A DNA stretch of 61,672 bases from NCBI GenBank assembly GCA_947494535.1, contig CANLVU010000002.1:1-61672 (forward strand), given 5' to 3'. Positions 1 through 61,672 of this stretch are shown here, one piece after another. The position numbers and the translations under genes are program-made. A model generated the notes under the pieces. It made no database searches and was not told the origin of the DNA. It saw only the letters and a list, made by a program, of their open reading frames with translations. The DNA is from Cytophagaceae bacterium. Lineage in GTDB: Bacteria > Bacteroidota > Bacteroidia > Cytophagales > Spirosomataceae. Each line of letters opens with the position of its first letter. Positions within the stretch are counted from its first letter, which is position 1.

Positions 1-1
1 T

Positions 2-361
2 GCAAAAGGAAAAGAGACTGAAAGAACTCGTTTGAATGGAAAGAAAATCGAGAAACTGAAGGTGGTTTTTAGCTTAGCAACTAACCCTATTACGAAGTTA
101 GAAAACAAGACCGTTTACATTCGTGTGTTAGACGCTGAAGGCGCTACTTTATCAGATGAAGCGATCGGCTCTGGCCGCATGACTCAAAATGGAAAAGAGT
201 TAGCCTATACGACTAAGCAAACATTTGAATACACAAATGATGGCCAAACAGTTGCCGTTACCTACCCTCGTGGTCCAGTGGTATACAAGCCTGGTAAGTA
301 TTCTGTTGAATTATATGCAGAAGGTTTCCTAATAGGAACGGGCGCATTTGAGGTTAAATAA
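2..361 (+). CDS. C-terminal part of an unknown protein (5' end outside window)
   Basis: The reading frame is open from base 2 with no stop, so the gene begins upstream of the window; the TTG at 32 is not a convincing start. The visible part begins with a charged, probably helical stretch (KGKETER...KKIEKLKV). About 90 residues of alternating hydrophobic residues follow, with Tyr/Val-rich strands and a terminal strand ending in GAFEVK, which looks like a small beta-sandwich domain. I do not recognise the family. It is followed within 25 nt by a strong terminator. It could be a periplasmic or cell-envelope protein, but no signal peptide can be judged because the N-terminus is missing. Confidence 0.7.
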   Translation, partial: AKGKETERTRLNGKKIEKLKVVFSLATNPITKLENKTVYIRVLDAEGATLSDEAIGSGRMTQNGKELAYTTKQTFEYTNDGQTVAVTYPRGPVVYKPGKYSVELYAEGFLIGTGAFEVK

Positions 362-385
362 TCTCTTCTTAAAAATTTCAAAATG

Positions 386-411
386 GGCCATCCGAAAGGG
401 TGGCCTTTTTT
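386..411 (+). terminator. Rho-independent terminator, probably bidirectional
   Basis: An 8-bp stem GGCCATCC / GGGTGGCC (one G-U pair) closes a GAAA tetraloop at 394-397 and is followed by six T. It lies between convergent genes. The T-run overlaps the tamB stop codon on the other strand, and an A/T-rich flank on the left side allows it to work for tamB too. Confidence 0.85.
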
Positions 412-3400
412 ATTTCTTCTTCTGCCAAAAGAAGGTATTGAAACCCTTGTTGTAAAGTAAGCTCGCTCCTAAAGTTTGATTGATTTGATACGAGTTAAAG
501 GAGCCCAGGATGGTAGTCTGTACATTTCGATTATACGTCTTAAGCCGCAAACTGCCATCCGGTTTCACAAACCATTCTAGCGCCCAATCCCCCAATAATA
601 TTTGAGGACTTGTTTGATTTCGAGCATCGGTAAATCCACCACTACGGGTGATGCGCAAGCGATCATTGAAGTTATAAGAAGCACGTAACTGTAAATTCGA
701 AAGTATATCTTGGTTCAAGGCACCACCGCCTAGGGAGACCGAAATATCTAGGTCTTTGTTAATTTTAGAGGCCAAATTACTTAGCTGATTTGATAGCATT
801 TCGGTGAAGTTACCCATCAAATTTCCGAGTGCTAAACCGCTTCCACCAAAAGGAGAAACCAATTGTCCAAACAACAAGATATTACTCACCTGACGGGTTA
901 ACTCCTGGTCATCTGTTTTAATCCGATTCGTAAAAGCCGTCACCGCCCCATTCAAGGTCATGTCCTTCGGATAATCCCGAATTCCAATATCAAAATTGAC
1001 CCGAGGAGACAATAAACGATCTTGTAAACTAATCGTCACATCTACCGGATAACGACGCTTAAACTCCGGCAGATTACCCTTATTCGTCGTATCTAACAAG
1101 ATGGGAAATAAGGAGGCATACTGAGTATAAATGGCCTTGATATTCACATTTGCCTCTAGTGGATCCCCCGTCCATGAGATCTTAGAACCACGTTGAATAG
1201 CGAACTTTTTATTAATCAAGTTTTGAAGAGTGAAGGTATAATCTCCTTGGTCAATGGCATAGTCACCCACCATTTTGAAGGCTCCTTTTTTGTCCAAATT
1301 CATCTTAATATCACCCGATCCGTACATGCGCATCACATCACCTTTCTTCGCATCAAACTGCACCTCTCCATAAGCCTCCGGTGTTAAAGCTAAACGTAGG
1401 TCAAGCGTTATTCCATCTTCTTGCAATTTCGTGGATACAGCGGCAGCTACTAATGTTAAATCCGCGTCTTTTAATTCACTCACAAAACTGTAATCCTCCG
1501 CCTCTGTTGCATCCTGCTCCCGATCTAAAGGAATAAACAATCTTGTCCCTTTTTCGGTCTTTAAATCTGCTGAAACAATCAAGTTATCTACTGATCCAGA
1601 AACCCGCATAGGGCCTGATGCATAACCTAATCCATAATAAATCGAATTAGGCCCTCTACTGGTATTTAAGAGTTTGTAATGATCAAGGTTTGCCTGTATG
1701 TCTAGTTCAAAGGGTTTCCCTTCAGGAAACTGAAGCGTCGTATTGACTAAGGCTTTATTGCCTTCGGTATCTAAGACTTTCCAGTTTTTAGCATAAATAG
1801 TCCGCGGTGTAAAATTTACTGTATCTGATACAGACATCGTTGTTTTTAAATAATCAAATACTGCTCCCGCTTTTAAAAACACAATATCTCCCGTAATCTC
1901 CGGTTTTGTAGGTAAGCCGCCTATGTGCAAATTACCCGATGCAGAGCCCTTTAAGTCAGAGAAAATTCCCTCCGTAAATGGCTCTAAAATCTGTAAATCC
2001 GTCTGATTTAACTCGGCATTCATATTCAACTTTTGCTCCTCCTCATAAGGCAGGTAAGTTCCCGTTAATGACAAGACAGATTCTCCAAGGCGGTTTAAAT
2101 TAAGATTTAAATCCATCTGCTTATCATCTGCTAAATAGGTTCCCACACCCTGTAAATTTCCGATATAGAACTTGTTTAAACGTAAAGAATCCACTAATAT
2201 CCAGGAGTCCAAACGTGTATTTTTATACCAATCTTGAATGGCAATTTCCCCATTTAATTCACCCGTCGTCTTGGTCGCAAACAAAGGTTTTAACGTGGAT
2301 AATTGGAAGTGGTTCGCACGCAATTTAATGGTCTCCGTCGTATCATTCGAAAGACTTCCTTGCAGGGAAATGGATTGATTTTGGTTAGCCACCAAAACCC
2401 GATCTGCTTTCCATTCCTGTCCTTGAATGGTGATTTTGTTCGCGGGATCCATTGCCCAATCTTGACCTAAAATACGGAAATAGGTATCCTTAAATTTTAA
2501 GGATAATCCCTCGTCCTCAAAAGCCCAAGCCCCAGCTAAATGTGCTGAATTCTCCTCTCCTTGTTGTTTAAAATCAAGACCAAAATTGATGCGACCTTGA
2601 TCCCAAAGCGCATCCAATTTAAAATTTTCCGTAGGAGTCAAGAAGTTCAATTGCTGTTTTCTAGAAGAGAAAACAAGACTCGAAGATACTTCTGGAGCAC
2701 CTAAGAATTTCGAACTTTGGAAAGAGAAAACGGACTGATAGAATTGATAACCACCAAAAACTAAGGTATCTGGATAGGCTTCTAAGCTAACCGAAAGTGT
2801 TCTGCCTTTCGATATATTTCCAGAGAATACGGTGTTTTCCCCGATCTGAACCGTTGGAAAAAATCGAGTCAAAATTGGATCTACTCGGTGGCAGACAACG
2901 GTAAAGTCAGCCTTGTATTTTGTTTCAACTTCGTGTCGGCGTGTAGCATAATAACCCCAACGTTCGTCTGCTCCTTTTTGGAAATAAAGGGCATACTCAT
3001 CCGTTAATTGTCCCAGTTGAGCTTGTAAAATACTCGGGGTAAACTCCCCACTAATTTCTGCCGAAACCAAGTCTGAAGTCAGTTTGTAATGCCGCTTTTG
3101 GCCAGGGCCGTTTTCAGAAGTTAACGTCACTAACTCAACGTGCAAATCTGGTTTGTTAGGTGTTCGAAGGGTTGAATTATAAAATACGGTACGACCCTCT
3201 AAATCATCAAAATGATCCCCTTTAAAATCTAATTCAAAATCAGTAGACAAACTCACCTGAGGGTCCATTAAATGAATGTTATGCAGATTTGAGTGCGTAA
3301 TTTCACCCTGCATTTGATACATAGGCTTGGAACCGCGCAGGTCAATTAAACCCGACATGGTTGCAACTAAATTCGTATCTTTAGAGCTTACTTCTCCCTT

Positions 3401-4891
3401 GAATAATTGCTTTTGAAAATTCCCTTTTAAGCTAATTTTGTGGTAGAGGTACTTATTGAAAAATATTTCTGACACCTTGCCATCAAAATCAATATTAGCC
3501 GATTTCTTGGCAAATCCACTTCCTTTCAAATGACCTTCCGCATCCAAAGTTCCAAGCGACGGCTCCATCCCTAATAACTTCCCTAACTTAAATTTCTGCA
3601 ATTTGATGTTCCCATCGTAACGCGAAAAGGCCATCGAATCTTGCAAATTCATTTTGACATCCGCCTCAACATAACCTAATCCTGTCTTCAATTTACCAGC
3701 CGTTCTAAAGACTCTATTGTTCCCTTTGAATAATCCATCAAAGGCAACAGGGCCCAAAATAACCATATTTTCAGCGGCTGGCTTGGTGATAAAGGTTCCT
3801 AAATCTTGTGGAAAAAACAAGGACGATCGCATCGTAAAATCCATCTCTGTCTTGTCCACATTGGGCAATCCTTTGAAATTAAAATCGCCTCGCAAAACGC
3901 TTTTAGTGCCGAAGCCTAATTCAAACTTTTTCAAATCCAGTTTCGCCACCGTACCACTAAGTGCACCCTTCAATCGATACATGCCCTTGTAGTCATACAT
4001 CGCCTCCACAAAGCGCCCTAAATCTTCTCCTTTCACCAGCGCTCCATTGAAATCCGCCTGCATATCTACATCGGTTATCCAACGCGTCATCGAGCTCATA
4101 TCGCGGTAATTCACCACAAATTTTCGAGTCACACGGGAGTCATTAAAGCGCAAATCCAATTGATCAAAGCGCATCTGATGATCCGAAATCATAAACAACG
4201 TATTCAGACTTTTCACGTCAAAACCAGTCAATGGATCTTTCGTTCGCAAGCCGATTGCTTGAAGTCCGAGCGTATCATTCTTGATGTAAAAATTCTTGAC
4301 TTTGGAATATACTTTAGCTAACGTAAAGTGCGATATATCGAAATGCCTTGGAGTTGCCTCGCTCTTTCTCGTAAAATCATCGAGCGAAAACGCTCCATCT
4401 ATAACCTCCGCTTCTGGTATGGTAAAAATCGACGATGGACCCTTTTTTGTTGTTTTTACACCACCCGTAATCCAGTTATCAAGGCGAAGTATAAACTCTT
4501 CAATATTCATTTTGCCCGATTTTTTCTCGAAAATTAAATGGACATTGGGTCGGATCAAACGAGCATAATCAAGGCTCGGTTTCCCTGGTTGCAAGAACAA
4601 ATGAGTAATGCTAAAATTTACATCCAGCTGTTCGATTTGGATCATTTTAGCGCCCCAAGGATCTTTTACCTCCAGCCCTTTAATACTTAACTCGTCAAAA
4701 AACTTGACTTGAATTCCTTGAATTTTTACCGGATAACCGATCGCCTTTTCGACTTTAGGCGTTAAATAATTCGCTAGTAAGGTCTGGTTAACGGGAGCTC
4801 TGAGTAGTAGAATAGTTGCAAAAATCAACAAAAAAATCCCCAGCAACCCATACAGGATTGTTTTGATGAAGATTTTGAGATATTTGACCAT
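410..4891 (-). CDS. tamB: TamB/DUF490-type translocation and assembly module protein
   Basis: This 1493-residue protein has one N-terminal membrane anchor (about residues 8-30) followed by an AsmA-like start, where a YLTPKVEKAIG...KIQGI segment leads into repeated beta-strand units. The C-terminal ~400 residues carry the TamB signature region, rich in DI/DL strands and ending in a short barrel-like tail (NQTLGASLLYNKGF). Family knowledge: TamB-like proteins span the periplasm as lipid- or protein-conducting beta-groove bridges and work with an Omp85 partner; no such partner is in this window. The length fits the Bacteroidota family. The gene is divergent from tsaD with only 32 bp between starts. 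Confidence 0.88.
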   Translation of the reverse strand: MVKYLKIFIKTILYGLLGIFLLIFATILLLRAPVNQTLLANYLTPKVEKAIGYPVKIQGIQVKFFDELSIKGLEVKDPWGAKMIQIEQLDVNFSITHLFLQPGKPSLDYARLIRPNVHLIFEKKSGKMNIEEFILRLDNWITGGVKTTKKGPSSIFTIPEAEVIDGAFSLDDFTRKSEATPRHFDISHFTLAKVYSKVKNFYIKNDTLGLQAIGLRTKDPLTGFDVKSLNTLFMISDHQMRFDQLDLRFNDSRVTRKFVVNYRDMSSMTRWITDVDMQADFNGALVKGEDLGRFVEAMYDYKGMYRLKGALSGTVAKLDLKKFELGFGTKSVLRGDFNFKGLPNVDKTEMDFTMRSSLFFPQDLGTFITKPAAENMVILGPVAFDGLFKGNNRVFRTAGKLKTGLGYVEADVKMNLQDSMAFSRYDGNIKLQKFKLGKLLGMEPSLGTLDAEGHLKGSGFAKKSANIDFDGKVSEIFFNKYLYHKISLKGNFQKQLFKGEVSSKDTNLVATMSGLIDLRGSKPMYQMQGEITHSNLHNIHLMDPQVSLSTDFELDFKGDHFDDLEGRTVFYNSTLRTPNKPDLHVELVTLTSENGPGQKRHYKLTSDLVSAEISGEFTPSILQAQLGQLTDEYALYFQKGADERWGYYATRRHEVETKYKADFTVVCHRVDPILTRFFPTVQIGENTVFSGNISKGRTLSVSLEAYPDTLVFGGYQFYQSVFSFQSSKFLGAPEVSSSLVFSSRKQQLNFLTPTENFKLDALWDQGRINFGLDFKQQGEENSAHLAGAWAFEDEGLSLKFKDTYFRILGQDWAMDPANKITIQGQEWKADRVLVANQNQSISLQGSLSNDTTETIKLRANHFQLSTLKPLFATKTTGELNGEIAIQDWYKNTRLDSWILVDSLRLNKFYIGNLQGVGTYLADDKQMDLNLNLNRLGESVLSLTGTYLPYEEEQKLNMNAELNQTDLQILEPFTEGIFSDLKGSASGNLHIGGLPTKPEITGDIVFLKAGAVFDYLKTTMSVSDTVNFTPRTIYAKNWKVLDTEGNKALVNTTLQFPEGKPFELDIQANLDHYKLLNTSRGPNSIYYGLGYASGPMRVSGSVDNLIVSADLKTEKGTRLFIPLDREQDATEAEDYSFVSELKDADLTLVAAAVSTKLQEDGITLDLRLALTPEAYGEVQFDAKKGDVMRMYGSGDIKMNLDKKGAFKMVGDYAIDQGDYTFTLQNLINKKFAIQRGSKISWTGDPLEANVNIKAIYTQYASLFPILLDTTNKGNLPEFKRRYPVDVTISLQDRLLSPRVNFDIGIRDYPKDMTLNGAVTAFTNRIKTDDQELTRQVSNILLFGQLVSPFGGSGLALGNLMGNFTEMLSNQLSNLASKINKDLDISVSLGGGALNQDILSNLQLRASYNFNDRLRITRSGGFTDARNQTSPQILLGDWALEWFVKPDGSLRLKTYNRNVQTTILGSFNSYQINQTLGASLLYNKGFNTFFWQKKK

Positions 4892-4898
4892 ATTGCCG

Positions 4899-4906
4899 TA
4901 TTTTTG
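4899..4906 (+). promoter_or_regulatory. -7 promoter element for tsaD
   Basis: TATTTTTG matches the Bacteroidota -7 consensus TAnnTTTG and sits 17 bp upstream of the tsaD ATG. A TTG at 4875-4877 could be the -33 element (21-bp spacer); it lies inside the first codons of the divergent tamB. Confidence 0.6.
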
Positions 4907-4923
4907 CGCAGAATTCTACTTTT

Positions 4924-5940
4924 ATGAAGCTACTGGCTATTGAATCTTCTTGCGATGAAACTTCGGCTGCCGTCATGGTAGACGGTGTTTTGAAGTCTAA
5001 CATCATCTCGACTCAACTCATCCACACGGAATGGGGTGGCGTCGTTCCCGAATTAGCCAGCAGAGCTCATCAAAAATCGATCATCCCTGTCGTGACAGAG
5101 GCCCTGCAAAAAGCAAATATAAACAAAAATGAACTGAATGCCATTGCCTTCACAAGGGGCCCTGGGCTTTTGGGGGCTTTATTAATCGGCACCTCATTTG
5201 CGAAATCGTTGGCACTTAGTCTTAACATTCCCTTAATCGAAGTAAATCATATGCAGGCGCACGTTTTGGCGCATTTTATTGAGGACCCTAAGCCAGCATT
5301 CCCCTTCCTTTGCCTGACTGTCAGTGGTGGACACACGCAATTGGTTTGGGTAAAATCAGCCCTCGATATGGAGGTTATCGGCGAAACGCTGGACGATGCC
5401 GTGGGCGAGGCCTTTGATAAAACCGCAAAACTGATCGGCCTGCCTTATCCAGGTGGCCCTTTGATCGATAAGTTGGCCAAAGAAGGTAACCCCAATCGCT
5501 TCCCCTTCTCTCTAGGCGAAATGCCCGGTCTAAACTTCAGCTTCTCAGGCATCAAAACGGCCATCCTCTACTTCCTTCAAAAAGAAGTCAAAAACAACCC
5601 AAATTTCATCGAAGAAAACAAAGCAGACATCTGCGCCTCCGTCCAAAAAACGCTCATCGATATGCTTCTTCGCAAAACGAAAAAGGCGATGAAGGAGATG
5701 AATTGTACCCAAATCGCCATCGCCGGCGGCGTCTCCGCTAACTCCGGTTTGCGCAATCGACTTACAGAAATGGGTTCCGAATTAGGTTGGAAAGTATTCA
5801 TTCCCGCCTTCAGCTATTGCACGGATAACGCGGGAATGATCGCCATGGCGGGACACTTTAAAGCAGAATCTGGGGAGTTTTGTGGGCAGGATGTGAGTCC
5901 GTTGGCGAGGTACGAGCTCGCGGCGAAGCCGCTCGCTTAG
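4924..5940 (+). CDS. tsaD: tRNA N6-adenosine threonylcarbamoyltransferase
   Basis: TsaD transfers the threonylcarbamoyl group onto A37 of ANN-decoding tRNAs together with TsaB and TsaE. The N-terminus MKLLAIESSCDETSAA and the metal-binding HMQAH motif (His109, His113) are diagnostic, and SGGHTQL and GGVSANSGLR are conserved ASKHA-fold motifs. The length of 338 residues is normal for the family. The last residues are odd: a 13-nt hairpin (GCGGC-GAA-GCCGC, 5920-5932) of the same build as the downstream array lies in the final codons, and the TAG stop is part of the array's TAGTC spacer. The C-terminal tail therefore appears to be repeat-derived. Confidence 0.97.
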   Translation: MKLLAIESSCDETSAAVMVDGVLKSNIISTQLIHTEWGGVVPELASRAHQKSIIPVVTEALQKANINKNELNAIAFTRGPGLLGALLIGTSFAKSLALSLNIPLIEVNHMQAHVLAHFIEDPKPAFPFLCLTVSGGHTQLVWVKSALDMEVIGETLDDAVGEAFDKTAKLIGLPYPGGPLIDKLAKEGNPNRFPFSLGEMPGLNFSFSGIKTAILYFLQKEVKNNPNFIEENKADICASVQKTLIDMLLRKTKKAMKEMNCTQIAIAGGVSANSGLRNRLTEMGSELGWKVFIPAFSYCTDNAGMIAMAGHFKAESGEFCGQDVSPLARYELAAKPLA

Positions 5941-6227
5941 TCGGCGCATTGCGCCTTAGTCACGACTTCGTCGTCTAGTCGTCACTACGTGACTCAGTCA
6001 TCGCTACGCGATTTAGTCAAAGGGTCGCTGCTACGCAGCTTAGTCATCGCTACGCGATTTAGTCGCCTACGGCTGAGTCGCGACTTCGTCGCTTGGTCAA
6101 AGGGTCGTCACTTTGTGACCAAGGCGCATCGCGCCGACTAAATCGCGTAGCGATGACTAAGCCGAAGGCGACTAAACGACGCAGTCGTGACTAGGACGAA
6201 GTCGACCAAGGCGCATAGCGCCGACTA
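5920..6227. repeat. Array of 13-nt hairpins separated by TAGTC / GACTA
   Basis: Fifteen short perfect hairpins follow each other from 5943 to 6222, and one more lies inside tsaD (5920-5932). Most have a 5-nt arm, 3-nt loop and 5-nt arm; three (6065, 6161, 6195) have 3-nt arms. Arms differ between units (GGCGC, ACGAC, GTCAC, ATCGC, GCTGC, GCGAC) but are always self-complementary. In the left half units are joined by TAGTC or a one-base variant, in the right half by its complement GACTA, so orientation flips around the hairpin at 6107-6119. The word AAAGGGTC occurs twice (6019, 6099) and resembles the 3' end of the facing minus-strand gene. TAG stops of both flanking genes lie in the array. No coding potential was seen. 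Confidence 0.93.
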
Positions 6228-6713
6228 CCCTTTCATCTCCTTCAGCGCATTCCAAAACGCCATCTTCAGCGTCTTCTCCGCATCCGTCAGCGATGAAATA
6301 TAGCGCGGGAAGAAATAGACTAATTTTGATTCGATTTTGTCAATCTCGGTGGTAGGTAATTCTCCTTGCCAAACAGCAGGTTGTTGACCGATAAAAATGT
6401 AACGCTGAGCACTGGTCTCTTTTAAGAATTCGGTGAAACTTGGTTCTTCGTCCGATGGTGTGTAAACTGACCAATCAGCTGGCCCTAAGACTAATGGTGG
6501 AGCGGAGAAAATAAGTTTTAAACGAGCTAGTTCGGTTTCGGCGATTTGGCCTACAACTACCCAAGGAGTGGAGACCTTAGGCTTAACTGCAGCAATAGCC
6601 TCCTGCTCGATGATGACAGCAGGGGATTCCGCTAGCTGTGCCTCTGACTTATCCTGCGGGACCCAATAGATCTCGTCGAACTTGTACAAATCAGCTAATG
6701 AAATCCCCTCCAT
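6225..6713 (-). CDS. Small protein, possibly a divergent DNA polymerase III psi (HolD)-like subunit
   Basis: This 162-residue protein has no signal peptide. The order of elements recalls HolD: a short N-terminal segment with DEIYWVPQD, a strand PWVVVG, a helix and a second strand LVLG, a strand RYIFIGQQ, then a C-terminal SSLTDAEKTLKMAFWNALKEM helix. That last part resembles the psi pattern of Leu-x-x-Leu, Ala/Lys-rich turn and a Leu/Phe-Trp-x-x-Leu end. This is a pattern impression at very low identity, not a proven homology. It starts 9 nt after purA and is probably the last gene of the M16-ispF-rel-fur-purA operon. Its TAG stop lies in the hairpin array. Confidence 0.55.
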   Translation of the reverse strand: MEGISLADLYKFDEIYWVPQDKSEAQLAESPAVIIEQEAIAAVKPKVSTPWVVVGQIAETELARLKLIFSAPPLVLGPADWSVYTPSDEEPSFTEFLKETSAQRYIFIGQQPAVWQGELPTTEIDKIESKLVYFFPRYISSLTDAEKTLKMAFWNALKEMKG

Positions 6714-6722
6714 TTTGATGGT

Positions 6723-8003
6723 TTATGCTAATGAACCTCGTAACACACAAGCCTCGCGGTCTGGACCCGTCGAGATGAAGTTAATGGGTAGGTTCAAGTG
6801 TTTTTCTAAGAATTTGATGTAATCCGCTAATTCGACTGGCAACTCGTTAAAGTCACGCATGCCTTCTAAGCTGCAAGCCCAACCCTTCAAGGTTTCGTAC
6901 ACCGGCTTCACTTTGATATCGGTGATTTCGAAAGGAATTTGGTCGGTGATTGTACCGTCTGGCATTTCGTAAGCCGTGCACACTAGAATTTCGTCAAAGA
7001 TATTTAAGACGTCCGCCTTCATCATAATCAACTGCGTCACGCCATTAATCATCATCGCGTATTTCAAAGCTGGCAAATCGATCCAACCACAACGGCGCGG
7101 ACGACCTGTCGTAGAACCGAATTCGCGGCCCTCTACACGCATGCGCTCGCCTACTTCATCTTCTAATTCCGTAGGAAAAGGACCGGAACCCACGCGGGTC
7201 GCGTAGGCTTTGAAGATACCGAAAACCTCACCGATGTTTTTAGGAGCAACCCCTAAACCCGTACAAGCACCTGCGGTGATTGTATTCGAAGAAGTAACGA
7301 AAGGATAAGAACCGAAGTCTACGTCCAATAGAGAACCTTGTGCACCTTCTGCTAAGATGGTTTTTCCTGCATTGATGGCGTGGTTCACGGAATATTCTGA
7401 ATCCACTAATCGGAATTCCTTCATGAAAGCAACCGCTTCGAAGAATTCCCTTTCGGCTGCTGCTAAATCATATTCAAATTTATATACGTCCAAAATCGCT
7501 TTATGGCGATCAACTAATGCCTTGTATTTGGTAGGAAAATCTGGCGAAATCATATCACCCACGCGTAATCCTTGGCGAGAGATTTTGTCCGTATAGGTAG
7601 GTCCGATTCCCTTTAAAGTGGAACCGATTTTTGCATCACCTTTTGCTTTTTCATACGCCGCATCTAATAAACGGTGCGTAGGTAAGATGATCGACGCTTT
7701 CTTCGAGATCTCTAAGTTCTTGCGCAAGTCTAAATTAAAATGTGCTAAGCCGTCGATTTCTTTTTTAAAGATGATGGGATCCAAAACCACCCCGTTACCG
7801 ATGATGTTTTGAACTTCTTGGCGGAAAATCCCAGAGGGGATTTGATGCAGCACATGCTTGAATCCGTCAAATTCTAAGGTGTGGCCTGCGTTAGGTCCGC
7901 CTTGAAAACGCGCCACTACTTGATACTTGGGTGCTAAAACATCTACGATCTTTCCTTTCCCCTCATCACCCCATTGTAAGCCTAATAATACATCAACTGC
8001 CAT
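6723..8003 (-). CDS. purA: Adenylosuccinate synthetase
   Basis: PurA joins IMP and aspartate with GTP hydrolysis, the first committed step from IMP to AMP. The N-terminal loop LQWGDEGKGK contains the catalytic Asp13, and GGPNAGHT contains His41. The GTP-binding STTGRPRRCGW region and the C-terminal FISTGPDRE are also present. At 426 residues it is full length. It starts 9 nt downstream of fur and ends 9 nt before the small psi-like gene, so it is co-transcribed with rel and fur. This couples purine synthesis to stringent-response genes, an arrangement I recall from other Bacteroidota. guaB, the competing GMP branch, is elsewhere in the window. Confidence 0.98.
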   Translation of the reverse strand: MAVDVLLGLQWGDEGKGKIVDVLAPKYQVVARFQGGPNAGHTLEFDGFKHVLHQIPSGIFRQEVQNIIGNGVVLDPIIFKKEIDGLAHFNLDLRKNLEISKKASIILPTHRLLDAAYEKAKGDAKIGSTLKGIGPTYTDKISRQGLRVGDMISPDFPTKYKALVDRHKAILDVYKFEYDLAAAEREFFEAVAFMKEFRLVDSEYSVNHAINAGKTILAEGAQGSLLDVDFGSYPFVTSSNTITAGACTGLGVAPKNIGEVFGIFKAYATRVGSGPFPTELEDEVGERMRVEGREFGSTTGRPRRCGWIDLPALKYAMMINGVTQLIMMKADVLNIFDEILVCTAYEMPDGTITDQIPFEITDIKVKPVYETLKGWACSLEGMRDFNELPVELADYIKFLEKHLNLPINFISTGPDREACVLRGSLA

Positions 8004-8012
8004 AATATTGTT

Positions 8013-8498
8013 TTATTCTTGATTTCTTGCTTGGTAATTATCTCTGTGTTCACAATTCTTATTCGTACATGAACCGTAAAAAATTAGGGAATGGTGCATT
8101 ACATTGAATTGCAACATTTCACCTACTAAACTCTGGATGGTTTGAACCCGAGGATCACAAAATTCCGTGACTTTGTGGCAATCGGTACAGATTAAATGAT
8201 CGTGTTGACGGCGTCCATACGACTTCTCGAACTGTGCCTGATTGCGACCAAATTGGTGTTTTACTACTAAATCACATTCCACTAACACATCGAGCGTATT
8301 ATACACTGTGGCTCTAGAGACTTGGTATTTCTTGTTTTTCATGGAGATGTACAGCTCCTCCACGTCGAAGTGATCGTCCCGTAAATAGATCTCCTCCAGG
8401 ATCGCAAAGCGCTCTGGAGTCTTCCGCAAACCTTTGTTTTCCAGGTAGGCTGTAAAGATCTTTTTTACTGAATCTAGTTTATCTAATTCTTGGGACAT
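8013..8498 (-). CDS. Fur-family metal-responsive transcriptional regulator
   Basis: The 161-residue protein has the N-terminal winged-helix of the Fur family ([14 protein letters not shown], then [16 protein letters not shown] as recognition helix). The metal-binding C-terminal domain shows [15 protein letters not shown] with a CxxC pair and a second Cys pair in SCTNKNC, as in proteins with a structural zinc site. Whether it senses iron, zinc or peroxide cannot be told from sequence. It lies 47 nt after rel and 9 nt before purA on the same strand. Confidence 0.93.
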
Positions 8499-8545
8499 TA
8501 ATAGGAAAAAAACGAAGTAAAATAAGCAAAAAATACGGACAAAAA

Positions 8546-10798
8546 CTAAGAAACTTTCCGTTCCACCTCAATTACGCCAGGAACTTGTTCCATTTCCGCA
8601 CTTAAGCTATCGAGGTGATCGGTGTCTTGAACCATGAGTGAAATTTGGCCTTCAAATAATCCATCTTTCACCCCAATATTTAAACCGGTAATGTTCACTT
8701 GCAACTTCTCTGAAATCAAACGGGTCACATCATTCACGAGACCCACGCGATCGATTCCACGAATGATTAAATCGACTACAAAAGACATCGCGATTTGAGA
8801 TGCCCATTGTGCTTTGATCACTCGATCCCCGTGTCGAGAAAGTAATTCAGGTGAATTCGGACAAGCTGCGCGGTGAATTTTAATCCCCTCATTAATGGTC
8901 ACAAAGCCAAAAACTTCATCCCCTGAAATCGGATTACAACATTTAGCCAACGTATAATCGACCTTGTCCATATCCTCCCCGATTAATAAAGTATCCGAAC
9001 CCTTGCGTTCATTATGGTATTCTAGCATCTCCTTTTTAAAGGATTTGCTGTCTACGATGGGTGCTTGAATAGATTTCTCAGCTTGTTTGCGCTCGTGTAA
9101 TTCTCGATCTAACTTCCAGTGTTTCAGTTGATCGATATTGATATAGGCTTTGCCAAAACGGTAGAACAAATCATTCGCGTCTTTGGCATTAAAATAAGCC
9201 CGCAACTGATTCGTAATCTCCAAGGTTAACATCGGATAGCCCAAATGCTTCAAGCGATGCTCGATCAAGTCGCGTCCTTTAATAAGGTGGGTTTTATTCT
9301 CCTCTTTGATGAAGCTCTTAATTTGGGCTTTCGCCTTCGTTGTAAATACGATACGCAACCAATCTTCCGATGGCTTCTGCTTCGAGGAAGTCAAAATTTC
9401 TATTTGATCTCCGTTCTGCAATTTATGCGAGAGCGGCACCAGCTTCCCACCTACCTTAGCCCCTATACAACGCGCACCTACTTCTGAGTGAATCTCAAAA
9501 GCAAAATCCAAAGTCGTGGCGCCAGATTGCAAGACGATTAACTTGCCTTTGGGACTAAATACAAATACTTCCTCATGGTAAAGCGAGTTCTTAATGTCCT
9601 CCACTAATTCCACGGCAGATTGACTCTTGTCATTCGCCTCGATGGCCTCGCGCACCTGGGAAAGCCAGGATTCAAATGCATCACTGGTCCGAGTATCCGT
9701 TCCTTTGTATTTAAAGTGGGCCGCCACCCCTTTCTCCGCAATCTCATCCATCCGCTTCGAACGAATTTGAACCTCTACCCAACGACCCTCTTTATCCTGC
9801 CCAAAAGGCTGACTCATAACCGTGGTGTGCAAGGACTCATATCCATTCGATTTAGGGGTAGAAACCCAGTCTTTCAAACGGCTCGGGTTAGGACGGTAAT
9901 GATCTGTTACGACCGAATATACCTCCCAGCAATCTGATTTCTCCCTTTCTAAAGGCACATCTAATACGACGCGCACGGCAAAGAGATCGTATATTTTATC
10001 AAAAGAGGTATTCCCTTTCTTAATCTTATTATAAATGGAAAAGATGGATTTAGGGCGTCCTTTGATTGTATAATTCAATTTTCGCTCATCCAATGTTTTC
10101 TTAATCGGCTTGATGAAATTTTCAACGAAGCTTTCGCGGCTACGCTTATTTTCCGTCAATTTATGCGCGATTTCCTTATAAGCTTCCGGCTCCGTATGCT
10201 TCAAACCTAAATCTTCTAATTCCGATTTAAAAGCATTTAAACCCAAGCGGTGGGCTAAGGGCGCGTACAGATAAATGGTCTCCGAAGCGATCTTCATTTG
10301 CTTTTCTTTGGCCATACTTGTCAACGTCCGCATATTGTGCAAACGATCCGCGAGCTTGATCAAAATCACCCGAATATCATCAGATAGGGTTAAGAGCATT
10401 TTTCGGAAATTCTCGGCTTGCTGAGACGTTCCATATTCGAAAGTACCGGCGATTTTCGTTAGGCCATCGATAATGGAGGCAATCTTAGGATTGAATTGTT
10501 TTTCGATTTCTGCCAAAGTCGTATCCGTATCCTCCACCACATCGTGTAATAGAGCCGCTATAATCGAAGTCGTCCCTAAACCAATTTCCTCTACACAAAT
10601 TTGCGCGACAGATAAGGGGTGATAGATATAAGGTTCCCCCGATTTACGTCGCATATCCTTATGGGCCTCCGCTGATATTAGAAAGGCTTTTTTGATTTGC
10701 TTCGCGTCATCGTCTTTTAAAAAAGGCTTCGCTGTCCGCAATAATTTGCGGTAGCGCTTTAAAATCTCTAAACGTTCCTTTTCTAAATCTATCTGCAT
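8546..10798 (-). CDS. rel: Bifunctional (p)ppGpp synthetase/hydrolase (RelA/SpoT family)
   Basis: The 750-residue protein has the full long-RSH order. An HD hydrolase domain comes first (HPLSVAQI near residue 60, [10 protein letters not shown] near residue 85). The synthetase domain follows ([27 protein letters not shown], and [13 protein letters not shown]). Then come a TGS domain around residues 400-460 ([12 protein letters not shown]), a helical and zinc-finger-like region with [12 protein letters not shown], and a C-terminal ACT domain. An intact HDxxED motif argues for hydrolase activity. It sits between ispF (18 nt upstream) and fur, and is likely the only long RSH of this genome, though that cannot be checked here. 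Confidence 0.96.
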
Positions 10799-10816
10799 CG
10801 ATTTATGCTTTTGTAT

Positions 10817-11296
10817 TTAGGCTTTTTGTATAAGTGCCACAGCCATCGCCGAAATTCCTTCTGCTCTTCCTACAAATCCTAATCCTTCAGAGGTCGTAGC
10901 CTTAAGTGAAATTTGGTCTACATCCACTCCCATCACGAGCGCTAAATTATCTTTAATTGCCGGAATAATGGGATTTAACTTCGGTTGATCTAAAATCACC
11001 GTCACGTCTGCATTCGATAATTCCCAACCCGCTTCTCGAATCATCTCCATCACTTTTTTCAATAAAAGTGTCGAGGCAACTCCCTTCCACATGGGGTCTT
11101 TATCTGAAAAATGATAACCGATATTGCGCATATTGGCTGCTCCTAAAAGAGCGTCACATAATACGTGACAAACAACATCCGCATCTGAATGACCTAAAGG
11201 TCCCTTCTCTGAAGGAATCTCCACACCACCTAGGATACAAGGACGTCCTTCTACCCAGCGATGCACATCGTACCCTTGACCTACACGAATTTTCAT
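10817..11296 (-). CDS. ispF: 2-C-methyl-D-erythritol 2,4-cyclodiphosphate synthase
   Basis: IspF makes the cyclic diphosphate of the non-mevalonate isoprenoid pathway. The N-terminal RVGQGYDVHRW holds the metal-binding Asp10 and His12. GHSDADVVCHVLCDALLGAA and the C-terminal KATTSEGLGFVGRAEGISAMA complete the family signature. At 159 residues it is full length. The start codon overlaps the stop of the upstream M16 peptidase gene in an ATGA junction (11293-11296), indicating translational coupling. Confidence 0.98.
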   Translation of the reverse strand: MKIRVGQGYDVHRWVEGRPCILGGVEIPSEKGPLGHSDADVVCHVLCDALLGAANMRNIGYHFSDKDPMWKGVASTLLLKKVMEMIREAGWELSNADVTVILDQPKLNPIIPAIKDNLALVMGVDVDQISLKATTSEGLGFVGRAEGISAMAVALIQKA

Positions 11297-12534
11297 TTGG
11301 CTAATTTTTTATACTTTAAGGTATTTGATTTCCCTTGGATAAACAAGCGCTGAGCCCATTTTTCCAAATCTTGCGTCTGCACTTCCGAGATCTTTTCCGC
11401 CTCTGTATTGACTAAATTCGCATCACCAGCATTCGCTGCCATCGCTAAATTCATCGCCCGATTCAGCACTTCCACTTCCCCAAAAACCAAACTCGCCTCC
11501 GATTGATTCTTCACCATCTGCAAGTCTTTCTCGGCAATTTTCATTGAAGCAAAATCCTGTATGGCCTTTTCCAAAGCCTGCTCTGCCTCCTCGATCGTCA
11601 CCTCATCACTCACTTGACCCTGAATAATTAAGAGGCCAGGATCTAACGAACTCGTTTGGTAGGTATTAATTGTATCAAATAGGCGCTGCTTTTGCACTAA
11701 ATGTTCATATAAATAAGAAGACTCACCTCTACCTAATAAGTCCGCCATCAAATCAATCGCGTGGTAACCGGGTTCGTAGCGACCGATCACCGGATAAGCC
11801 TTGTACAGGCGATTCGCTGGTACATCCGCCCTGATTTCCATCGCACGATCCTCTGTTTGCTGCGGCTCTTGCGGCAGATGACGCTGTGGTTGTACGCCAG
11901 CTGGAATGGGAGCAAACCATTTTTCGGCTAAGACTTTCACTTCGGAGACTTTTACTTTACCTGCAACGACAAGTACGGCATTAGAGGGCACGTAGTGTTT
12001 TTGGAAAAAAGCTTTTACGTCACTCATCTGAGCCTCCTCAATGTGCTGAATTCCTGCGCCAATCGTGGGCCAGCGATACGGATGCTTGTTGTAAATCAAA
12101 GGTCTAAACTTCAACCACACATCTCCATAGGGCTGATTCAAATAGCGTTGCTTGAATTCCTCTATCACGACTTTGCGCTGTGTTTCTAGGCTTTGAGTAT
12201 TAAAAGCTAATTGTTTCATCCGATCCGATTCGAGCCAAAAGGCTGTTTCGATGTTTTGGGCTGGAACTGAAATATAGTAATTCGTTAAATCCGGGGTCGT
12301 AAAGGCATTGTTCTCGCCACCCACTTTTTGCAAGGGTGTATCGAAGGAAGGAATGTTTTCAGATCCACCGAACATCAAGTGCTCGAACAAATGCGCAAAA
12401 CCCGTCAAGTTTTCGTCTTCATCCCGTGAGCCTACATTGTAGATCACGTCTACCACCGCCATCGTCGTGTCCGGGTCTTCATGTACAATGACTTTGAGGC
12501 CGTTAGCGAGGGTAAATTCTTCGAATGAAATCAT
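11293..12534 (-). CDS. M16-family zinc metallopeptidase
   Basis: The inverted zinc motif HLFEH is present (His48, Glu51, His52), with the third ligand region in VVIEEFKQRYLNQPYG. The 413-residue length matches the single-chain two-domain M16B peptidases related to mitochondrial processing peptidase. There is no signal peptide, so the protein is probably cytoplasmic; a peptide-degrading or processing role is inferred from the family. It is the first gene of a minus-strand operon that continues into ispF, rel, fur, purA and the psi-like gene. Confidence 0.92.
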   Translation of the reverse strand: MISFEEFTLANGLKVIVHEDPDTTMAVVDVIYNVGSRDEDENLTGFAHLFEHLMFGGSENIPSFDTPLQKVGGENNAFTTPDLTNYYISVPAQNIETAFWLESDRMKQLAFNTQSLETQRKVVIEEFKQRYLNQPYGDVWLKFRPLIYNKHPYRWPTIGAGIQHIEEAQMSDVKAFFQKHYVPSNAVLVVAGKVKVSEVKVLAEKWFAPIPAGVQPQRHLPQEPQQTEDRAMEIRADVPANRLYKAYPVIGRYEPGYHAIDLMADLLGRGESSYLYEHLVQKQRLFDTINTYQTSSLDPGLLIIQGQVSDEVTIEEAEQALEKAIQDFASMKIAEKDLQMVKNQSEASLVFGEVEVLNRAMNLAMAANAGDANLVNTEAEKISEVQTQDLEKWAQRLFIQGKSNTLKYKKLAK

Positions 12535-12551
12535 GTCTTAGGGTTTATAAA

Positions 12552-12559
12552 CAAAAGTA
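12552..12559 (-). promoter_or_regulatory. -7 promoter element for the M16-ispF-rel-fur-purA operon
   Basis: On the minus strand the sequence reads TACTTTTG, an exact TAnnTTTG match, 17 bp upstream of the M16 gene start codon. No clear -33 element was seen. Confidence 0.6.
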
Positions 12560-12591
12560 AAAAAATCGACCCAAAAACCACAGAGCTTAAC

Positions 12592-12599
12592 TAAATTTG
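12592..12599 (+). promoter_or_regulatory. -7 promoter element for the TPR protein gene
   Basis: TAAATTTG matches TAnnTTTG, 17 bp upstream of the ATG at 12617. It is one half of a divergent promoter pair with the M16 operon. Confidence 0.6.
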
Positions 12600-12616
12600 C
12601 GGGGTAAACATTTCTC

Positions 12617-13729
12617 ATGATTCGGGTTACCTTCCTATTTTTGTTTTTCCTTTCGACATCGTTGCAGGCCCAACTCTTGCAAGACCCCCTAGCTAAATCA
12701 CAAATCACCCAAGGTCTGACGAATTTATACCAGTACGAATTCAAAGAATCGGCCCTCATTTTTAATACCCTAAAAGCCAAATACCCACGACACCCAGCAG
12801 CCTATTTATTGCTAGCAATGCAATGGGAGCAACAATACTTTCCATTAAAGGATCACCCTGCTCAAGGAAAAAACTATTTAGCTCACCTAGAAAAAGCATT
12901 TGAATTAGGGAAAGAGATGGCCGAGCGAGATGAGAATGATTTAGAAGCCTCTTTTTTTTGTACGGCTTCCCTTGGATTTCTGGCCGCCTATGAGGCAGAT
13001 CAACATAATTTCATGAAGGTCGTTTCTTATGCAAAACAGGCTTATAACTTTCTAAAAATTGGCCTAAAAAACACTGAAAAACAGCCCGAATTTCTTTTTT
13101 CCACTGGAATGTATAATTATTACAGCGTTGCTTATCCAGAATTGCATCCCGTCTTAAAACCCTTTATGTTTTTATTCCAAGATGGCAACAAACGTTTAGG
13201 ACTTGCTCAGTTAGAGGCAGGAATTAAACGGACCATTTTCGTAAAAAACGAATGCTTGTTTTACATGGGTTATGTGCAAAATAAATACGAAGGAAATCCT
13301 TTACGAGCTTTGGCCTACAACCAAATCCTAAGTGATAACTTTCCTAAGAACCACTGGTATTTATTGCAAAGAGCTGAATTACTTACGTTGACAGGAAAAT
13401 TTGAAGAAGCAGAATCGTACATAGAGAAAATGGAAGCATTAAAAAATGCGTATTACACCGGTGCAGCCTATACCTTGCGCGGAATGCGGGAGGAAGTGGA
13501 ACGAAAAGATTTGAAAAAGGCCGAGTTTTGGTATACAAAATCCATCGCCTTCCCTTTCGAAGAACGCCTTACAAAAGATATTCGTGGCCTGGCGTATTTA
13601 GGTTTGGCGCGCATTTCGTACCGTGAAAGAAAGATTACTTTATTTAGAAAATACCTTCGCACATCTGCGGAATTTATTGAGTACAAAAACTCCCTGATCG
13701 AATATAAACGACTATCACATGGAAAGTAG
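12617..13729 (+). CDS. Secreted tetratricopeptide-repeat-like protein
   Basis: A clear signal peptide (MIRVTFLFLFFLSTSLQAQ) starts this 370-residue protein. The rest is alpha-helical with TPR-like helix pairs: LYQYEFKESALIFNTLKAKYPRHPAAYLLLAM near residues 35-65, and NQILSDNFPKNHWYLLQRAELLTLTGKFEEAESYIEKME around residues 235-275. A periplasmic scaffold role is plausible, but no partner is evident. The stop overlaps the start of the methyltransferase gene by 11 nt, so the two genes are probably co-transcribed. The start was chosen because it gives the signal peptide and fits the promoter spacing. Confidence 0.85.
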   Translation: MIRVTFLFLFFLSTSLQAQLLQDPLAKSQITQGLTNLYQYEFKESALIFNTLKAKYPRHPAAYLLLAMQWEQQYFPLKDHPAQGKNYLAHLEKAFELGKEMAERDENDLEASFFCTASLGFLAAYEADQHNFMKVVSYAKQAYNFLKIGLKNTEKQPEFLFSTGMYNYYSVAYPELHPVLKPFMFLFQDGNKRLGLAQLEAGIKRTIFVKNECLFYMGYVQNKYEGNPLRALAYNQILSDNFPKNHWYLLQRAELLTLTGKFEEAESYIEKMEALKNAYYTGAAYTLRGMREEVERKDLKKAEFWYTKSIAFPFEERLTKDIRGLAYLGLARISYRERKITLFRKYLRTSAEFIEYKNSLIEYKRLSHGK

Positions 13730-14420
13730 AGAGGCCGGAATTGAACGCCTATACCCTAAAATCACGGGCCGTATGTCCGCTCGTTACTACTATTTGATCC
13801 AGTTGCGCAAGCAATTAGAGCGTGTCATTGCTTTGTATGTGCGCAATTCACCGCATCAATTACTGGCCGATTATGGCTGTGGAAATAAGCCCTACGAGCC
13901 ACTTTTTACCCCTTTCGTGGAACAATACATCGGTCTAGATTTAGCTTACAATACCAAAGCCGATGTAGTCGTAGACCCTGCGGGCATCATCGATATGCCA
14001 GCAGAAAGTGTGGGATTCGTGTTATCAACCCAGGTATTAGAACACGTGGAGGACCCGAAGGCTTATTTGAAAGAAGCTCATCGCATCTTAGAGAAAGAGG
14101 GAAAGCTAATTTTATCCACACATGGGTATTGGATGTTCCACCCGGATCCGACGGATTTTTGGCGTTGGACTTCGACAGGTTTGAAAAAGATTGTAACTGA
14201 GGCAGGATTCGAAGTGGTTTATTTCGAGGGAATTTTAGGACGCTCCTCTATGGGTTTGCAATTATTCCAAGACGGCTTGCTATTCAAATTGCCCAAGCCA
14301 TTGCGTTTCTTGCTATCCCTAGTTCTTCAGCCTTTGATCATCTTTTTTGATAAGATTATCACTTCAAAATCTCGAAATGAGGACGCCTGCACTTTTGTGC
14401 TCGTGGCTAAGAAAGTCTAG
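13719..14420 (+). CDS. Class I SAM-dependent methyltransferase
   Basis: Motif I of the Rossmann methyltransferase fold is seen as LLADYGCGNKPYEPLF near residue 47. An acidic strand end (YIGLDLAYN) and the motif IV/post-IV region VLSTQVLEHVEDPKAYLKEAHRIL follow, as in the Methyltransf_11 group. The 233-residue size fits a small-molecule or glycan methyltransferase. The neighbouring polysaccharide genes suggest a sugar substrate, but this is inference. It overlaps the TPR gene upstream and is convergent with the epimerase gene, overlapping it by 14 bp. Confidence 0.88.
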   Translation: MESREAGIERLYPKITGRMSARYYYLIQLRKQLERVIALYVRNSPHQLLADYGCGNKPYEPLFTPFVEQYIGLDLAYNTKADVVVDPAGIIDMPAESVGFVLSTQVLEHVEDPKAYLKEAHRILEKEGKLILSTHGYWMFHPDPTDFWRWTSTGLKKIVTEAGFEVVYFEGILGRSSMGLQLFQDGLLFKLPKPLRFLLSLVLQPLIIFFDKIITSKSRNEDACTFVLVAKKV

Positions 14421-15333
14421 CTTTTTCGTAAGTAATGGTGGCTTCTAGGGCTTTGTCAAATGGGGTGATTTCCCAGTTTATTTTCGCCGCTAATTTCGCC
14501 GTATCAAGACAGATTTTCTGCACATCCGTCAGCTTCGCTTCTTTGTACTCGACTTGGAATGCGGGTAGTTTCGCTTGAATGCGCTTGATAATCTCGTTCA
14601 AGCTTAGCGATTCGCCGGAGCCTACATTAATTGTTTCATTTTTCACGCCTGCCCTTATCAAACCATCAATAGCTTTACCTATATCAGCAGCGTAAATATA
14701 ATCTTTGGCCTGCGACCCATCCCCCCAAACCGTCATCACCTCTCCCTTCAAAGCTTTGCGTACTGCAATGTTAATCACGCCCTGTTTAGGCGAGCGGTGA
14801 AATTCCCCGAAAGGATTCGACAAGCGTAAAATCAAATAATCAATTTGGTATAATTTCGCATACAACTCAATGTAATGCTCCACCGCCAGCTTGATAATTC
14901 CGTAAGATGAAATAGGCTTGCAAGGATAATCCTCTTTTACTTTTTCTTCCGTTACATTCCCGTAAACCGCCCCACCCGTAGATAAATAAAGCAATTTCGA
15001 CACCTGGTGTTTCTTCATCATCTCCATCAAACCGATGGTAGGCAACAAATTAGACTCGATGTCTTGGCGAATATTCTCAGACGAAATCGCAGGAATAATG
15101 GAAGAGGCGAAATGAAATACTCGGTCGAAACGATGGGTGCTAAATAAGTCGTCCAAAGCTTGCGCATCCGCATAATCACCCACCACGAACGTCACGAAAG
15201 GTGGAAATGTAACCCCCTCCGGTCTCTCTTGGGCGAAAACAACGACCTCGCTATCTGCATCGTGCTGCTGCAAATAAGACAACCAATTCAAGCCCAAAAA
15301 ACCACTTCCCCCTACGACTAAATTTTTCTCCAT
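14407..15333 (-). CDS. NAD-dependent epimerase/dehydratase (extended SDR)
   Basis: The N-terminal GGSGFLGLNW is the GxxGxxG nucleotide-binding motif (residues 8-14). The catalytic part shows STGGAVYG and the YxxxK motif in SYGIIKLAVEHY. LRLSNPFGEF and the C-terminal INVGSGESLSLNEII are typical of UDP-glucose 4-epimerase-like enzymes. The exact sugar nucleotide cannot be told. The 308-residue length is normal. It is transcribed against the surrounding polysaccharide genes; the gap to the GT4 gene at 15405 is 71 bp and probably holds divergent promoters, with TATTTTTA on the minus strand a near match to the -7 consensus. Confidence 0.9.
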   Translation of the reverse strand: MEKNLVVGGSGFLGLNWLSYLQQHDADSEVVVFAQERPEGVTFPPFVTFVVGDYADAQALDDLFSTHRFDRVFHFASSIIPAISSENIRQDIESNLLPTIGLMEMMKKHQVSKLLYLSTGGAVYGNVTEEKVKEDYPCKPISSYGIIKLAVEHYIELYAKLYQIDYLILRLSNPFGEFHRSPKQGVINIAVRKALKGEVMTVWGDGSQAKDYIYAADIGKAIDGLIRAGVKNETINVGSGESLSLNEIIKRIQAKLPAFQVEYKEAKLTDVQKICLDTAKLAAKINWEITPFDKALEATITYEKARLS

Positions 15334-15404
15334 GACGCGTATTTGCTGTAAAAATAGCCGAAAAATTTAGCTAATTTCGGTTTTGCATTAAAAATCAGCC
15401 CTGA

Positions 15405-16499
15405 ATGCGTTTAATCATTGCCCGTTCTAATTTCTTTTCTTACTCCGAGACCTTTATCGAAGAGCAAATCAATCAATTAGAACCCATTCATGTACTATAC
15501 GAGGGCTGGCAACCAAGTCGATTAAAGGCAGGCGGATCTATTTATCCGTTTCCTTTTTCAATACTTGCGGTTAGAGGTGTTTTACGGCGCGTGGTGCCCG
15601 CCCTCTATCAAAAGATTTATACCTATTACCTTCGTCGATTTTTACGCGCGTATAAAGTAGACGCCTTTCTAGCGAATTACGGTCCATTAGGTACCCATAT
15701 TTACGAGGCATGTCTAGCGGAGGGCATTCCCTATTCCGTCGTCTTCCTAGGATTCGATGCGGCAGAAAAAAAGACCTTAGACACTTATGGCGCGGGGTAT
15801 GCGCTCAGTTTGCCGCGCGCGAAAGCCATCATTTGTGTGGCCGAATCGATGCGAGCAACCCTAGAAGAAATCGCGGGACCTTTAGCGAATTTGCACGTCA
15901 TTCCCTGTGGCGTCGATACGTCGAAATTCACCCCCGGTACTCCGAAACATGGATTTAATGTCATTTCGGTGGCACGCTTTGCAGAGAAAAAAGGATCCTT
16001 GAAAAGCATTCAAGCTTTCGAGATTTTATTGCAGGAATTTCCCGATGCCCAATTACGGATGGTGGGCGATGGACCTTTGTGGGAAGCGGCGAAAGCTTAT
16101 GTTTCCGCGCATGGCCTCTCAGAAAACATCCATTTCCTGGGAGCTATGGGACAATCGGAATACTTGCCCATATTACAGGAATCGAACGTGTTCATTCAGC
16201 ATTCTGTACTTACACCGAGCGGGGATTCCGAGGGAACTCCGGTGGCCATCTTAGAGGCCTCGGCTTGCGGATTAGCCATTTGTTCTACGAGACATGCGGG
16301 TATTCCTGATGCTGTTGTCGAGGGGAAAACGGGTTTATTGGTAGATGAACATGATGTACAAGGCATGGCTTCTGTACTGAAAAAGTTAGCATCTGATTCC
16401 GCGGTGACGCGCGCCATGGGTGTTGCTGCTCGCAAACACATGGAGGAGCATTATGACGTGGTAAAGCTTTCGGCGAAAATCAAAGGTCTTCTCGTATAA
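15405..16499 (+). CDS. Glycosyltransferase family 4
   Basis: The 364-residue protein has the GT-B layout. The N-terminal domain includes a SYSETFIEEQI start like WcaL-type enzymes. The C-terminal donor-binding domain shows HVIPCGVDTSKF, FNVISVARFAEKKG, LRMVGDGPL and the E-x7-E type motif EGTPVAILEASACGLAI. It probably adds a sugar to a lipid-linked repeat unit on the cytoplasmic face. It is followed 49 nt later by the flippase gene, which has its own promoter element. Confidence 0.9.
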   Translation: MRLIIARSNFFSYSETFIEEQINQLEPIHVLYEGWQPSRLKAGGSIYPFPFSILAVRGVLRRVVPALYQKIYTYYLRRFLRAYKVDAFLANYGPLGTHIYEACLAEGIPYSVVFLGFDAAEKKTLDTYGAGYALSLPRAKAIICVAESMRATLEEIAGPLANLHVIPCGVDTSKFTPGTPKHGFNVISVARFAEKKGSLKSIQAFEILLQEFPDAQLRMVGDGPLWEAAKAYVSAHGLSENIHFLGAMGQSEYLPILQESNVFIQHSVLTPSGDSEGTPVAILEASACGLAICSTRHAGIPDAVVEGKTGLLVDEHDVQGMASVLKKLASDSAVTRAMGVAARKHMEEHYDVVKLSAKIKGLLV

Positions 16500-16518
16500 A
16501 GAATGCCCCGCAAAATCG

Positions 16519-16526
16519 TATTTTTG
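16519..16526 (+). promoter_or_regulatory. -7 promoter element for the flippase gene
   Basis: TATTTTTG is an exact TAnnTTTG match, 22 bp upstream of the ATG at 16549. Confidence 0.55.
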
Positions 16527-16548
16527 TAAATTACATTCAAAATAAGGC

Positions 16549-18045
16549 ATGGGGATCGTCATTCGACAAAGTTTAAAGGGTTCAATCGTTACCTATTTGG
16601 GTACGGCGATTGGGACTTTCAACGTGATCTTCCTCTACAATAAGTTTCTTTCACAAGAGCAAGTAGGCCTAATTGCAGGTGCTTTAGTTAGTATTCCCCT
16701 TATTTTCGCTTCATTTACCCAACTAGGAATTCCCCACATTGCGGTACGTTTTTTTCCGCATTTTGATGATCCGGCGAATGGGCATAAAGGTTTCTTTACT
16801 TTTTTATTAATCGCTCCTTTATTTGGTCTCAGCCTTTTTACCTTGGGGTATCTAGCTTTAAAACCCCTCTTTTTCGAGGCCTATAGCACTAATTCTCCAC
16901 TTTTACCTCAGTATTTCTATTACATTATTCCGCTAACAGCCAGTTACCTCTATATGAGTGTGCTGGAGGCTTATGCCCGCGTTCACTTACGAATAGTGGT
17001 CCCAGCGATCATTCGTGAATTGTTTTTACGGGTCTCTAATGGGGTTTTGGTGATTGCTTTTGCCATGGGTTATTTGAGCTTCAATCAATTGATTTTAGCG
17101 ATTACCCTATCCTATGTGGTCGCTGTAGCGGGTTTATTAGCTTACATTAAGCAGTTGAAGCGTTTTTATACCAAAGTTGATTTTTCGTTTTTACGCACCC
17201 CGGTTTTCAAGGAAATGGTTTCCTATGGGGGCTGGGTACTTTTAGCGGGTGCGAGTTTTACCCTCATCCAGCACATCGAAAAAATCATGTTGCCGGCCTA
17301 TATGGGTGGTTTGAGTACGACGGCGATTTTTGATATTAATTCTCGGATGGCGATTATGATTTCGATACCTCGGAATGTGATTGCGGCGATTGCCGCGCCC
17401 ATTTTAGCCCAGGCTTGGAATCGAAATGACCGGGAGAATATTCAGGATATCTACCAAAAATCTTCCTTAAATCTCCTCCTCATCGGTTGCGTCCTTTTCC
17501 TGCTGATCTGGTGTAATTTGGACTTCATCTATACCATCATCCCGCGCCACGAAATCTACGAGGCGGGTCGCTGGGTGGTCTTAATGGTGGGTTTAAGTAA
17601 GATTATCGATATGGGAACGGGCTTGAATTCAGAGGTGTTGATTAACTCCAAATACTACCGCTATGACCTCGTTTTTTACATTATCCTCGCGGTGGGTTTA
17701 GTAGTGGGTAATCTAATCTTGATTCCATTATATTCTTATAACGGCGCTGCCCTGGCTTCACTATTAGCCTTAGCGGGGTATAATTTGTTGAAATTTGGCT
17801 TCATCTGGTGGAAACTAGACCTTCAACCGTTTGATTTTAGATCGTTGGGGATTTTGCTGGTTAGTGTACTTATCTATTTTATTGTTTCCCAAATCCCAGT
17901 TATCGAAGGCAGTCCTTTAATTGCCTGGCTTTTAAATGTGGGAGTACGAAGTGCCGCAATTAGTGGTCTATTTATCCTAGCAGTTACTAGATTCAAATTA
18001 TCACCTGACATCAGCGAGCTAGTGATTAATTGGTTTAAGAAATGA
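16549..18045 (+). CDS. Polysaccharide flippase (Wzx/MATE-like)
   Basis: This 498-residue protein is almost entirely membrane-spanning, with about 12-14 hydrophobic segments and the usual Wzx start (IRQSLKGSIVTYLGTAIGTFNVIFLY). The C-terminal half resembles the polysaccharide-synthesis C domain. It would move undecaprenyl-linked repeat units across the inner membrane. No O-antigen polymerase gene is visible nearby. The next glycosyltransferase gene starts inside its stop codon (ATGA, 18042-18045), so the two are translationally coupled. Confidence 0.9.
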   Translation: MGIVIRQSLKGSIVTYLGTAIGTFNVIFLYNKFLSQEQVGLIAGALVSIPLIFASFTQLGIPHIAVRFFPHFDDPANGHKGFFTFLLIAPLFGLSLFTLGYLALKPLFFEAYSTNSPLLPQYFYYIIPLTASYLYMSVLEAYARVHLRIVVPAIIRELFLRVSNGVLVIAFAMGYLSFNQLILAITLSYVVAVAGLLAYIKQLKRFYTKVDFSFLRTPVFKEMVSYGGWVLLAGASFTLIQHIEKIMLPAYMGGLSTTAIFDINSRMAIMISIPRNVIAAIAAPILAQAWNRNDRENIQDIYQKSSLNLLLIGCVLFLLIWCNLDFIYTIIPRHEIYEAGRWVVLMVGLSKIIDMGTGLNSEVLINSKYYRYDLVFYIILAVGLVVGNLILIPLYSYNGAALASLLALAGYNLLKFGFIWWKLDLQPFDFRSLGILLVSVLIYFIVSQIPVIEGSPLIAWLLNVGVRSAAISGLFILAVTRFKLSPDISELVINWFKK

Positions 18046-19238
18046 AAATAATGTCCCTGGCCGGTGGCCTGCCTCACTATTATAACCTAGTCCTAAACAA
18101 ATTGCAACGCGATTTTGGGGTGGAGGTTTGCGTGGTGGTGCCCACAGAAAAAGGGGCAACTTTAGGCGCTGGAGTTTACACATCGGACAAAGGCATCGAA
18201 TTCAAAGTTTTTCGCAGAGAGGAGTATACGACCTATTATGGCAAGAAGTTTTTCCGTGGTTTGAAGGAATTGATTTTGGCAGAAAAACCAGACGTCTTAA
18301 TGGTCAACTGGCCATACCAAGCCTCTTTTGTCTTTTATCCAGGTTGGTACCGATTTTTGCGCCGCAATCACGTTGCTCTCGTCTCAAAAGAGATTCCATT
18401 TCAAGTTCCCCATTATAACGAGGCCATTTCCTATTACTTACAAGGCGGCGGGGTGACTGAAAATAACCAAGCGCATCAATCGAATCCTTCCCTTCTAGCA
18501 CGATTAAAGTTCTTCATCGTACGCGAAACGAGAAAGCGTTTCTCTAATCTGGTAGACGCGCACATCAATTATTTAGATGAGGCCGTTGCTTTACATGGAA
18601 GCTATGGCGTTCCGGCTGAGAAAGTATTTATTACGGCGAATTCCCCGGATACGGATGCCCTTTTACATACTGTAAATGAATTAAAAAACGTTGCGGCTAA
18701 TCCATTCCGACTCTTGCATATCGGACGTCTGGTAAAATGGAAACAAGTAGATTTATTGATCGAGGCCGCCATTGCCTTGCGCGCGAAATTCCCGCAAACG
18801 GAATTAAGTATCGTGGGTGATGGGCCGGAACTGGCGGCCTTAAAAGCGGCAGCTTTGGGTCATGATTTCATTCAGTTCCACGGGGGTATTTATGATCCCA
18901 AAGAACTAGGTAAAATCACCTGTGAGTCAGGAATCTACGTCTTAGCCGGCATGGGCGGATTGTCCATTAATGAGGCGATGTGTTTCTCGAAACCGGTGGT
19001 GTGTTCCGTGGCAGATGGAACCGAAAAACGCCTCGTTCGCGAGGGTTACAATGGATATTACTTCGAATCGGGTTCAGTAGAAAGTCTGCAAGAGGTAATT
19101 GAAAAGCTTTTTTCAAATCCAGAGATGATTATGAAGATGGGCCAAAGGTCTAGAGAGATTATTGAAAAGGAAATTAATATACATTCGGTGCTATCTAACT
19201 ATATTGAAGCGTTCAAGTGGGCAGTGGACAGTCGCTAG
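18042..19238 (+). CDS. Glycosyltransferase family 4 with repeat-derived C-terminus
   Basis: The 398-residue GT-B enzyme has a C-terminal domain with RLLHIGRLVKWKQVDLLIEA, LSIVGDGPELAAL and a GLSINEAMCFSKPVVCS segment in the usual place of the donor-binding Glu motif. The N-terminus MKIMSLAGGLPHYYNLVL is typical of acceptor-side GT4 domains. Its last codons (Asp-Ser-Arg-stop) are formed by the first heptamers of a downstream repeat (CAGTCGC then TAGTCGC), so the stop codon is part of the repeat. It begins in the stop codon of the flippase. Confidence 0.9.
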   Translation: MKIMSLAGGLPHYYNLVLNKLQRDFGVEVCVVVPTEKGATLGAGVYTSDKGIEFKVFRREEYTTYYGKKFFRGLKELILAEKPDVLMVNWPYQASFVFYPGWYRFLRRNHVALVSKEIPFQVPHYNEAISYYLQGGGVTENNQAHQSNPSLLARLKFFIVRETRKRFSNLVDAHINYLDEAVALHGSYGVPAEKVFITANSPDTDALLHTVNELKNVAANPFRLLHIGRLVKWKQVDLLIEAAIALRAKFPQTELSIVGDGPELAALKAAALGHDFIQFHGGIYDPKELGKITCESGIYVLAGMGGLSINEAMCFSKPVVCSVADGTEKRLVREGYNGYYFESGSVESLQEVIEKLFSNPEMIMKMGQRSREIIEKEINIHSVLSNYIEAFKWAVDSR

Positions 19239-19335
19239 TCGCTAGTCGCTAGTCGAGAGTAAAGATTATAGAGTAGAGAGTATAGATAATAGAGGACAAT
19301 ATCTCTACTCTTTACTCTCCTATCTCTAATCTAAA
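19229..19335. repeat. Heptamer repeat patch with inverted second half
   Basis: From CAGTCGC at 19229 the sequence goes on in 7-bp steps: TAGTCGC twice, TAGTCGA, then a second unit class starting with GAGT or GAT (GAGTAAA, GATTATA, GAGTAGA, GAGTATA, GATAATA). From about 19301 to 19332 the complement appears (units such as TACTCTT, TACTCTC, CTATCTC), so the two halves can fold on each other. The direct step from TAGTC-type to GAGTA-type units links this patch with the arrays at 27696, 27872 and 38431. It fills most of the gap between the GT4 and wecB genes. Confidence 0.85.
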
Positions 19336-19367
19336 CTTAGTAAATTAGAATTTTTAAATAGGTATAA

Positions 19368-20465
19368 ATGAAAGTAATCCAAGTAGTCGGCGCCCGACCT
19401 AATTTCATGAAAGTAGCACCGCTACATCGCGCGATCCAAAAACTAGCCGGATGGACATCGAAGATTGTTCATACGGGCCAGCATTTTGACGCAAAAATGA
19501 GTGATGTATTTTTTACTCAATTGGAATTACCTAAGCCTGATTTCTTCTTAGGGATTGGTGGCGGAAGCCACACGGAAGTGACTGCCAAGATTATGGTGGC
19601 GTTCGAGAAAATCGTGGAAGCGGAGAAGCCGGATTTGATTATTGTGGTGGGAGATGTCACTTCGACTTTGGCCTGTACCTTAGTGGCCATCAAAATGGGC
19701 ATCAAAGTAGCCCACGTGGAAGCTGGATTACGCAGCTTTGACCGCAGCATGCCTGAAGAATTAAATCGTATTTTGACGGATAGCGTCGCTGATTATTTAT
19801 TTGTGACGGAGGAAAGTGGGATGCAGCATTTGAAAAATGAAGGTGTGGCAGATGAACGTGTCTTCTTCTCTGGTAATGTGATGATCGATTCACTTGTTCG
19901 TTACCAAGAAAAAGCGAAAACCACCACCATACTTGAAGACTTAGGGCTAGCGACTTGTGACTACATAGTCATGACCATGCACCGCCCGGCGAACGTGGAT
20001 ACGAAAGAGGGTCTTGAATCAATTCTTGAATTGATCGAATTAAGCAGTAAAGACACGAAGATTATCTTTCCTATTCACCCGAGAACTCGGGCGCACATGG
20101 AGAAATTTGGTTTAGCGGACCGTTTGGATCAGGCCAAAAACTTGATCATGACGGAGCCCTTAGGCTATTTAGAATTCATTCAATTGATGTCAAATGCGAC
20201 GGCAATCTTAACGGACTCAGGTGGTATCCAAGAAGAGACGACCTACTTAGGAGTTCCGTGTTTAACTTTCCGAGATTCAACTGAACGTCCAATCACGGTG
20301 ACCTTAGGTACGAACCAATTGCTATCTGATTTAGATCCAAAGAAAACCTACGCCGCTCTTGTAGAAATATTGGCGGGCAAGGTAAAGAAAGGAAGTATTC
20401 CTCCACTTTGGGATGGAAAAGCAGCCGAAAGAATCGCTGCACAACTCGCTAAAATCTTTGCTTAA
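19368..20465 (+). CDS. wecB: UDP-N-acetylglucosamine 2-epimerase (non-hydrolysing)
   Basis: WecB interconverts UDP-GlcNAc and UDP-ManNAc, supplying ManNAc for surface polysaccharide. The start VGARPNFMKVAPLHRA, the VVGDVTSTLA and HVEAGLRSFDRSMPEE segments, and SGGIQEETTYLGVPCLT are all characteristic. At 365 residues it is full length. It begins 129 nt after the preceding GT4 gene, across the heptamer patch. Its stop overlaps the next start (TAATG at 20463-20467). Confidence 0.96.
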   Translation: MKVIQVVGARPNFMKVAPLHRAIQKLAGWTSKIVHTGQHFDAKMSDVFFTQLELPKPDFFLGIGGGSHTEVTAKIMVAFEKIVEAEKPDLIIVVGDVTSTLACTLVAIKMGIKVAHVEAGLRSFDRSMPEELNRILTDSVADYLFVTEESGMQHLKNEGVADERVFFSGNVMIDSLVRYQEKAKTTTILEDLGLATCDYIVMTMHRPANVDTKEGLESILELIELSSKDTKIIFPIHPRTRAHMEKFGLADRLDQAKNLIMTEPLGYLEFIQLMSNATAILTDSGGIQEETTYLGVPCLTFRDSTERPITVTLGTNQLLSDLDPKKTYAALVEILAGKVKKGSIPPLWDGKAAERIAAQLAKIFA

Positions 20466-21670
20466 TGTCGTCTAAAAAGCTACATATCGTCCTACTCTCC
20501 TACCACGACAGCAATGGCGGGGCTGGAATTGCGGCGGGCAGATTGAAAGTGGCTTTGGAAAACGCGGGACATCGAGTAGACTACATAGTTAGAGAAAAAG
20601 CGAGTACTTCGAACGCAATAAAATTCGGTAATGGCCTGATTTCCTGGTTGAAATTCATTGCGGAGCGCTTGTTCTTTCTGCGCTTCGAAAAAGATAAGTC
20701 CATCCGATTCCTATTCAATCCGGGTGTTTTTGGGAGTGACATTTCAAGACATTTGCTGATCCAAAAGGCAGATATCGTGCATTTGCATTGGGTGAATTTT
20801 GGCTTTCTGTCCGTGAGCGACATTGCGTCCCTGACTCGATTAAATAAACCTGTTTTTTGGACCCTGCACGATATGTGGGCCTTTACTGGGGGCTGTCACC
20901 ACAGTGGAACTTGCGAGCATTTTCAACAGAGTTGTGGGGATTGCAAATTCTTGAAAAATCCCAATCCGAATGATCTTTCGCATCGCATGTGGGAAGCAAA
21001 AAAATCCAACTTTGCGAACAAAAACCTGCACATCATTACCTGTAGTGATTGGCTTGGAAATAGAGCGAAACAAAGTAGTATTTTGGGAGGACATTCTATT
21101 CAAACGATTCCAAATGCAATAGATACAGAATTCTTTTCGCCAACTGCTAATAGCCTAGGATTAGATCCGAAAAAGAAATACGTTCTTTTCGTGGCGATGC
21201 GAGTGAATGCACCAGCGAAAGGATTTCATTTATTGAAAGAAGCCTTGCAATTCCTAGATCCTACAACAACCGAACTACTCATCGTGGGTGGAGAGATGAC
21301 GGAAGACTTACCTTTGAAAGCACATAATTTTGGGCTGGTTTCAGACCCAGCTAAAATGCGTGATATTTATGCCGCGGCAGACGTTTTTGTGACTCCTTCT
21401 TTGGAAGAAAATTTACCCAATACGATCATGGAAGCAATGGCATGCGGCACGGCTTGTGTCGGATTCGAAGTGGGAGGAATTCCAGAGATGATCGAACACG
21501 AAGTGACTGGCTATGTGGCCGATGCATTTGAGCCGGCAGATTTGGCAAAAGGCATCAACTGGTGCCTCGAGTCTACAACCTCTGGATCAAAATCCAGAGA
21601 ACGCGCGATACAATTATACGACCAAACTACCGTTGCCCAGCAACACCTCGCCTATTATGCCCAAGCTTAG
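20465..21670 (+). CDS. Glycosyltransferase family 4
   Basis: The 401-residue protein begins LHIVLLSYHDSNGGAGIAAGRL and carries the Cys-rich insert GGCHHSGTCEHFQQSC-GDC that many Bacteroidota GT4 enzymes have after TLHDMWAFT. The C-terminal domain shows KKYVLFVAMRVNAPAKGFHLL and PSLEENLPNTIMEAMACGTACVGF as the donor-binding motif. It is coupled to wecB through TAATG and overlaps the next GT2 gene by 14 nt. Confidence 0.91.
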   Translation: MSSKKLHIVLLSYHDSNGGAGIAAGRLKVALENAGHRVDYIVREKASTSNAIKFGNGLISWLKFIAERLFFLRFEKDKSIRFLFNPGVFGSDISRHLLIQKADIVHLHWVNFGFLSVSDIASLTRLNKPVFWTLHDMWAFTGGCHHSGTCEHFQQSCGDCKFLKNPNPNDLSHRMWEAKKSNFANKNLHIITCSDWLGNRAKQSSILGGHSIQTIPNAIDTEFFSPTANSLGLDPKKKYVLFVAMRVNAPAKGFHLLKEALQFLDPTTTELLIVGGEMTEDLPLKAHNFGLVSDPAKMRDIYAAADVFVTPSLEENLPNTIMEAMACGTACVGFEVGGIPEMIEHEVTGYVADAFEPADLAKGINWCLESTTSGSKSRERAIQLYDQTTVAQQHLAYYAQA

Positions 21671-22421
21671 TATCATCACCATCACCTACCAGGCAGAGGC
21701 CTATATCGAACGTACGCTAAACAGTGTATTCGAACAAGGCTGCGCAGAAGAGATTGATTATATCGTGGTGGATGGGGATTCGAAAGACCGAACTTTAGAA
21801 ATCATTGAGGCTAATAAAGCCCAGATAAACCAAGTCATTTCTGAAAAGGACAAGGGCATTTACGATGCCATGAACAAGGGAATGCAACTAGCAAAAGGAG
21901 ATTATATCCTATTTTTGAATGCGGGGGACACGTTTGCGTCGGCAACGACCTTGAAAAACATCTTACTAGAACTAGCGAAAAATCCCGATGTGTTGTATGG
22001 TGAAGCAGTTTTCGTCACTAATGAAGGGCAGTCATTAGGACTTAGAAGCGAAGTGACACCACATCGGTTGCCTGCTAAATTAAGCTGGCGAGATTTCAAA
22101 TATGGTATGCTGATTTGCCACCAAGCATTTATTGCAAAACGTAGCATTGCTCCACTTTTTGAATTACAATACAAACTCAGTTCCGACATTGATTGGGAGA
22201 TTCAGGTATTGAGGAGAAGTCAGCAAATTCTGAAATCTGCTGAACCTATTTGTCATTATTTGATGGGTGGTGCCTCGGTACAAAACCTACAGAGATCATG
22301 GAAAGAGCGCTATGAAGTACTAAAATCACATTTTGGCTATTTACCAAATCTTTTCAACCACCTGGTTATTATTACACGCGGATTGATTTTTGCCGTGAAA
22401 AAACAGGGCAAATATTGGTAA
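21657..22421 (+). CDS. Glycosyltransferase family 2
   Basis: The likely start is the ATG at 21657 (MPKLSIITITYQAEAYIERTL), which gives a 254-residue GT-A enzyme; the frame is open upstream but that part has no family resemblance and overlaps the preceding GT4 gene. The nucleotide-binding VVDGDSKDRT, SEKDKGIYDAMNKG and the ILFLNAGD segment are the GT2 core. A basic, hydrophobic C-terminus may sit on the membrane. It is the last glycosyltransferase of the cluster. Confidence 0.9.
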   Translation: MPKLSIITITYQAEAYIERTLNSVFEQGCAEEIDYIVVDGDSKDRTLEIIEANKAQINQVISEKDKGIYDAMNKGMQLAKGDYILFLNAGDTFASATTLKNILLELAKNPDVLYGEAVFVTNEGQSLGLRSEVTPHRLPAKLSWRDFKYGMLICHQAFIAKRSIAPLFELQYKLSSDIDWEIQVLRRSQQILKSAEPICHYLMGGASVQNLQRSWKERYEVLKSHFGYLPNLFNHLVIITRGLIFAVKKQGKYW

Positions 22422-22441
22422 TATCACCTATATTTGTGGCT

Positions 22442-23209
22442 ATGAGATTTTGCACAATCCTACTTTTTCTGGCGATCAGCTATCTTAGTTTTGGCCAAAA
22501 ATTTCGATTCAATTCGAGTGTCGGAACATCGTATATTTCCTGGTACGAAAAACAAATGACGATGGATTTAGCAGTAGAAATCTCTTTCCAAAATCCAGAA
22601 AAAAATCACAAGAAATTCATTGCCCTTAAAACCATGGGGAATATTTCTGGCACCTCGATTGACCGAGGCAGGTATACCTTTATTGAACCTCCAATCAATA
22701 ATTTCAATCAACCCATACAACCTACCGACATTTTGCAATCCAGATATCGTGGAGCAGAAGCGGAAGCAGGTTTAATCTGGAACACAAAAAGTAATAAAGC
22801 TATTCGCTTCACACCAATTTTGAGTTTATATAGCCGATCATTAGCTCGAAAAATTAGCTCTTTAAAGTCAGAATATATCGAAGAAGAGAAATATTCCTTA
22901 CACGGAATTAGCGGAGGAATGGGCCTAGTCTTCCCAGGAAAAACAACCATCCATTTGCAAGCACAAGTCTTTCAGCCTTTATATGACCAGGTAACATTGT
23001 ATGGGCGCTATATAGGCATACCCTATGAATCCTTGGTTTCCGATAAACCCCTAAATTTCAAGGCTAAGATTCAATTTTCAAAAGGCAATTTTGGCTGGAC
23101 TTTAAATCTAGAATCCCTCAATTTAGCTGGTGCAGAAAATCCTAAATCAAAGTCGATTGAAGCATCTCAAGCCATCATTCCTTCCACGCTTTTCACTTAT
23201 TTCTTCTAA
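22442..23209 (+). CDS. Secreted, probably outer-membrane protein of unknown family
   Basis: Starting at the ATG at 22442 gives a good signal peptide (MRFCTILLFLAISYLSFGQ) and a 255-residue product; an in-frame ATG at 22415 is less likely. The mature part has alternating hydrophobic residues and ends with aromatic residues (TLFTYFF), as outer-membrane beta-barrels do. It lies 1 nt before the TonB-dependent receptor gene and is probably co-transcribed with it. I do not recognise the family. Confidence 0.78.
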   Translation: MRFCTILLFLAISYLSFGQKFRFNSSVGTSYISWYEKQMTMDLAVEISFQNPEKNHKKFIALKTMGNISGTSIDRGRYTFIEPPINNFNQPIQPTDILQSRYRGAEAEAGLIWNTKSNKAIRFTPILSLYSRSLARKISSLKSEYIEEEKYSLHGISGGMGLVFPGKTTIHLQAQVFQPLYDQVTLYGRYIGIPYESLVSDKPLNFKAKIQFSKGNFGWTLNLESLNLAGAENPKSKSIEASQAIIPSTLFTYFF

Positions 23210-23210
23210 G

Positions 23211-25112
23211 ATGAAGAAATTAGCCCTGATCCTCCTTTTTTGTTATCCGATTTTAGCCCAAACTGATACAACGAAAATATTAGAAGAAGTTAAAGTCTAT
23301 GTTTTCGAACAAAAAAGAAGCCCCTTATTAACGCCAGATGCCTTTATTCAAAGCAAAGATCTTCAGCGTCTCAGCTCAACCCATTTTGTTTCTACCCTCA
23401 ATTCGATGGCGGGCATTCGAATGGAAGAAAGATCGCCTGGAAGTTATCGAATCGCTATTCGAGGTAGTTCGTTAAGGGCCCCTTTTGGAGTTAGAAACAC
23501 GAAAGTATATTGGAACCAGATTCCATTCACTGACGCAGGTAACAACACCTATATTTCACTTTTAGAACCGGCTATATTTTCTTCGCTCACCGTCACAAAA
23601 GGACCATCAGCCGGCATTTACGGTGCTGGGACGGGAGGAGCTTTGTTATTTGAGAGTGCCCCACGGGGAAATTTGTTGAGCGCTGAGACCGTTTACCATA
23701 CCTTAGGAGGAATGAAGGCTGCGGTCGATGTCTCTTCTGAAAACCATCGATTATACGCCTCCTTTAATCAGCAAGAGGGTTACCGAGCACAGTCAGCGAT
23801 GAAGAAGCAATGGATTTCGTATGAATTTCACCACCGTTTCGCGAAAGAGTTAAATCTAGATTTGAATACCTATTATGTAGATTTAGCTTACCAAACCCCG
23901 GGAGGATTAACCAAAGCTCAATTCGTGGCAAATCCTTTACAGGCTAGACCGGCCGCAGGGATTTTCAAGAGTGCAGAACAGCAAGGAGCTACCTTTTACA
24001 TCAAAAGTTTTGGCCTAAGTGCGCGTGCTGCTCAGGTACTTAATTCGCAATGGGCCTGGGATCTTAGCCAATCGCTGCAAGTAAATAGGGTAGAAAATCC
24101 AACGATTAGAAACTATGAAATTCGTCAGGAACCCAATTATTCCACGCGTGGAGTGATTCATCGAAAAGGGGTTATCAATAGCGACCTTGGATTTGAATAC
24201 CAAGCAGGTCAGATGAATAGTTCGACTTTTGGCAATCGAAATGGAGTTAAAGACACCCTTCAATTAACCCAAAACACACATGTTCAGCAAGGATCGCTTT
24301 TCTTGCAAAATGAATATGCTGAATTATCCAATTGGATTTTCACTTTCTCTGGCAGTTTAAGTAGCTATTGGACGGAATACATAGGCAATGAAGCCATCTT
24401 CTCGCCTCGCCTTGCGGTCTTGCGCAAATTAGGGAATCATCAAAGTTTGGTTTTAAAAGTCGCTCATGGGTATTCGCCACCCAGCATTTCAGAATTGCGC
24501 CCTTCAACTGGCCAAATTAACACTAATTTAAAGGCAGAAAAAGGTTGGAATCACGAGATCACCTACCGAGGGAAATACGATAAATTGACGTGGGATGTAA
24601 GTGTCTATCAATTTAATTTAGACGAAACCATTGTGATTCGAAGAGCAGCCGACGGATCCGACTATTTCACGAATGCGGGTTCAACTACCCAGCAAGGATT
24701 TGAATTGAGTTCGACCTGGATGATCAACTCTCAACTTTCGTTAGAACAATCCCATACTTGGCAAAATTTTCAATTTGCGAATGGTAATTTCTTAACGGGA
24801 ACAACTCCTTATCAGCAAGCGACGACACTTCTCTGGCGACATCCTTCTGGTTTGAGTCTGATACAGAATTTTCAATTTGTGGATTATCAATACCTGAATG
24901 ATGCAAATACGGAGCAGATGGGTTCGTATCGACTTTGGAATACAAAAATAAGTTATGCTAGAAAACGATGGACTTTATGGGCCACTGCTGATAATCTAGG
25001 AGATGAGCGCTATTCTTCAGGTCCAGATTTAAATGCCACAGGTGGACGTTTTTACAATCCATCTCCCGGCCGAAACTTTCACATCGGACTACAACTTAAC
25101 CTAGCCTATTAG
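23211..25112 (+). CDS. TonB-dependent outer-membrane receptor
   Basis: The ATG at 23211 gives a signal peptide (MKKLALILLFCYPILAQ) and 633 residues. A possible TonB box (EEVKVYV) is followed by the plug domain (DAFIQSKDLQRLS, AGIRMEERSPGSYRIAIRG, VTKGPSAGIYGAGTGGALLFE). A 22-strand-type barrel follows, ending in FHIGLQLNLAY with aromatic C-terminus. It lacks the N-terminal carboxypeptidase-like extension of SusC proteins, so a metal complex, siderophore or cofactor is a more likely substrate than a glycan. No substrate gene is adjacent. The 3' end overlaps the convergent response-regulator gene by 17 bp. Confidence 0.9.
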   Translation: MKKLALILLFCYPILAQTDTTKILEEVKVYVFEQKRSPLLTPDAFIQSKDLQRLSSTHFVSTLNSMAGIRMEERSPGSYRIAIRGSSLRAPFGVRNTKVYWNQIPFTDAGNNTYISLLEPAIFSSLTVTKGPSAGIYGAGTGGALLFESAPRGNLLSAETVYHTLGGMKAAVDVSSENHRLYASFNQQEGYRAQSAMKKQWISYEFHHRFAKELNLDLNTYYVDLAYQTPGGLTKAQFVANPLQARPAAGIFKSAEQQGATFYIKSFGLSARAAQVLNSQWAWDLSQSLQVNRVENPTIRNYEIRQEPNYSTRGVIHRKGVINSDLGFEYQAGQMNSSTFGNRNGVKDTLQLTQNTHVQQGSLFLQNEYAELSNWIFTFSGSLSSYWTEYIGNEAIFSPRLAVLRKLGNHQSLVLKVAHGYSPPSISELRPSTGQINTNLKAEKGWNHEITYRGKYDKLTWDVSVYQFNLDETIVIRRAADGSDYFTNAGSTTQQGFELSSTWMINSQLSLEQSHTWQNFQFANGNFLTGTTPYQQATTLLWRHPSGLSLIQNFQFVDYQYLNDANTEQMGSYRLWNTKISYARKRWTLWATADNLGDERYSSGPDLNATGGRFYNPSPGRNFHIGLQLNLAY

Positions 25113-25812
25113 CGTTTAGCCGCTCCATCAATTCTCCAATGTGAGAATCGCTAACCGCTATTTCGTAATTCCCAATTTTAATTCGCTGTTGCTTTATGGT
25201 TTCGATCTTCTGTAGATTCACAATGAACGATTTGTGCACGCGCATAAAACCATGAGGCATTATTTTAGCCTCGACACTTTTCATTGTCTGTTTGGTCAAA
25301 ATAGGATAGCGCTCCCCCTCCACGAAAATCTTCACATAATCTTTCAATCCTTCCATGTGTGTCACGCTAGGTACTGAAATTCGAACAAGCGAATACTCCA
25401 CATTCACAAAAAAGAAATCTTCTAAAGGATCTTTTCCTACCACATTTTTACCTACAAAAATATGATACGCCTTGTTTACACTTAGCGCGAAACGATCAAG
25501 ACTTACCGGTTTCATCAGATAATCAACCGCATCTAGATTATAACTTTCTACCGCATAATTAGCATATGCAGTTACGAAAATTACGAGCGGTTTGACGGCC
25601 AAAGAAGACAAGAATGACGTCCCTAATAAGCCTGGCATTTGAATATCTAGGAACACTAAATCGACCTGCTCCTTTTGCAGCAATTCCATCGCCTCGAAAG
25701 CATTCGAACAGGATCCTACCAAATGTAAAAAAGGAATTTGCTTTACATTTTCCTCCATTAATTTACGGCCCATCACTTCGTCGTCCACGACAATGCAGTT
25801 CATTTTTACCAT
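25096..25812 (-). CDS. LytTR-family response regulator
   Basis: The 238-residue protein has an N-terminal receiver domain (CIVVDDEVMGRKLM, phospho-acceptor Asp56 in LVFLDIQMPG, VTAYANYAVESYNLDAVDYLMKP). A C-terminal LytTR DNA-binding domain follows (THMEGLKDYVKIF, ILTKQTMKSVE, FMRVHKSFIVNLQKIE). It starts 1 nt after the histidine kinase gene and forms a two-component system with it. The target genes are unknown; the divergent secreted-protein gene at 27027 is a reasonable candidate. Confidence 0.95.
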   Translation of the reverse strand: MVKMNCIVVDDEVMGRKLMEENVKQIPFLHLVGSCSNAFEAMELLQKEQVDLVFLDIQMPGLLGTSFLSSLAVKPLVIFVTAYANYAVESYNLDAVDYLMKPVSLDRFALSVNKAYHIFVGKNVVGKDPLEDFFFVNVEYSLVRISVPSVTHMEGLKDYVKIFVEGERYPILTKQTMKSVEAKIMPHGFMRVHKSFIVNLQKIETIKQQRIKIGNYEIAVSDSHIGELMERLNANRLG

Positions 25813-25813
25813 C

Positions 25814-26869
25814 TTATTTCAAAGTTAGGTTTAGTTCCACGGAGAAATTTACTTCATCCTCTTCAATCGTTAATACGTGTTTTTTAGGGTATAATAATTC
25901 CAATCGACGTTTGACATTCTTCAAACCAATTCCAGAACTGGGGTCCTTAAATATTTGCTCCTCTTTCCCCTTTTTATTCTTCACTAGAAAATGTAATCCA
26001 TGTTCTGTCGTCTCAAGAGTCACATAGATAAAAGGTTTATCCACTAAACCCACCCCATGTTTTACCGCATTTTCCACAAAGGGAATCAGTAACATAGGCT
26101 CAATCATATGCCCAGCACCATCTCCCTTCACTAGGAAATTAAAATCAACATTACCGTCAAAACGCATTTTTTGGAGATCAATGTAATTCTCCACATAGGC
26201 TAATTCATTCATCAAGGGAACCATCGTTTGATCCGAATCATATAACATATAGCGCATCAAAGAAGACAAGCGCATCGTTACATCTTCCGCTTTTTCCAAG
26301 GCTTTAGTCCGAATCAAATACACAATACTGTTCAGGATATTAAAGATAAAATGAGGACTAATCTGCGAGCGTAAAAAAGCCAATTCTGATTTCAATTGCT
26401 CATTTTTCTGTTCTTCCTTATTGGCATCTTGTTCTAAAAACTCTAACAACAAACCATAAGCAGAAGCAATAGCGGACACCATGATGAGTGGGAATACCCC
26501 CAAAATCTCCGGAGCCGTACCGTGTTCATGCTCAAATTCCAAAAAAGTATGGTGAAACAATGTCTGTAACAAAAAGAATCCAACATTTGTCACAATCAAT
26601 ACAGCGAAAAACACCCAAATTCCTTTCTTCTTAAATACATAAGGAATTAACACGAGCGTTATCACATAAAACAACGGCATCACCGTGATTAACTCTACCC
26701 AAATATGTTCCGAAAATTCCGGATTATCGTGAGGATGCGGATGAGCCACTTCATGCGTTTGATGAACAGGGCTTAATAAAGGTAAACCAACCCACATTCC
26801 CCAAAGAATCAGGTTAAACAACACCTGAAAGGTGCGCTTGGTTTTCCGATAATTAATAGCCTGCCACAT
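25814..26869 (-). CDS. LytS/YehU-type sensor histidine kinase
   Basis: About five hydrophobic segments fill the first ~140 residues, without a recognisable ligand domain; a His/Pro-rich loop (HQTHEVAHPHPHDN) lies between the first two. A short coiled linker (EQKNEQLKSELAFLRSQ) leads to the His_kinase domain, with the H-box SQISPHFIFNILNS near residue 170, the N-box PFVENAVKHG and the G-box SGIGLKNVKRRLELLY. The His-rich extracytoplasmic loop might bind metal, which is inference only. Confidence 0.93.
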   Translation of the reverse strand: MWQAINYRKTKRTFQVLFNLILWGMWVGLPLLSPVHQTHEVAHPHPHDNPEFSEHIWVELITVMPLFYVITLVLIPYVFKKKGIWVFFAVLIVTNVGFFLLQTLFHHTFLEFEHEHGTAPEILGVFPLIMVSAIASAYGLLLEFLEQDANKEEQKNEQLKSELAFLRSQISPHFIFNILNSIVYLIRTKALEKAEDVTMRLSSLMRYMLYDSDQTMVPLMNELAYVENYIDLQKMRFDGNVDFNFLVKGDGAGHMIEPMLLIPFVENAVKHGVGLVDKPFIYVTLETTEHGLHFLVKNKKGKEEQIFKDPSSGIGLKNVKRRLELLYPKKHVLTIEEDEVNFSVELNLTLK

Positions 26870-26885
26870 ACAATGATGATTTTTA

Positions 26886-26893
26886 CAAATCTA
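26886..26893 (-). promoter_or_regulatory. -7 promoter element for the LytS/LytTR pair
   Basis: The minus strand reads TAGATTTG, an exact TAnnTTTG match, 16 bp upstream of the kinase start codon. Confidence 0.55.
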
Positions 26894-27026
26894 GCCAATT
26901 AAGGGGAATCCTCCTCCACCCTTCATCGATAGAATAGGACCTTTAATCTTCTAAAAATGCCTTTGTATCTAAATGGATTTATTGAAACGGTATAATGTGT
27001 ACATTCGTAAAAAAATAAAACAAAAT

Positions 27027-27707
27027 ATGAAACATTCAATTCGCCTCGCATTATTTCTGTTCATTGGCATCATTTCCGTTAGCCAAGCCTTTGGCCAAGA
27101 AACCTTAATCAAAATCCGAAAAGACACCTCCTCTCAGATGAAAACTCTTTTCAAGCCGCATAAGCTAACCTCGTTCGGCATTTCATTTCAATCCCAAATT
27201 CTTTTTGGCAAAGGAGGCCCAGAACGTGGGATGGGCTTACAAGTACATTTGAACAACAAATTATCCCTAGGTATCGCCTCATTCAATTCTATGCCTCGCC
27301 GCAATGATCGTAATGGGATGATGATGGGTCCAGATGATCGTCAACGCTTCAATGCATTAACTATCGAAGTAACTCCTATGGCAAACAAAGTAATGCATTT
27401 AAGCTTTCCACTAGCGATTGGTCGTATACAAGAAGATATGCCAAAGAATGATAACATTGCCTATCCTGCCTATGTTCCTCAACCTGGACCGAAAAGGAGA
27501 ATGAATAGAAATGATAGGAGAGAGGATGGCACTTTGGGTGTACAGCCAGGAATCAATCTTGAAGTCAATGTGTTTAAGTATGTCAAAGTATTTGGCGGTG
27601 CAAATTACCGATTCGCATTCGGTGAAGAAAAAACACCGGGAATGTCAAGAGCTGCAGGTACGCTGGGGGTGAAGGTGGGGGTTTTTAACAAACAAGTTAA
27701 GAGATAA
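27027..27707 (+). CDS. Secreted protein of unknown function
   Basis: The ATG at 27027 gives a signal peptide (MKHSIRLALFLFIGIISVSQAFGQ) and 226 residues; the frame is open back to 26973 but those residues are not signal-like. The mature protein has a Gly-rich, strand-like pattern. A hydrophilic Met/Asn/Arg/Asp-rich middle (residues ~90-110 and ~155-175, e.g. PRRNDRNGMMMGPDDR) resembles metal-response proteins, but I cannot name a family. It is divergent from the LytS/LytTR genes, so it may be their target. The stop codon lies in a unit of the downstream degenerate heptamer repeat. Confidence 0.75.
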   Translation: MKHSIRLALFLFIGIISVSQAFGQETLIKIRKDTSSQMKTLFKPHKLTSFGISFQSQILFGKGGPERGMGLQVHLNNKLSLGIASFNSMPRRNDRNGMMMGPDDRQRFNALTIEVTPMANKVMHLSFPLAIGRIQEDMPKNDNIAYPAYVPQPGPKRRMNRNDRREDGTLGVQPGINLEVNVFKYVKVFGGANYRFAFGEEKTPGMSRAAGTLGVKVGVFNKQVKR

Positions 27708-27802
27708 GAGAGTATAGAGTAGAGATTTAAAGCATAGAGCACAAAGAATAAAGCATAGAGTTGGAATCCGCTGCGCGGATACGTATGTGAAATATGTTTC
27801 AC
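27696..27802. repeat. Degenerate heptamer patch followed by two short hairpins
   Basis: From the last codons of the secreted-protein gene the sequence runs in 7-bp units (GTTAAGA, GATAAGA, GAGTATA, GAGTAGA, GATTTAA, then AGCATAG twice with AGCACAA and AGAATAA between) up to about 27758. Two hairpins follow: ATCCGC-TGC-GCGGAT at 27766-27780, which has the same 3-nt-loop build as the array at 5920-6227, and GTGAAA-TATG-TTTCAC at 27787-27802. The gene's stop TAA is inside the GATAAGA unit. Confidence 0.8.
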
Positions 27803-27811
27803 GAAATCATT

Positions 27812-27841
27812 AAAAAAGGGAACCCGAAGGTTCCCTTTTTT
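27812..27841. terminator. Bidirectional Rho-independent terminator
   Basis: A 13-bp perfect stem (left arm 27812-27824, loop CGAA, right arm 27829-27841) has GGGAACC/GGTTCCC at its core and A-run and T-run ends. It can stop transcription from both the secreted-protein gene and the nuo operon. Confidence 0.88.
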
Positions 27842-27850
27842 AATACAAAC

Positions 27851-27907
27851 TTTATTCTTTATGCTTTACTAGAGTATAGATAATAGAGTAGGGAGTAAAG
27901 ATTTAAA
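27851..27907. repeat. Degenerate heptamer patch (second copy)
   Basis: Units of 7 bp continue on the other side of the terminator: CTTTATT, CTTTATG and CTTTACT, then from 27872 GAGTATA, GATAATA, GAGTAGG, GAGTAAA and GATTTAA. The first three are the complement of the AAAGAATAAAG-type units upstream, so the two patches around the terminator are partly inverted. GAGTATA, GATAATA and GAGTAAA also occur at 19257-19291. Confidence 0.78.
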
Positions 27908-28001
27908 GCATTTTTAAAAGTGGTAATTCGGTATGAAATTTAAGAAAATATCGCGCAGCGCATTTTCGAATTTTATACCGAAATAGCACGCATTTTTAAA
28001 A
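27908..28001. mobile_element. Possible 70-bp MITE-like element flanked by 12-bp direct repeats
   Basis: A 70-bp segment (27920-27989) has inverted ends: 27920-27940 against the complement of 27969-27989 gives 18 matches over 21 positions, including the perfect core TTCGGTAT. It is flanked directly by two identical copies of GCATTTTTAAAA (27908-27919 and 27990-28001), like a target-site duplication. The inside holds a GCGC-rich palindrome and no ORF. The right flank is also part of a perfect 16-bp palindrome (27990-28005) touching the nuoJ stop codon. No transposase is in the window. Confidence 0.55.
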
Positions 28002-28005
28002 ATGC

Positions 28006-28521
28006 TTAGAAGTTTCGCTCACCGGCTTCCCTCTTCCCTAATAACACCGCTCCCACCATCGCCACAAAGAACAAGATAGACACCAGCTCGAAAGGCAATA
28101 AGTATTCGGAATATAAGACTTTACCCAAGGTTTCCACCATACCTGTTTGGGAAGCAAATCCTGATGCTCGAGGCGGAACCATATTATTTTGACGCACTAA
28201 AGCGATTAAAACGACTAAAAGGGAACCGGCTACCACCGAGCCAGCTAACTTTGTTAAGTTTGATTTAGATTCAGGTTGGTTCTTGCGCAGATCAAACATC
28301 ATGATCACGAAGAGGAATAAAACCATGATCGCTCCGGCGTATACGATGATGTTTACCGCCATCAAGAACTGGGCATTCAAAAGTACGTAGTGACCTGAGA
28401 TGCAGAAGAAGGTGAACACTAAGTACAAAACTGAGTGAATCGGGTTCTTCGCTAAAACGACCATTAGGGCGCTTAGTAAAGTTAAACCTGAAAGAAAATA
28501 CCAAATATTAGAAATCTCCAT
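28006..28521 (-). CDS. nuoJ: NADH-quinone oxidoreductase subunit J
   Basis: The 171-residue membrane subunit has five hydrophobic segments with the family segments NPIHSVLYLVFTFFCISGHYVLL and FLMAVNIIVYAGAIMVLFLFVIMM. It forms part of the proton-pumping arm of complex I. It is the last nuo gene here; the expected nuoK does not follow, and after its stop there is a palindrome, a MITE-like element and a terminator. Confidence 0.95.
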   Translation of the reverse strand: MEISNIWYFLSGLTLLSALMVVLAKNPIHSVLYLVFTFFCISGHYVLLNAQFLMAVNIIVYAGAIMVLFLFVIMMFDLRKNQPESKSNLTKLAGSVVAGSLLVVLIALVRQNNMVPPRASGFASQTGMVETLGKVLYSEYLLPFELVSILFFVAMVGAVLLGKREAGERNF

Positions 28522-28527
28522 AAGAAT

Positions 28528-29046
28528 TTATTTCCAGCCCTCACGCAAATAGCGTTGGTCCATTTTTTCAACTAATTTATCTTTCCCGTAAATCACCTCA
28601 TCGCGACTACTGAATACAGGAACCATTTGATCGTGACGTAAGAAGATGGCTTCCTTAGGGCAAGCCTCTTCGCAAAGACCGCAGAAAATACAACGAAGCA
28701 TGTTGATTTCATATACTTTGGCATACTTCTCTTCGCGGTACAATTTCTCTTCACCTTTCTTACGCTCTTCAGCGACCATTGAAATGGCCTCCGCTGGACA
28801 AGCTACGGCACAAAGACCACAAGCCGTGCAACGTTCAGCTCCTTGCTCATCCTTCTTCAAGATGTGCTGACCACGGTAAATCGGTCCTAAATAACGCGTT
28901 TGCTCTGGGTAACGAATAGTCACCGGTTTAGAGAAAAAGTGTTTTAACGTCGTCGCCATACCCCCTACAATCGCAGGGAGATACATGCGTTCCGCTAAAG
29001 TCATTTCGCCTTGCTCGACTACCTTCGTTCGGTTACTTAATTTCAT
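28528..29046 (-). CDS. nuoI: NADH-quinone oxidoreductase subunit I (two 4Fe-4S clusters)
   Basis: The 172-residue protein contains two ferredoxin-type motifs, CTACGLCAVACPAEAI and CIFCGLCEEACPKEAI, which bind clusters N6a and N6b in the peripheral arm. The N-terminal part has one amphipathic segment that anchors it to NuoH. It is separated by 4 nt from nuoH and 6 nt from nuoJ. Confidence 0.97.
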   Translation of the reverse strand: MKLSNRTKVVEQGEMTLAERMYLPAIVGGMATTLKHFFSKPVTIRYPEQTRYLGPIYRGQHILKKDEQGAERCTACGLCAVACPAEAISMVAEERKKGEEKLYREEKYAKVYEINMLRCIFCGLCEEACPKEAIFLRHDQMVPVFSSRDEVIYGKDKLVEKMDQRYLREGWK

Positions 29047-29050
29047 ATCG

Positions 29051-30175
29051 CTATGCTAATTTTTTCTTCACAAATAATTGATCGTACACCACGATTCCCG
29101 CGATGAAAACAACCACTCCACCGATTCCAATCAGAATCTGTTGATCTAATAAAACGCCTAATCCAGTTACTAAGATGTTAAACATGGCTAATGGAATTAA
29201 GCCTGACCAGCCTAAGCCCATCAATTGATCGTAACGGAAACGAGGTAATGTCCAGCGCACCCACATAAAGATGAATACGAAGGCCAAAGCCTTTCCAATC
29301 AATGCGCCTGCTCCGATCAACGTCGCTGCCGTAGCACCTAATTGTTCTGTCACAAAACCAATACCTGGATAATCATAACCGCCAAAATAAAGCGTCGCCA
29401 TCACCGCTCCCGAAATAAACATATTGATGTATTCCGCGAACAAATAGAAGCCTAATTTCATGGAAGAGTATTCCGTATGGTATCCCCCGATTAATTCGGT
29501 CTCACATTCTGGTAAGTCAAAAGGAGTACGGTTACATTCCGCAAAGGCACAAATCAAAAAGATGATAAAGCCCATCGGTTGGTACAAAATGTTCCAGTGA
29601 CCGTTTTGTTGCGCCTCTACAATGGCTTTAGTCGAAAGTGATCCGGTCATCATCAAAATAGCGATGATGGAAAGGCCCATTGCAAGCTCATACGAGATGT
29701 TTTGGGAAGCTGCACGAATCGCGCCTAACAAAGAATACTTATTATTTGATGCCCAGCCACCGATCAAGATGCCATAAACCCCTAATGAAACGATACCGAA
29801 TACCCATAAAATACCGATGTTCACATCTATACCCTGCAAGTCAAACGTTACATCACCCATAGTGATCGTGTCTCCAAAAGGAACCACGGCCGAAGTCATC
29901 AACGCCGTCAACATGGACAAGCAAGGGCCCATAATGAACAACCACTTGTTTGAGTTGGCCGGAATGAAATCCTCCTTCATAAACATCTTTACCGCATCCG
30001 CTAAAGGCTGCAAAATCCCAAAGGGACCCGCTCTATCCGGTCCAATACGGTCTTGCATGAAGGCCGCGATCTTACGCTCGAAATAGGTTGAATAAGCTGC
30101 GACCCCTAAGGTGATCAAGAAGATGACCCCGATGAAAGAAGCTTTGGCAATAAAAACTGAATTAAATAAGTCCAT
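29051..30175 (-). CDS. nuoH: NADH-quinone oxidoreductase subunit H
   Basis: The 374-residue protein has about nine membrane segments and the quinone-site signatures ERKIAAFMQDRIGPDRAGPFG and AECNRTPFDLPECETELIGG. It connects the peripheral and membrane arms of complex I. It starts directly after nuoG. Confidence 0.97.
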   Translation of the reverse strand: MDLFNSVFIAKASFIGVIFLITLGVAAYSTYFERKIAAFMQDRIGPDRAGPFGILQPLADAVKMFMKEDFIPANSNKWLFIMGPCLSMLTALMTSAVVPFGDTITMGDVTFDLQGIDVNIGILWVFGIVSLGVYGILIGGWASNNKYSLLGAIRAASQNISYELAMGLSIIAILMMTGSLSTKAIVEAQQNGHWNILYQPMGFIIFLICAFAECNRTPFDLPECETELIGGYHTEYSSMKLGFYLFAEYINMFISGAVMATLYFGGYDYPGIGFVTEQLGATAATLIGAGALIGKALAFVFIFMWVRWTLPRFRYDQLMGLGWSGLIPLAMFNILVTGLGVLLDQQILIGIGGVVVFIAGIVVYDQLFVKKKLA

Positions 30176-31207
30176 CTATTTCTTTTTAGATTTAGGTAAA
30201 GCAGGTTGAATGCCTACAAAACTACGGTCACGATCGTCATTGATTTGCTTGTAATCACGCGCCGCCTGTAACACTGGGAACGCTGGCTTGATCAAATTCG
30301 CACCATATTTATTCGCTGAGATTACCGAATGACGTGACACGTTCGTCGGTCCTTCAATCACCCAATCAGCCGTCTTCTTCTTGTCAAAACGACAGCCATT
30401 ACAAATGAAATCCGTTACTTCGCCCCACATATTCTTGCGACCCGTCACGCGAATCACTTCCTCTCCTTTGTACCAGATCGTTGCCTTTCCAGAACATTTG
30501 CTACACTCGCAATGTGCATCTACTGGCTTCGAGAACCAAACACGGCTCTTGAAACGATACGTTTTATCTGTCAAAGCGCCCACCGGACACACATCAATCA
30601 CGTTACCAGAGAAGTCATTATCAATCGCTTTTTCGATATAGGTACTAATTTCTGCGTGATCACCGCGGTTCATGACCCCATGAACACGGCCATCCGTGAT
30701 TTGGTCTGCCGTATACACGCAACGGTAGCACAAAATGCAACGGTTCATGTGTAACTGAATATTTGGACCTAAATCCGTTGGCTCAAAGGTATTACGCTCT
30801 TCCACTGTACGCGTCGATGAAACACCGTGCTCGAACGAGAAGTCTTGCAAGTGACATTCGCCGGCTTGGTCACACACTGGGCAATCCAATGGGTGATTTA
30901 ATAACAAGAATTCTACGATGCCCTTGCGTGTTTCTAACACGTCTTCGTTCACCGTATTTTCCACGATCATCCCGTCTTGAACGGCTGTAATGCAAGCTGG
31001 AACTAATTTAGGCATTGGACGAGGATCTTTTTCAGAACCCGCCGTCACCTTCACTAAACAAGCACGGCATTTTCCACCTGAACCCTTCAAAGGCTCATAA
31101 TAGCACATAGCTGGCGGAGCAACCTCAGGCCCGATCATGCGTGCTGCCTGCATGATGGTGGTTCCTGGTTCTACCTCAAGGGTGATATTATCTATCGTAA
31201 CTTTCAT
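30176..31207 (-). CDS. nuoG: NADH-quinone oxidoreductase subunit G, short form
   Basis: The start at 31207 (MKVTIDNITLEVEPG) is preferred over an in-frame ATG at 31240 that would overlap nuoF. The 343-residue protein has a 2Fe-2S ferredoxin domain (CYYEPLKGSGGKCRACLVKV), the His/Cys cluster motif CPVCDQAGECHLQDFSFEHG and a 4Fe-4S region (CILCYRCVYTADQI and DVCPVGALTDK). A further Cys group follows (CECSKCSG ... CNGC). The ~500-residue molybdopterin-oxidoreductase-like domain of E. coli NuoG is missing. I recall this short form as usual in Bacteroidota; there is no sign of a frameshift. Confidence 0.94.
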   Translation of the reverse strand: MKVTIDNITLEVEPGTTIMQAARMIGPEVAPPAMCYYEPLKGSGGKCRACLVKVTAGSEKDPRPMPKLVPACITAVQDGMIVENTVNEDVLETRKGIVEFLLLNHPLDCPVCDQAGECHLQDFSFEHGVSSTRTVEERNTFEPTDLGPNIQLHMNRCILCYRCVYTADQITDGRVHGVMNRGDHAEISTYIEKAIDNDFSGNVIDVCPVGALTDKTYRFKSRVWFSKPVDAHCECSKCSGKATIWYKGEEVIRVTGRKNMWGEVTDFICNGCRFDKKKTADWVIEGPTNVSRHSVISANKYGANLIKPAFPVLQAARDYKQINDDRDRSFVGIQPALPKSKKK

Positions 31208-31227
31208 ATTCGTTAATTTCTGCCAAA

Positions 31228-32568
31228 TTATTTTGTCCAACTAGCCCCCTTACGCATAAATACCGCGCCAGGTTTTGTTGCTAATTCTGGGTGTTCAATA
31301 TGCCACTCGAATTCATCGCGGAAATGGCGAATCGCCGCAGCCACTGGCCAAGCCGCCGCATCTCCTAACGGACATATCGTATTTCCTTCAATTTTTTTCG
31401 CTACATCGACTAACAAATCGATGTCCTCTATGCGGCCTTGACCGTGCTCGATCCGGTTAATGACTTTGTCCATCCAACCCGTTCCTTCCCGGCAAGGAGA
31501 ACATTGTCCACACGACTCATGATGGTAGAACTTCGCAAAAGTTAAGGTATTGTGAACAATACAAGCTGTCTCGTCCATCACCACAAAACCACCCGACCCT
31601 AACATCGTACCAGAGACAAAGCCTCCATCCGATAAAGATTCATAGGTCATTAATCGTTTCTCTCCTGCCGCTGTCGTTATGATTAACTCTGCTGGTAAGA
31701 TAGGTACAGACGAACCACCGGCTACGACCGCTTTTAATTTATGTCCATCGCGAATACCGCCGCACCATTCATCCGAATAGATGAAATCTTCGACCGTAAT
31801 CCCTAATGGGATCTCGTAAACGCCTGGTTTCTTGATATGACCAGAAGCAGAGATTAATTTCGTTCCTGTACTGCGCCCTACACCAATCGCCGCATACGCA
31901 TCACCACCGTTATTCACGATCCATGAAGTGGCTGCGATAGATTCTACGTTATTCACTACCGTAGGACATTGCCATAAACCTTTCACCGCTGGGAAAGGTG
32001 GCTTATTACGAGGATTCCCTCTTTTACCTTCTAAAGATTCTAACAAAGCGGTTTCTTCTCCGCAGATATAAGCTCCACCACCAGGCTGAACAAATAGATC
32101 TAGATCGTAACCTGAACCCAAAATATTCTTGCCTAATAATCCTTTATCATAGGCCTCTTGAATCGCTTTTTCTAAAATAGCAATCACATACATTAACTCA
32201 CCACGTACGTAGATGTACGAAGTATTTGCCCCAAGAGCGAACGAAGAAACGATCATTCCCTCGATTAAAGTATGTGGAGATTTCCACATCAAATAGTGAT
32301 CCTTGAACGTACCAGGCTCTGATTCGTCCGCATTACACACTAAATAACGAGGAACACCCTCTGGTTTAGCTAAGAATGACCACTTCATGCCCATTGGGAA
32401 ACCTGCGCCTCCGCGGCCACGAAGACCTGACTTCTTCACCTCTTCGGTTACCTCGTCAGGGCTCATTTTCTTAAGTGCTTTTTTGACCGCTGAATACCCA
32501 CCATGCTTCATGAACACGTCTATTGTGTCGATGTTAGGTACGTCTATATGTTCGGTTAATATCTTCAT
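31228..32568 (-). CDS. nuoF: NADH-quinone oxidoreductase subunit F
   Basis: NuoF oxidises NADH with FMN. The 446-residue protein has the NADH/FMN loop GLRGRGGAGFPMGMKW and the FMN-site GGGAYICGEETALLESLEGKRG. The 4Fe-4S cluster N3 motif is CGQCSPCREG with a distant Cys in NTICPLGDAAAWP. It is 8 nt after nuoE and 20 nt before nuoG. Confidence 0.98.
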   Translation of the reverse strand: MKILTEHIDVPNIDTIDVFMKHGGYSAVKKALKKMSPDEVTEEVKKSGLRGRGGAGFPMGMKWSFLAKPEGVPRYLVCNADESEPGTFKDHYLMWKSPHTLIEGMIVSSFALGANTSYIYVRGELMYVIAILEKAIQEAYDKGLLGKNILGSGYDLDLFVQPGGGAYICGEETALLESLEGKRGNPRNKPPFPAVKGLWQCPTVVNNVESIAATSWIVNNGGDAYAAIGVGRSTGTKLISASGHIKKPGVYEIPLGITVEDFIYSDEWCGGIRDGHKLKAVVAGGSSVPILPAELIITTAAGEKRLMTYESLSDGGFVSGTMLGSGGFVVMDETACIVHNTLTFAKFYHHESCGQCSPCREGTGWMDKVINRIEHGQGRIEDIDLLVDVAKKIEGNTICPLGDAAAWPVAAAIRHFRDEFEWHIEHPELATKPGAVFMRKGASWTK

Positions 32569-32576
32569 CCTAGGCC

Positions 32577-33062
32577 TTATTTGCTCAATTCATCTATAAT
32601 TTGATCCACCTTTTCGTTTGTTAGGTGCATGTAGTATTTTTCGCGGATTTGGAATACAGGACCCCAACCACAAGCGGCTAAACACTCGACTTCTTTAATG
32701 GTAAACTTGCCATCTTTCGTCGTTTCGCCCGTATTAATCTTCAAACGTTTCTTCAAGTGATCGTATACTTCTACGCCACCCATTAAGCAACAAGGACCCG
32801 TACGGCAATACTCAATTACGTGCTCACCTACCGGCTCCAAGTGGAACATCGTATAGAAAGACGCCACTTCGTATACCTCGATGGGGCTGATGGACATAAG
32901 GGTTCCTACATAATCCATTACCTCTGGCGAGCACCACTTCCACTCCGCTTGCGCTAAGTGAAGGATCGGTAAAATGGCCGACTTCTGCTTCCCTTCGGGA
33001 TAGCGGGCGATAATCTTTTTCACTAATTCCAGCGTTTCTGCTGGGAAAACAATCTTGCTCAT
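32577..33062 (-). CDS. nuoE: NADH-quinone oxidoreductase subunit E
   Basis: The 161-residue thioredoxin-like 2Fe-2S protein carries cluster N1a in CRTGPCCLMGG and ECLAACGWGPV. The N-terminal helical part (ARYPEGKQKSAILPILHLAQ) is typical. It ends 8 nt before nuoF and begins 3 nt after nuoD. Confidence 0.97.
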   Translation of the reverse strand: MSKIVFPAETLELVKKIIARYPEGKQKSAILPILHLAQAEWKWCSPEVMDYVGTLMSISPIEVYEVASFYTMFHLEPVGEHVIEYCRTGPCCLMGGVEVYDHLKKRLKINTGETTKDGKFTIKEVECLAACGWGPVFQIREKYYMHLTNEKVDQIIDELSK

Positions 33063-33065
33063 GTC

Positions 33066-34301
33066 TTAAGTATCTAACTCTCCTGCAATTACGTTCATCG
33101 ATGACATCGTTACGATCGCATCTGAAAGGGTGGTTCCCTTGATCATCTCTGGGAAAGCCTGGTAATATATAAATCCGGGACGACGGAATTTCAAACGGTA
33201 AGGGGTACGACCCCCGTCAGAAACTAAGTGGAAACCTAATTCCCCGTTTCCGCCTTCTACTGAATGGTAAACCTCACCCACCGGTGCGTCGATCTCTCCC
33301 ATCACAATTTTGAAGTGGTAGATCAAAGCCTCCATGTTGTGGTAGACGTCTTGTTTATCTGGTAAATAATAATGCGGCGCATCTGCGTGATATGGACCTT
33401 CAGGAAGGTTGTCCATCGCTTGTTGGATGATGCGCAAACTTTGCCACATCTCCTCTTCACGCACTAAGAAACGATCGTAGGTATCACCTTTCGTTCCTAC
33501 CGGCACATCAAATTCGAAATCTTCGTAAGATGAATACGGGTTCAATGAACGTACATCGTAATCCACACCTGCAGCACGTAAATTAGGACCTGTAAATCCA
33601 TAGTTTAATGCACGCTCAGCAGAAATGCCCCCTACGTTTTGGGTACGGTCCATAAAAATACGGTTACGCATCACCAAGCCTTCGAATTCCTTCAAGGCAG
33701 CTGGAAGTTCTTTTAATAATTTTTGGATTTTCTCGATCGCTACAGGCGTAAAATCACGCTCCATACCACCGAAACGACCCATATTTGTCGTAAGACGTGC
33801 ACCGCACATCTCCTCATAAATCTCGTAGATGAACTCTCTCCATTGGTAGACATACAAGAAACCAGTTAAAGCTCCGGTATCTACCGCTAGGATCGAATTA
33901 CAAACAATGTGGTCTGTTAGACGTGCCAGTTCCATCATGATTACACGCATGTATTGCGCACGCTTGGGAACTTCGATGCCTAACAATTTCTCTACCGTCA
34001 TGTGCCAGCCCATATTGTTAATCGGAGCTGAACAATAGTTCATGCGGTCAGTTAAAGTCGTGATTTGATAGAAAGGACGACGTTCTGCGATTTTCTCAAA
34101 GGCCCGGTGGATATAACCCACTGTTTGCTCCGCGTCTACAATCGTTTCTCCGTCCATCGTTAAGATGTTTTGGAAGATACCGTGCGTTGCTGGGTGCGTA
34201 GGACCTAAGTTTAACGTAGATAATTCATTCACATAAGGTCCCCCTTTTTGTGTTTTATCTAATCCTACATTAGGGCTGTTTACTAAAGCTATTTCAGACA
34301 T
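33066..34301 (-). CDS. nuoD: NADH-quinone oxidoreductase subunit D
   Basis: The 411-residue protein belongs to the NiFe-hydrogenase large-subunit-like family and helps form the quinone cavity. It shows LNLGPTHPATHGIFQ, GYIHRAFEKIAERRPF, DRMNYCSAPINN, and near the C-terminus EGGNGELGFHLVSDG. It is separate from nuoC here; in some bacteria the two are fused. Confidence 0.98.
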   Translation of the reverse strand: MSEIALVNSPNVGLDKTQKGGPYVNELSTLNLGPTHPATHGIFQNILTMDGETIVDAEQTVGYIHRAFEKIAERRPFYQITTLTDRMNYCSAPINNMGWHMTVEKLLGIEVPKRAQYMRVIMMELARLTDHIVCNSILAVDTGALTGFLYVYQWREFIYEIYEEMCGARLTTNMGRFGGMERDFTPVAIEKIQKLLKELPAALKEFEGLVMRNRIFMDRTQNVGGISAERALNYGFTGPNLRAAGVDYDVRSLNPYSSYEDFEFDVPVGTKGDTYDRFLVREEEMWQSLRIIQQAMDNLPEGPYHADAPHYYLPDKQDVYHNMEALIYHFKIVMGEIDAPVGEVYHSVEGGNGELGFHLVSDGGRTPYRLKFRRPGFIYYQAFPEMIKGTTLSDAIVTMSSMNVIAGELDT

Positions 34302-34310
34302 GTCTCTTTA

Positions 34311-34808
34311 TTATCGTCCAAACAATTCATCAATCTTATCGTGACGCGTCGCATCCTCTAACGGATATTCTTTACGCATCGGGTGATAATCCATCTCGTC
34401 CATATTCAGGATACGGGTCAAGTTAGGGTGACCGTCAAAGATGATACCATAAAAATCAAACGCCTCGCGCTCCATCCAGTTTGCCGTAGCAAAAAGGCCA
34501 GTGATCGTCGGGAAATTAGGTGCTTCGATAGGCGCATAGGCCTTAATCCAAAGACGTACGTTATTTTCCAAACTGTGCAAGTGGTAGATCACTCCTAGTT
34601 CTTGACCTTTAGCCTCCGGAAAATGAATTCCAGCCAAATCCGTCAAAAATTGAAATTTAAATACCGGATGAGCATACAAAAAGTGAATCATCGGAACGAT
34701 ATTCTCTACTTCCGTGGTCACCTGCAAAATGCCGTGTGACTCCCCTATTCCATAAACACCCTCCTCACCAAACTGCGCTAGAAGCGCTTCGATTATCTTA
34801 TCGTTCAT
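34311..34808 (-). CDS. nuoC: NADH-quinone oxidoreductase subunit C
   Basis: The 165-residue peripheral subunit contains the 30-kDa subunit motif ANWMEREAFDFYGIIFDGHPNLTRIL, followed by YHPMRKEYPLED. It assembles with NuoB and NuoD. It starts 2 nt after nuoB. Confidence 0.96.
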   Translation of the reverse strand: MNDKIIEALLAQFGEEGVYGIGESHGILQVTTEVENIVPMIHFLYAHPVFKFQFLTDLAGIHFPEAKGQELGVIYHLHSLENNVRLWIKAYAPIEAPNFPTITGLFATANWMEREAFDFYGIIFDGHPNLTRILNMDEMDYHPMRKEYPLEDATRHDKIDELFGR

Positions 34809-34810
34809 AA

Positions 34811-35359
34811 TTATTCGATTCCGTAAGAAGCTAATAAAGCCTTGTATTCTGGTTCGTTACGTCTGCGTGTTGTTTCCTTCTTCGCTAATTCTTGAATCTG
34901 CATAAAGCCATCCAAAATTTGCTCCGGACGTGGCGGGCAACCTGGCACATATACGTCAACTGGGATGATACGATCAATTCCTTGCAGAACAGAATACGTA
35001 TCAAAAATACCGCCTGAACAAGCACAAGCCCCTACAGATAATACCCAACGTGGCTCAGCCATTTGGAGATAAACCTGTTTTACAACTGGTGCCATCTTCT
35101 TAGAGATCGTTCCCATCACCATTAAAACGTCCGCTTGACGTGCAGAGAAACTTAAACGTTCCGCACCAAAACGACCAATATCATAGTGAGATGCCATCGT
35201 AGACATAAACTCAATACCACAGCAGGAGGTGGCGAAAGGTAAAGGCCAAAGTGAATTAGCCCGAGCTAAACCCACTAAACTATCTAAAGATGTTGCAAAA
35301 AAACCAGCTCCCTCTACTCCTGGAGGCGCTTCAGCTACTTGAACTGTTGAATCACTCAT
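34811..35359 (-). CDS. nuoB: NADH-quinone oxidoreductase subunit B
   Basis: NuoB carries cluster N2, the last iron-sulfur cluster before quinone. Ligands are seen in FATSCCGIEFMSTM, in GACACSGG and in GCPPRPEQI. The start at 35359 is favoured because it makes a TAATG junction with nuoA; an ATG at 35371 would add four residues. At 182 residues it is full length. Confidence 0.97.
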   Translation of the reverse strand: MSDSTVQVAEAPPGVEGAGFFATSLDSLVGLARANSLWPLPFATSCCGIEFMSTMASHYDIGRFGAERLSFSARQADVLMVMGTISKKMAPVVKQVYLQMAEPRWVLSVGACACSGGIFDTYSVLQGIDRIIPVDVYVPGCPPRPEQILDGFMQIQELAKKETTRRRNEPEYKALLASYGIE

Positions 35360-35727
35360 TATTTCTCCCACTTTAAAATTCCTTTTTTCAATACGTATAA
35401 GAAGCCTACTAGAAGCAAGCCCATGAATACTAACATTTCATAAAATCCATTCCAAGACAATTCTTTGAAGTTCACTGCCCATGGATACATGAAGACGATT
35501 TCTATATCGAATAGCACAAAAAGAATGGCTACTAGAAAATACTTAACTGAGATAGGAGTACGCGCATCACCGATCGATTCAATCCCGCATTCGAAAGTAT
35601 CATCTTTCGCTTTAGAATGTCTTTTAGGACCTAATGCGTGAGTGGCTAACATCGTAGCGACGATAAATGCCAAAGCAGCTGCAAGCTGAACAAAAATAGG
35701 AAGAAAATCCTGAGGTTGATAGTTCAT
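35359..35727 (-). CDS. nuoA: NADH-quinone oxidoreductase subunit A
   Basis: The 122-residue membrane protein has three hydrophobic segments and the conserved loop DTFECGIESIGDARTPISVKYF. It is the first gene of the operon. The gap to guaB (35728-35879) must hold the nuo promoter, but I see only a weak candidate on the minus strand (TAGATTTT). Confidence 0.97.
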   Translation of the reverse strand: MNYQPQDFLPIFVQLAAALAFIVATMLATHALGPKRHSKAKDDTFECGIESIGDARTPISVKYFLVAILFVLFDIEIVFMYPWAVNFKELSWNGFYEMLVFMGLLLVGFLYVLKKGILKWEK

Positions 35728-35823
35728 TACGAAGGCTTAAAATTCAAGGCGCAATTTACAGCTAAAAATCTAAATCTGAGAGAAAAATTCATAAAAGGAT
35801 TGAAATATTTGAGAAATTTCGTG

Positions 35824-35831
35824 TAATTTTG
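35824..35831 (+). promoter_or_regulatory. -7 promoter element for guaB
   Basis: TAATTTTG is an exact TAnnTTTG match, 48 bp before the ATG. A TTG at 35800-35802 is a possible -33 element with a 21-bp spacer. Confidence 0.65.
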
Positions 35832-35879
35832 TCCTGCAAATAAGGGCACTCATTCCACACCCGGTTCAAATTATTTGCT

Positions 35880-37349
35880 ATGCTTGATTCCACCAAATTT
35901 CTTTTTGAAGCCTTAACGTACGACGACGTGCTTTTGCTTCCCGCTTATTCCGAGGTTTTACCCCGCGAAGTAAGTACCTCATCACGCCTTACACGCAACA
36001 TTTGGTTAAATATTCCAATCGTTTCCGCTGCGATGGACACGGTAACGGAGTCCGAATTAGCGATTGCATTAGCGCAGGAAGGTGGCATCGGAATTATCCA
36101 TAAGAACATGACGATTGCACAGCAAGCGGCTCAAGTTCGGAAGGTAAAGCGTTCTGAATCAGGGATGGTCATCGATCCGGTGACGTTGAAAAACAACGCT
36201 ACTTTAGGCGACGCACAACGCATCATGAAGGAATTCAAGATTGGTGGCATCCCGGTGATCGATAATGACGGGAAATTAGTGGGAATTTTGACGAACCGTG
36301 ATTTACGTTTCCAAAAACAAACTGCTCGTCCCGTGAATGAGATCATGACGAAGGATAATTTGATTACGGCCAAAGAAGGAATCAGCATGGAAGAGGCCGA
36401 AAGCATTTTACAAGAATTCAAAATCGAAAAATTACCCATCATCGACCAGAATGGAAAGTTGATTGGTTTAATTACTTATAAGGATATATTAAAACGCAAG
36501 TCACACCCGTTGGCATCGAAAGATTCCCTAGGCCGCCTTCGCGTAGGTGCCGCCGTAGGTGTAACACCCGATTTATTAGACCGCGTGCAAGCTTTAGTTC
36601 AAGTAGGCGTCGACGTGATCAGTATCGATACCGCGCACGGACACTCTAAAGGAGTAATCGACGCTTTAAAATCAGTAAAGAAAGCATTCCCTACCTTGGA
36701 CGTTATCGTCGGAAACATCGCCACAGGCGAAGCAGCCGTTGCTTTAGCAGAAGCAGGAGCGGACGCCGTGAAAGTGGGTGTAGGTCCAGGCAGTATTTGC
36801 ACCACCCGTATCATCGCAGGTGTGGGTATGCCACAATTGACAGCCGTTTATGAAGCTGCCAAAGCTTTACAAAAATACGATGTCCCAGTCATTGCTGACG
36901 GTGGTATCCGTTACTCTGGTGATGTGGCCAAAGCCATCGCAGGCGGCGCAAGCACTGTCATGATCGGTTCTCTTCTAGCTGGAACAGACGAAGCACCAGG
37001 TGAGATGATCATTTTGGAAGGACGTAAATTTAAATCATACCGCGGAATGGGCTCCTTGGAGGCCATGGAAGATGGATCAAAAGATCGCTACTTCCAAGAC
37101 GCGGAGGATGATATCAAAAAGTTAGTTCCGGAAGGAATCGTAGGTCGCGTACCTTTCAAAGGTTCTGTGACGGAGATCTTATACCAAATGGTCGGCGGAC
37201 TAAAAGCCGGAATGGGCTACTGCGGGGCATCATCTATCGAAGTAATGCAACAAGCGAAGTTCGTGAAAATCACCTCAGCAGGTGTGAAAGAAAGTCACCC
37301 ACACGATGTGAGCATCTCGAAAGAAGCGCCTAACTATTCAGCAAAATAA
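35880..37349 (+). CDS. guaB: Inosine-5'-monophosphate dehydrogenase
   Basis: GuaB oxidises IMP to XMP, the first step to GMP. The 489-residue protein has an N-terminal part with [17 protein letters not shown] and AAMDTVTES. Two CBS domains (about residues 95-210) follow, then the TIM-barrel half with [13 protein letters not shown], which contains the catalytic Cys, [20 protein letters not shown] and the flap region [10 protein letters not shown]. The CBS pair allows control by purine nucleotides or ppGpp, as known in the family. It is monocistronic and ends at a small terminator. Confidence 0.98.
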
Positions 37350-37350
37350 A

Positions 37351-37380
37351 AAAAAACCTGAACTCTCAGGGCTTTTTTTA
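37351..37380. terminator. Weak bidirectional terminator between guaB and hemE
   Basis: A short stem CCTGA/TCAGG (37357-37361 and 37366-37370) with A-run and T-run flanks follows guaB directly and overlaps the hemE stop codon. The GC part is only 5 bp, so it may be leaky. Confidence 0.6.
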
Positions 37381-38406
37381 TTTATAGTTCTGAACGGTAT
37401 CCACAAAACACTGAACCTTATCAGGATCAATATCTGGATAAACGCCATGACCTAAGTTCGCAATATAGCGCTGCGTCCCGAATTGATCGATCATCTTCTT
37501 GGTCTCCGCTTCCACCGTCTTAAAATCTCCATACAAAGCACAAGGATCTAAATTTCCTTGCAATGTTTTGTTAGGACCCACTAAGCGACGGGATTCAGCA
37601 ATATCCATATTCCAATCCAAACCAATCGTTGCACAATTCAATGCAGCCATCTCCTCGCGAGCGAAGAATGCACCTTTAGCAAAAAGCGTTACCGGAACCT
37701 CCGTCACCGCATCACAAATCTGCTTTAAATAAGGAGTTGAAAACACCGAATACTGCGCTGGCGATAAAATCCCAGCCCAGGAATCAAAGATTTGGACTAA
37801 ATTAGCCCCAGCCGTTACCTGCGCCTTCAAATACGAAATTGTTGAATCCGTAATCTTTTGCAACAAAGCATGAGCCAATTCAGGCTCCGCATACAACATC
37901 TTTTTGGCCTGCGAAAAAGTCTTCGACCCTTTTCCCTCCACCATATAACAGAAGATCGTGAACGGCGCACCCGCAAAACCAATCAACGGAACCTTACCAG
38001 CTAACTCACTCTTCACAATCTTAATCGCATCTAATACATACTTCAAATCCTCCTCCGGATTCGCATCCCGGATCTTCGCCAAATCTGCCTTCGACCGAAT
38101 CACCTCCGGAAAAACCGGACCCTTCTGCTCCTCCATCACATACGGCAAACCCATCGCCTCCGGCACCACTAAAATATCCGAAAAAATAATCGCCGCATCC
38201 ACCCCAAAACGCGTCACCGGCTGAATCGTCACCTCCGCCGCCATCTCTGGATGCGTCGCCAAGCCAATAAATGACCCCGCCTTAGCACGCACGGCCCTAT
38301 ATTCAGGTAAAATCCTCCCCGCCTGACGCATCACCCAAACCGGGATTCGCTCCACAGGCAGACCCTGCGCAGCACGAAGAAGAAGATCGTTTTGTAGTTT
38401 TTCCAT
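37378..38406 (-). CDS. hemE: Uroporphyrinogen decarboxylase
   Basis: HemE converts uroporphyrinogen III to coproporphyrinogen III in haem synthesis. The 342-residue protein shows the signature [30 protein letters not shown], the second motif [17 protein letters not shown], and [12 protein letters not shown] near the C-terminus. Its promoter element at 38414-38421 is only 7 bp from the ATG, so the mRNA may be nearly leaderless. It lies just outside the inverted repeat that bounds the four-helix-bundle cassette. Confidence 0.98.
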
Positions 38407-38413
38407 AAGCGTA

Positions 38414-38421
38414 CAAAGGTA
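38414..38421 (-). promoter_or_regulatory. -7 promoter element for hemE, in left inverted repeat
   Basis: The minus strand reads TACCTTTG, followed by seven bases and the hemE ATG. The region where a -33 element would lie is made of heptamer repeats and holds no TTG. Confidence 0.6.
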
Positions 38422-38430
38422 AGGAAAAAA

Positions 38431-38535
38431 TAGTCACTAGTCGATAGTCACTAGTCACTAGTCGCTAGTCGCTAGTCGCTAGTCACTAGTCGAGAGTCGA
38501 TAGTCGCTAGTCGCTAGTCGAGAGTCACTAGTCAG
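38431..38535. repeat. Array of 15 heptamers, TAGTCNN type
   Basis: Fifteen uninterrupted 7-bp units on the plus strand: TAGTCGC (5), TAGTCAC (4), TAGTCGA (3), and one each of GAGTCGA, GAGTCAC and TAGTCAG. The last unit runs into the four-helix-bundle gene and supplies its TAG stop and the preceding GAC codon. It is the inverse of the array at 38982-39140, so a transcript through both could form a long stem. Confidence 0.95.
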
Positions 38536-38911
38536 CCCTGTATTTTCTAATATCTTGTCCATTAAGTGTTTTCATTAAACCAAAAAGCATTCTGCCAATT
38601 TCAGTCAATTGAGCATATATAATGTCAAATTCGTCTTGACTTATATATTTCAACTTGAACGCTATGAAAATCATAGATTTAACTTCACTGCACGAACCTT
38701 GAGCAATAAACAAAAAGCGTCTAAAATCACGATCAGATCCACGTTCAAAACCCTCAGCTATATTATTCGAAATTGATATTGATGCCCGTTGAATCTGATT
38801 CTTAAAACCGAAATCAGAAACTAAGTGAAACCTTTTATAAATTTCTATGGTATGTGTGATGGCTTTTTGCCAAACTAACAAATCCTCAAAAGTTCTAATT
38901 TTCATAATCAT
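38528..38911 (-). CDS. Four-helix-bundle protein (S23/IVP, TIGR02436-like)
   Basis: The 127-residue protein begins IRTFEDLLVWQKAITHTIEIYKRF and has SDFGFKNQIQRASISISNNIAEGFERGSDRDFRRFLFIAQGSCSEVKSM as its core pattern, the hallmark of this family. These proteins were first noted in intervening sequences of 23S rRNA genes and are structurally related to the Avd accessory proteins of diversity-generating retroelements; their function is not known. No rRNA gene or reverse transcriptase is near. It lies between two inverted heptamer arrays, and its stop codon is repeat-derived. Start may be 38911 or the ATG at 38905. A near-match -7 element (TAAACTTG, 38928-38935) precedes it. Confidence 0.92.
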   Translation of the reverse strand: MIMKIRTFEDLLVWQKAITHTIEIYKRFHLVSDFGFKNQIQRASISISNNIAEGFERGSDRDFRRFLFIAQGSCSEVKSMIFIAFKLKYISQDEFDIIYAQLTEIGRMLFGLMKTLNGQDIRKYRAD

Positions 38912-38981
38912 CGATTTTGAAACAACCCAAGTTTAAATTTTGCTTAACCAATTCCTATCTACTAACTTGTATTCTATTTTT

Positions 38982-39140
38982 CTATCGACTATCGACTATC
39001 GACTATCGACTATCGACTATCGACTATCGACTATCGACTATCGACTATCGACTAGCGACTAGCGACTAGCGACTAGCGACTAGCGACTAGCGACTAGCGA
39101 CTAGCGACTAGCGACTAGCGACTAGCGACTAGCGACTATT
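38982..39140. repeat. Pure heptamer array: 9 GACTATC units then 12 GACTAGC units
   Basis: After a partial CTATC, nine perfect GACTATC units occupy 38987-39049 and twelve perfect GACTAGC units occupy 39050-39133, closing with GACTATT. The sharp switch from one unit to the other and the lack of any other variant point to recent expansion by slippage or templated copying. It lies upstream of the four-helix-bundle gene on one strand and directly upstream of the engB promoter on the other. The 70 bp between it and the gene start hold only AT-rich sequence. Confidence 0.96.
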
Positions 39141-39145
39141 TTCCT

Positions 39146-39153
39146 TACCTTTG
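39146..39153 (+). promoter_or_regulatory. -7 promoter element for engB, in right inverted repeat
   Basis: TACCTTTG lies in the right terminal repeat of the cassette, 21 bp before the engB ATG. The -33 region is filled by heptamer repeats. Confidence 0.62.
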
Positions 39154-39174
39154 TCCTTCATCATCACCCGCCCT

Positions 39175-39789
39175 ATGGCTCAGATTAACGCTAAATTCGT
39201 TACCAGTAACACCGATTTTAAGAATTGCCCTCCTGCGAGATTTCCTGAATTTGCCTTTATTGGCCGTTCGAATGTGGGAAAATCGTCTCTGATTAATTCG
39301 TTGACCTTTCATAAAGGTTTAGCGAAAACATCGCAGACACCAGGTAAAACGCAATTGATTAATCACTTTATCATTGATGATAAGTGGTATTTAGTGGATT
39401 TGCCGGGTTATGGTTTTGCCAAAGTCAGTAAGGAGAAAAGGAAGGAGTTTGAGAAAATGATCTTTGATTATTTGATCCATCGGGAGAATTTGACTTGTTT
39501 ATTTGTGTTATTGGATATTCGTTTGAAGCCTCAGGCGGTGGATATTGAGTTTATGAGTCGGATGGTGGAGGATGAAATTCCATTTTATATCGTGTTTACA
39601 AAAGCGGATAAATTGTCCCAAAAGCAGGTAAATGAGAGTGTTGAGGTATATAAAAACTTCCTTTTAGACATGTGGGATGAATTGCCTCCTCTATTTATTA
39701 CATCGGCTGAGAAGCATGTGGGTCGGGAGGATATTTTGGCCTCTATCAACGAATTAATTCAAACATCCCCTTACAGAATAGGGAAATAG
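39175..39789 (+). CDS. engB: Ribosome biogenesis GTPase EngB/YsxC (YihA)
   Basis: This GTPase helps late assembly of the large ribosomal subunit. The 204-residue protein shows the P-loop GRSNVGKSSLIN, switch region KTSQTPGKTQLINHF, the G3 motif VDLPGYGFAKVS and the G4 motif FTKADK. The start at 39175 (MAQINAKFV) was chosen because the alternative TTG at 39151 lies within the promoter element. Confidence 0.96.
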   Translation: MAQINAKFVTSNTDFKNCPPARFPEFAFIGRSNVGKSSLINSLTFHKGLAKTSQTPGKTQLINHFIIDDKWYLVDLPGYGFAKVSKEKRKEFEKMIFDYLIHRENLTCLFVLLDIRLKPQAVDIEFMSRMVEDEIPFYIVFTKADKLSQKQVNESVEVYKNFLLDMWDELPPLFITSAEKHVGREDILASINELIQTSPYRIGK

Positions 39790-39792
39790 TAC

Positions 39793-39800
39793 TAATTTTG
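39793..39800 (+). promoter_or_regulatory. -7 promoter element for the DUF5606 gene
   Basis: TAATTTTG is an exact TAnnTTTG match located 22 bp before the ATG at 39823 and just after the engB stop codon. Confidence 0.55.
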
Positions 39801-39822
39801 CCCCCATAACAAGCTAAAAAAC

Positions 39823-40320
39823 ATGGATTTATTGAATGAAGTTGCCCATATCTCGGGAAAAAGTGGATTGTACAAAGTGTTAAAACCGACGCGCACGGGT
39901 GTGATTGTGGAGACTTTGGACGCTGCGAAACAAAAATCAGTCGTTAGTGGCCAAACACGTATTTCCGTGTTAAAAGACATCTCTTTGTACTTAGACGATC
40001 ACCAAGATAGCACTTTACCTTTGGCAGATTTGTTCTTGCAAATCCACGCTAAATTCAATGGTGTTTTACCTATCGAAGCGAAGAAAGCGAGTGATGCTGA
40101 ATTGTTTAGCACCTTAGCTACGGTAGTTGCTAACTACGATACAGACCGCGTATTCGCGTCAGATATCAAAAAAATCTTAAGCTGGTACTTAATTTTGGTA
40201 GCAAACGCGCCTGAATTATTTCCTGTAGCAGCGAAAGCAGAAAAGGCTCCTAAGGCAGAGAAAGCTGCTCCGGCTGAAAAGGCAGAAAAGAAGCCAGCTG
40301 CGAAGAAAGCCGCAAAATAA
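39823..40320 (+). CDS. DUF5606-like protein with Lys/Ala-rich tail
   Basis: The 165-residue protein starts MDLLNEVAHISGKSGLYKVLKPTRTGVIVE, which I recognise as the DUF5606 pattern of Bacteroidota. A small beta domain is followed by a helical segment (ASDIKKILSWYLILV). The last ~30 residues are a low-complexity Lys/Ala/Glu/Pro tail (KAEKAPKAEKAAPAEK...), similar in composition to histone-H1-like tails, so nucleic-acid contact is conceivable but unproven. Function unknown. Confidence 0.82.
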   Translation: MDLLNEVAHISGKSGLYKVLKPTRTGVIVETLDAAKQKSVVSGQTRISVLKDISLYLDDHQDSTLPLADLFLQIHAKFNGVLPIEAKKASDAELFSTLATVVANYDTDRVFASDIKKILSWYLILVANAPELFPVAAKAEKAPKAEKAAPAEKAEKKPAAKKAAK

Positions 40321-40325
40321 TCAAC

Positions 40326-40802
40326 ATGCAAATTCGGCCCATCGAACCCGGAGACAATCAAGCACTGGCGAAGGTAATTCGTACAGCATTGGCGGAATTT
40401 GGCGCAAATAAGCCGGGAACGGTCTATTTTGACCCTACCACGGATGCGTTGTATGAATTGTTCCGTACCCCGGGTTCCTTTTATTATGTTGCTACAATAG
40501 ACGAAGTTGTCGTGGGCGGATGTGGGATCTTTCCTACAGATAATTTACCGGACGGAACGTGTGAACTCGTTAAACTATATGTTTCGAAAGAAGCAAGAGG
40601 AACCGGCTTAGGTAAGCAACTGATGGAGATTTCTCTGAGTTGGGCTAAAGAAAATGGGTATAACCAAGTCTACCTTGAATCAATGCCTGAACTTGCAAAA
40701 GCGGTTTCAATCTATGAAAAGGTGGGCTTCAAGCCACTTGAAAATCCCTTGGGAAATAGTGGACATTGCGGTTGCGATATCTGGATGCTGAAAGCCCTAT
40801 AA
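40326..40802 (+). CDS. GNAT-family N-acetyltransferase
   Basis: The 158-residue protein has the acetyl-CoA-binding core ELVKLYVSKEARGTGLGKQLMEISLSWAKENG, followed by VYLESMPELAKAVSIYEKVGFKPL. The substrate cannot be predicted. It starts 5 nt after the DUF5606 gene and ends at a strong terminator, so the two are probably one transcript. Confidence 0.92.
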   Translation: MQIRPIEPGDNQALAKVIRTALAEFGANKPGTVYFDPTTDALYELFRTPGSFYYVATIDEVVVGGCGIFPTDNLPDGTCELVKLYVSKEARGTGLGKQLMEISLSWAKENGYNQVYLESMPELAKAVSIYEKVGFKPLENPLGNSGHCGCDIWMLKAL

Positions 40803-40804
40803 AT

Positions 40805-40838
40805 AAAAAAAGCCCTCGATAATCGAGGGCTTTTTTTT
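40805..40838. terminator. Bidirectional Rho-independent terminator
   Basis: An 8-bp perfect stem GCCCTCGA / TCGAGGGC (40812-40819, 40823-40830) with A-run and eight-T flanks separates the GNAT gene from the convergent cytochrome c gene. Confidence 0.92.
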
Positions 40839-40853
40839 ATACTATAAGATCAA

Positions 40854-41177
40854 TTATTTCAACGAATTAATGTACTTCGCTAATTTAACTGCATCCTCTT
40901 TAGGTACAGTCATTGGCGCCATTGGAGGATAACCTGGCCAGTTAGATGGCTGTGGCTTTCCTATTAAAGCGACAATCTTATCTACTGAATATTTCTTCTT
41001 TGCTACATCTTTATAGGCTGGGCCTACTAAACGTGCATCTACTTTGTGACATGCGGAGCAAGCATATTTGGTCATTAAAGGTTTGATATCTGCTGGAAAA
41101 TCTTCTGCTTTTGCTTCAAAGCCCAAAGCCATTGTTCCGAACACGAACGTTAAAATAAGTTTCGTTATGTTTTTCAT
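40854..41177 (-). CDS. Periplasmic class I c-type cytochrome
   Basis: A signal peptide (MKNITKLILTFVFGTMALGFEAKA) precedes a small cytochrome of the c-551/c5 type. The haem-attachment motif is CSACH (Cys40, Cys43, His44), and the distal Met is in YPPMAPM. The 107-residue precursor would be a soluble electron carrier in the periplasm. It stands alone on its strand, 58 nt downstream of murQ. Confidence 0.94.
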   Translation of the reverse strand: MKNITKLILTFVFGTMALGFEAKAEDFPADIKPLMTKYACSACHKVDARLVGPAYKDVAKKKYSVDKIVALIGKPQPSNWPGYPPMAPMTVPKEDAVKLAKYINSLK

Positions 41178-41235
41178 AAGAGGTATTTGATTATTAATTA
41201 TACAAATTAAGGGATTAAAGCGCTATAATCCCAAT

Positions 41236-42060
41236 TTATTTTGTCTGAATTGCATCTACGGCATTTCTAACACTGCCATGTTTTTCCAAAAGTTCCGCTG
41301 CTAACTCATCACTTACACCCGTCGCTTCGCGAACCATTCGAATGGCACGCAAGACTAATTTGTGATTACTTAACTGCATATCCACCATTTTGTTCCCCCT
41401 TACACGACCTAATTGAATCATGACGGCGGTGGATAACATATTTAATACGAGTTTTTGGGCCGTTCCAGACTTCATTCTGGTGCTTCCTGTAACATACTCA
41501 GGACCCACCACCACTTCTATAGGATATTTCGCTTCAGCTGCCACCGTACTACCTGCATTGCAGACGATGCAACCCGTTAGAATTCCGCGTGCGTTTGCAT
41601 CGCGTAAACCTCCGATAACATAGGGTGTTCTACCTGAAGCAGCGATACCTACTACCGTATCCATTTCGTCGATACCATAGGCTTCCATATCTAACCAAGC
41701 TTGTTTTTCATCATCTTCCGCATTCTCTACCGCCTTGCGAATCGCAGAATCACCGCCGGCAATTAAGCCGATAACCCAGTCGTGAGGCACGCCATAGGTG
41801 GGTGGGCATTCAGACGCATCGACTACGCCTAAGCGTCCAGAAGTTCCGGCACCAATGTAAAATAGACGACCGCCTTGCTTCATTCGCTTGACGATTTCAT
41901 GTACTAATGCCTCAATCGAGGGAATTATTTTCTCTACCGCTAAAGGAACCGTTTTGTCCTCCGCATTAATTTGACGCAAGATCGTATCTACCGATTGCTG
42001 CTCTAAATTGTCATAAGTAGAGGTAGATTCTGTTGCTAAAGCACTTAGATTTTCAGCCAT
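41236..42060 (-). CDS. murQ: N-acetylmuramic acid 6-phosphate etherase
   Basis: MurQ cleaves the lactyl ether of MurNAc-6-P in cell-wall recycling. The 274-residue protein contains LATESTSTYDNLEQQSVDTILRQINAED at the start, the SIS-domain core RLFYIGAGTSGRLGVVDASECPPTYG and TRMKSGTAQKLVLNMLST. No MurNAc kinase or PTS gene is nearby. It begins 1 nt after the M20 dipeptidase gene, which suggests joint action on wall peptides and sugars. Confidence 0.96.
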   Translation of the reverse strand: MAENLSALATESTSTYDNLEQQSVDTILRQINAEDKTVPLAVEKIIPSIEALVHEIVKRMKQGGRLFYIGAGTSGRLGVVDASECPPTYGVPHDWVIGLIAGGDSAIRKAVENAEDDEKQAWLDMEAYGIDEMDTVVGIAASGRTPYVIGGLRDANARGILTGCIVCNAGSTVAAEAKYPIEVVVGPEYVTGSTRMKSGTAQKLVLNMLSTAVMIQLGRVRGNKMVDMQLSNHKLVLRAIRMVREATGVSDELAAELLEKHGSVRNAVDAIQTK

Positions 42061-42061
42061 T

Positions 42062-43432
42062 TTATTTCGATAATGCTGCGAAGTTTGTGAAGAAATGAGG
42101 AATTGTTTCTATCCCTTTGTAAAAATTAAATAGTCCATAATGCTCATTAGGAGAGTGAATGGCGTCTGAATCAAGGCCAAAGCCCATCAAAATCGACTTG
42201 ATCCCTAATTCCTTTTCGAACAAGGCTACAATCGGAATACTTCCTCCACCACGGGTAGGTACCGGTTGTTTCCCAAACGTAGTAGCCAACGCATCTGATG
42301 CAGCCTGAAAAGCAATGCTATCTGTGGGCATCAAATAACCTTCTCCGCCGTGGTGAGCTGTTACTTTTACCTTCACCCCTTTAGGTGCAATCGCCTTAAA
42401 GTGTTCCGTAAATAAACGAGTAATTTCTGCCGAAGACTGATTAGGCACTAGGCGCATGGAGATTTTAGCATAAGCCTTTGACGGTAAAACCGTCTTTGCT
42501 CCTTCGCCTGTATAACCTCCCCAAATCCCATTCACATCTAACGTAGGGCGAATGGATGCTCGCTCTATGGTAGTAAATCCTTTTTCGCCGTAAACGGTAT
42601 CAATGCCTAAATCGTTTTGGTAAGCCTCTAAATCAAAAGGTGTCTGCGCCATCGCTGTTCTGTCCGCCGCGCTCACTTCCATTACCCCGTCGTAAAAACC
42701 TGGGATGGTGATGTGATTGAATTCATCGTGCATCGAGGCAATCATTTGGCATAAAATATTAATTGGATTAGCCACTGCACCGCCATACACACCAGAATGC
42801 AAATCGCGGTTTGGCCCCTGCACTTCCACTTCCATATAACTCAATCCGCGCAATCCCACATCGATGGACGGAATGTCATTTGCAATAATGGCCGTATCCG
42901 AAATCAAAATTACATCTGCCTTTAGCAAGTCTTTATTCGCTTCGACGAAGTTGCCTAAATTATCCGACCCCACTTCTTCTTCCCCCTCAATCATGAATTT
43001 CACATTACAAGCAAGCTCACCCGAGGCTAACATCGCTTCAAATGCTTTCAAATGCATAAAGACCTGACCTTTATCGTCACAAGCACCCCGAGCATAAATC
43101 ACGTCGTCTTTAATCACAGGTTCGAAGGGAGGATTATCCCAAAGCTCCAAAGGATCCGCGGGCTGCACATCATAATGCCCATAGACTAAAACCGTAGGCG
43201 CTGCAGAATCCACCATTTTTTCGCCATACACAATCGGATAGCCTGGTGTTTCTTCTAATCTTACCTGATCTGCTCCTGCCTGACGCAAATTGTTGGCTAC
43301 CCATTCCGCGGCCTTACGCACATCGGGTGCATAGGCTGGGTCTGCTGAAATCGAAGGTATACGTAATAAGTCTAAAAGCTCCGCCAAAAACCGATCCTTG
43401 TGAGCGGCAATAAATTCGTGTGTTGATTGCAT
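42062..43432 (-). CDS. M20-family dipeptidase
   Basis: The 456-residue metallopeptidase shows the zinc ligands in VLVYGHYDVQPAD and YARGACDDKGQ, the catalytic Glu in FMIEGEEEVGS, and RGGGSIPIV near the C-terminus. It belongs to the CNDP-like clade of M20 peptidases that cleave dipeptides. There is no signal peptide. It is followed after 1 nt by murQ and lies 20 nt after plsY. Confidence 0.94.
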   Translation of the reverse strand: MQSTHEFIAAHKDRFLAELLDLLRIPSISADPAYAPDVRKAAEWVANNLRQAGADQVRLEETPGYPIVYGEKMVDSAAPTVLVYGHYDVQPADPLELWDNPPFEPVIKDDVIYARGACDDKGQVFMHLKAFEAMLASGELACNVKFMIEGEEEVGSDNLGNFVEANKDLLKADVILISDTAIIANDIPSIDVGLRGLSYMEVEVQGPNRDLHSGVYGGAVANPINILCQMIASMHDEFNHITIPGFYDGVMEVSAADRTAMAQTPFDLEAYQNDLGIDTVYGEKGFTTIERASIRPTLDVNGIWGGYTGEGAKTVLPSKAYAKISMRLVPNQSSAEITRLFTEHFKAIAPKGVKVKVTAHHGGEGYLMPTDSIAFQAASDALATTFGKQPVPTRGGGSIPIVALFEKELGIKSILMGFGLDSDAIHSPNEHYGLFNFYKGIETIPHFFTNFAALSK

Positions 43433-43452
43433 AATAAATGAAGATAGAAAGG

Positions 43453-44097
43453 CTATAAACGTCCTTTTCGAGGAATAAGATACATCCGATTTTCCGTTCC
43501 TGAAATGATTCGTCCAATATTTTTACGGTGTGTAAAAATCACTAAAAAGGAAATGATGAATCCGAAATAAATCAAAATGGGTAATTCCTTCCCAAATACC
43601 CCAAATTGAAGCAATAAAGGAAAGACTAACGAAGTTATCATCGAACCCAAAGAAACATAATGTGAAATCGCAAAAACGACTAAGAAAACAAGGCTGCTTG
43701 CAAAGGCAGCTTGAGGATGCAAAGCTATGACCATCCCTAAGGTTGTTGCTACTCCTTTTCCGCCTTTGAAATCACAGAAGACAGGTAATAAATGACCAAT
43801 GATGGCTAAGAAACCAAACAATATCTTTAGGGTCACACACGATTCCCAATCCACTAATCCAAATGTATAAAGTATAGTGGCCAAACTAGCTGCGGCAAAA
43901 CCCTTCAAGGCATCCACAAATAAAACGATTGAACCCGCTTTTTTACCCAATACGCGAAACGTATTGGTTGCCCCTGCATTACCACTTCCATGCTGGCGAA
44001 TATCAATGCCGTGGTAGCGATCTGCATACCAAATCGCTGTAGGGATAGAGCCCAACAGGTAGCTTAGTATAGATAGGCCCACAAGTATGAATAGCAT
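43453..44097 (-). CDS. plsY: Glycerol-3-phosphate acyltransferase PlsY
   Basis: PlsY uses acyl-phosphate, made by PlsX, to acylate glycerol-3-phosphate. The 214-residue membrane protein has about six hydrophobic segments and the three conserved loops GSIPTAIW, RQHGSGNAGATNTFRVLGKKAG and FKGGKGVATTLG. plsX is in this window at 54643, about 10 kb away. Confidence 0.96.
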   Translation of the reverse strand: MLFILVGLSILSYLLGSIPTAIWYADRYHGIDIRQHGSGNAGATNTFRVLGKKAGSIVLFVDALKGFAAASLATILYTFGLVDWESCVTLKILFGFLAIIGHLLPVFCDFKGGKGVATTLGMVIALHPQAAFASSLVFLVVFAISHYVSLGSMITSLVFPLLLQFGVFGKELPILIYFGFIISFLVIFTHRKNIGRIISGTENRMYLIPRKGRL

Positions 44098-44199
44098 AGT
44101 AGAATGGTTGTAACCGCGTAAATATAGGGCGACGAGTTTATGAAATCAAATAGATCAAAAACATTCTTGAAATGTTTAAACTTTCGTCTTTGTAATGTT

Positions 44200-46719
44200 C
44201 TAAAAAGAGAAATTAACCGAAGCCATTAATCTAAATCGTTGCGGATTTCCATGATCCAAATAGGTTAAGCGATGAAAAGCTTGAATACGTAAAATCTTGA
44301 ATATGTTATCGATACCATAACCAACTTCAGCAAACGGCTTGTTCGGATCCAATGAATCAAACGTGTATTGATCTAAGAATTTGGAACGTAAAGGATTATT
44401 CACATCCTTCATGATATCGCGATTTTCAGAGCGTTGACTACCCATTAAGATATTTGCTGAAGCAATTAAACGCCATTTTAATTTCTTAATTAAAGGAATA
44501 CGGTTAAACAATAATCCATCAAAATTATGATTGTATTGAATGGAGGCATACTGATCACTTACAAATTCAAAATAATTCATGGTTGAATAAGCCGAACGTA
44601 TAAAGAAGAAAGTCTCATTTCCTAAGTGCGGAAATAAAAGTGGTGCAGGCAAATTAGATGGGGTATAGCCCGCCGAAAAGGTATAATCAGAACGACCTAA
44701 GGTACCTAATCGGAAGGTTTGGTAGGCTTTCAAGGTCACGCGGTCATACGTAAAATCTCCTCCTAGGAATCCTTTAAATCCGTGCTGGTATTTCAATGTA
44801 ATGACGGGTATACGCTTAGTAGCTAAGGTAATTCGCTCATTTCCATTCATAATGAACGTCTCGTTTTTAGCGAACCGTATTTCTAGCGTTGCAAAGGTTT
44901 CTTGGAAATAATCCTGGACGGCAGATGCACGCCCTAATTCTGGATTTAAACGATATTGAAAACGGAATAAAGGATCAAATGAACGGGTATTCAAAGAAGT
45001 CGTTACCGTAAAACCTTTGGAAAGCTCAGAGGAAAAAAAGGCTTCTGATTCGCGTCGAAAGAAAGCCCCTGAAAAAGCACCCCAGCGCGTGAAAGCATAG
45101 AATAATTTATTGTCTCCAATTAATTCTGGCGTTAAACCTACGCGCTCAATATCATAAGAATGTCTGATTCCAGCCACAGTCCACTTCTTTTTAGAGAAGA
45201 GGTAATTAACTTCAGCTGAATATTTAGGTACTAAATCCTTTGTTCCAAAACCTACATTGCCACGTAAAATCCAATGTTTATCAAAGTTAGCATTGGTTCT
45301 AAAACCTAATCGAACACGTGCACCTTCCACTTTATTTACGGCAAAACTTGAAACATAAGGACCTACCTCAATATCATTAAATTTCTTATATCCACTCAAA
45401 ATAATCTCGGCGATTTCCACATAGGTTCGAACAATCGGAAGATTCTTCACTGAATCAATCAATGCAGAAGCCATCAAATCTTGCGTACTTAGTGGTTCAT
45501 GGCGCGCATTTTTCCAAAATTCCTGATTAGGTTGCATAGCATCCTCGGCTACCTCAGTAGTTAAATCATAAAAGCCTAATTCACGGGGTTTATTCACCAC
45601 AAAATCCTTATTGGAGATGTACATTTTCAATAACATCCCAGCGCTTCCTTTGGTTAGTTCTTCCAAATCGATCAGAAATCGAGTTCTTGCTGGTAACCAA
45701 GCCCCTGAGCTAGTTTGTTCTAATTCTTGTGAGATCTTGATCTTATCGATAAAGTTTAAATTAGCCCCTTTTTCCACCGCCGCATCAATTTGCACCAAGG
45801 CAAAGGAGGTCGTGTCTATCCACATTTGGCCTCGGAATACCAAGTCCATCGGATTTTTAGGATCGAAATCCATCTGATAGCATACGTGGCCATCCACATT
45901 CACCGTGTCCCCTAAAAAGAAACTATAACTTCCTTTCCAATTATCTCCAATGGGACTTGCAAAATCCTTTCCAAAGAAGCCGACATAGTTTTGATAGAAA
46001 TTATAATTAGCCACTAAATTTCCTCCAACTAGTTGTGAAATTAAGGAACCGTCCTTAACTCCAACTCCCTTTATGTTTGTCTTAGAAATTATCTCCTTTT
46101 TTCGTTGAGGACTTTCTAAATAATAAAACTTCCCTACAGATTCCGAGATGTAGGTAGGAATAACTAGCTTTCCATCCTCTCCAGCTATTTTTTCAAATTT
46201 CTTAATAGCCTGAGCGATGTCTTTCATCACTTTCTTTTCCTTGAATTTCTCCGAGATATTATCTACATCGAGTTCCATCTTGGCATAAGAATCATATTCG
46301 TATGCCGTAAGCTTAGAACGATCGTTCTTTTCGCGGTTGCGAATAACGCCACGCAGAATCTTAAAGGCTGGATTTTCTCCAGAGTAGACAATTACCTCCG
46401 CCATTTCGCGACCAGTAGGTTCTAACTGGAAGTCAATTTCTTGCAATTTAGAGCCCCGTGTTATTTTCTTGACGCGCTTTTTATAGCCTACAAAGGAGGC
46501 AAAAAGACTATCGGCTGAATATTTAGAGTTTAACGTAAACTCGCCTTGAAAATTAGTGGTAGCTCCTTGACTAACCCCTACTAAACCCACTGAAGCAAAT
46601 GGAATTGGATCCCCATTCTTCGCATCGGAAACTCGTCCTTTAATCACAAATTGACCAAAAGAGGGAATAACCGTAAAGTATAAGAAAAATGCCAGCAATA
46701 AGCTGAATTTTACTTTCAT
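44200..46719 (-). CDS. DUF5686-like outer-membrane protein with carboxypeptidase-type N-domain
   Basis: Start at 46719 gives a signal peptide (MKVKFSLLLAFFLYFTVIPSFGQ) and 839 residues. Residues ~25-105 form a carboxypeptidase-regulatory-like domain (IKGRVSDAKNGDPIPFASVGL, TNFQGEFTL). A long middle domain follows, and the last ~400 residues look like a beta-barrel ending MASVNFSF. This matches the DUF5686 family of Bacteroidota. Function is not established; it is not a TonB-dependent receptor because it lacks the plug. Confidence 0.85.
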   Translation of the reverse strand: MKVKFSLLLAFFLYFTVIPSFGQFVIKGRVSDAKNGDPIPFASVGLVGVSQGATTNFQGEFTLNSKYSADSLFASFVGYKKRVKKITRGSKLQEIDFQLEPTGREMAEVIVYSGENPAFKILRGVIRNREKNDRSKLTAYEYDSYAKMELDVDNISEKFKEKKVMKDIAQAIKKFEKIAGEDGKLVIPTYISESVGKFYYLESPQRKKEIISKTNIKGVGVKDGSLISQLVGGNLVANYNFYQNYVGFFGKDFASPIGDNWKGSYSFFLGDTVNVDGHVCYQMDFDPKNPMDLVFRGQMWIDTTSFALVQIDAAVEKGANLNFIDKIKISQELEQTSSGAWLPARTRFLIDLEELTKGSAGMLLKMYISNKDFVVNKPRELGFYDLTTEVAEDAMQPNQEFWKNARHEPLSTQDLMASALIDSVKNLPIVRTYVEIAEIILSGYKKFNDIEVGPYVSSFAVNKVEGARVRLGFRTNANFDKHWILRGNVGFGTKDLVPKYSAEVNYLFSKKKWTVAGIRHSYDIERVGLTPELIGDNKLFYAFTRWGAFSGAFFRRESEAFFSSELSKGFTVTTSLNTRSFDPLFRFQYRLNPELGRASAVQDYFQETFATLEIRFAKNETFIMNGNERITLATKRIPVITLKYQHGFKGFLGGDFTYDRVTLKAYQTFRLGTLGRSDYTFSAGYTPSNLPAPLLFPHLGNETFFFIRSAYSTMNYFEFVSDQYASIQYNHNFDGLLFNRIPLIKKLKWRLIASANILMGSQRSENRDIMKDVNNPLRSKFLDQYTFDSLDPNKPFAEVGYGIDNIFKILRIQAFHRLTYLDHGNPQRFRLMASVNFSF

Positions 46720-46746
46720 GGTAGGGATTTTACTATGCAAACACTA

Positions 46747-46754
46747 CAAAAATA
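46747..46754 (-). promoter_or_regulatory. -7 promoter element for the DUF5686-like gene
   Basis: The minus strand reads TATTTTTG, an exact TAnnTTTG match, 27 bp upstream of the ATG at 46719. This supports that start codon. Confidence 0.58.
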
Positions 46755-46793
46755 GCAAGCTAGGCTAATATTTAGCTATCCGAAGGCACATTT

Positions 46794-47375
46794 CTATGTT
46801 TTGTCTAAGTAATTTTTGAATTTCTCCAAAGCTCGAGCCCGATGTGCAATCAGGTTTTTTTCGGCTAAGCTCATTTCGGCGAAAGTACGCGTCTCGTTTT
46901 CAGGCTGAAAAATAGGATCATAACCAAAACCCTGAGTTCCCCTAGGTACCTCTACAATGTTGCCTTGAATCTCCCCTTCGAAGGAAGTATAGGAGCCATT
47001 AGCATAATAGGTCAATACCGTTACAAAGCGTGCTCGCCGATTCGTTATTCCAGAAAGGTTAGTAAGCAATAAGTGAAGGTTCGCTTGATCGTTCTTCGGT
47101 TCTCCCGCATAGCGTGCGGAAAAGACGCCAGGTGCTCCATCTAATGCCTCTACCTCTAATCCGGAGTCATCAGCTAAGCAAGTAACTTGAAATTTTTCCG
47201 CTATATAGCGCGCTTTTTGAAGGGAATTTTCCTCAAGCGTATTCCCGGTTTCAGGAATCTCCTCCGAGAGCGATAGTGTACTTAAATCACGAATAACGAA
47301 ATTATCCTGCAACAAAGCACTCAGTTCTTCTACTTTGTGCTTGTTTTGGGTAGCTAAATAGAGAACTGGGAGCAT
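46794..47375 (-). CDS. rdgB: XTP/dITP diphosphatase (RdgB/HAM1)
   Basis: The enzyme removes deaminated purine nucleotides. The 193-residue protein shows LATQNKHKVEELSALL at the start, LADDSGLEVEALDGAPGVFSARYAG as substrate site, GFGYDPIFQP and EMSLAEKNLIAHRARAL. It shares one base with the stop of the upstream FKBP gene (TAATG), so it is the last gene of the nrnA-FKBP operon. Confidence 0.97.
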   Translation of the reverse strand: MLPVLYLATQNKHKVEELSALLQDNFVIRDLSTLSLSEEIPETGNTLEENSLQKARYIAEKFQVTCLADDSGLEVEALDGAPGVFSARYAGEPKNDQANLHLLLTNLSGITNRRARFVTVLTYYANGSYTSFEGEIQGNIVEVPRGTQGFGYDPIFQPENETRTFAEMSLAEKNLIAHRARALEKFKNYLDKT

Positions 47376-48262
47376 TATTGCACGAAAACTACTTCAATTT
47401 CAAAGTATAATGGAGAATAGCCCGGTATAGTGGCATTGCCATTCGCACCATAGGCGATGCTACTTGGCAATATAATTTTCGCCTTCTCATTTAATTTCAT
47501 TTTTAAGACAGCCTCTTCAAAACCTTTAATCACCTGACTTGTACCAGTAATAAAGGCAAATTGCCCCTCACCAAACTTAGAATCAAAAACTAATTTATTG
47601 GTAGTCGCATCTACTTTTACCGTTCCATAACCTAATCTACCTAGATACTTTACAGTCACTGTTTTACCTGTACTTACTAAAGCCGTTTCGGTGGTTGATT
47701 CAAGGGTTTTCTCAAAAACCATACCAGAGCTTGTCATTTCTGGTTTTTTAAAACCATATAGGTTTTTCATGTCTGTAATCTGTTCTGTTTCATTGCGAAT
47801 AGAGACAACTTCTACTTCTGCTCTTAGTGATGCATTGGCAGGAACATTTCCAATTGAAGTAGATCCAAAACCCAAGCTGGATGGCAATAAAAATGTCCCC
47901 TTGTCCCCCTCCTTCATCAATTGAATGATAGGAGTAAAAATGGTTTGAGATACTCCATATACGATGGATTTAAACTGCTTAGCAGGTGCATTAGTCGAAT
48001 CAACTAAGGTACCATCCAGCAGATAAAGCTTATAGCTTAACGTGACTAAATCATTCGCAACAGCTACTTTAGTCACTCCGGATGGCTTAATGGAATAATA
48101 CATCCCATCTGCCGTCTTCAACATATTCACTAATTTAGCTTGAGTGATATAGTTTTGAATTTCTGCTTCGTCATTAAGTTGCTCTTGTTCGGCAACATTT
48201 TCAACGGAACAACTAGATAAAACCACAAAAAATGAAAAAATGAAAAAGATATACTTAAACAT
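47375..48262 (-). CDS. Lipoprotein with two FKBP-type peptidyl-prolyl isomerase domains (third of three)
   Basis: A lipoprotein signal with lipobox LSSC starts the 295-residue protein. A first, degenerate FKBP-like domain spans about residues 65-160 (VTLSYKLYLLDGTLVDST ... LLPSSLGFGS). A second spans about 195-295 (VTVKYLGRL ... VIKGFEEAVLKMKLNEKAKIILPSSIAYGANG) and keeps more family residues. It would act as a periplasmic or outer-membrane foldase. It is a paralogue of the next two genes, only 2 nt from the middle one. Confidence 0.88.
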   Translation of the reverse strand: MFKYIFFIFSFFVVLSSCSVENVAEQEQLNDEAEIQNYITQAKLVNMLKTADGMYYSIKPSGVTKVAVANDLVTLSYKLYLLDGTLVDSTNAPAKQFKSIVYGVSQTIFTPIIQLMKEGDKGTFLLPSSLGFGSTSIGNVPANASLRAEVEVVSIRNETEQITDMKNLYGFKKPEMTSSGMVFEKTLESTTETALVSTGKTVTVKYLGRLGYGTVKVDATTNKLVFDSKFGEGQFAFITGTSQVIKGFEEAVLKMKLNEKAKIILPSSIAYGANGNATIPGYSPLYFEIEVVFVQ

Positions 48263-48264
48263 AC

Positions 48265-49110
48265 TTATTGAATTTTAGCTATATAAACTTCGAAAAATAA
48301 AGGGGTGTTTCCAGGAATGCTCGCATTACCAGCAGCTCCATATCCTAAAGAGGAAGGGAAAATAAGTACTGCTTTTTCTCCTAGACGCATTTTCTCAATA
48401 CCCTGCTGGAAACCTTTGACTGTTTCTGTTCCACCGATTGTTACACTTAAACTATCGGAACGAGACATATTTCCGTCAAAAGCCTTGGTATTTAAAAAGC
48501 GACCTGTGTATTTAACTTTTACGATTTTCCCTTTTGCTGGAATTTCGCCAGTACCCGCATTTAAACGAATATAGCGCAAACCATCCGTTTGGGCTTCCGT
48601 CACAGAATACTTATACTGGGTGATGAATTCACGAATCAAATCATCTTGTGTACGAACAACATATGACTTCACTTTCACCATTAAAGGGGTGTATGCAGGC
48701 AAATCGGGAAAAGCTTGCGCAGTCCCAGGTAATACGAGTGTTGCTTGTTCTCCCTCTCGCAAGGCAGACATTAAATTGACAAAAATGGGGTTTCCAAAAC
48801 CATAGCGAAAGAAATAAGGAGAATTAGCCGCTCTATTTGTACTATCTAGCACCTTACCTGTTGCCAGGTTCGAAAACTCATAATGCACAAAAAGGGAGTC
48901 ACCTCTAGTCGCTAATTCTCCTGAAGGATTCGACTTGGTAATAAAATAATAGCCTCCATTCGCCAAGGCGGTTGGATTTTGACTTTGAGAAGTAAAATAG
49001 GCTAAAATCTGTTTTTCATTTTCACTCGCCTTCACATCATCTTCTAATGCAATATCAGATAGACAGGAAAACGTAAAAAAGGCAACAAATAAGAATCCGA
49101 AAACTTTCAT
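48265..49110 (-). CDS. Lipoprotein with two FKBP-type domains (second of three)
   Basis: The 281-residue protein has the lipobox FSC after MKVFGFLFVAFFT. The N-terminal FKBP-like domain (LFVHYEFSNLATGKVLDST) is shortened and lacks the PSSLGYG loop. The C-terminal domain has VKVKYTGRFLNTKAFDGN, VKGFQQGIEKMRLGEKAVLIFPSSLGYGAAG and IPGNTPLFFEVYI, a good FKBP pattern. It lies 4 nt after its upstream paralogue. Confidence 0.88.
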   Translation of the reverse strand: MKVFGFLFVAFFTFSCLSDIALEDDVKASENEKQILAYFTSQSQNPTALANGGYYFITKSNPSGELATRGDSLFVHYEFSNLATGKVLDSTNRAANSPYFFRYGFGNPIFVNLMSALREGEQATLVLPGTAQAFPDLPAYTPLMVKVKSYVVRTQDDLIREFITQYKYSVTEAQTDGLRYIRLNAGTGEIPAKGKIVKVKYTGRFLNTKAFDGNMSRSDSLSVTIGGTETVKGFQQGIEKMRLGEKAVLIFPSSLGYGAAGNASIPGNTPLFFEVYIAKIQ

Positions 49111-49114
49111 TCAA

Positions 49115-49954
49115 TTATTTCTTAGACAATATTTCTAATTCAAATACTAAAATAGCATCTGCAGGAATACGTGGAGGTGCACCTTGTATACCATATCCTA
49201 AAGAGGAAGGAATAATAAATGTACCTTTTCCCCCTTTTTTCAATAGCATCATCGCTTCATTAAATCCTGGAACTAATTGACCCACTGGAGGTAAAGTCAC
49301 AGCAGCCCCTTTATCAAATTCTTTGCCATCTAAAAAAGAACCAATATAATTTACTTCCCATGATTCTTCCATTTTAGGACTTTCACCTGCACCTGGGTTA
49401 GAAATAGCAACATAAAGACCTGAAGCGGTTTTAGTAAATTTCTTACCAGAGCTGGCGATGTATGCATCAATTGATTTGCTATCTTTTCCAATTTGCTCAT
49501 CCGCTAACTTTCTCATTTCTTTCTCAAATTCTGCACGTGTTTGAGATTTCTTGATCTTTACGATGAAACGAATATCTGTTCCACGCTTCAAGAAAGGAGG
49601 AATCGGTTGTTGACCATCTTTAAATAAACTATCAACTGAAACGAAAATCGTTGCGCTATCACCTACAGCTAATAAACGTAGTCCGTTCTCGAATGAACCT
49701 TTAAATGCACCTTGAATTGGCGCAGGTGGCACAATATCTTGTAAAGGCTTACCTTCTTTACGCGAATCCTTAATGATTGAATCAGCCTCATTTTTGATCA
49801 CTAAATCAAACGTGATAATATCCCCCTCTTTTAACTTAGGGGCAGCGTCATCATGTTCATGTTTTTGAATTTTAACGCCTTCTACTACTTCGACCTTGTT
49901 ACACGAAGCAAGTGCTAGTGCCGATACAAAAATTACTGCTAGTTGTTTACGCAT
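49115..49954 (-). CDS. Lipoprotein with two FKBP-type domains (first of three)
   Basis: The 279-residue protein begins with a lipoprotein signal (lipobox LASC). The N-terminal domain (ITFDLVIKNEADSIIKDSRKEGKPL) is FKBP-like but divergent. The C-terminal domain shows WEVNYIGSFLDGKEFDKG, LVPGFNEAMMLLKKGGKGTFIIPSSLGYGIQG and IPADAILVFELEIL. Some FKBP lipoproteins of Bacteroidota act in gliding (GldI); whether this set does is open. It starts 10 nt after the NrnA-like gene. Confidence 0.88.
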   Translation of the reverse strand: MRKQLAVIFVSALALASCNKVEVVEGVKIQKHEHDDAAPKLKEGDIITFDLVIKNEADSIIKDSRKEGKPLQDIVPPAPIQGAFKGSFENGLRLLAVGDSATIFVSVDSLFKDGQQPIPPFLKRGTDIRFIVKIKKSQTRAEFEKEMRKLADEQIGKDSKSIDAYIASSGKKFTKTASGLYVAISNPGAGESPKMEESWEVNYIGSFLDGKEFDKGAAVTLPPVGQLVPGFNEAMMLLKKGGKGTFIIPSSLGYGIQGAPPRIPADAILVFELEILSKK

Positions 49955-49964
49955 GATATAAATT

Positions 49965-50993
49965 TTAGATATTTTTAACTCGATTTATTTCAGAAAGATA
50001 CAAAGGTAACACTTCCATTAGTTTTTTCTTTGCATCTGTTAAAGTTCCCGCAGAAAAACGACCACCTGACGCATTTTTGTGTCCTCCACCTTCAAAGTAT
50101 TTCGAAGCAAATTCATTTACCGCGAAAGGTTCAATTGACCTAAAAGATAGCTTAACGCCATCTGGACGCTCGATCATCAGAATTGACCAAACACATCCGG
50201 CAATTTGCAAACCATAATTTACAATACCTTCCGTATCTCCAGCTTGGGAATTAAATTTTGTTAAATCCTCTGCTGTAATCCACATAAAGGACAGGTGATA
50301 ATCAGGTAGGTATTCCATTCTTTGGCCTAGAACATGACCGATAAACTTCAAACGATCGATACTAGACGAATCAAATACCTTGCGATGCACTTCGTTTGTA
50401 TTCACGCCTAAGCTGATAAGAGCGGCCACTACTGTGTGCACATGGGCTGTCGTATTAGGATGCCGGAATGACCCTGTATCCGTCATAATGCCTGAGTAAA
50501 GGCAAGAACCTATCGATGGGTCTAGCAAACTTTCATCCCCCCACTCTAGGATTAAATCATAGATTAATTCACACGTAGAGGCTGCAATCGTTCGATGATA
50601 ATAATAATCGCCAAAGTCTTCCGGATCCAAATGGTGATCAATCACCACCTTCTTTGCTCGCGATTTGCGCACCAAAGGTGCCATATTATGCAGCCTTTGA
50701 ATGCCAGAGAAATCCAAACAGAAAATAAAATCTGCTTCTTCGACTAGCGCGTCGATCTGTACCTTGTGAACTAACTCGTCATAAGCCAAAATATCAGCTG
50801 CTCCGGGCATCCATTTTAGGTTAGCCGACACAGTAGAGGGTACCGCCACCGTTGCCTGAATGCCTTTTTTCGCTAAATATCCCTGAAAAGCAAGGGTCGA
50901 ACCAATCGCATCCGAATCCGGATTGTAATGGGCAGTGATCACGGCTTTCGTACCAGGAATAAGTTGGGCTTTTAATTCAGAGATGGAGGTCAT
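49965..50993 (-). CDS. DHH-family phosphoesterase, NrnA-like
   Basis: Start at 50993 gives 342 residues beginning MTSISELKAQLIPGTKAVITAHYNPDSDAIGSTLA. The frame is open further upstream but that part runs into the divergent ndk gene. The DHH motif is in VVIDHHLDPEDFG, and the DHHA1 domain ends with YFEGGGHKNASGGRF. Members degrade nano-RNAs and pAp. It heads an operon with three FKBP lipoprotein genes and rdgB. Confidence 0.92.
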   Translation of the reverse strand: MTSISELKAQLIPGTKAVITAHYNPDSDAIGSTLAFQGYLAKKGIQATVAVPSTVSANLKWMPGAADILAYDELVHKVQIDALVEEADFIFCLDFSGIQRLHNMAPLVRKSRAKKVVIDHHLDPEDFGDYYYHRTIAASTCELIYDLILEWGDESLLDPSIGSCLYSGIMTDTGSFRHPNTTAHVHTVVAALISLGVNTNEVHRKVFDSSSIDRLKFIGHVLGQRMEYLPDYHLSFMWITAEDLTKFNSQAGDTEGIVNYGLQIAGCVWSILMIERPDGVKLSFRSIEPFAVNEFASKYFEGGGHKNASGGRFSAGTLTDAKKKLMEVLPLYLSEINRVKNI

Positions 50994-51028
50994 AAAATGG
51001 GCTGGCCAGAAATAAATTTGGGCGAACG

Positions 51029-51036
51029 CAAAGTTA
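51029..51036 (-). promoter_or_regulatory. -7 promoter element for the nrnA-FKBP-rdgB operon
   Basis: The minus strand reads TAACTTTG, an exact TAnnTTTG match, 35 bp before the ATG at 50993. This supports the downstream start codon. Confidence 0.55.
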
Positions 51037-51040
51037 GAGA

Positions 51041-51048
51041 TAAATTTG
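51041..51048 (+). promoter_or_regulatory. -7 promoter element for ndk
   Basis: TAAATTTG matches TAnnTTTG, 15 bp before the ndk ATG. A second exact copy lies at 51013-51020, so two start sites are possible. Confidence 0.55.
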
Positions 51049-51063
51049 TAGAAAATTATACCA

Positions 51064-51474
51064 ATGTCGACAAACAGAACTTTCACTATGATCAAGCCAG
51101 ATGCAGTTGCAGAAGGCAACACTGGTCCCATCATTCAACATATTGAAAAAGCAGGATATAAAATTCTTGCGATGACAAAATTAAAAATGACCCCTGAGCA
51201 AGCCGGTCAATTTTACGCGGTTCACAGCGAGCGTCCTTTCTACCAAAGCCTATGTGATTATATGTCGCAAAGCGAAATCATCCCGATGATTTTAGAGAAA
51301 GAGAATGCGGTAGAAGATTTCCGTGCACTGATAGGAGCCACGAACCCAGCTCAAGCTGCTGCGGGCACAATCCGTCAATTGTTTGCCAAATCGATCGAAG
51401 CAAATGCCATTCACGGATCCGACTCAGATGAAAATGCAGCCATAGAGGGCGCGTTCTTCTTCCCAGGAGTTTAA
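51064..51474 (+). CDS. ndk: Nucleoside diphosphate kinase
   Basis: Ndk balances nucleoside triphosphate pools through a phosphohistidine. The 136-residue protein has [14 protein letters not shown] at the start, and the active His117 in [10 protein letters not shown]. It is full length. Its stop codon touches that of the convergent GT39 gene (51474/51475), leaving no space for a terminator. Confidence 0.97.
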
Positions 51475-53088
51475 TTAGCGATGCTTGTAGAAGAGGAATC
51501 CATTCTCTTCTTTTTGAAAGATCAGGTTTGGGTGATACTTAAACTGATCTTCAGCATCTGTTTTCATAATGAAATAAGCCGGCCTGTCTAGCTTTTTCGC
51601 AGTCAATAATACATCGCCCGCGGGAGTCCCTGCGGGCTTTTGAAAATACAGTAGGTGTGCATAGGACTTGAATCCAACGGGTTCGATGTAGACTTTTTGG
51701 CCAGCCTTCGCAATATAAAAATCAATGACCGTCGCCTGCGTATATCCCTCTATTTTAGGAACTACAATGGCCATATAAGCCATAATCGTAACTAAGGATG
51801 CAGCCATCAAGGTATGCAACTTCTTCGTGAACAAGAAATAAATCACGGCTAAAGCAAACACCAAGCCAATCAAGCACTCCCAGCCCGCCCAATACACTGG
51901 CGCCTGGAGATTTCCTTGCACGAACACATCTTTGATATAAGGAACGATGAGGCCCGCGTTTTGGCCAATTAATGGAACCGCCGTTAACACCGTCGCTAAT
52001 AATAAACCCACAATGCTGATCGCCGTATTATATTTCCAATTAAAACGAAACCCTCCTGCCTGCCATTCTTGCAGCACTAGCGCTGAGAAATACGTCAATG
52101 GAATCCAACACATGGACGAATAGTGCACAATTTTTGTCTTCACGATACTAAACAGAATCAAGACCACCCAAAACAAGACTTTCATCCAGTTCGAAAAGTC
52201 CAATTCCTCCCGCTTCCAGCGAAATAAACGAGCCCCCGCCCAAATCGACACGGGGAAACAACCAATCAATAAGACCACAAAATGGTAATAAAAGGGCTGT
52301 CCATGTCCGGCATCCCCCGTAGTCATTAAGCGCACTTGATAGCTAAAGAAGTCCTCAATGATCTGCCAACCAAATTTATAAGCAATCAAACCATACCAAG
52401 CCACAAAGAATAATACGGAGATCAAACCGGCAACCACCGCCCCAATAAACAAACGCTTGTTCACCCGAGACCGGTACAGAATTCCGACGAATAAGAGTGT
52501 CAGAGCCCAGAGGAGCAATGCGGCGGGACCTTTGGTTAACAAGGCTAAACCAATCGAAATACCTGCGAAAATAACATTTCTGAACCGCGTCGAATCCTGA
52601 AAGAATTCTGAAAAGAAATAGACCCCCAGAAAAATCAATAAATTGAAGAGCGGGTCTATGATCCCAGAACTCGCATAGACATGCGGAGTAATGGCCACTA
52701 AGTAGGAAAAAGCCCACAGGTTTCCAAAATTCGCCCCCCAGGTCTTCTTTCCCACGGCATAAAGCGTCCATAAAGTTACTATTCCAATGATTGCATTGGG
52801 AAAACGTGCCGCAAATTCCATCGAAATATCCGACTGACCAGAGAATGAATCAAAAGCCATAAAACTCAAAGCCTGCAGCCAAAGGAACAATGGTGGCTTT
52901 TCCCAAAAGGGCTGAAAATTGATTTGGACACTTAAAAAATCTCCTGTCACAAGCATCTCCCGTGCAGACTCCGCAAAATTCACCTCATCCCAATCAAACA
53001 AATGCGTCGATCCTAAAAAAGGAATATAGACCGCCGCTCCCACGAGCGCCCAGAATAAATAGGGTTTACTTTGAACTGCTCTTAGCAT
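51475..53088 (-). CDS. GT39/ArnT-like membrane glycosyltransferase
   Basis: The 537-residue protein has 11-12 hydrophobic segments and the extracytoplasmic acidic motif FDWDEVNFAESAREML, typical of the PMT/ArnT superfamily that uses polyprenyl-phosphate sugars. FWEKPPLFLWLQAL and YASSGIIDPLFNLL are further family features. The acceptor, possibly lipid A or a protein, cannot be told. The start overlaps the 3' end of the PAP2 gene by 23 nt, which points to a joint role at the membrane. Confidence 0.9.
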   Translation of the reverse strand: MLRAVQSKPYLFWALVGAAVYIPFLGSTHLFDWDEVNFAESAREMLVTGDFLSVQINFQPFWEKPPLFLWLQALSFMAFDSFSGQSDISMEFAARFPNAIIGIVTLWTLYAVGKKTWGANFGNLWAFSYLVAITPHVYASSGIIDPLFNLLIFLGVYFFSEFFQDSTRFRNVIFAGISIGLALLTKGPAALLLWALTLLFVGILYRSRVNKRLFIGAVVAGLISVLFFVAWYGLIAYKFGWQIIEDFFSYQVRLMTTGDAGHGQPFYYHFVVLLIGCFPVSIWAGARLFRWKREELDFSNWMKVLFWVVLILFSIVKTKIVHYSSMCWIPLTYFSALVLQEWQAGGFRFNWKYNTAISIVGLLLATVLTAVPLIGQNAGLIVPYIKDVFVQGNLQAPVYWAGWECLIGLVFALAVIYFLFTKKLHTLMAASLVTIMAYMAIVVPKIEGYTQATVIDFYIAKAGQKVYIEPVGFKSYAHLLYFQKPAGTPAGDVLLTAKKLDRPAYFIMKTDAEDQFKYHPNLIFQKEENGFLFYKHR

Positions 53089-53683
53089 ATTGAATCGAAT
53101 AAAATAAGGCCGAAGAGCCTACTCCGATGGCTGCACCCACCAAGGTGTCCACCGGAAAATGTTGAAATAAATAGACTCTAGAATAGGCAACGCCCACGGC
53201 GATTACCCCTGCTAAGGCTCCCCAAAACCAGCGACGCAAAAGTACCGCCACCCAAAAGAACATAAAAAAGGCCGCCCCCGTATGTCCAGATGGCATCGAA
53301 TTAAATTCACTGATTAAAAGTCCTGGAATGATGTGCCATTTAACACCTGAATTAGCAAAATAGGCCAATGGCCGCAAAGAATCCGTAAAGACAAAATGCT
53401 TTAAAGCCTGAATCAATCCAGTTGACAAGGCATAGGAATAAACGTAGGGCAAAGCGTATTCTTTCTTGAAACGAAACAAATAAATCAAAAACAAGATAGG
53501 CAAAACGACTTCAGCAATAGACGTAAGGGCTTGAAAAGCGATGTCTGCAAAAGCGGAATGAGAACCATTAATCAAAAGCAGCTGATCTAGGCGCTCGAAA
53601 GTACTCACAAAAAGCCAACCCGCTACTTCGTAAAAAATAAAGATCCCTAAAAATGCTTTAACAGCCGGACTCCAATGCTTCAT
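53066..53683 (-). CDS. PAP2-family membrane phosphatase
   Basis: The 205-residue protein has six hydrophobic segments. The three PAP2 motifs are visible: KHFVFTDSLRP, SMPSGHTGA and SRVYLFQHFPVD. Members dephosphorylate lipid phosphates such as undecaprenyl diphosphate or remove lipid A phosphates. The overlap with the ArnT-like gene makes an envelope-lipid substrate likely, which is inference. Confidence 0.92.
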   Translation of the reverse strand: MKHWSPAVKAFLGIFIFYEVAGWLFVSTFERLDQLLLINGSHSAFADIAFQALTSIAEVVLPILFLIYLFRFKKEYALPYVYSYALSTGLIQALKHFVFTDSLRPLAYFANSGVKWHIIPGLLISEFNSMPSGHTGAAFFMFFWVAVLLRRWFWGALAGVIAVGVAYSRVYLFQHFPVDTLVGAAIGVGSSALFYSIQYAKSSSK

Positions 53684-53771
53684 GCCTCGAAATTACGAAT
53701 TTGTTCAGCGCAACTATTGCTGTTTTCGAATATTTTCGTAATTTCGCATTCTTTTTTACCCAAGAGTGAAA

Positions 53772-54311
53772 ATGAACGTCCTAGAAGCATACCAGATACC
53801 TATACTTTCTTTAGAGGATAAAGTATACCCGTATTCCTTCACCGGAAACGACGAATTTTTCGCTGCTTTCGAGCAGGAATGGGTCCAAAAAGGCGAATTT
53901 AACGCAAAAGCGACGTTAGATAAATCGGCCACCATGATTCAGGTTAGACTGGAAATTGACGGCTATTTGAAATTAATTTGTGACCGTTCGAATGAGGAAT
54001 TTAATTTCCCTATTCACTTAGATGAGAAAATCATTTATAAATATGCGGACCACAACGAAGACATGGGAAATAATTTGTTCTTATTGGACAGAAAGTCTCC
54101 TAAATTAGATTTATCGCAAGATTTATTTGATTTCATTGCCTTGCAGGTGCCTATGAAAAAATTGCACCCTCGGTTTGTGAAGCCTTTAGAGGATCATGTA
54201 GACGGGGAGTTAATTTATACAACGAACCCTGAAGATGAAAATAAAGCCGATCAGGAGCCAGAAATGGATCCGAGATGGGCAGCATTAAAAAAATTAATAG
54301 ACAATAATTAA
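53772..54311 (+). CDS. YceD/DUF177 family protein
   Basis: The ATG at 53772 is preferred over a GTG two codons upstream and gives 179 residues. The protein has the DUF177 features of a folded N-domain and RLEIDGYLKLICDRSNEEF in place of the usual CxR...C region, then LDLSQDLFDFIALQVPMKKLHP. It is placed directly before rpmF, as in many bacteria, where it is thought to take part in 23S rRNA/ribosome biogenesis. The acidic C-terminus ends 14 nt before rpmF. Confidence 0.88.
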   Translation: MNVLEAYQIPILSLEDKVYPYSFTGNDEFFAAFEQEWVQKGEFNAKATLDKSATMIQVRLEIDGYLKLICDRSNEEFNFPIHLDEKIIYKYADHNEDMGNNLFLLDRKSPKLDLSQDLFDFIALQVPMKKLHPRFVKPLEDHVDGELIYTTNPEDENKADQEPEMDPRWAALKKLIDNN

Positions 54312-54325
54312 TAAATAACAATACC

Positions 54326-54517
54326 ATGGCACATCCTAAAAGAAAAATCTCTACTACTCGTCGTGATACAAGAAGAGCGCATGATTTCGGAACTCCTAAG
54401 CATTTAGGTGTAGATCCACAAACAGGCGAAACACACCTTTACCACCGTGCTCACGTACATGAAGGTAACTTGTTCTACAAAGGAAAAATGATCGTAGAAG
54501 GATTCACGGTTAAGTAA
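54326..54517 (+). CDS. rpmF: 50S ribosomal protein L32
   Basis: The 63-residue basic protein starts MAHPKRKISTTRRDTRRAHDF, the standard L32 N-terminus. It contains no Cys, so it is the zinc-free form. The gene lies between yceD and plsX, the classical order that ties ribosome and lipid synthesis. Confidence 0.97.
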   Translation: MAHPKRKISTTRRDTRRAHDFGTPKHLGVDPQTGETHLYHRAHVHEGNLFYKGKMIVEGFTVK

Positions 54518-54544
54518 TTCCCTGATTGACTGCAGCTTTACACC

Positions 54545-54567
54545 TTTTTTCAGCGAACCTGAAAAAA
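54545..54567. other. 9-bp inverted repeat downstream of rpmF
   Basis: TTTTTTCAG (54545-54553) and CTGAAAAAA (54559-54567) are exact complements around a 5-nt loop. The T-run is on the wrong side for a plus-strand terminator. It may be a 3' RNA-stability hairpin for yceD-rpmF; no other role can be supported. Confidence 0.45.
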
Positions 54568-54604
54568 TCCCGTTAAAATGCTATTTTTTGACTAAATTTA
54601 ATGC

Positions 54605-54612
54605 TATTTTTG
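54605..54612 (+). promoter_or_regulatory. -7 promoter element for plsX
   Basis: TATTTTTG is an exact TAnnTTTG match, 30 bp before the plsX ATG, showing that plsX-fabH can be transcribed apart from rpmF. Confidence 0.58.
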
Positions 54613-54642
54613 CCAAAAGCTTTAGTAATTAAACATAATTAA

Positions 54643-55587
54643 ATGAAAATAGCCGTTGATGTGATGGGTGGGGATTATGCTCCAGAAGCTGTATTAGAAG
54701 GAATACTTTTATCGTTACCAAGTCTTTCAAACGACGACACCATATTAGCCGTAGGTCCTCAGGACACCATTGAACAATTATTAGCGAAACACGGGTATGC
54801 AGGCAAGCAAATTGCTATCATTCCTGCAGACCAAGTGATTGAAATGGGGGAACATCCGACCAAGGCACTATCTCAAAAACCCAATTCCAGCATCGGAGTT
54901 GGGTTTCATCTTTTAAAAGAAGGCAAAGCAGACGTCTTTGCTTCTGCAGGAAATACCGGCGCGATGATGGTCGGATCTTTATTTTCTGTGAAAACCATCG
55001 AAGGAATTTCTCGCCCAGCTATTGCTGGTTTCGTTCCGCAAGAGGACGGCTCCTATGCTTTAATGCTGGATATTGGTGCGAATGCAGATTGCAAGCCCGA
55101 GATGCTAGACCAATTTGCTCTTTTAGGATCGGTGTACTTTGAAGCGACGACTGGCAAGAAAGCGCCTCGAGTGGGTTTGATGAACATAGGTGAAGAAGAG
55201 CAGAAAGGAAGTATCTTAACGCTTGCGACCCATGCCCTTTTAAAAGAGAATAAGAAGATCAACTTCATTGGCAATTTAGAGGGAAAAGACTTCTTTAAGA
55301 ATAAAGCAGACGTCATTGTTACGGATGGATTTACGGGCAACATTATTTTGAAGATGGGGGAATCCCTGTACAAGATCATGAAAGACCAAGGAATCACGAA
55401 TGACTTTTTAGAAAATACGAATTACGAAAAATACGGCGGTAGCCCGATCATCGGGATTAATGGGAATGTGATTATTGCACATGGGGCGTCAAGTCCTTTG
55501 GCAATTAAAAACATGATTAAACTTTGTAGATCCGTTGTAGAATCAGATGTTTGCGGGAAGATTAAGGCCGCCATCGAGAACAAATAA
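54643..55587 (+). CDS. plsX: Phosphate acyltransferase PlsX
   Basis: PlsX converts acyl-ACP to acyl-phosphate for PlsY. The 314-residue protein starts [22 protein letters not shown] and shows [33 protein letters not shown] and [16 protein letters not shown], all characteristic. It lies 5 nt before fabH. Confidence 0.98.
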
Positions 55588-55592
55588 TCATT

Positions 55593-56594
55593 ATGAGCCA
55601 AAAAATAAGTGCAGCCATTACCGGAGTAGCAGGATATGTACCGGATTATGTGCTGACGAATCAAGAATTAGAAAAAATCATTGACACGAACGACGAGTGG
55701 ATCACCTCTCGCACCGGCATCAAAGAAAGACGTATTTTGAAAGGCGAAGGCCTGGGAACGTCCTTTATGGGGGCTAAAGCGGTGGAGGATCTCTTGAGGA
55801 AAACCAATACCAAGCCAGAAGAAGTCGATATGGTTATCTGCGCGACGGTCACTCCTGATTACTTTTTCCCTTCCGCTTCGAATTTAATCTGCAAGGCAGT
55901 AGGCATCCGTGAAACGGCTTCCTTTGACTTAGCAGCAGCTTGTTCAGGTTTCTTAAACGCCTTGGGTGCAGGTACTGCCTTCATCGAATCAGGTCGTTAC
56001 AAAAAAATTGTCGTTGTGGGTGCGGATAAAATGTCTTCGATTGTAGATTATACGGATCGTACGACGTGCATTCTTTTTGGGGATGGAGCTGGTGCGGTGA
56101 TGTTAGAGCCTAATTACGAAGGTTTGGGAGTACAAGACTTCATCTTAAAATCAGACGGAGATGGCTGCGAAGCCCTAATGCAAAAAGGGGGCGGAAGCGC
56201 TTATCCTCCTACGATTCAATCGGTAGAAGAAAAATGGCATTATATTCGCCAAGAAGGGCAATCCGTATTTAAATTTGCGGTGACTCGAATGGCGGATGTT
56301 TCAGAAGAAATTATGAAGCGCAACCACTTAACTGGAGATGATATTAAATATCTAGTGCCTCACCAGGCAAATAAGCGTATCATTGATGCGACGGCAAACC
56401 GAATGGGTGTAAGCGATGATAAGGTGATGTTGAATATCCAAAAATATGGAAATACAACGGCGGCGACGATTCCGCTTTGTCTTTGGGATTACGAAAACAA
56501 ACTAAATAAAGGAGATAATCTGATCTTAGCAGCCTTCGGTGGAGGTTTTACGTGGGGATCAGCTTACGTTAAATGGGCATACGACCCTAAATAA
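55593..56594 (+). CDS. fabH: 3-oxoacyl-ACP synthase III
   Basis: FabH starts fatty-acid synthesis from acetyl-CoA and malonyl-ACP. The catalytic Cys117 is in [14 protein letters not shown], the His in [13 protein letters not shown] and the Asn in [12 protein letters not shown]. The 333-residue length is normal. It is followed 6 nt later by efp. Confidence 0.98.
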
Positions 56595-56600
56595 TTAAAA

Positions 56601-57164
56601 ATGGCAACTACAGCAGACATTAAAAATGGGTTAGTGATTAAATACAATGACGATTTATATTCGATCATTGAATTCCTTCACGTAAAACCAGGTAAAGGAC
56701 CGGCTTTTGTTCGAACTAAATTACGTTCCTTAACTTCTGGAAAAGTAATCGATAACACGTTTAACTCAGGAGTAGCGATCTATCCCGTGCGTGTAGAACG
56801 CAGAAAATTCCAATTCATTTACAAAGATGAGTTTGGCTATAACTTTATGGATCAAGAATCCTTCGAGCAAATTCTTTTAAACGAGAATTTATGTGTGATG
56901 GCTGATTTGATGAAAGAAGGACAAGAAGTAGAGATTTTGATCAACACCGAAAACGATGCTGCTTTATCTTGTGAATTGCCTCCATTCGTAGAATTAAAGG
57001 TAACTTACACAGAGCCAGGCGTTCGTGGCGATACGGCTAACTCCCCTAAGAAACCAGCCACGGTAGAAACAGGAGCGACGATTACCGTGCCTATTTTCAT
57101 CGAGCAAGATGAAGTGATAAAAGTAGATACAAGAACCTATTCATACGCTGAGCGTGTAAAATAA
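56601..57164 (+). CDS. efp: Translation elongation factor P
   Basis: EF-P relieves ribosome stalling at polyproline. The 187-residue protein has three OB/KOW-type domains and the tip loop VKPGKGPAFVRTK with Lys32 as the residue that is modified in some bacteria. The modifying enzyme is not seen here. The C-terminal domain is recognised by TVETGATITVPIFIEQDEVIKVDTRTYSYAERVK, read in two overlapping parts. It belongs to the plsX-fabH-efp-accB-accC run. Confidence 0.97.
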   Translation: MATTADIKNGLVIKYNDDLYSIIEFLHVKPGKGPAFVRTKLRSLTSGKVIDNTFNSGVAIYPVRVERRKFQFIYKDEFGYNFMDQESFEQILLNENLCVMADLMKEGQEVEILINTENDAALSCELPPFVELKVTYTEPGVRGDTANSPKKPATVETGATITVPIFIEQDEVIKVDTRTYSYAERVK

Positions 57165-57169
57165 TTAGC

Positions 57170-57177
57170 TACCTTTG
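57170..57177 (+). promoter_or_regulatory. -7 promoter element for accBC
   Basis: TACCTTTG is an exact TAnnTTTG match between efp and accB, 23 bp before the accB ATG. Confidence 0.58.
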
Positions 57178-57200
57178 TAGCGTTTAATTAACAAAAAAGA

Positions 57201-57656
57201 ATGGATACTAAAGAAATTCAGCGATTACTAGATTACATCGCAAAGTCTCCGCTAGCTGAGGTTAGCATCGAAACAGAGGGTTTAAAGGTCTCTGTTAAGA
57301 AATTTAGCGAAGCAGCTCCAGTCGTTTCAGTTGTGGCGGCAGCACCAGCAGCGGCGCCAGTGGCAGTCGCGGCAGCTGCACCAGTTGCGGCGGCTCCAGC
57401 TCCGGCTGCAGATAACTTATACACAGTTAAATCACCTATGATCGGTACATTCTACCGTGCAGCTGGTCCAGATAAAGATAATTTCGTGGAAGTAGGATCA
57501 GAAATCGCTCCGGGCAAAACCGTTTGTGTGATCGAAGCGATGAAATTGTTTAACGAAATCGATTCAGAGATCTCTGGAAAGATCGTTAAAATCTTAGTTG
57601 ATAATGCTAGTCCAGTAGAATTTGATCAACCTTTATTCTTGGTTGAAAAAGCGTAA
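57201..57656 (+). CDS. accB: Biotin carboxyl carrier protein of acetyl-CoA carboxylase
   Basis: The 151-residue protein has an N-terminal acidic helix, a flexible Ala/Pro/Val linker (about residues 39-70) and the biotinyl domain with the biotin-accepting Lys115 in CVIEAMKLFNEI. The loop PMIGTFYRAAGPDKDNFVEVG is the AccB thumb region. It is followed 3 nt later by accC. Confidence 0.97.
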   Translation: MDTKEIQRLLDYIAKSPLAEVSIETEGLKVSVKKFSEAAPVVSVVAAAPAAAPVAVAAAAPVAAAPAPAADNLYTVKSPMIGTFYRAAGPDKDNFVEVGSEIAPGKTVCVIEAMKLFNEIDSEISGKIVKILVDNASPVEFDQPLFLVEKA

Positions 57657-57659
57657 TCT

Positions 57660-59003
57660 ATGTTTAAAAAGATATTAATAGCGAATCGCGGGGAAATTGC
57701 CTTGCGAATTATTCGGACTTGTAAGGAGATGGGCATCAAAACGGTGGCTGTTTTCTCTACCGCCGATCGCGACAGTTTACACGTTCGCTTTGCGGATGAG
57801 GCCGTTTGTATCGGACCTCCGCCCAGCAGACAATCTTATTTGAGTATTCCGGCGATCATTTCGGCTGCAGAAGTAACTGGAGCAGATGCGATCCACCCAG
57901 GATACGGTTTCCTTTCAGAAAACGCAGAATTCTCTCGCATTTGTTCAGAACATGGGATTAAATTCATTGGTGCTTCGGCAGAGATGATTAATTCGATGGG
58001 GGATAAAGCGACGGCGAAAGACACGATGAAAAAGGCAGGAGTTCCGGTTATTCCCGGTTCTGATGGCTTAATCGATACGGTAGAGGAAGCGAAAGAATTA
58101 GCTAAAACCATTAAATACCCGGTGATCATCAAAGCTACAGCTGGTGGTGGTGGCCGTGGTATGCGTATCATTCGCGATGAGTCTGAATTTGACAAATTGT
58201 GGGAAGACGCGAAAATGGAATCAGCGGCTGCTTTTGGAAACGATGCCATGTACATGGAGAAATTTGTAGAGGAGCCTCGTCACATTGAAATCCAAATCGT
58301 GGGAGATAAATTTGGCAAAGCTTGTCACTTATCTGAACGCGATTGCTCGATTCAACGTCGCCACCAAAAATTGTGCGAAGAAACTCCTTCCCCTGCCCTT
58401 TCAGACGAATTACGTAAGAAAATGGGGGATGCTGCGATCGCAGGTGCGACTGCTATCGGTTACGAAGGTGCTGGAACCATTGAGTTCTTAGTGGACAAAA
58501 ATGGGGATTTCTACTTCATGGAGATGAATACCCGTATCCAAGTAGAGCACCCGATTACAGAAGAAGTAACGGATTTTGATTTAATTAAGGAGCAAATTAA
58601 GGTCGCAGCGGGCATTCCGATTTCGGGCCAAAACTACTTCCCTAAATTATTCGCTCTAGAATGCCGTATTAATGCGGAGGATCCAGCGAACGGTTTCCGT
58701 CCATCACCAGGAAAGATCACAAATCTTCACCTTCCGGGCGGTCACGGCGTTCGGATTGACTCACACGTTTATTCTGGTTACACGATTCCACCTAATTACG
58801 ATTCGATGATTGCTAAGGTGATCGTTTCAGGCCAAAGCCGTGAAGAGGTTTTACTTCGCATGAAACGTGCTTTGCAAGAATTCGTGATTGAGGGCATCAA
58901 AACAACGATTCCATTCCACATCAAATTAATGGATGATCCGACCTTCAAATCGGGTCAATTCACCACTGCTTTTATGGACAGTTTCGATTTGAGTGACTTA
59001 TAA
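57660..59003 (+). CDS. accC: Biotin carboxylase subunit of acetyl-CoA carboxylase
   Basis: AccC carboxylates biotin on AccB with ATP and bicarbonate. The 447-residue protein begins [25 protein letters not shown] and has the ATP-grasp motif [13 protein letters not shown], the [15 protein letters not shown] loop and [18 protein letters not shown]. The carboxyltransferase genes accA and accD are not in the window. It ends before a strong terminator. Confidence 0.98.
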
Positions 59004-59024
59004 TTTAACCCCATCCGGGTATTG

Positions 59025-59052
59025 AAAAAGGAGGCTCGATGGCCTCCTTTTT
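59025..59052. terminator. Bidirectional Rho-independent terminator
   Basis: An 11-bp stem (59025-59035 with 59042-59052) with GGAGGC/GCCTCC core and A/T-run ends closes the accC transcript and the convergent outer-membrane protein gene. Confidence 0.9.
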
Positions 59053-59054
59053 TA

Positions 59055-60416
59055 TTAGAAACCTATTTGATATCCGGTGAAGACATCCAATTGTTTGCTA
59101 TTGCTCTGCAAAGCCGTGATGATAGAACCTGAGCCTAGGTAAAAACCCGCCACTCGAATTCCCAATCCGCCATTAATTCCCGTCACCTCATGATTAGTCC
59201 AGGGTGAATAAATTTCAAAGTATTTTGTTTGAAAACGCGGAATGACACTTATCGTATTTGGACTAGTAATCTCCTTATTACCTTCCCCTTGTCGAATGTT
59301 GTATTGTGCGTTCACATCTAGATTCAATCGATTAAGCGCCCTAATAGAGACATAAGCCTGTACAGTTGTAGGCAATTTTATCTGTACATCTGAATTGGAT
59401 TGGTCATCTTTCGTCATATAGCCACTTGAAATTAAAAGCCCCTCCAATTGGGTTAAGCTGGAAATAGTCGCCAGACTAAATAAATTAAATCCTGGCTTAG
59501 CCGCAGTAGGAGCCGGAATATTAACATCATAATCAACTACATTGATTTTTTTTGCTTGATAGGTCAAGCTACCTACATTTTTCACGGACATTCCAGCCTG
59601 GACAAGAGGTATTTTTTTATCATTTAAATAGTGATAAGTAAGGCCAAAATCCACAGCAACTCCACCAAATTCACCCCAAATCGCACTAGTAAAATCACTT
59701 GGATTCGCAAAGCTTTTGGCAAAATTACTCGTATAGCCTAAATTCAACTTAGTCGTTGTATTAATCAAATTAGCCTGCGGCGGAAATAAATTATATTTAA
59801 TGGTTCCCGAAAACTTAGTCAGCCCGATGTTCGCATAGGAAGCCGGGAAGAGAAGCGACAAGGCTAGCCCTGCACTTAATTGATGGTTTGCCTTATCTAT
59901 AATCTTCCGGGAAGCGGCAAAACTAACTTGTCCCCAACTCGATGAGTTAATGCGTTGATTATACCGATTCGACAAGGGAAATGTCCCTAAGGTTAAAAGA
60001 GCATTACTATAAATTGAATTCATTAAATCCACATCTAAATCGACAATATTGGCTTTAAGGAATGCTTTAGTAAGTATACCAAAACCCCATTTCTTATATC
60101 TATATCCAACACTAGGCCCTAAAAATTCAACGTTAACATCTAATGCCAAGGGTGTACCAGAGGAAAAAAGGGCACTTTGCGCTGACTTTCCACTTCTTAT
60201 GTCCGAAATAGACATCTTATTGTTTCCAAAGGAAAAAGAGGTTCCTATTAAATTGAATTCTACCTTATTCGTCAAATTCGTTAATTCAGCAGGATTATAG
60301 GCTGCATTAAACATCCCCACACGTTTCGTAGACATCATTCCTGCGAAATGAACCTGTGCTACCAACGCTTGGCAGGACAATACAAGTAGGAATAGATAGA
60401 CCGTAATTTTTTTCAT
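59055..60416 (-). CDS. Outer-membrane beta-barrel-like protein, possibly DUF5723
   Basis: The start at 60416 gives a signal peptide (MKKITVYLFLLVLSCQALVAQ) and 453 residues. The mature protein begins FAGMMSTKRVGMFNAAYNPAELTN and has long amphipathic strands with VGYRYKKWGFGILTKAFLKANI. It ends VFTGYQIGF, with an aromatic final residue like outer-membrane proteins. The pattern recalls DUF5723/FadL-like Bacteroidota proteins, from memory and not verified. Its operon context is empty: it stands alone between accC and rplM. Confidence 0.75.
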   Translation of the reverse strand: MKKITVYLFLLVLSCQALVAQVHFAGMMSTKRVGMFNAAYNPAELTNLTNKVEFNLIGTSFSFGNNKMSISDIRSGKSAQSALFSSGTPLALDVNVEFLGPSVGYRYKKWGFGILTKAFLKANIVDLDVDLMNSIYSNALLTLGTFPLSNRYNQRINSSSWGQVSFAASRKIIDKANHQLSAGLALSLLFPASYANIGLTKFSGTIKYNLFPPQANLINTTTKLNLGYTSNFAKSFANPSDFTSAIWGEFGGVAVDFGLTYHYLNDKKIPLVQAGMSVKNVGSLTYQAKKINVVDYDVNIPAPTAAKPGFNLFSLATISSLTQLEGLLISSGYMTKDDQSNSDVQIKLPTTVQAYVSIRALNRLNLDVNAQYNIRQGEGNKEITSPNTISVIPRFQTKYFEIYSPWTNHEVTGINGGLGIRVAGFYLGSGSIITALQSNSKQLDVFTGYQIGF

Positions 60417-60494
60417 GGTATGTAAAAGAAATAGAATATAAAGTTCGTTATTTTTCAATTAATTCTTCCGCGCAAAACATTTTAAATTAGACAC

Positions 60495-60525
60495 TTGCAT
60501 ATGAAATGAAGATTTTATAAATTTG
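60495..60525 (+). promoter_or_regulatory. Promoter of the rplM-rpsI transcript
   Basis: TTG at 60495-60497 and TAAATTTG at 60518-60525 are separated by 20 bp, close to the known Bacteroidota -33/-7 spacing. Transcription would start near 60530, leaving a leader of about 110 nt. Confidence 0.65.
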
Positions 60526-60529
60526 CACT

Positions 60530-60641
60530 CCCATTTTTCGATTGAATGCCCGTTTGAAAGATAAAATAGGTCATAATCAATTCCTTTAGACAAATTCCGT
60601 GGTCTAGGTGGAAACGATTCAAACAGTTAAATTATAAACAA
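60530..60641 (+). promoter_or_regulatory. Long 5' leader of rplM, possible autoregulatory RNA
   Basis: The leader between the inferred start site and the GTG codon is about 110 nt and has no ORF. It contains short complementary pieces around TTCCGTGGTCTAGGTGGAAA (60596-60615), where TTCC and GGAA can pair. Ribosomal-protein leaders in front of L13 have been proposed for Bacteroidota, as I recall. I cannot confirm a match. Confidence 0.4.
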
Positions 60642-61085
60642 GTGGATACTTTAAGTTACAAAACCATCTCCGCAAACAAAGCTACTGTACAGAAAGCTTG
60701 GTTTGTTGTAGATGCTGAAAATCAAATTTTAGGACGTGTTTGTTCTGAAATTGCGAAAATCATTCGTGGAAAACACAAGCCTTCTTTTACTCCACACGTT
60801 GATTGTGGCGATCAAGTGATCGTTATCAACGCGGATAAAATTCGCTTAACTGGTAAGAAAATGACAGACAAGGTGTATATCCGTCACACGGGTTACCCAG
60901 GTGGTCAGCGTTTCGCAACTCCACGTGAGGTTTTAGTTAAGAACCCAAGAGGTGTTGTAGAATCAGCAGTAAAAGGTATGTTACCTAAAAACCGTTTAGG
61001 TCGTGAATTATTTCACAACTTATTCGTTTATGCGGGATCAGAACATCCTCATGCAGCTCAACAACCTAAAGTAATTACCTTTTAA
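60642..61085 (+). CDS. rplM: 50S ribosomal protein L13
   Basis: The 147-residue protein starts with a GTG codon ([20 protein letters not shown]). Conserved L13 parts are [39 protein letters not shown] and [15 protein letters not shown]. It is followed by rpsI 14 nt later, the universal L13-S9 pair. Confidence 0.98.
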
Positions 61086-61099
61086 CGGACACCAAGAAA

Positions 61100-61489
61100 A
61101 TGGCAGAAATAACAAGTAAAATCGGTAGAAGAAAGACAGCAGTAGCTCGTATTTCCATGACACCAGGTAAAGGCCAGATTAAAATCAACGGCCGTATGTT
61201 AACTGATTACTTTCCATCTGAAATTCTTCAGATTGTTGTTAATCAACCATTCGCTTTAACGAACACAGTAGGTTCATTTGATGTAACAGCTAACGTAGAT
61301 GGCGGTGGTATCAAAGGACAAGCTGAAGCGCTTCGTATGGCGATTTCACGTGCACTTCAAACGCAAGATGCAGAATTACGTTCCCCTTTGAAAAAAGAAG
61401 GATTCTTAACACGTGACCCACGTATGGTGGAGCGTAAGAAACCAGGACGTGCGAAAGCTCGTAAGAAATTCCAGTTCTCTAAGCGTTAA
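61100..61489 (+). CDS. rpsI: 30S ribosomal protein S9
   Basis: The 129-residue protein shows [24 protein letters not shown] at the start and ends with the P-site-contacting basic tail [17 protein letters not shown]. It is followed by a stem-loop before rpsB. Confidence 0.98.
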
Positions 61490-61498
61490 GATTTGTTC

Positions 61499-61540
61499 GT
61501 GGAAAAGGCTTGTCTGTTGCCGATGCCTTTTCCACCTTTT
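61499..61540 (+). terminator. Terminator or attenuator between rpsI and rpsB
   Basis: An 11-bp perfect stem GTGGAAAAGGC / GCCTTTTCCAC (61499-61509, 61525-61535) with a 15-nt loop is followed by CTTTTT. rpsB starts only 32 nt after the stem and no -7 element lies in that gap, so partial read-through may set the rpsB level. Confidence 0.75.
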
Positions 61541-61567
61541 TATTATTCACACATTTAAACAACCAAA

Positions 61568-61672
61568 ATGGCACAATTAAGCTACAACGACTTGCTTGAC
61601 GCAGGCGTTCACTTCGGTCACTTGACTCGTAAGTGGGATCCTAAAATGGCTCCATATATCTTTATGGAGAAA
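61568..61672 (+). CDS. rpsB: 30S ribosomal protein S2 (5' part, runs off window)
   Basis: The ATG at 61568 opens a frame to the window end that codes [19 protein letters not shown] followed by [16 protein letters not shown], the typical S2 N-terminus. Only 35 codons are visible. In related genomes tsf usually follows. Confidence 0.95.

Follow-up and report, generated by a model that had tools for sequence, protein, structure and literature searches.

A lineage-specific, intergenic and dispersed family of mini-hairpin repeats occupies the genome of the freshwater bacterium from which the analysed DNA derives and those of several relatives within Aquirufa. The repeated unit, its dispersal, the covariation of its arms, its strand polarity, the TTAGTC...GACTAA order of neighbouring blocks and the repeated copies of units are directly visible in the DNA. 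Our tentative interpretation, held with somewhat less than even confidence, is that these arrays are folded repeat DNA, specific to one strand and maintained by structural constraint, a REPIN-like element that, we infer, would be derived from 7-bp arrays.

Within the window, i.e., the whole stretch of 61,672 nucleotides analysed here, 15 mini-hairpins lie at 5938–6227 between a tsaD-like gene (4924–5940, + strand; named from its sequence) and a converging gene of 162 amino acids without a Pfam match (6225–6713, − strand). Twelve have 5-bp arms and 3-nt loops, pair perfectly and are spread over 5943–6222 in the hairpin listing; the other three have 3-bp arms and were read directly (GCC-TAC-GGC at 6065–6073, GCC-GAA-GGC at 6161–6169 and GAC-GAA-GTC at 6195–6203). 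One more mini-hairpin, GCGGC-GAA-GCCGC, is located within the end of tsaD (5920–5932), and listing and direct reading together bear out the count given in an earlier note on this DNA, 15 in the array and one in tsaD. That note had also described at least six varied but self-complementary arm sequences, and eight are found in the gap (GGCGC, ACGAC, GTCAC, ATCGC, GCTGC, GCGAC, GCC and GAC). The left block (5938–6119; GACTAA-type on the − strand) comprises nine hairpins, seven of which are counted under the automated block rule, has TTAGTC joiners on the + strand and is broken by two AAAGGGTC inserts. The right block (6117–6227, + strand) comprises six hairpins with the joiners GACTA(A) or GACCA(A), and orientation flips at about 6117–6123. 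The joiners described previously, TAGTC on the left and GACTA on the right, are thus confirmed with variants (CAGTC, GAGTC and TGGTC on the left, GACCA on the right). The TAC and TTC loops that had been reported as frequent are found on the + strand in seven of the 15 hairpins, each in the left half, but the right half has other loops (ATC, GTA, GAA, GCA, GAA and ATA on the same strand). Both flanking genes end in a TAG drawn from the outermost joiners: the tsaD stop (5938–5940) is the TAG of the first TAGTC, and that of the converging gene is the complement of the CTA in the last GACTA.

The array is real, as had been proposed, but the tsaD gap is only one site of a genome-wide family. A search of the whole genome and of relatives, as suggested in the earlier note, revealed the family to be dispersed in its own genome and in congeners. 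The window genome (G000) yielded 49 matches to the array, a total that covers the array itself and counts some places twice, once per strand. Against three hits for the reversed control pattern, the spaced motif GACYAA-N13-GACYA has 43 in this genome, and a tsaD-type array is therefore not a product of chance. Carriers make up eight of the 25 Aquirufa genomes examined, own genome included; motif and control counts in the other seven are 76/7 (G007), 83/3 (G019), 67/5 (G013), 82/5 (G008), 83/0 (G021), 31/3 (G023) and 17/3 (G002). Five further congeners display no excess of the motif (1–4 vs. 3–8 for the control), and G018 has one weak match to the array and no excess over the control. A strict motif, GACTAANNNNCGNAGNNNNGACTA, was detected 22 times in the window genome and in none of 147 other genomes of the order, one of which (G017) is a congener. 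Tandem blocks hold up to 13 hairpin units and may consist of copies of a single unit, e.g., six GACTAAATCGCGAAGCGAT at G019 C5:35502–35705. In G007, a dnaA-like match was observed at position 449, and a putative clustering of arrays towards the terminus of this genome was considered. Phage and plasmid collections contained no match to the family; 11 viral contig stretches match the strict motif but none has fully paired arms, so they were taken as chance matches, and spread by phages or plasmids was rejected. The window genome is split into 143 contigs and several array matches fall at contig starts (e.g., C107 and C69), as an assembly artefact might produce. However, the same arrays stand in the single-contig assembly G007 and in the assembly of the freshwater isolate A. 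antheringensis 30S-ANTBAC (G019), which makes an artefact so very unlikely that it can practically be dismissed.

The hairpin unit reads GAC(T/C)AA, a 5-nt arm, a 3-nt loop and the second arm. Covariation was analysed in every GACYAA-N13-GACYR unit in the loci retrieved from nine carriers, record L044 being the ninth, irrespective of pairing. Among 290 units selected by their spacers in this manner, 255 are paired throughout the five-base stem, 28 contain a single mismatch and seven contain more; the perfect units represent 21 arm types. In the 103 distinct units, which include a few chance matches to spacers, 95.5% of cells pair (vs. a shuffled mean of 66.7%), 187 cells carry changes on both sides (vs. 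57.9) and the covariation score is 0.872 (vs. 0.293), values each reached by none of 500 shuffles. All five pairs have some change on both sides, an outcome reached by 76 of the 500 shuffles, and sliding the partners against each other left at most 56% paired. The central observation of the earlier note, that arms vary and yet stay complementary, accordingly lies far above chance. Its view that ordinary duplication plays no part is not supported, as few arm types recur over the 255 units and a given unit or units may be repeated in tandem within an array.

Orthologous gaps offer a second look at arm changes. Twelve pairwise comparisons, some sharing a genome and hence not independent, provided 51 alignable hairpins, of which a few pairs are possibly not homologous; 22 were identical and 25 had loop changes. 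Arm-pair changes kept pairing in 16 cases and broke it in six, under two rules that both favour conserved pairing: the first sequence had to be perfectly paired, and aligned pairs with three or more differences were left out as not homologous. Mismatched arms in relatives had been named as evidence against selection on structure. The 16 changes mostly dispel this objection, but the six of 22 that break pairing are contrary to our preferred model. A possible loop flip, the footprint expected of template switching, was seen between CCGAC-GCA-GTCGG in L156 and L178 and CCGAC-TAC-GTCGG in L167.

The units are polar. Read on the GACTAA strand, the loops of the 255 perfect units are GNA in 172, ANA in 40, TNC in 13 and other in 30 cases, and the 83 units without a GNA loop likewise run counter to the preferred model. 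A C-G pair closes the stem in 279 of 290 units, GNA loops are absent from the arms GGCGC, GCGGC, ACGGC and GACGC (0 of 30), and the linker is exactly GACTAA before 194 of 236 perfect C-GNA-G hairpins (those followed by GACT or GACYA). Where four or five of the positions pair (283 units), mismatches on this strand comprise 20 G.T, four A.C and four others, an A.C on the GACTAA strand being a G.T on the opposite one. A looser set of 433, with some background sequence included, displays G.T and A.C at 28:7 with 21 others (p = 5e-4), and the distinct 13-mers within it at 24:7 with 19 others (p = 0.003). Because mismatches are mostly G.T and seldom A.C, it seems to be on the GACTAA strand that pairing counts. 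This asymmetry favours selection on structure, although a mutation bias between the strands could explain part of the G.T excess. Transitions account for 20 of 35 single-pair neighbours among arms vs. one third by chance (p = 0.004), an excess that a general transition bias could also give. In energy models, DNA folding energies differ only slightly between the strands, another point against the preferred model.

Alternatively, the palindromes could be written by mutation, with short-range template switching at replication copying arm onto arm, as in quasipalindrome correction, and on a larger scale half onto half, and no selection acting on structure. According to PMC8794818, template switching gives rise to hairpins, brings about compensatory changes and flips loops; it is also reported to homogenise the arms of inverted repeats (PMC8604942), and quasipalindrome mutations are known in E. 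coli (PMC7202029). Such published precedents lend weight to this explanation, as do the TNC loops, the one possible loop flip among homologous hairpins and the inverted flanks at a shared PF05635 locus (see below), which differ between species and usually match within a locus. However, template switching predicts neither the G.T over A.C asymmetry nor the frequent GNA loops, the C-G closing pair and the near-invariant linker; loop flips are few, and PMC8794818 calls its own evidence on the maintenance of short stems circumstantial. We regard mutational writing in place of selection as the main alternative, though a rather unlikely one. Nonetheless, template switching may be a means of changing both halves together, and the co-ordinated replacement of both halves and the possible loop flip favour a palindrome-writing mechanism.

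Placement of blocks was examined in stretches of G007, G000 and G019, many of which were chosen for holding arrays; genes there were defined by simple ORF calls. Adjacent blocks on opposite strands follow the order TTAGTC then GACTAA in all 18 cases, and two-block sites are consequently loose palindromes; the loose large palindrome described at the tsaD gap stands, and the order recurs in three genomes. In a looser listing of the same genomes, 65 clusters of at least two units include 20 with the order − then + and one with the order + then − (L157), whose two − units are lone 4-bp hairpins more than 150 bp off and were dropped under the stricter rule. Of 70 intergenic blocks of at least two units, convergent gaps contain 36, tandem gaps 23 and divergent gaps 11, vs. 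65, 102 and 92 of 259 background gaps. Fifty-seven of these blocks are closest to the gene edge expected from the TTAGTC–GACTAA order and 13 are not (p = 1e-7). Blocks face the 3' side of a gene in 46 cases and the 5' side in 24, and the array TAG is the stop codon in 16 of the 46. Orientation is alike in convergent, tandem and divergent gaps and follows the gap rather than transcription, which argues against a purely mRNA-level role.

These data bear on the idea that the arrays act in RNA at gene ends through mRNA 3' protection, attenuation or bidirectional termination. The enrichment in convergent gaps (36 of 70 vs. 65 of 259), the stop codons supplied by sense blocks, the tolerance of G.T or G.U and the stable RNA fold of 5900–6260 (z = −11.7) are consistent with such an element; the z value mainly reflects the large palindrome, since in that fold much of one half of the array is paired with the other. 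On the other hand, orientation ignores transcription, 24 of the 70 blocks face a gene start, no intrinsic terminator (G+C stem plus T-run) was found in 5880–6300 and thus none in the window array, and Rfam models had no match in 4800–8200 at E up to 1. Furthermore, at convergent gaps the mRNAs of the two flanking genes carry the TTAGTC strand, without GNA loops, beside the stop codon. We consider an RNA-level element unlikely. Stems resembling terminators, spotted by eye between array halves, were not borne out in scans of L149 and L150, which list the array hairpins only.

Relatives differ in what fills the tsaD gap. Among the sequences compared at this site, hairpins occur in the window, L009, L010, L044 and G007. 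L011–L015, with TsaD 96–97% identical, have no hairpins at this gap but other short repeats, which invert mid-gap in four of them; the L013 sequence stops inside the gap. In L011, L014, L020, L028 and L036 the gap is convergent and its repeats are species-specific and inverted; AAAGAGC, TAGAGAG and GGTGAAT-like heptamers as well as GTAGAGACGCGATACCTCGCGTCT palindromes were observed among them. The last TsaD residues of the window, ELAAKPLA, are missing from the array-free tsaD ends of L011 and L012. An array-derived TsaD tail (ELAAKPLA or similar) was noticed in the array-bearing L009, L010 and L044 and in the window (5920–5940).

Tandem repeats with a 7-bp period occur elsewhere in the window. 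A 23S_rRNA_IVP (PF05635) gene (38528–38911, − strand) stands between a left array of TAGTCGC × 14.7 (38431–38533, − strand; GACTA-type on that strand) and a right array of CTAGCGA × 22.4 (38982–39138, + strand), both of period 7, unlike the 19-bp array in the tsaD gap. A short TAGTCGC array (19230–19255, + strand) contributes the final codons and the stop codon of the gene at 18042–19238. The hairpin family and TAGTCGC have a GACTA core in common, and in G007, G019 and G013 the hairpin family sits at another PF05635 locus. In one stretch of G007 (160001–180000; L124), several heptamer families were observed side by side with hairpin units in shared gaps. Only one PF05635 gene was found in the window genome, which is incomplete; across the genus such genes are present in 28 of 38 genomes, including all eight hairpin carriers, and in the order as a whole 104 of the 148 genomes sampled contain the family.

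The association of PF05635 genes with inverted arrays was tested on best-scoring loci rather than a random draw. With a fixed gene position, 25 of 30 Aquirufa loci have inverted flanks vs. 24 of 4,200 random positions. With gene borders resolved, for which five of the 30 loci were skipped, inverted flanks accompany 24 of 25 genes (vs. 2 of 178 control ORFs) and 7-bp-period arrays are found on both sides of 18 of 25 (vs. 1 of 178). In other genera of the same order (three of 30 loci skipped), 7-bp-period arrays occur on both sides of 8 of 27 PF05635 genes (vs. 0 of 126 controls) and on either side of 19 of 27 (vs. 15 of 126), and inverted flanks at 7 of 27 (vs. 5 of 126). Sixteen of the 30 Aquirufa loci (L183–L198, window included; only one flank was found in L184) are one and the same locus, with flanking proteins about 87–99% identical and neighbours that presumably are hemE and engB. 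The arrays at this shared locus differ, being TAGTCGC, AGTAGTC, CAGTAAT, GGCAGTA, CAGTAGA, AGTTGTC or a 15-mer, AGTCCGAAGGGAAAG; the repeat families are partly related and usually mirrored on the two sides. Fifty-nine 7-bp arrays were counted in 1,000 kb of four PF05635 genomes vs. eight in 879 kb of ten genomes without the family, and G005, one of the four, contained none in 200 kb; since sampling was not random and the genomes used are related and in several cases incomplete, density tracking PF05635 presence is suggestive only. Overall, the hairpin arrays seem to be part of a wider pattern of inverted 7-bp arrays bracketing PF05635 genes. The PF05635-kind protein has been described as without known function (PMC4990558). 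A bolder reading, which we regard as rather improbable, is that PF05635 proteins and inverted short tandem arrays constitute one Cytophagales system: the protein would handle the arrays' folded single strands and drive fold-back copying that rewrites hairpin arms and both halves at once, each species would write its own repeats into the same gaps, and mini-hairpin arrays would be the most structured product.

In our preferred reading of structurally constrained, strand-specific DNA, the unit is a strand-polar mini-hairpin with a fixed GAC(T/C)AA linker, a free stem, a C-G closing pair and mostly a GNA loop. The folded, single-stranded GACTAA strand may be the form that is recognised or propagated; we favour it because the loop rule, the closing pair and the mismatch bias point there and because orientation ignores transcription. 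Structure and linker would be kept while stem letters drift, mainly via G.T intermediates. The paired halves could act as a REPIN-like non-autonomous element served by machinery other than a Y1 transposase, and the family may have arisen from the inverted 7-bp arrays that bracket PF05635 genes, as the common GACTA core suggests. Arrays at gene ends supply stop codons, and a benefit to the host would not be required. With structure conserved, sequence free and apparently only one strand involved, the family provides a natural experiment on the upkeep of palindromes, folding selection vs. template switching. Different arrays fill one gap in species with nearly identical flanking genes, and the fact that stand-alone PF05635 genes are associated with inverted 7-bp arrays offers a first handle on that protein family.

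REPs have a linker tetranucleotide. Similarly, the hairpin family has a conserved GACTAA linker at its foot and inverted doublets in intergenic DNA. Short hairpin-forming repeats in inverted doublets, intergenic and in many copies, characterise REPs and REPINs, and compensatory changes are reported for REPIN hairpins (PMC3116915), all of which would fit mobilisation of a REP/REPIN element by a RAYT. However, stem sequence is not conserved here (21 perfect arm types), stems are free under the C-GNA-G rule, blocks are tandem, and a Y1 transposase (PF01797) was matched in none of the eight carriers, among them G007, a single contig, and G019, which is 99% complete. PF01797 is present in 12 of 38 genus genomes, all among the 30 that are not listed as carriers, 17 of which were covered by the array survey. 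With carriers lacking a Y1 match, mobilisation by RAYT is close to refuted, and we reject it as highly improbable. Reverse transcriptase as the writer showed no clear correlation (three of eight carriers vs. two of 30 others). The 5–6 bp joiners and recurring hairpins are unlike the identical repeats and unique spacers of a CRISPR array. Integron attC hairpins would flank cassette genes; no gene or other ORF lies between the halves at the tsaD gap.

Other known repeats resemble parts of the pattern. By a published rule, DNA mini-hairpins are extraordinarily stable when a GNA loop sits on G-C pairs (PMC4686876), a likeness to the present loops; the examples taken from that account are synthetic fragments and aptamer parts, whereas ours are genomic repeats. 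The intergenic heptamer TAACTGA, reported from Beggiatoaceae, cyanobacteria and five Bacteroidetes (PMC4679880), resembles the TAGTCGC arrays of the window in forming 7-bp tandem units between genes and near gene ends. TAACTGA heptamers are mainly direct repeats before start codons, whereas the arrays here form inverted pairs, often around PF05635 genes, and the tsaD-gap array with its 19-bp period lacks the 7-bp period; the heptamer account mentions neither S23 nor a helix bundle. Intervening sequences (IVS) of 23S rRNA share a PF05635-kind ORF bordered by complementary sequences (PMC4990558). Such an ORF is absent from the tsaD gap but present at 38431–39138, apparently outside an rRNA gene; unlike an IVS, the PF05635 gene here stands alone between genes and its borders are tandem arrays. 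Searches of the open-access literature turned up no account of the hairpin family, nor of PF05635 genes flanked by tandem arrays. Each family tested, including REPINs, heptamers and IVS, has at least one defining feature that is missing from the hairpin arrays, which look like a little-known kind of structured intergenic repeat DNA.
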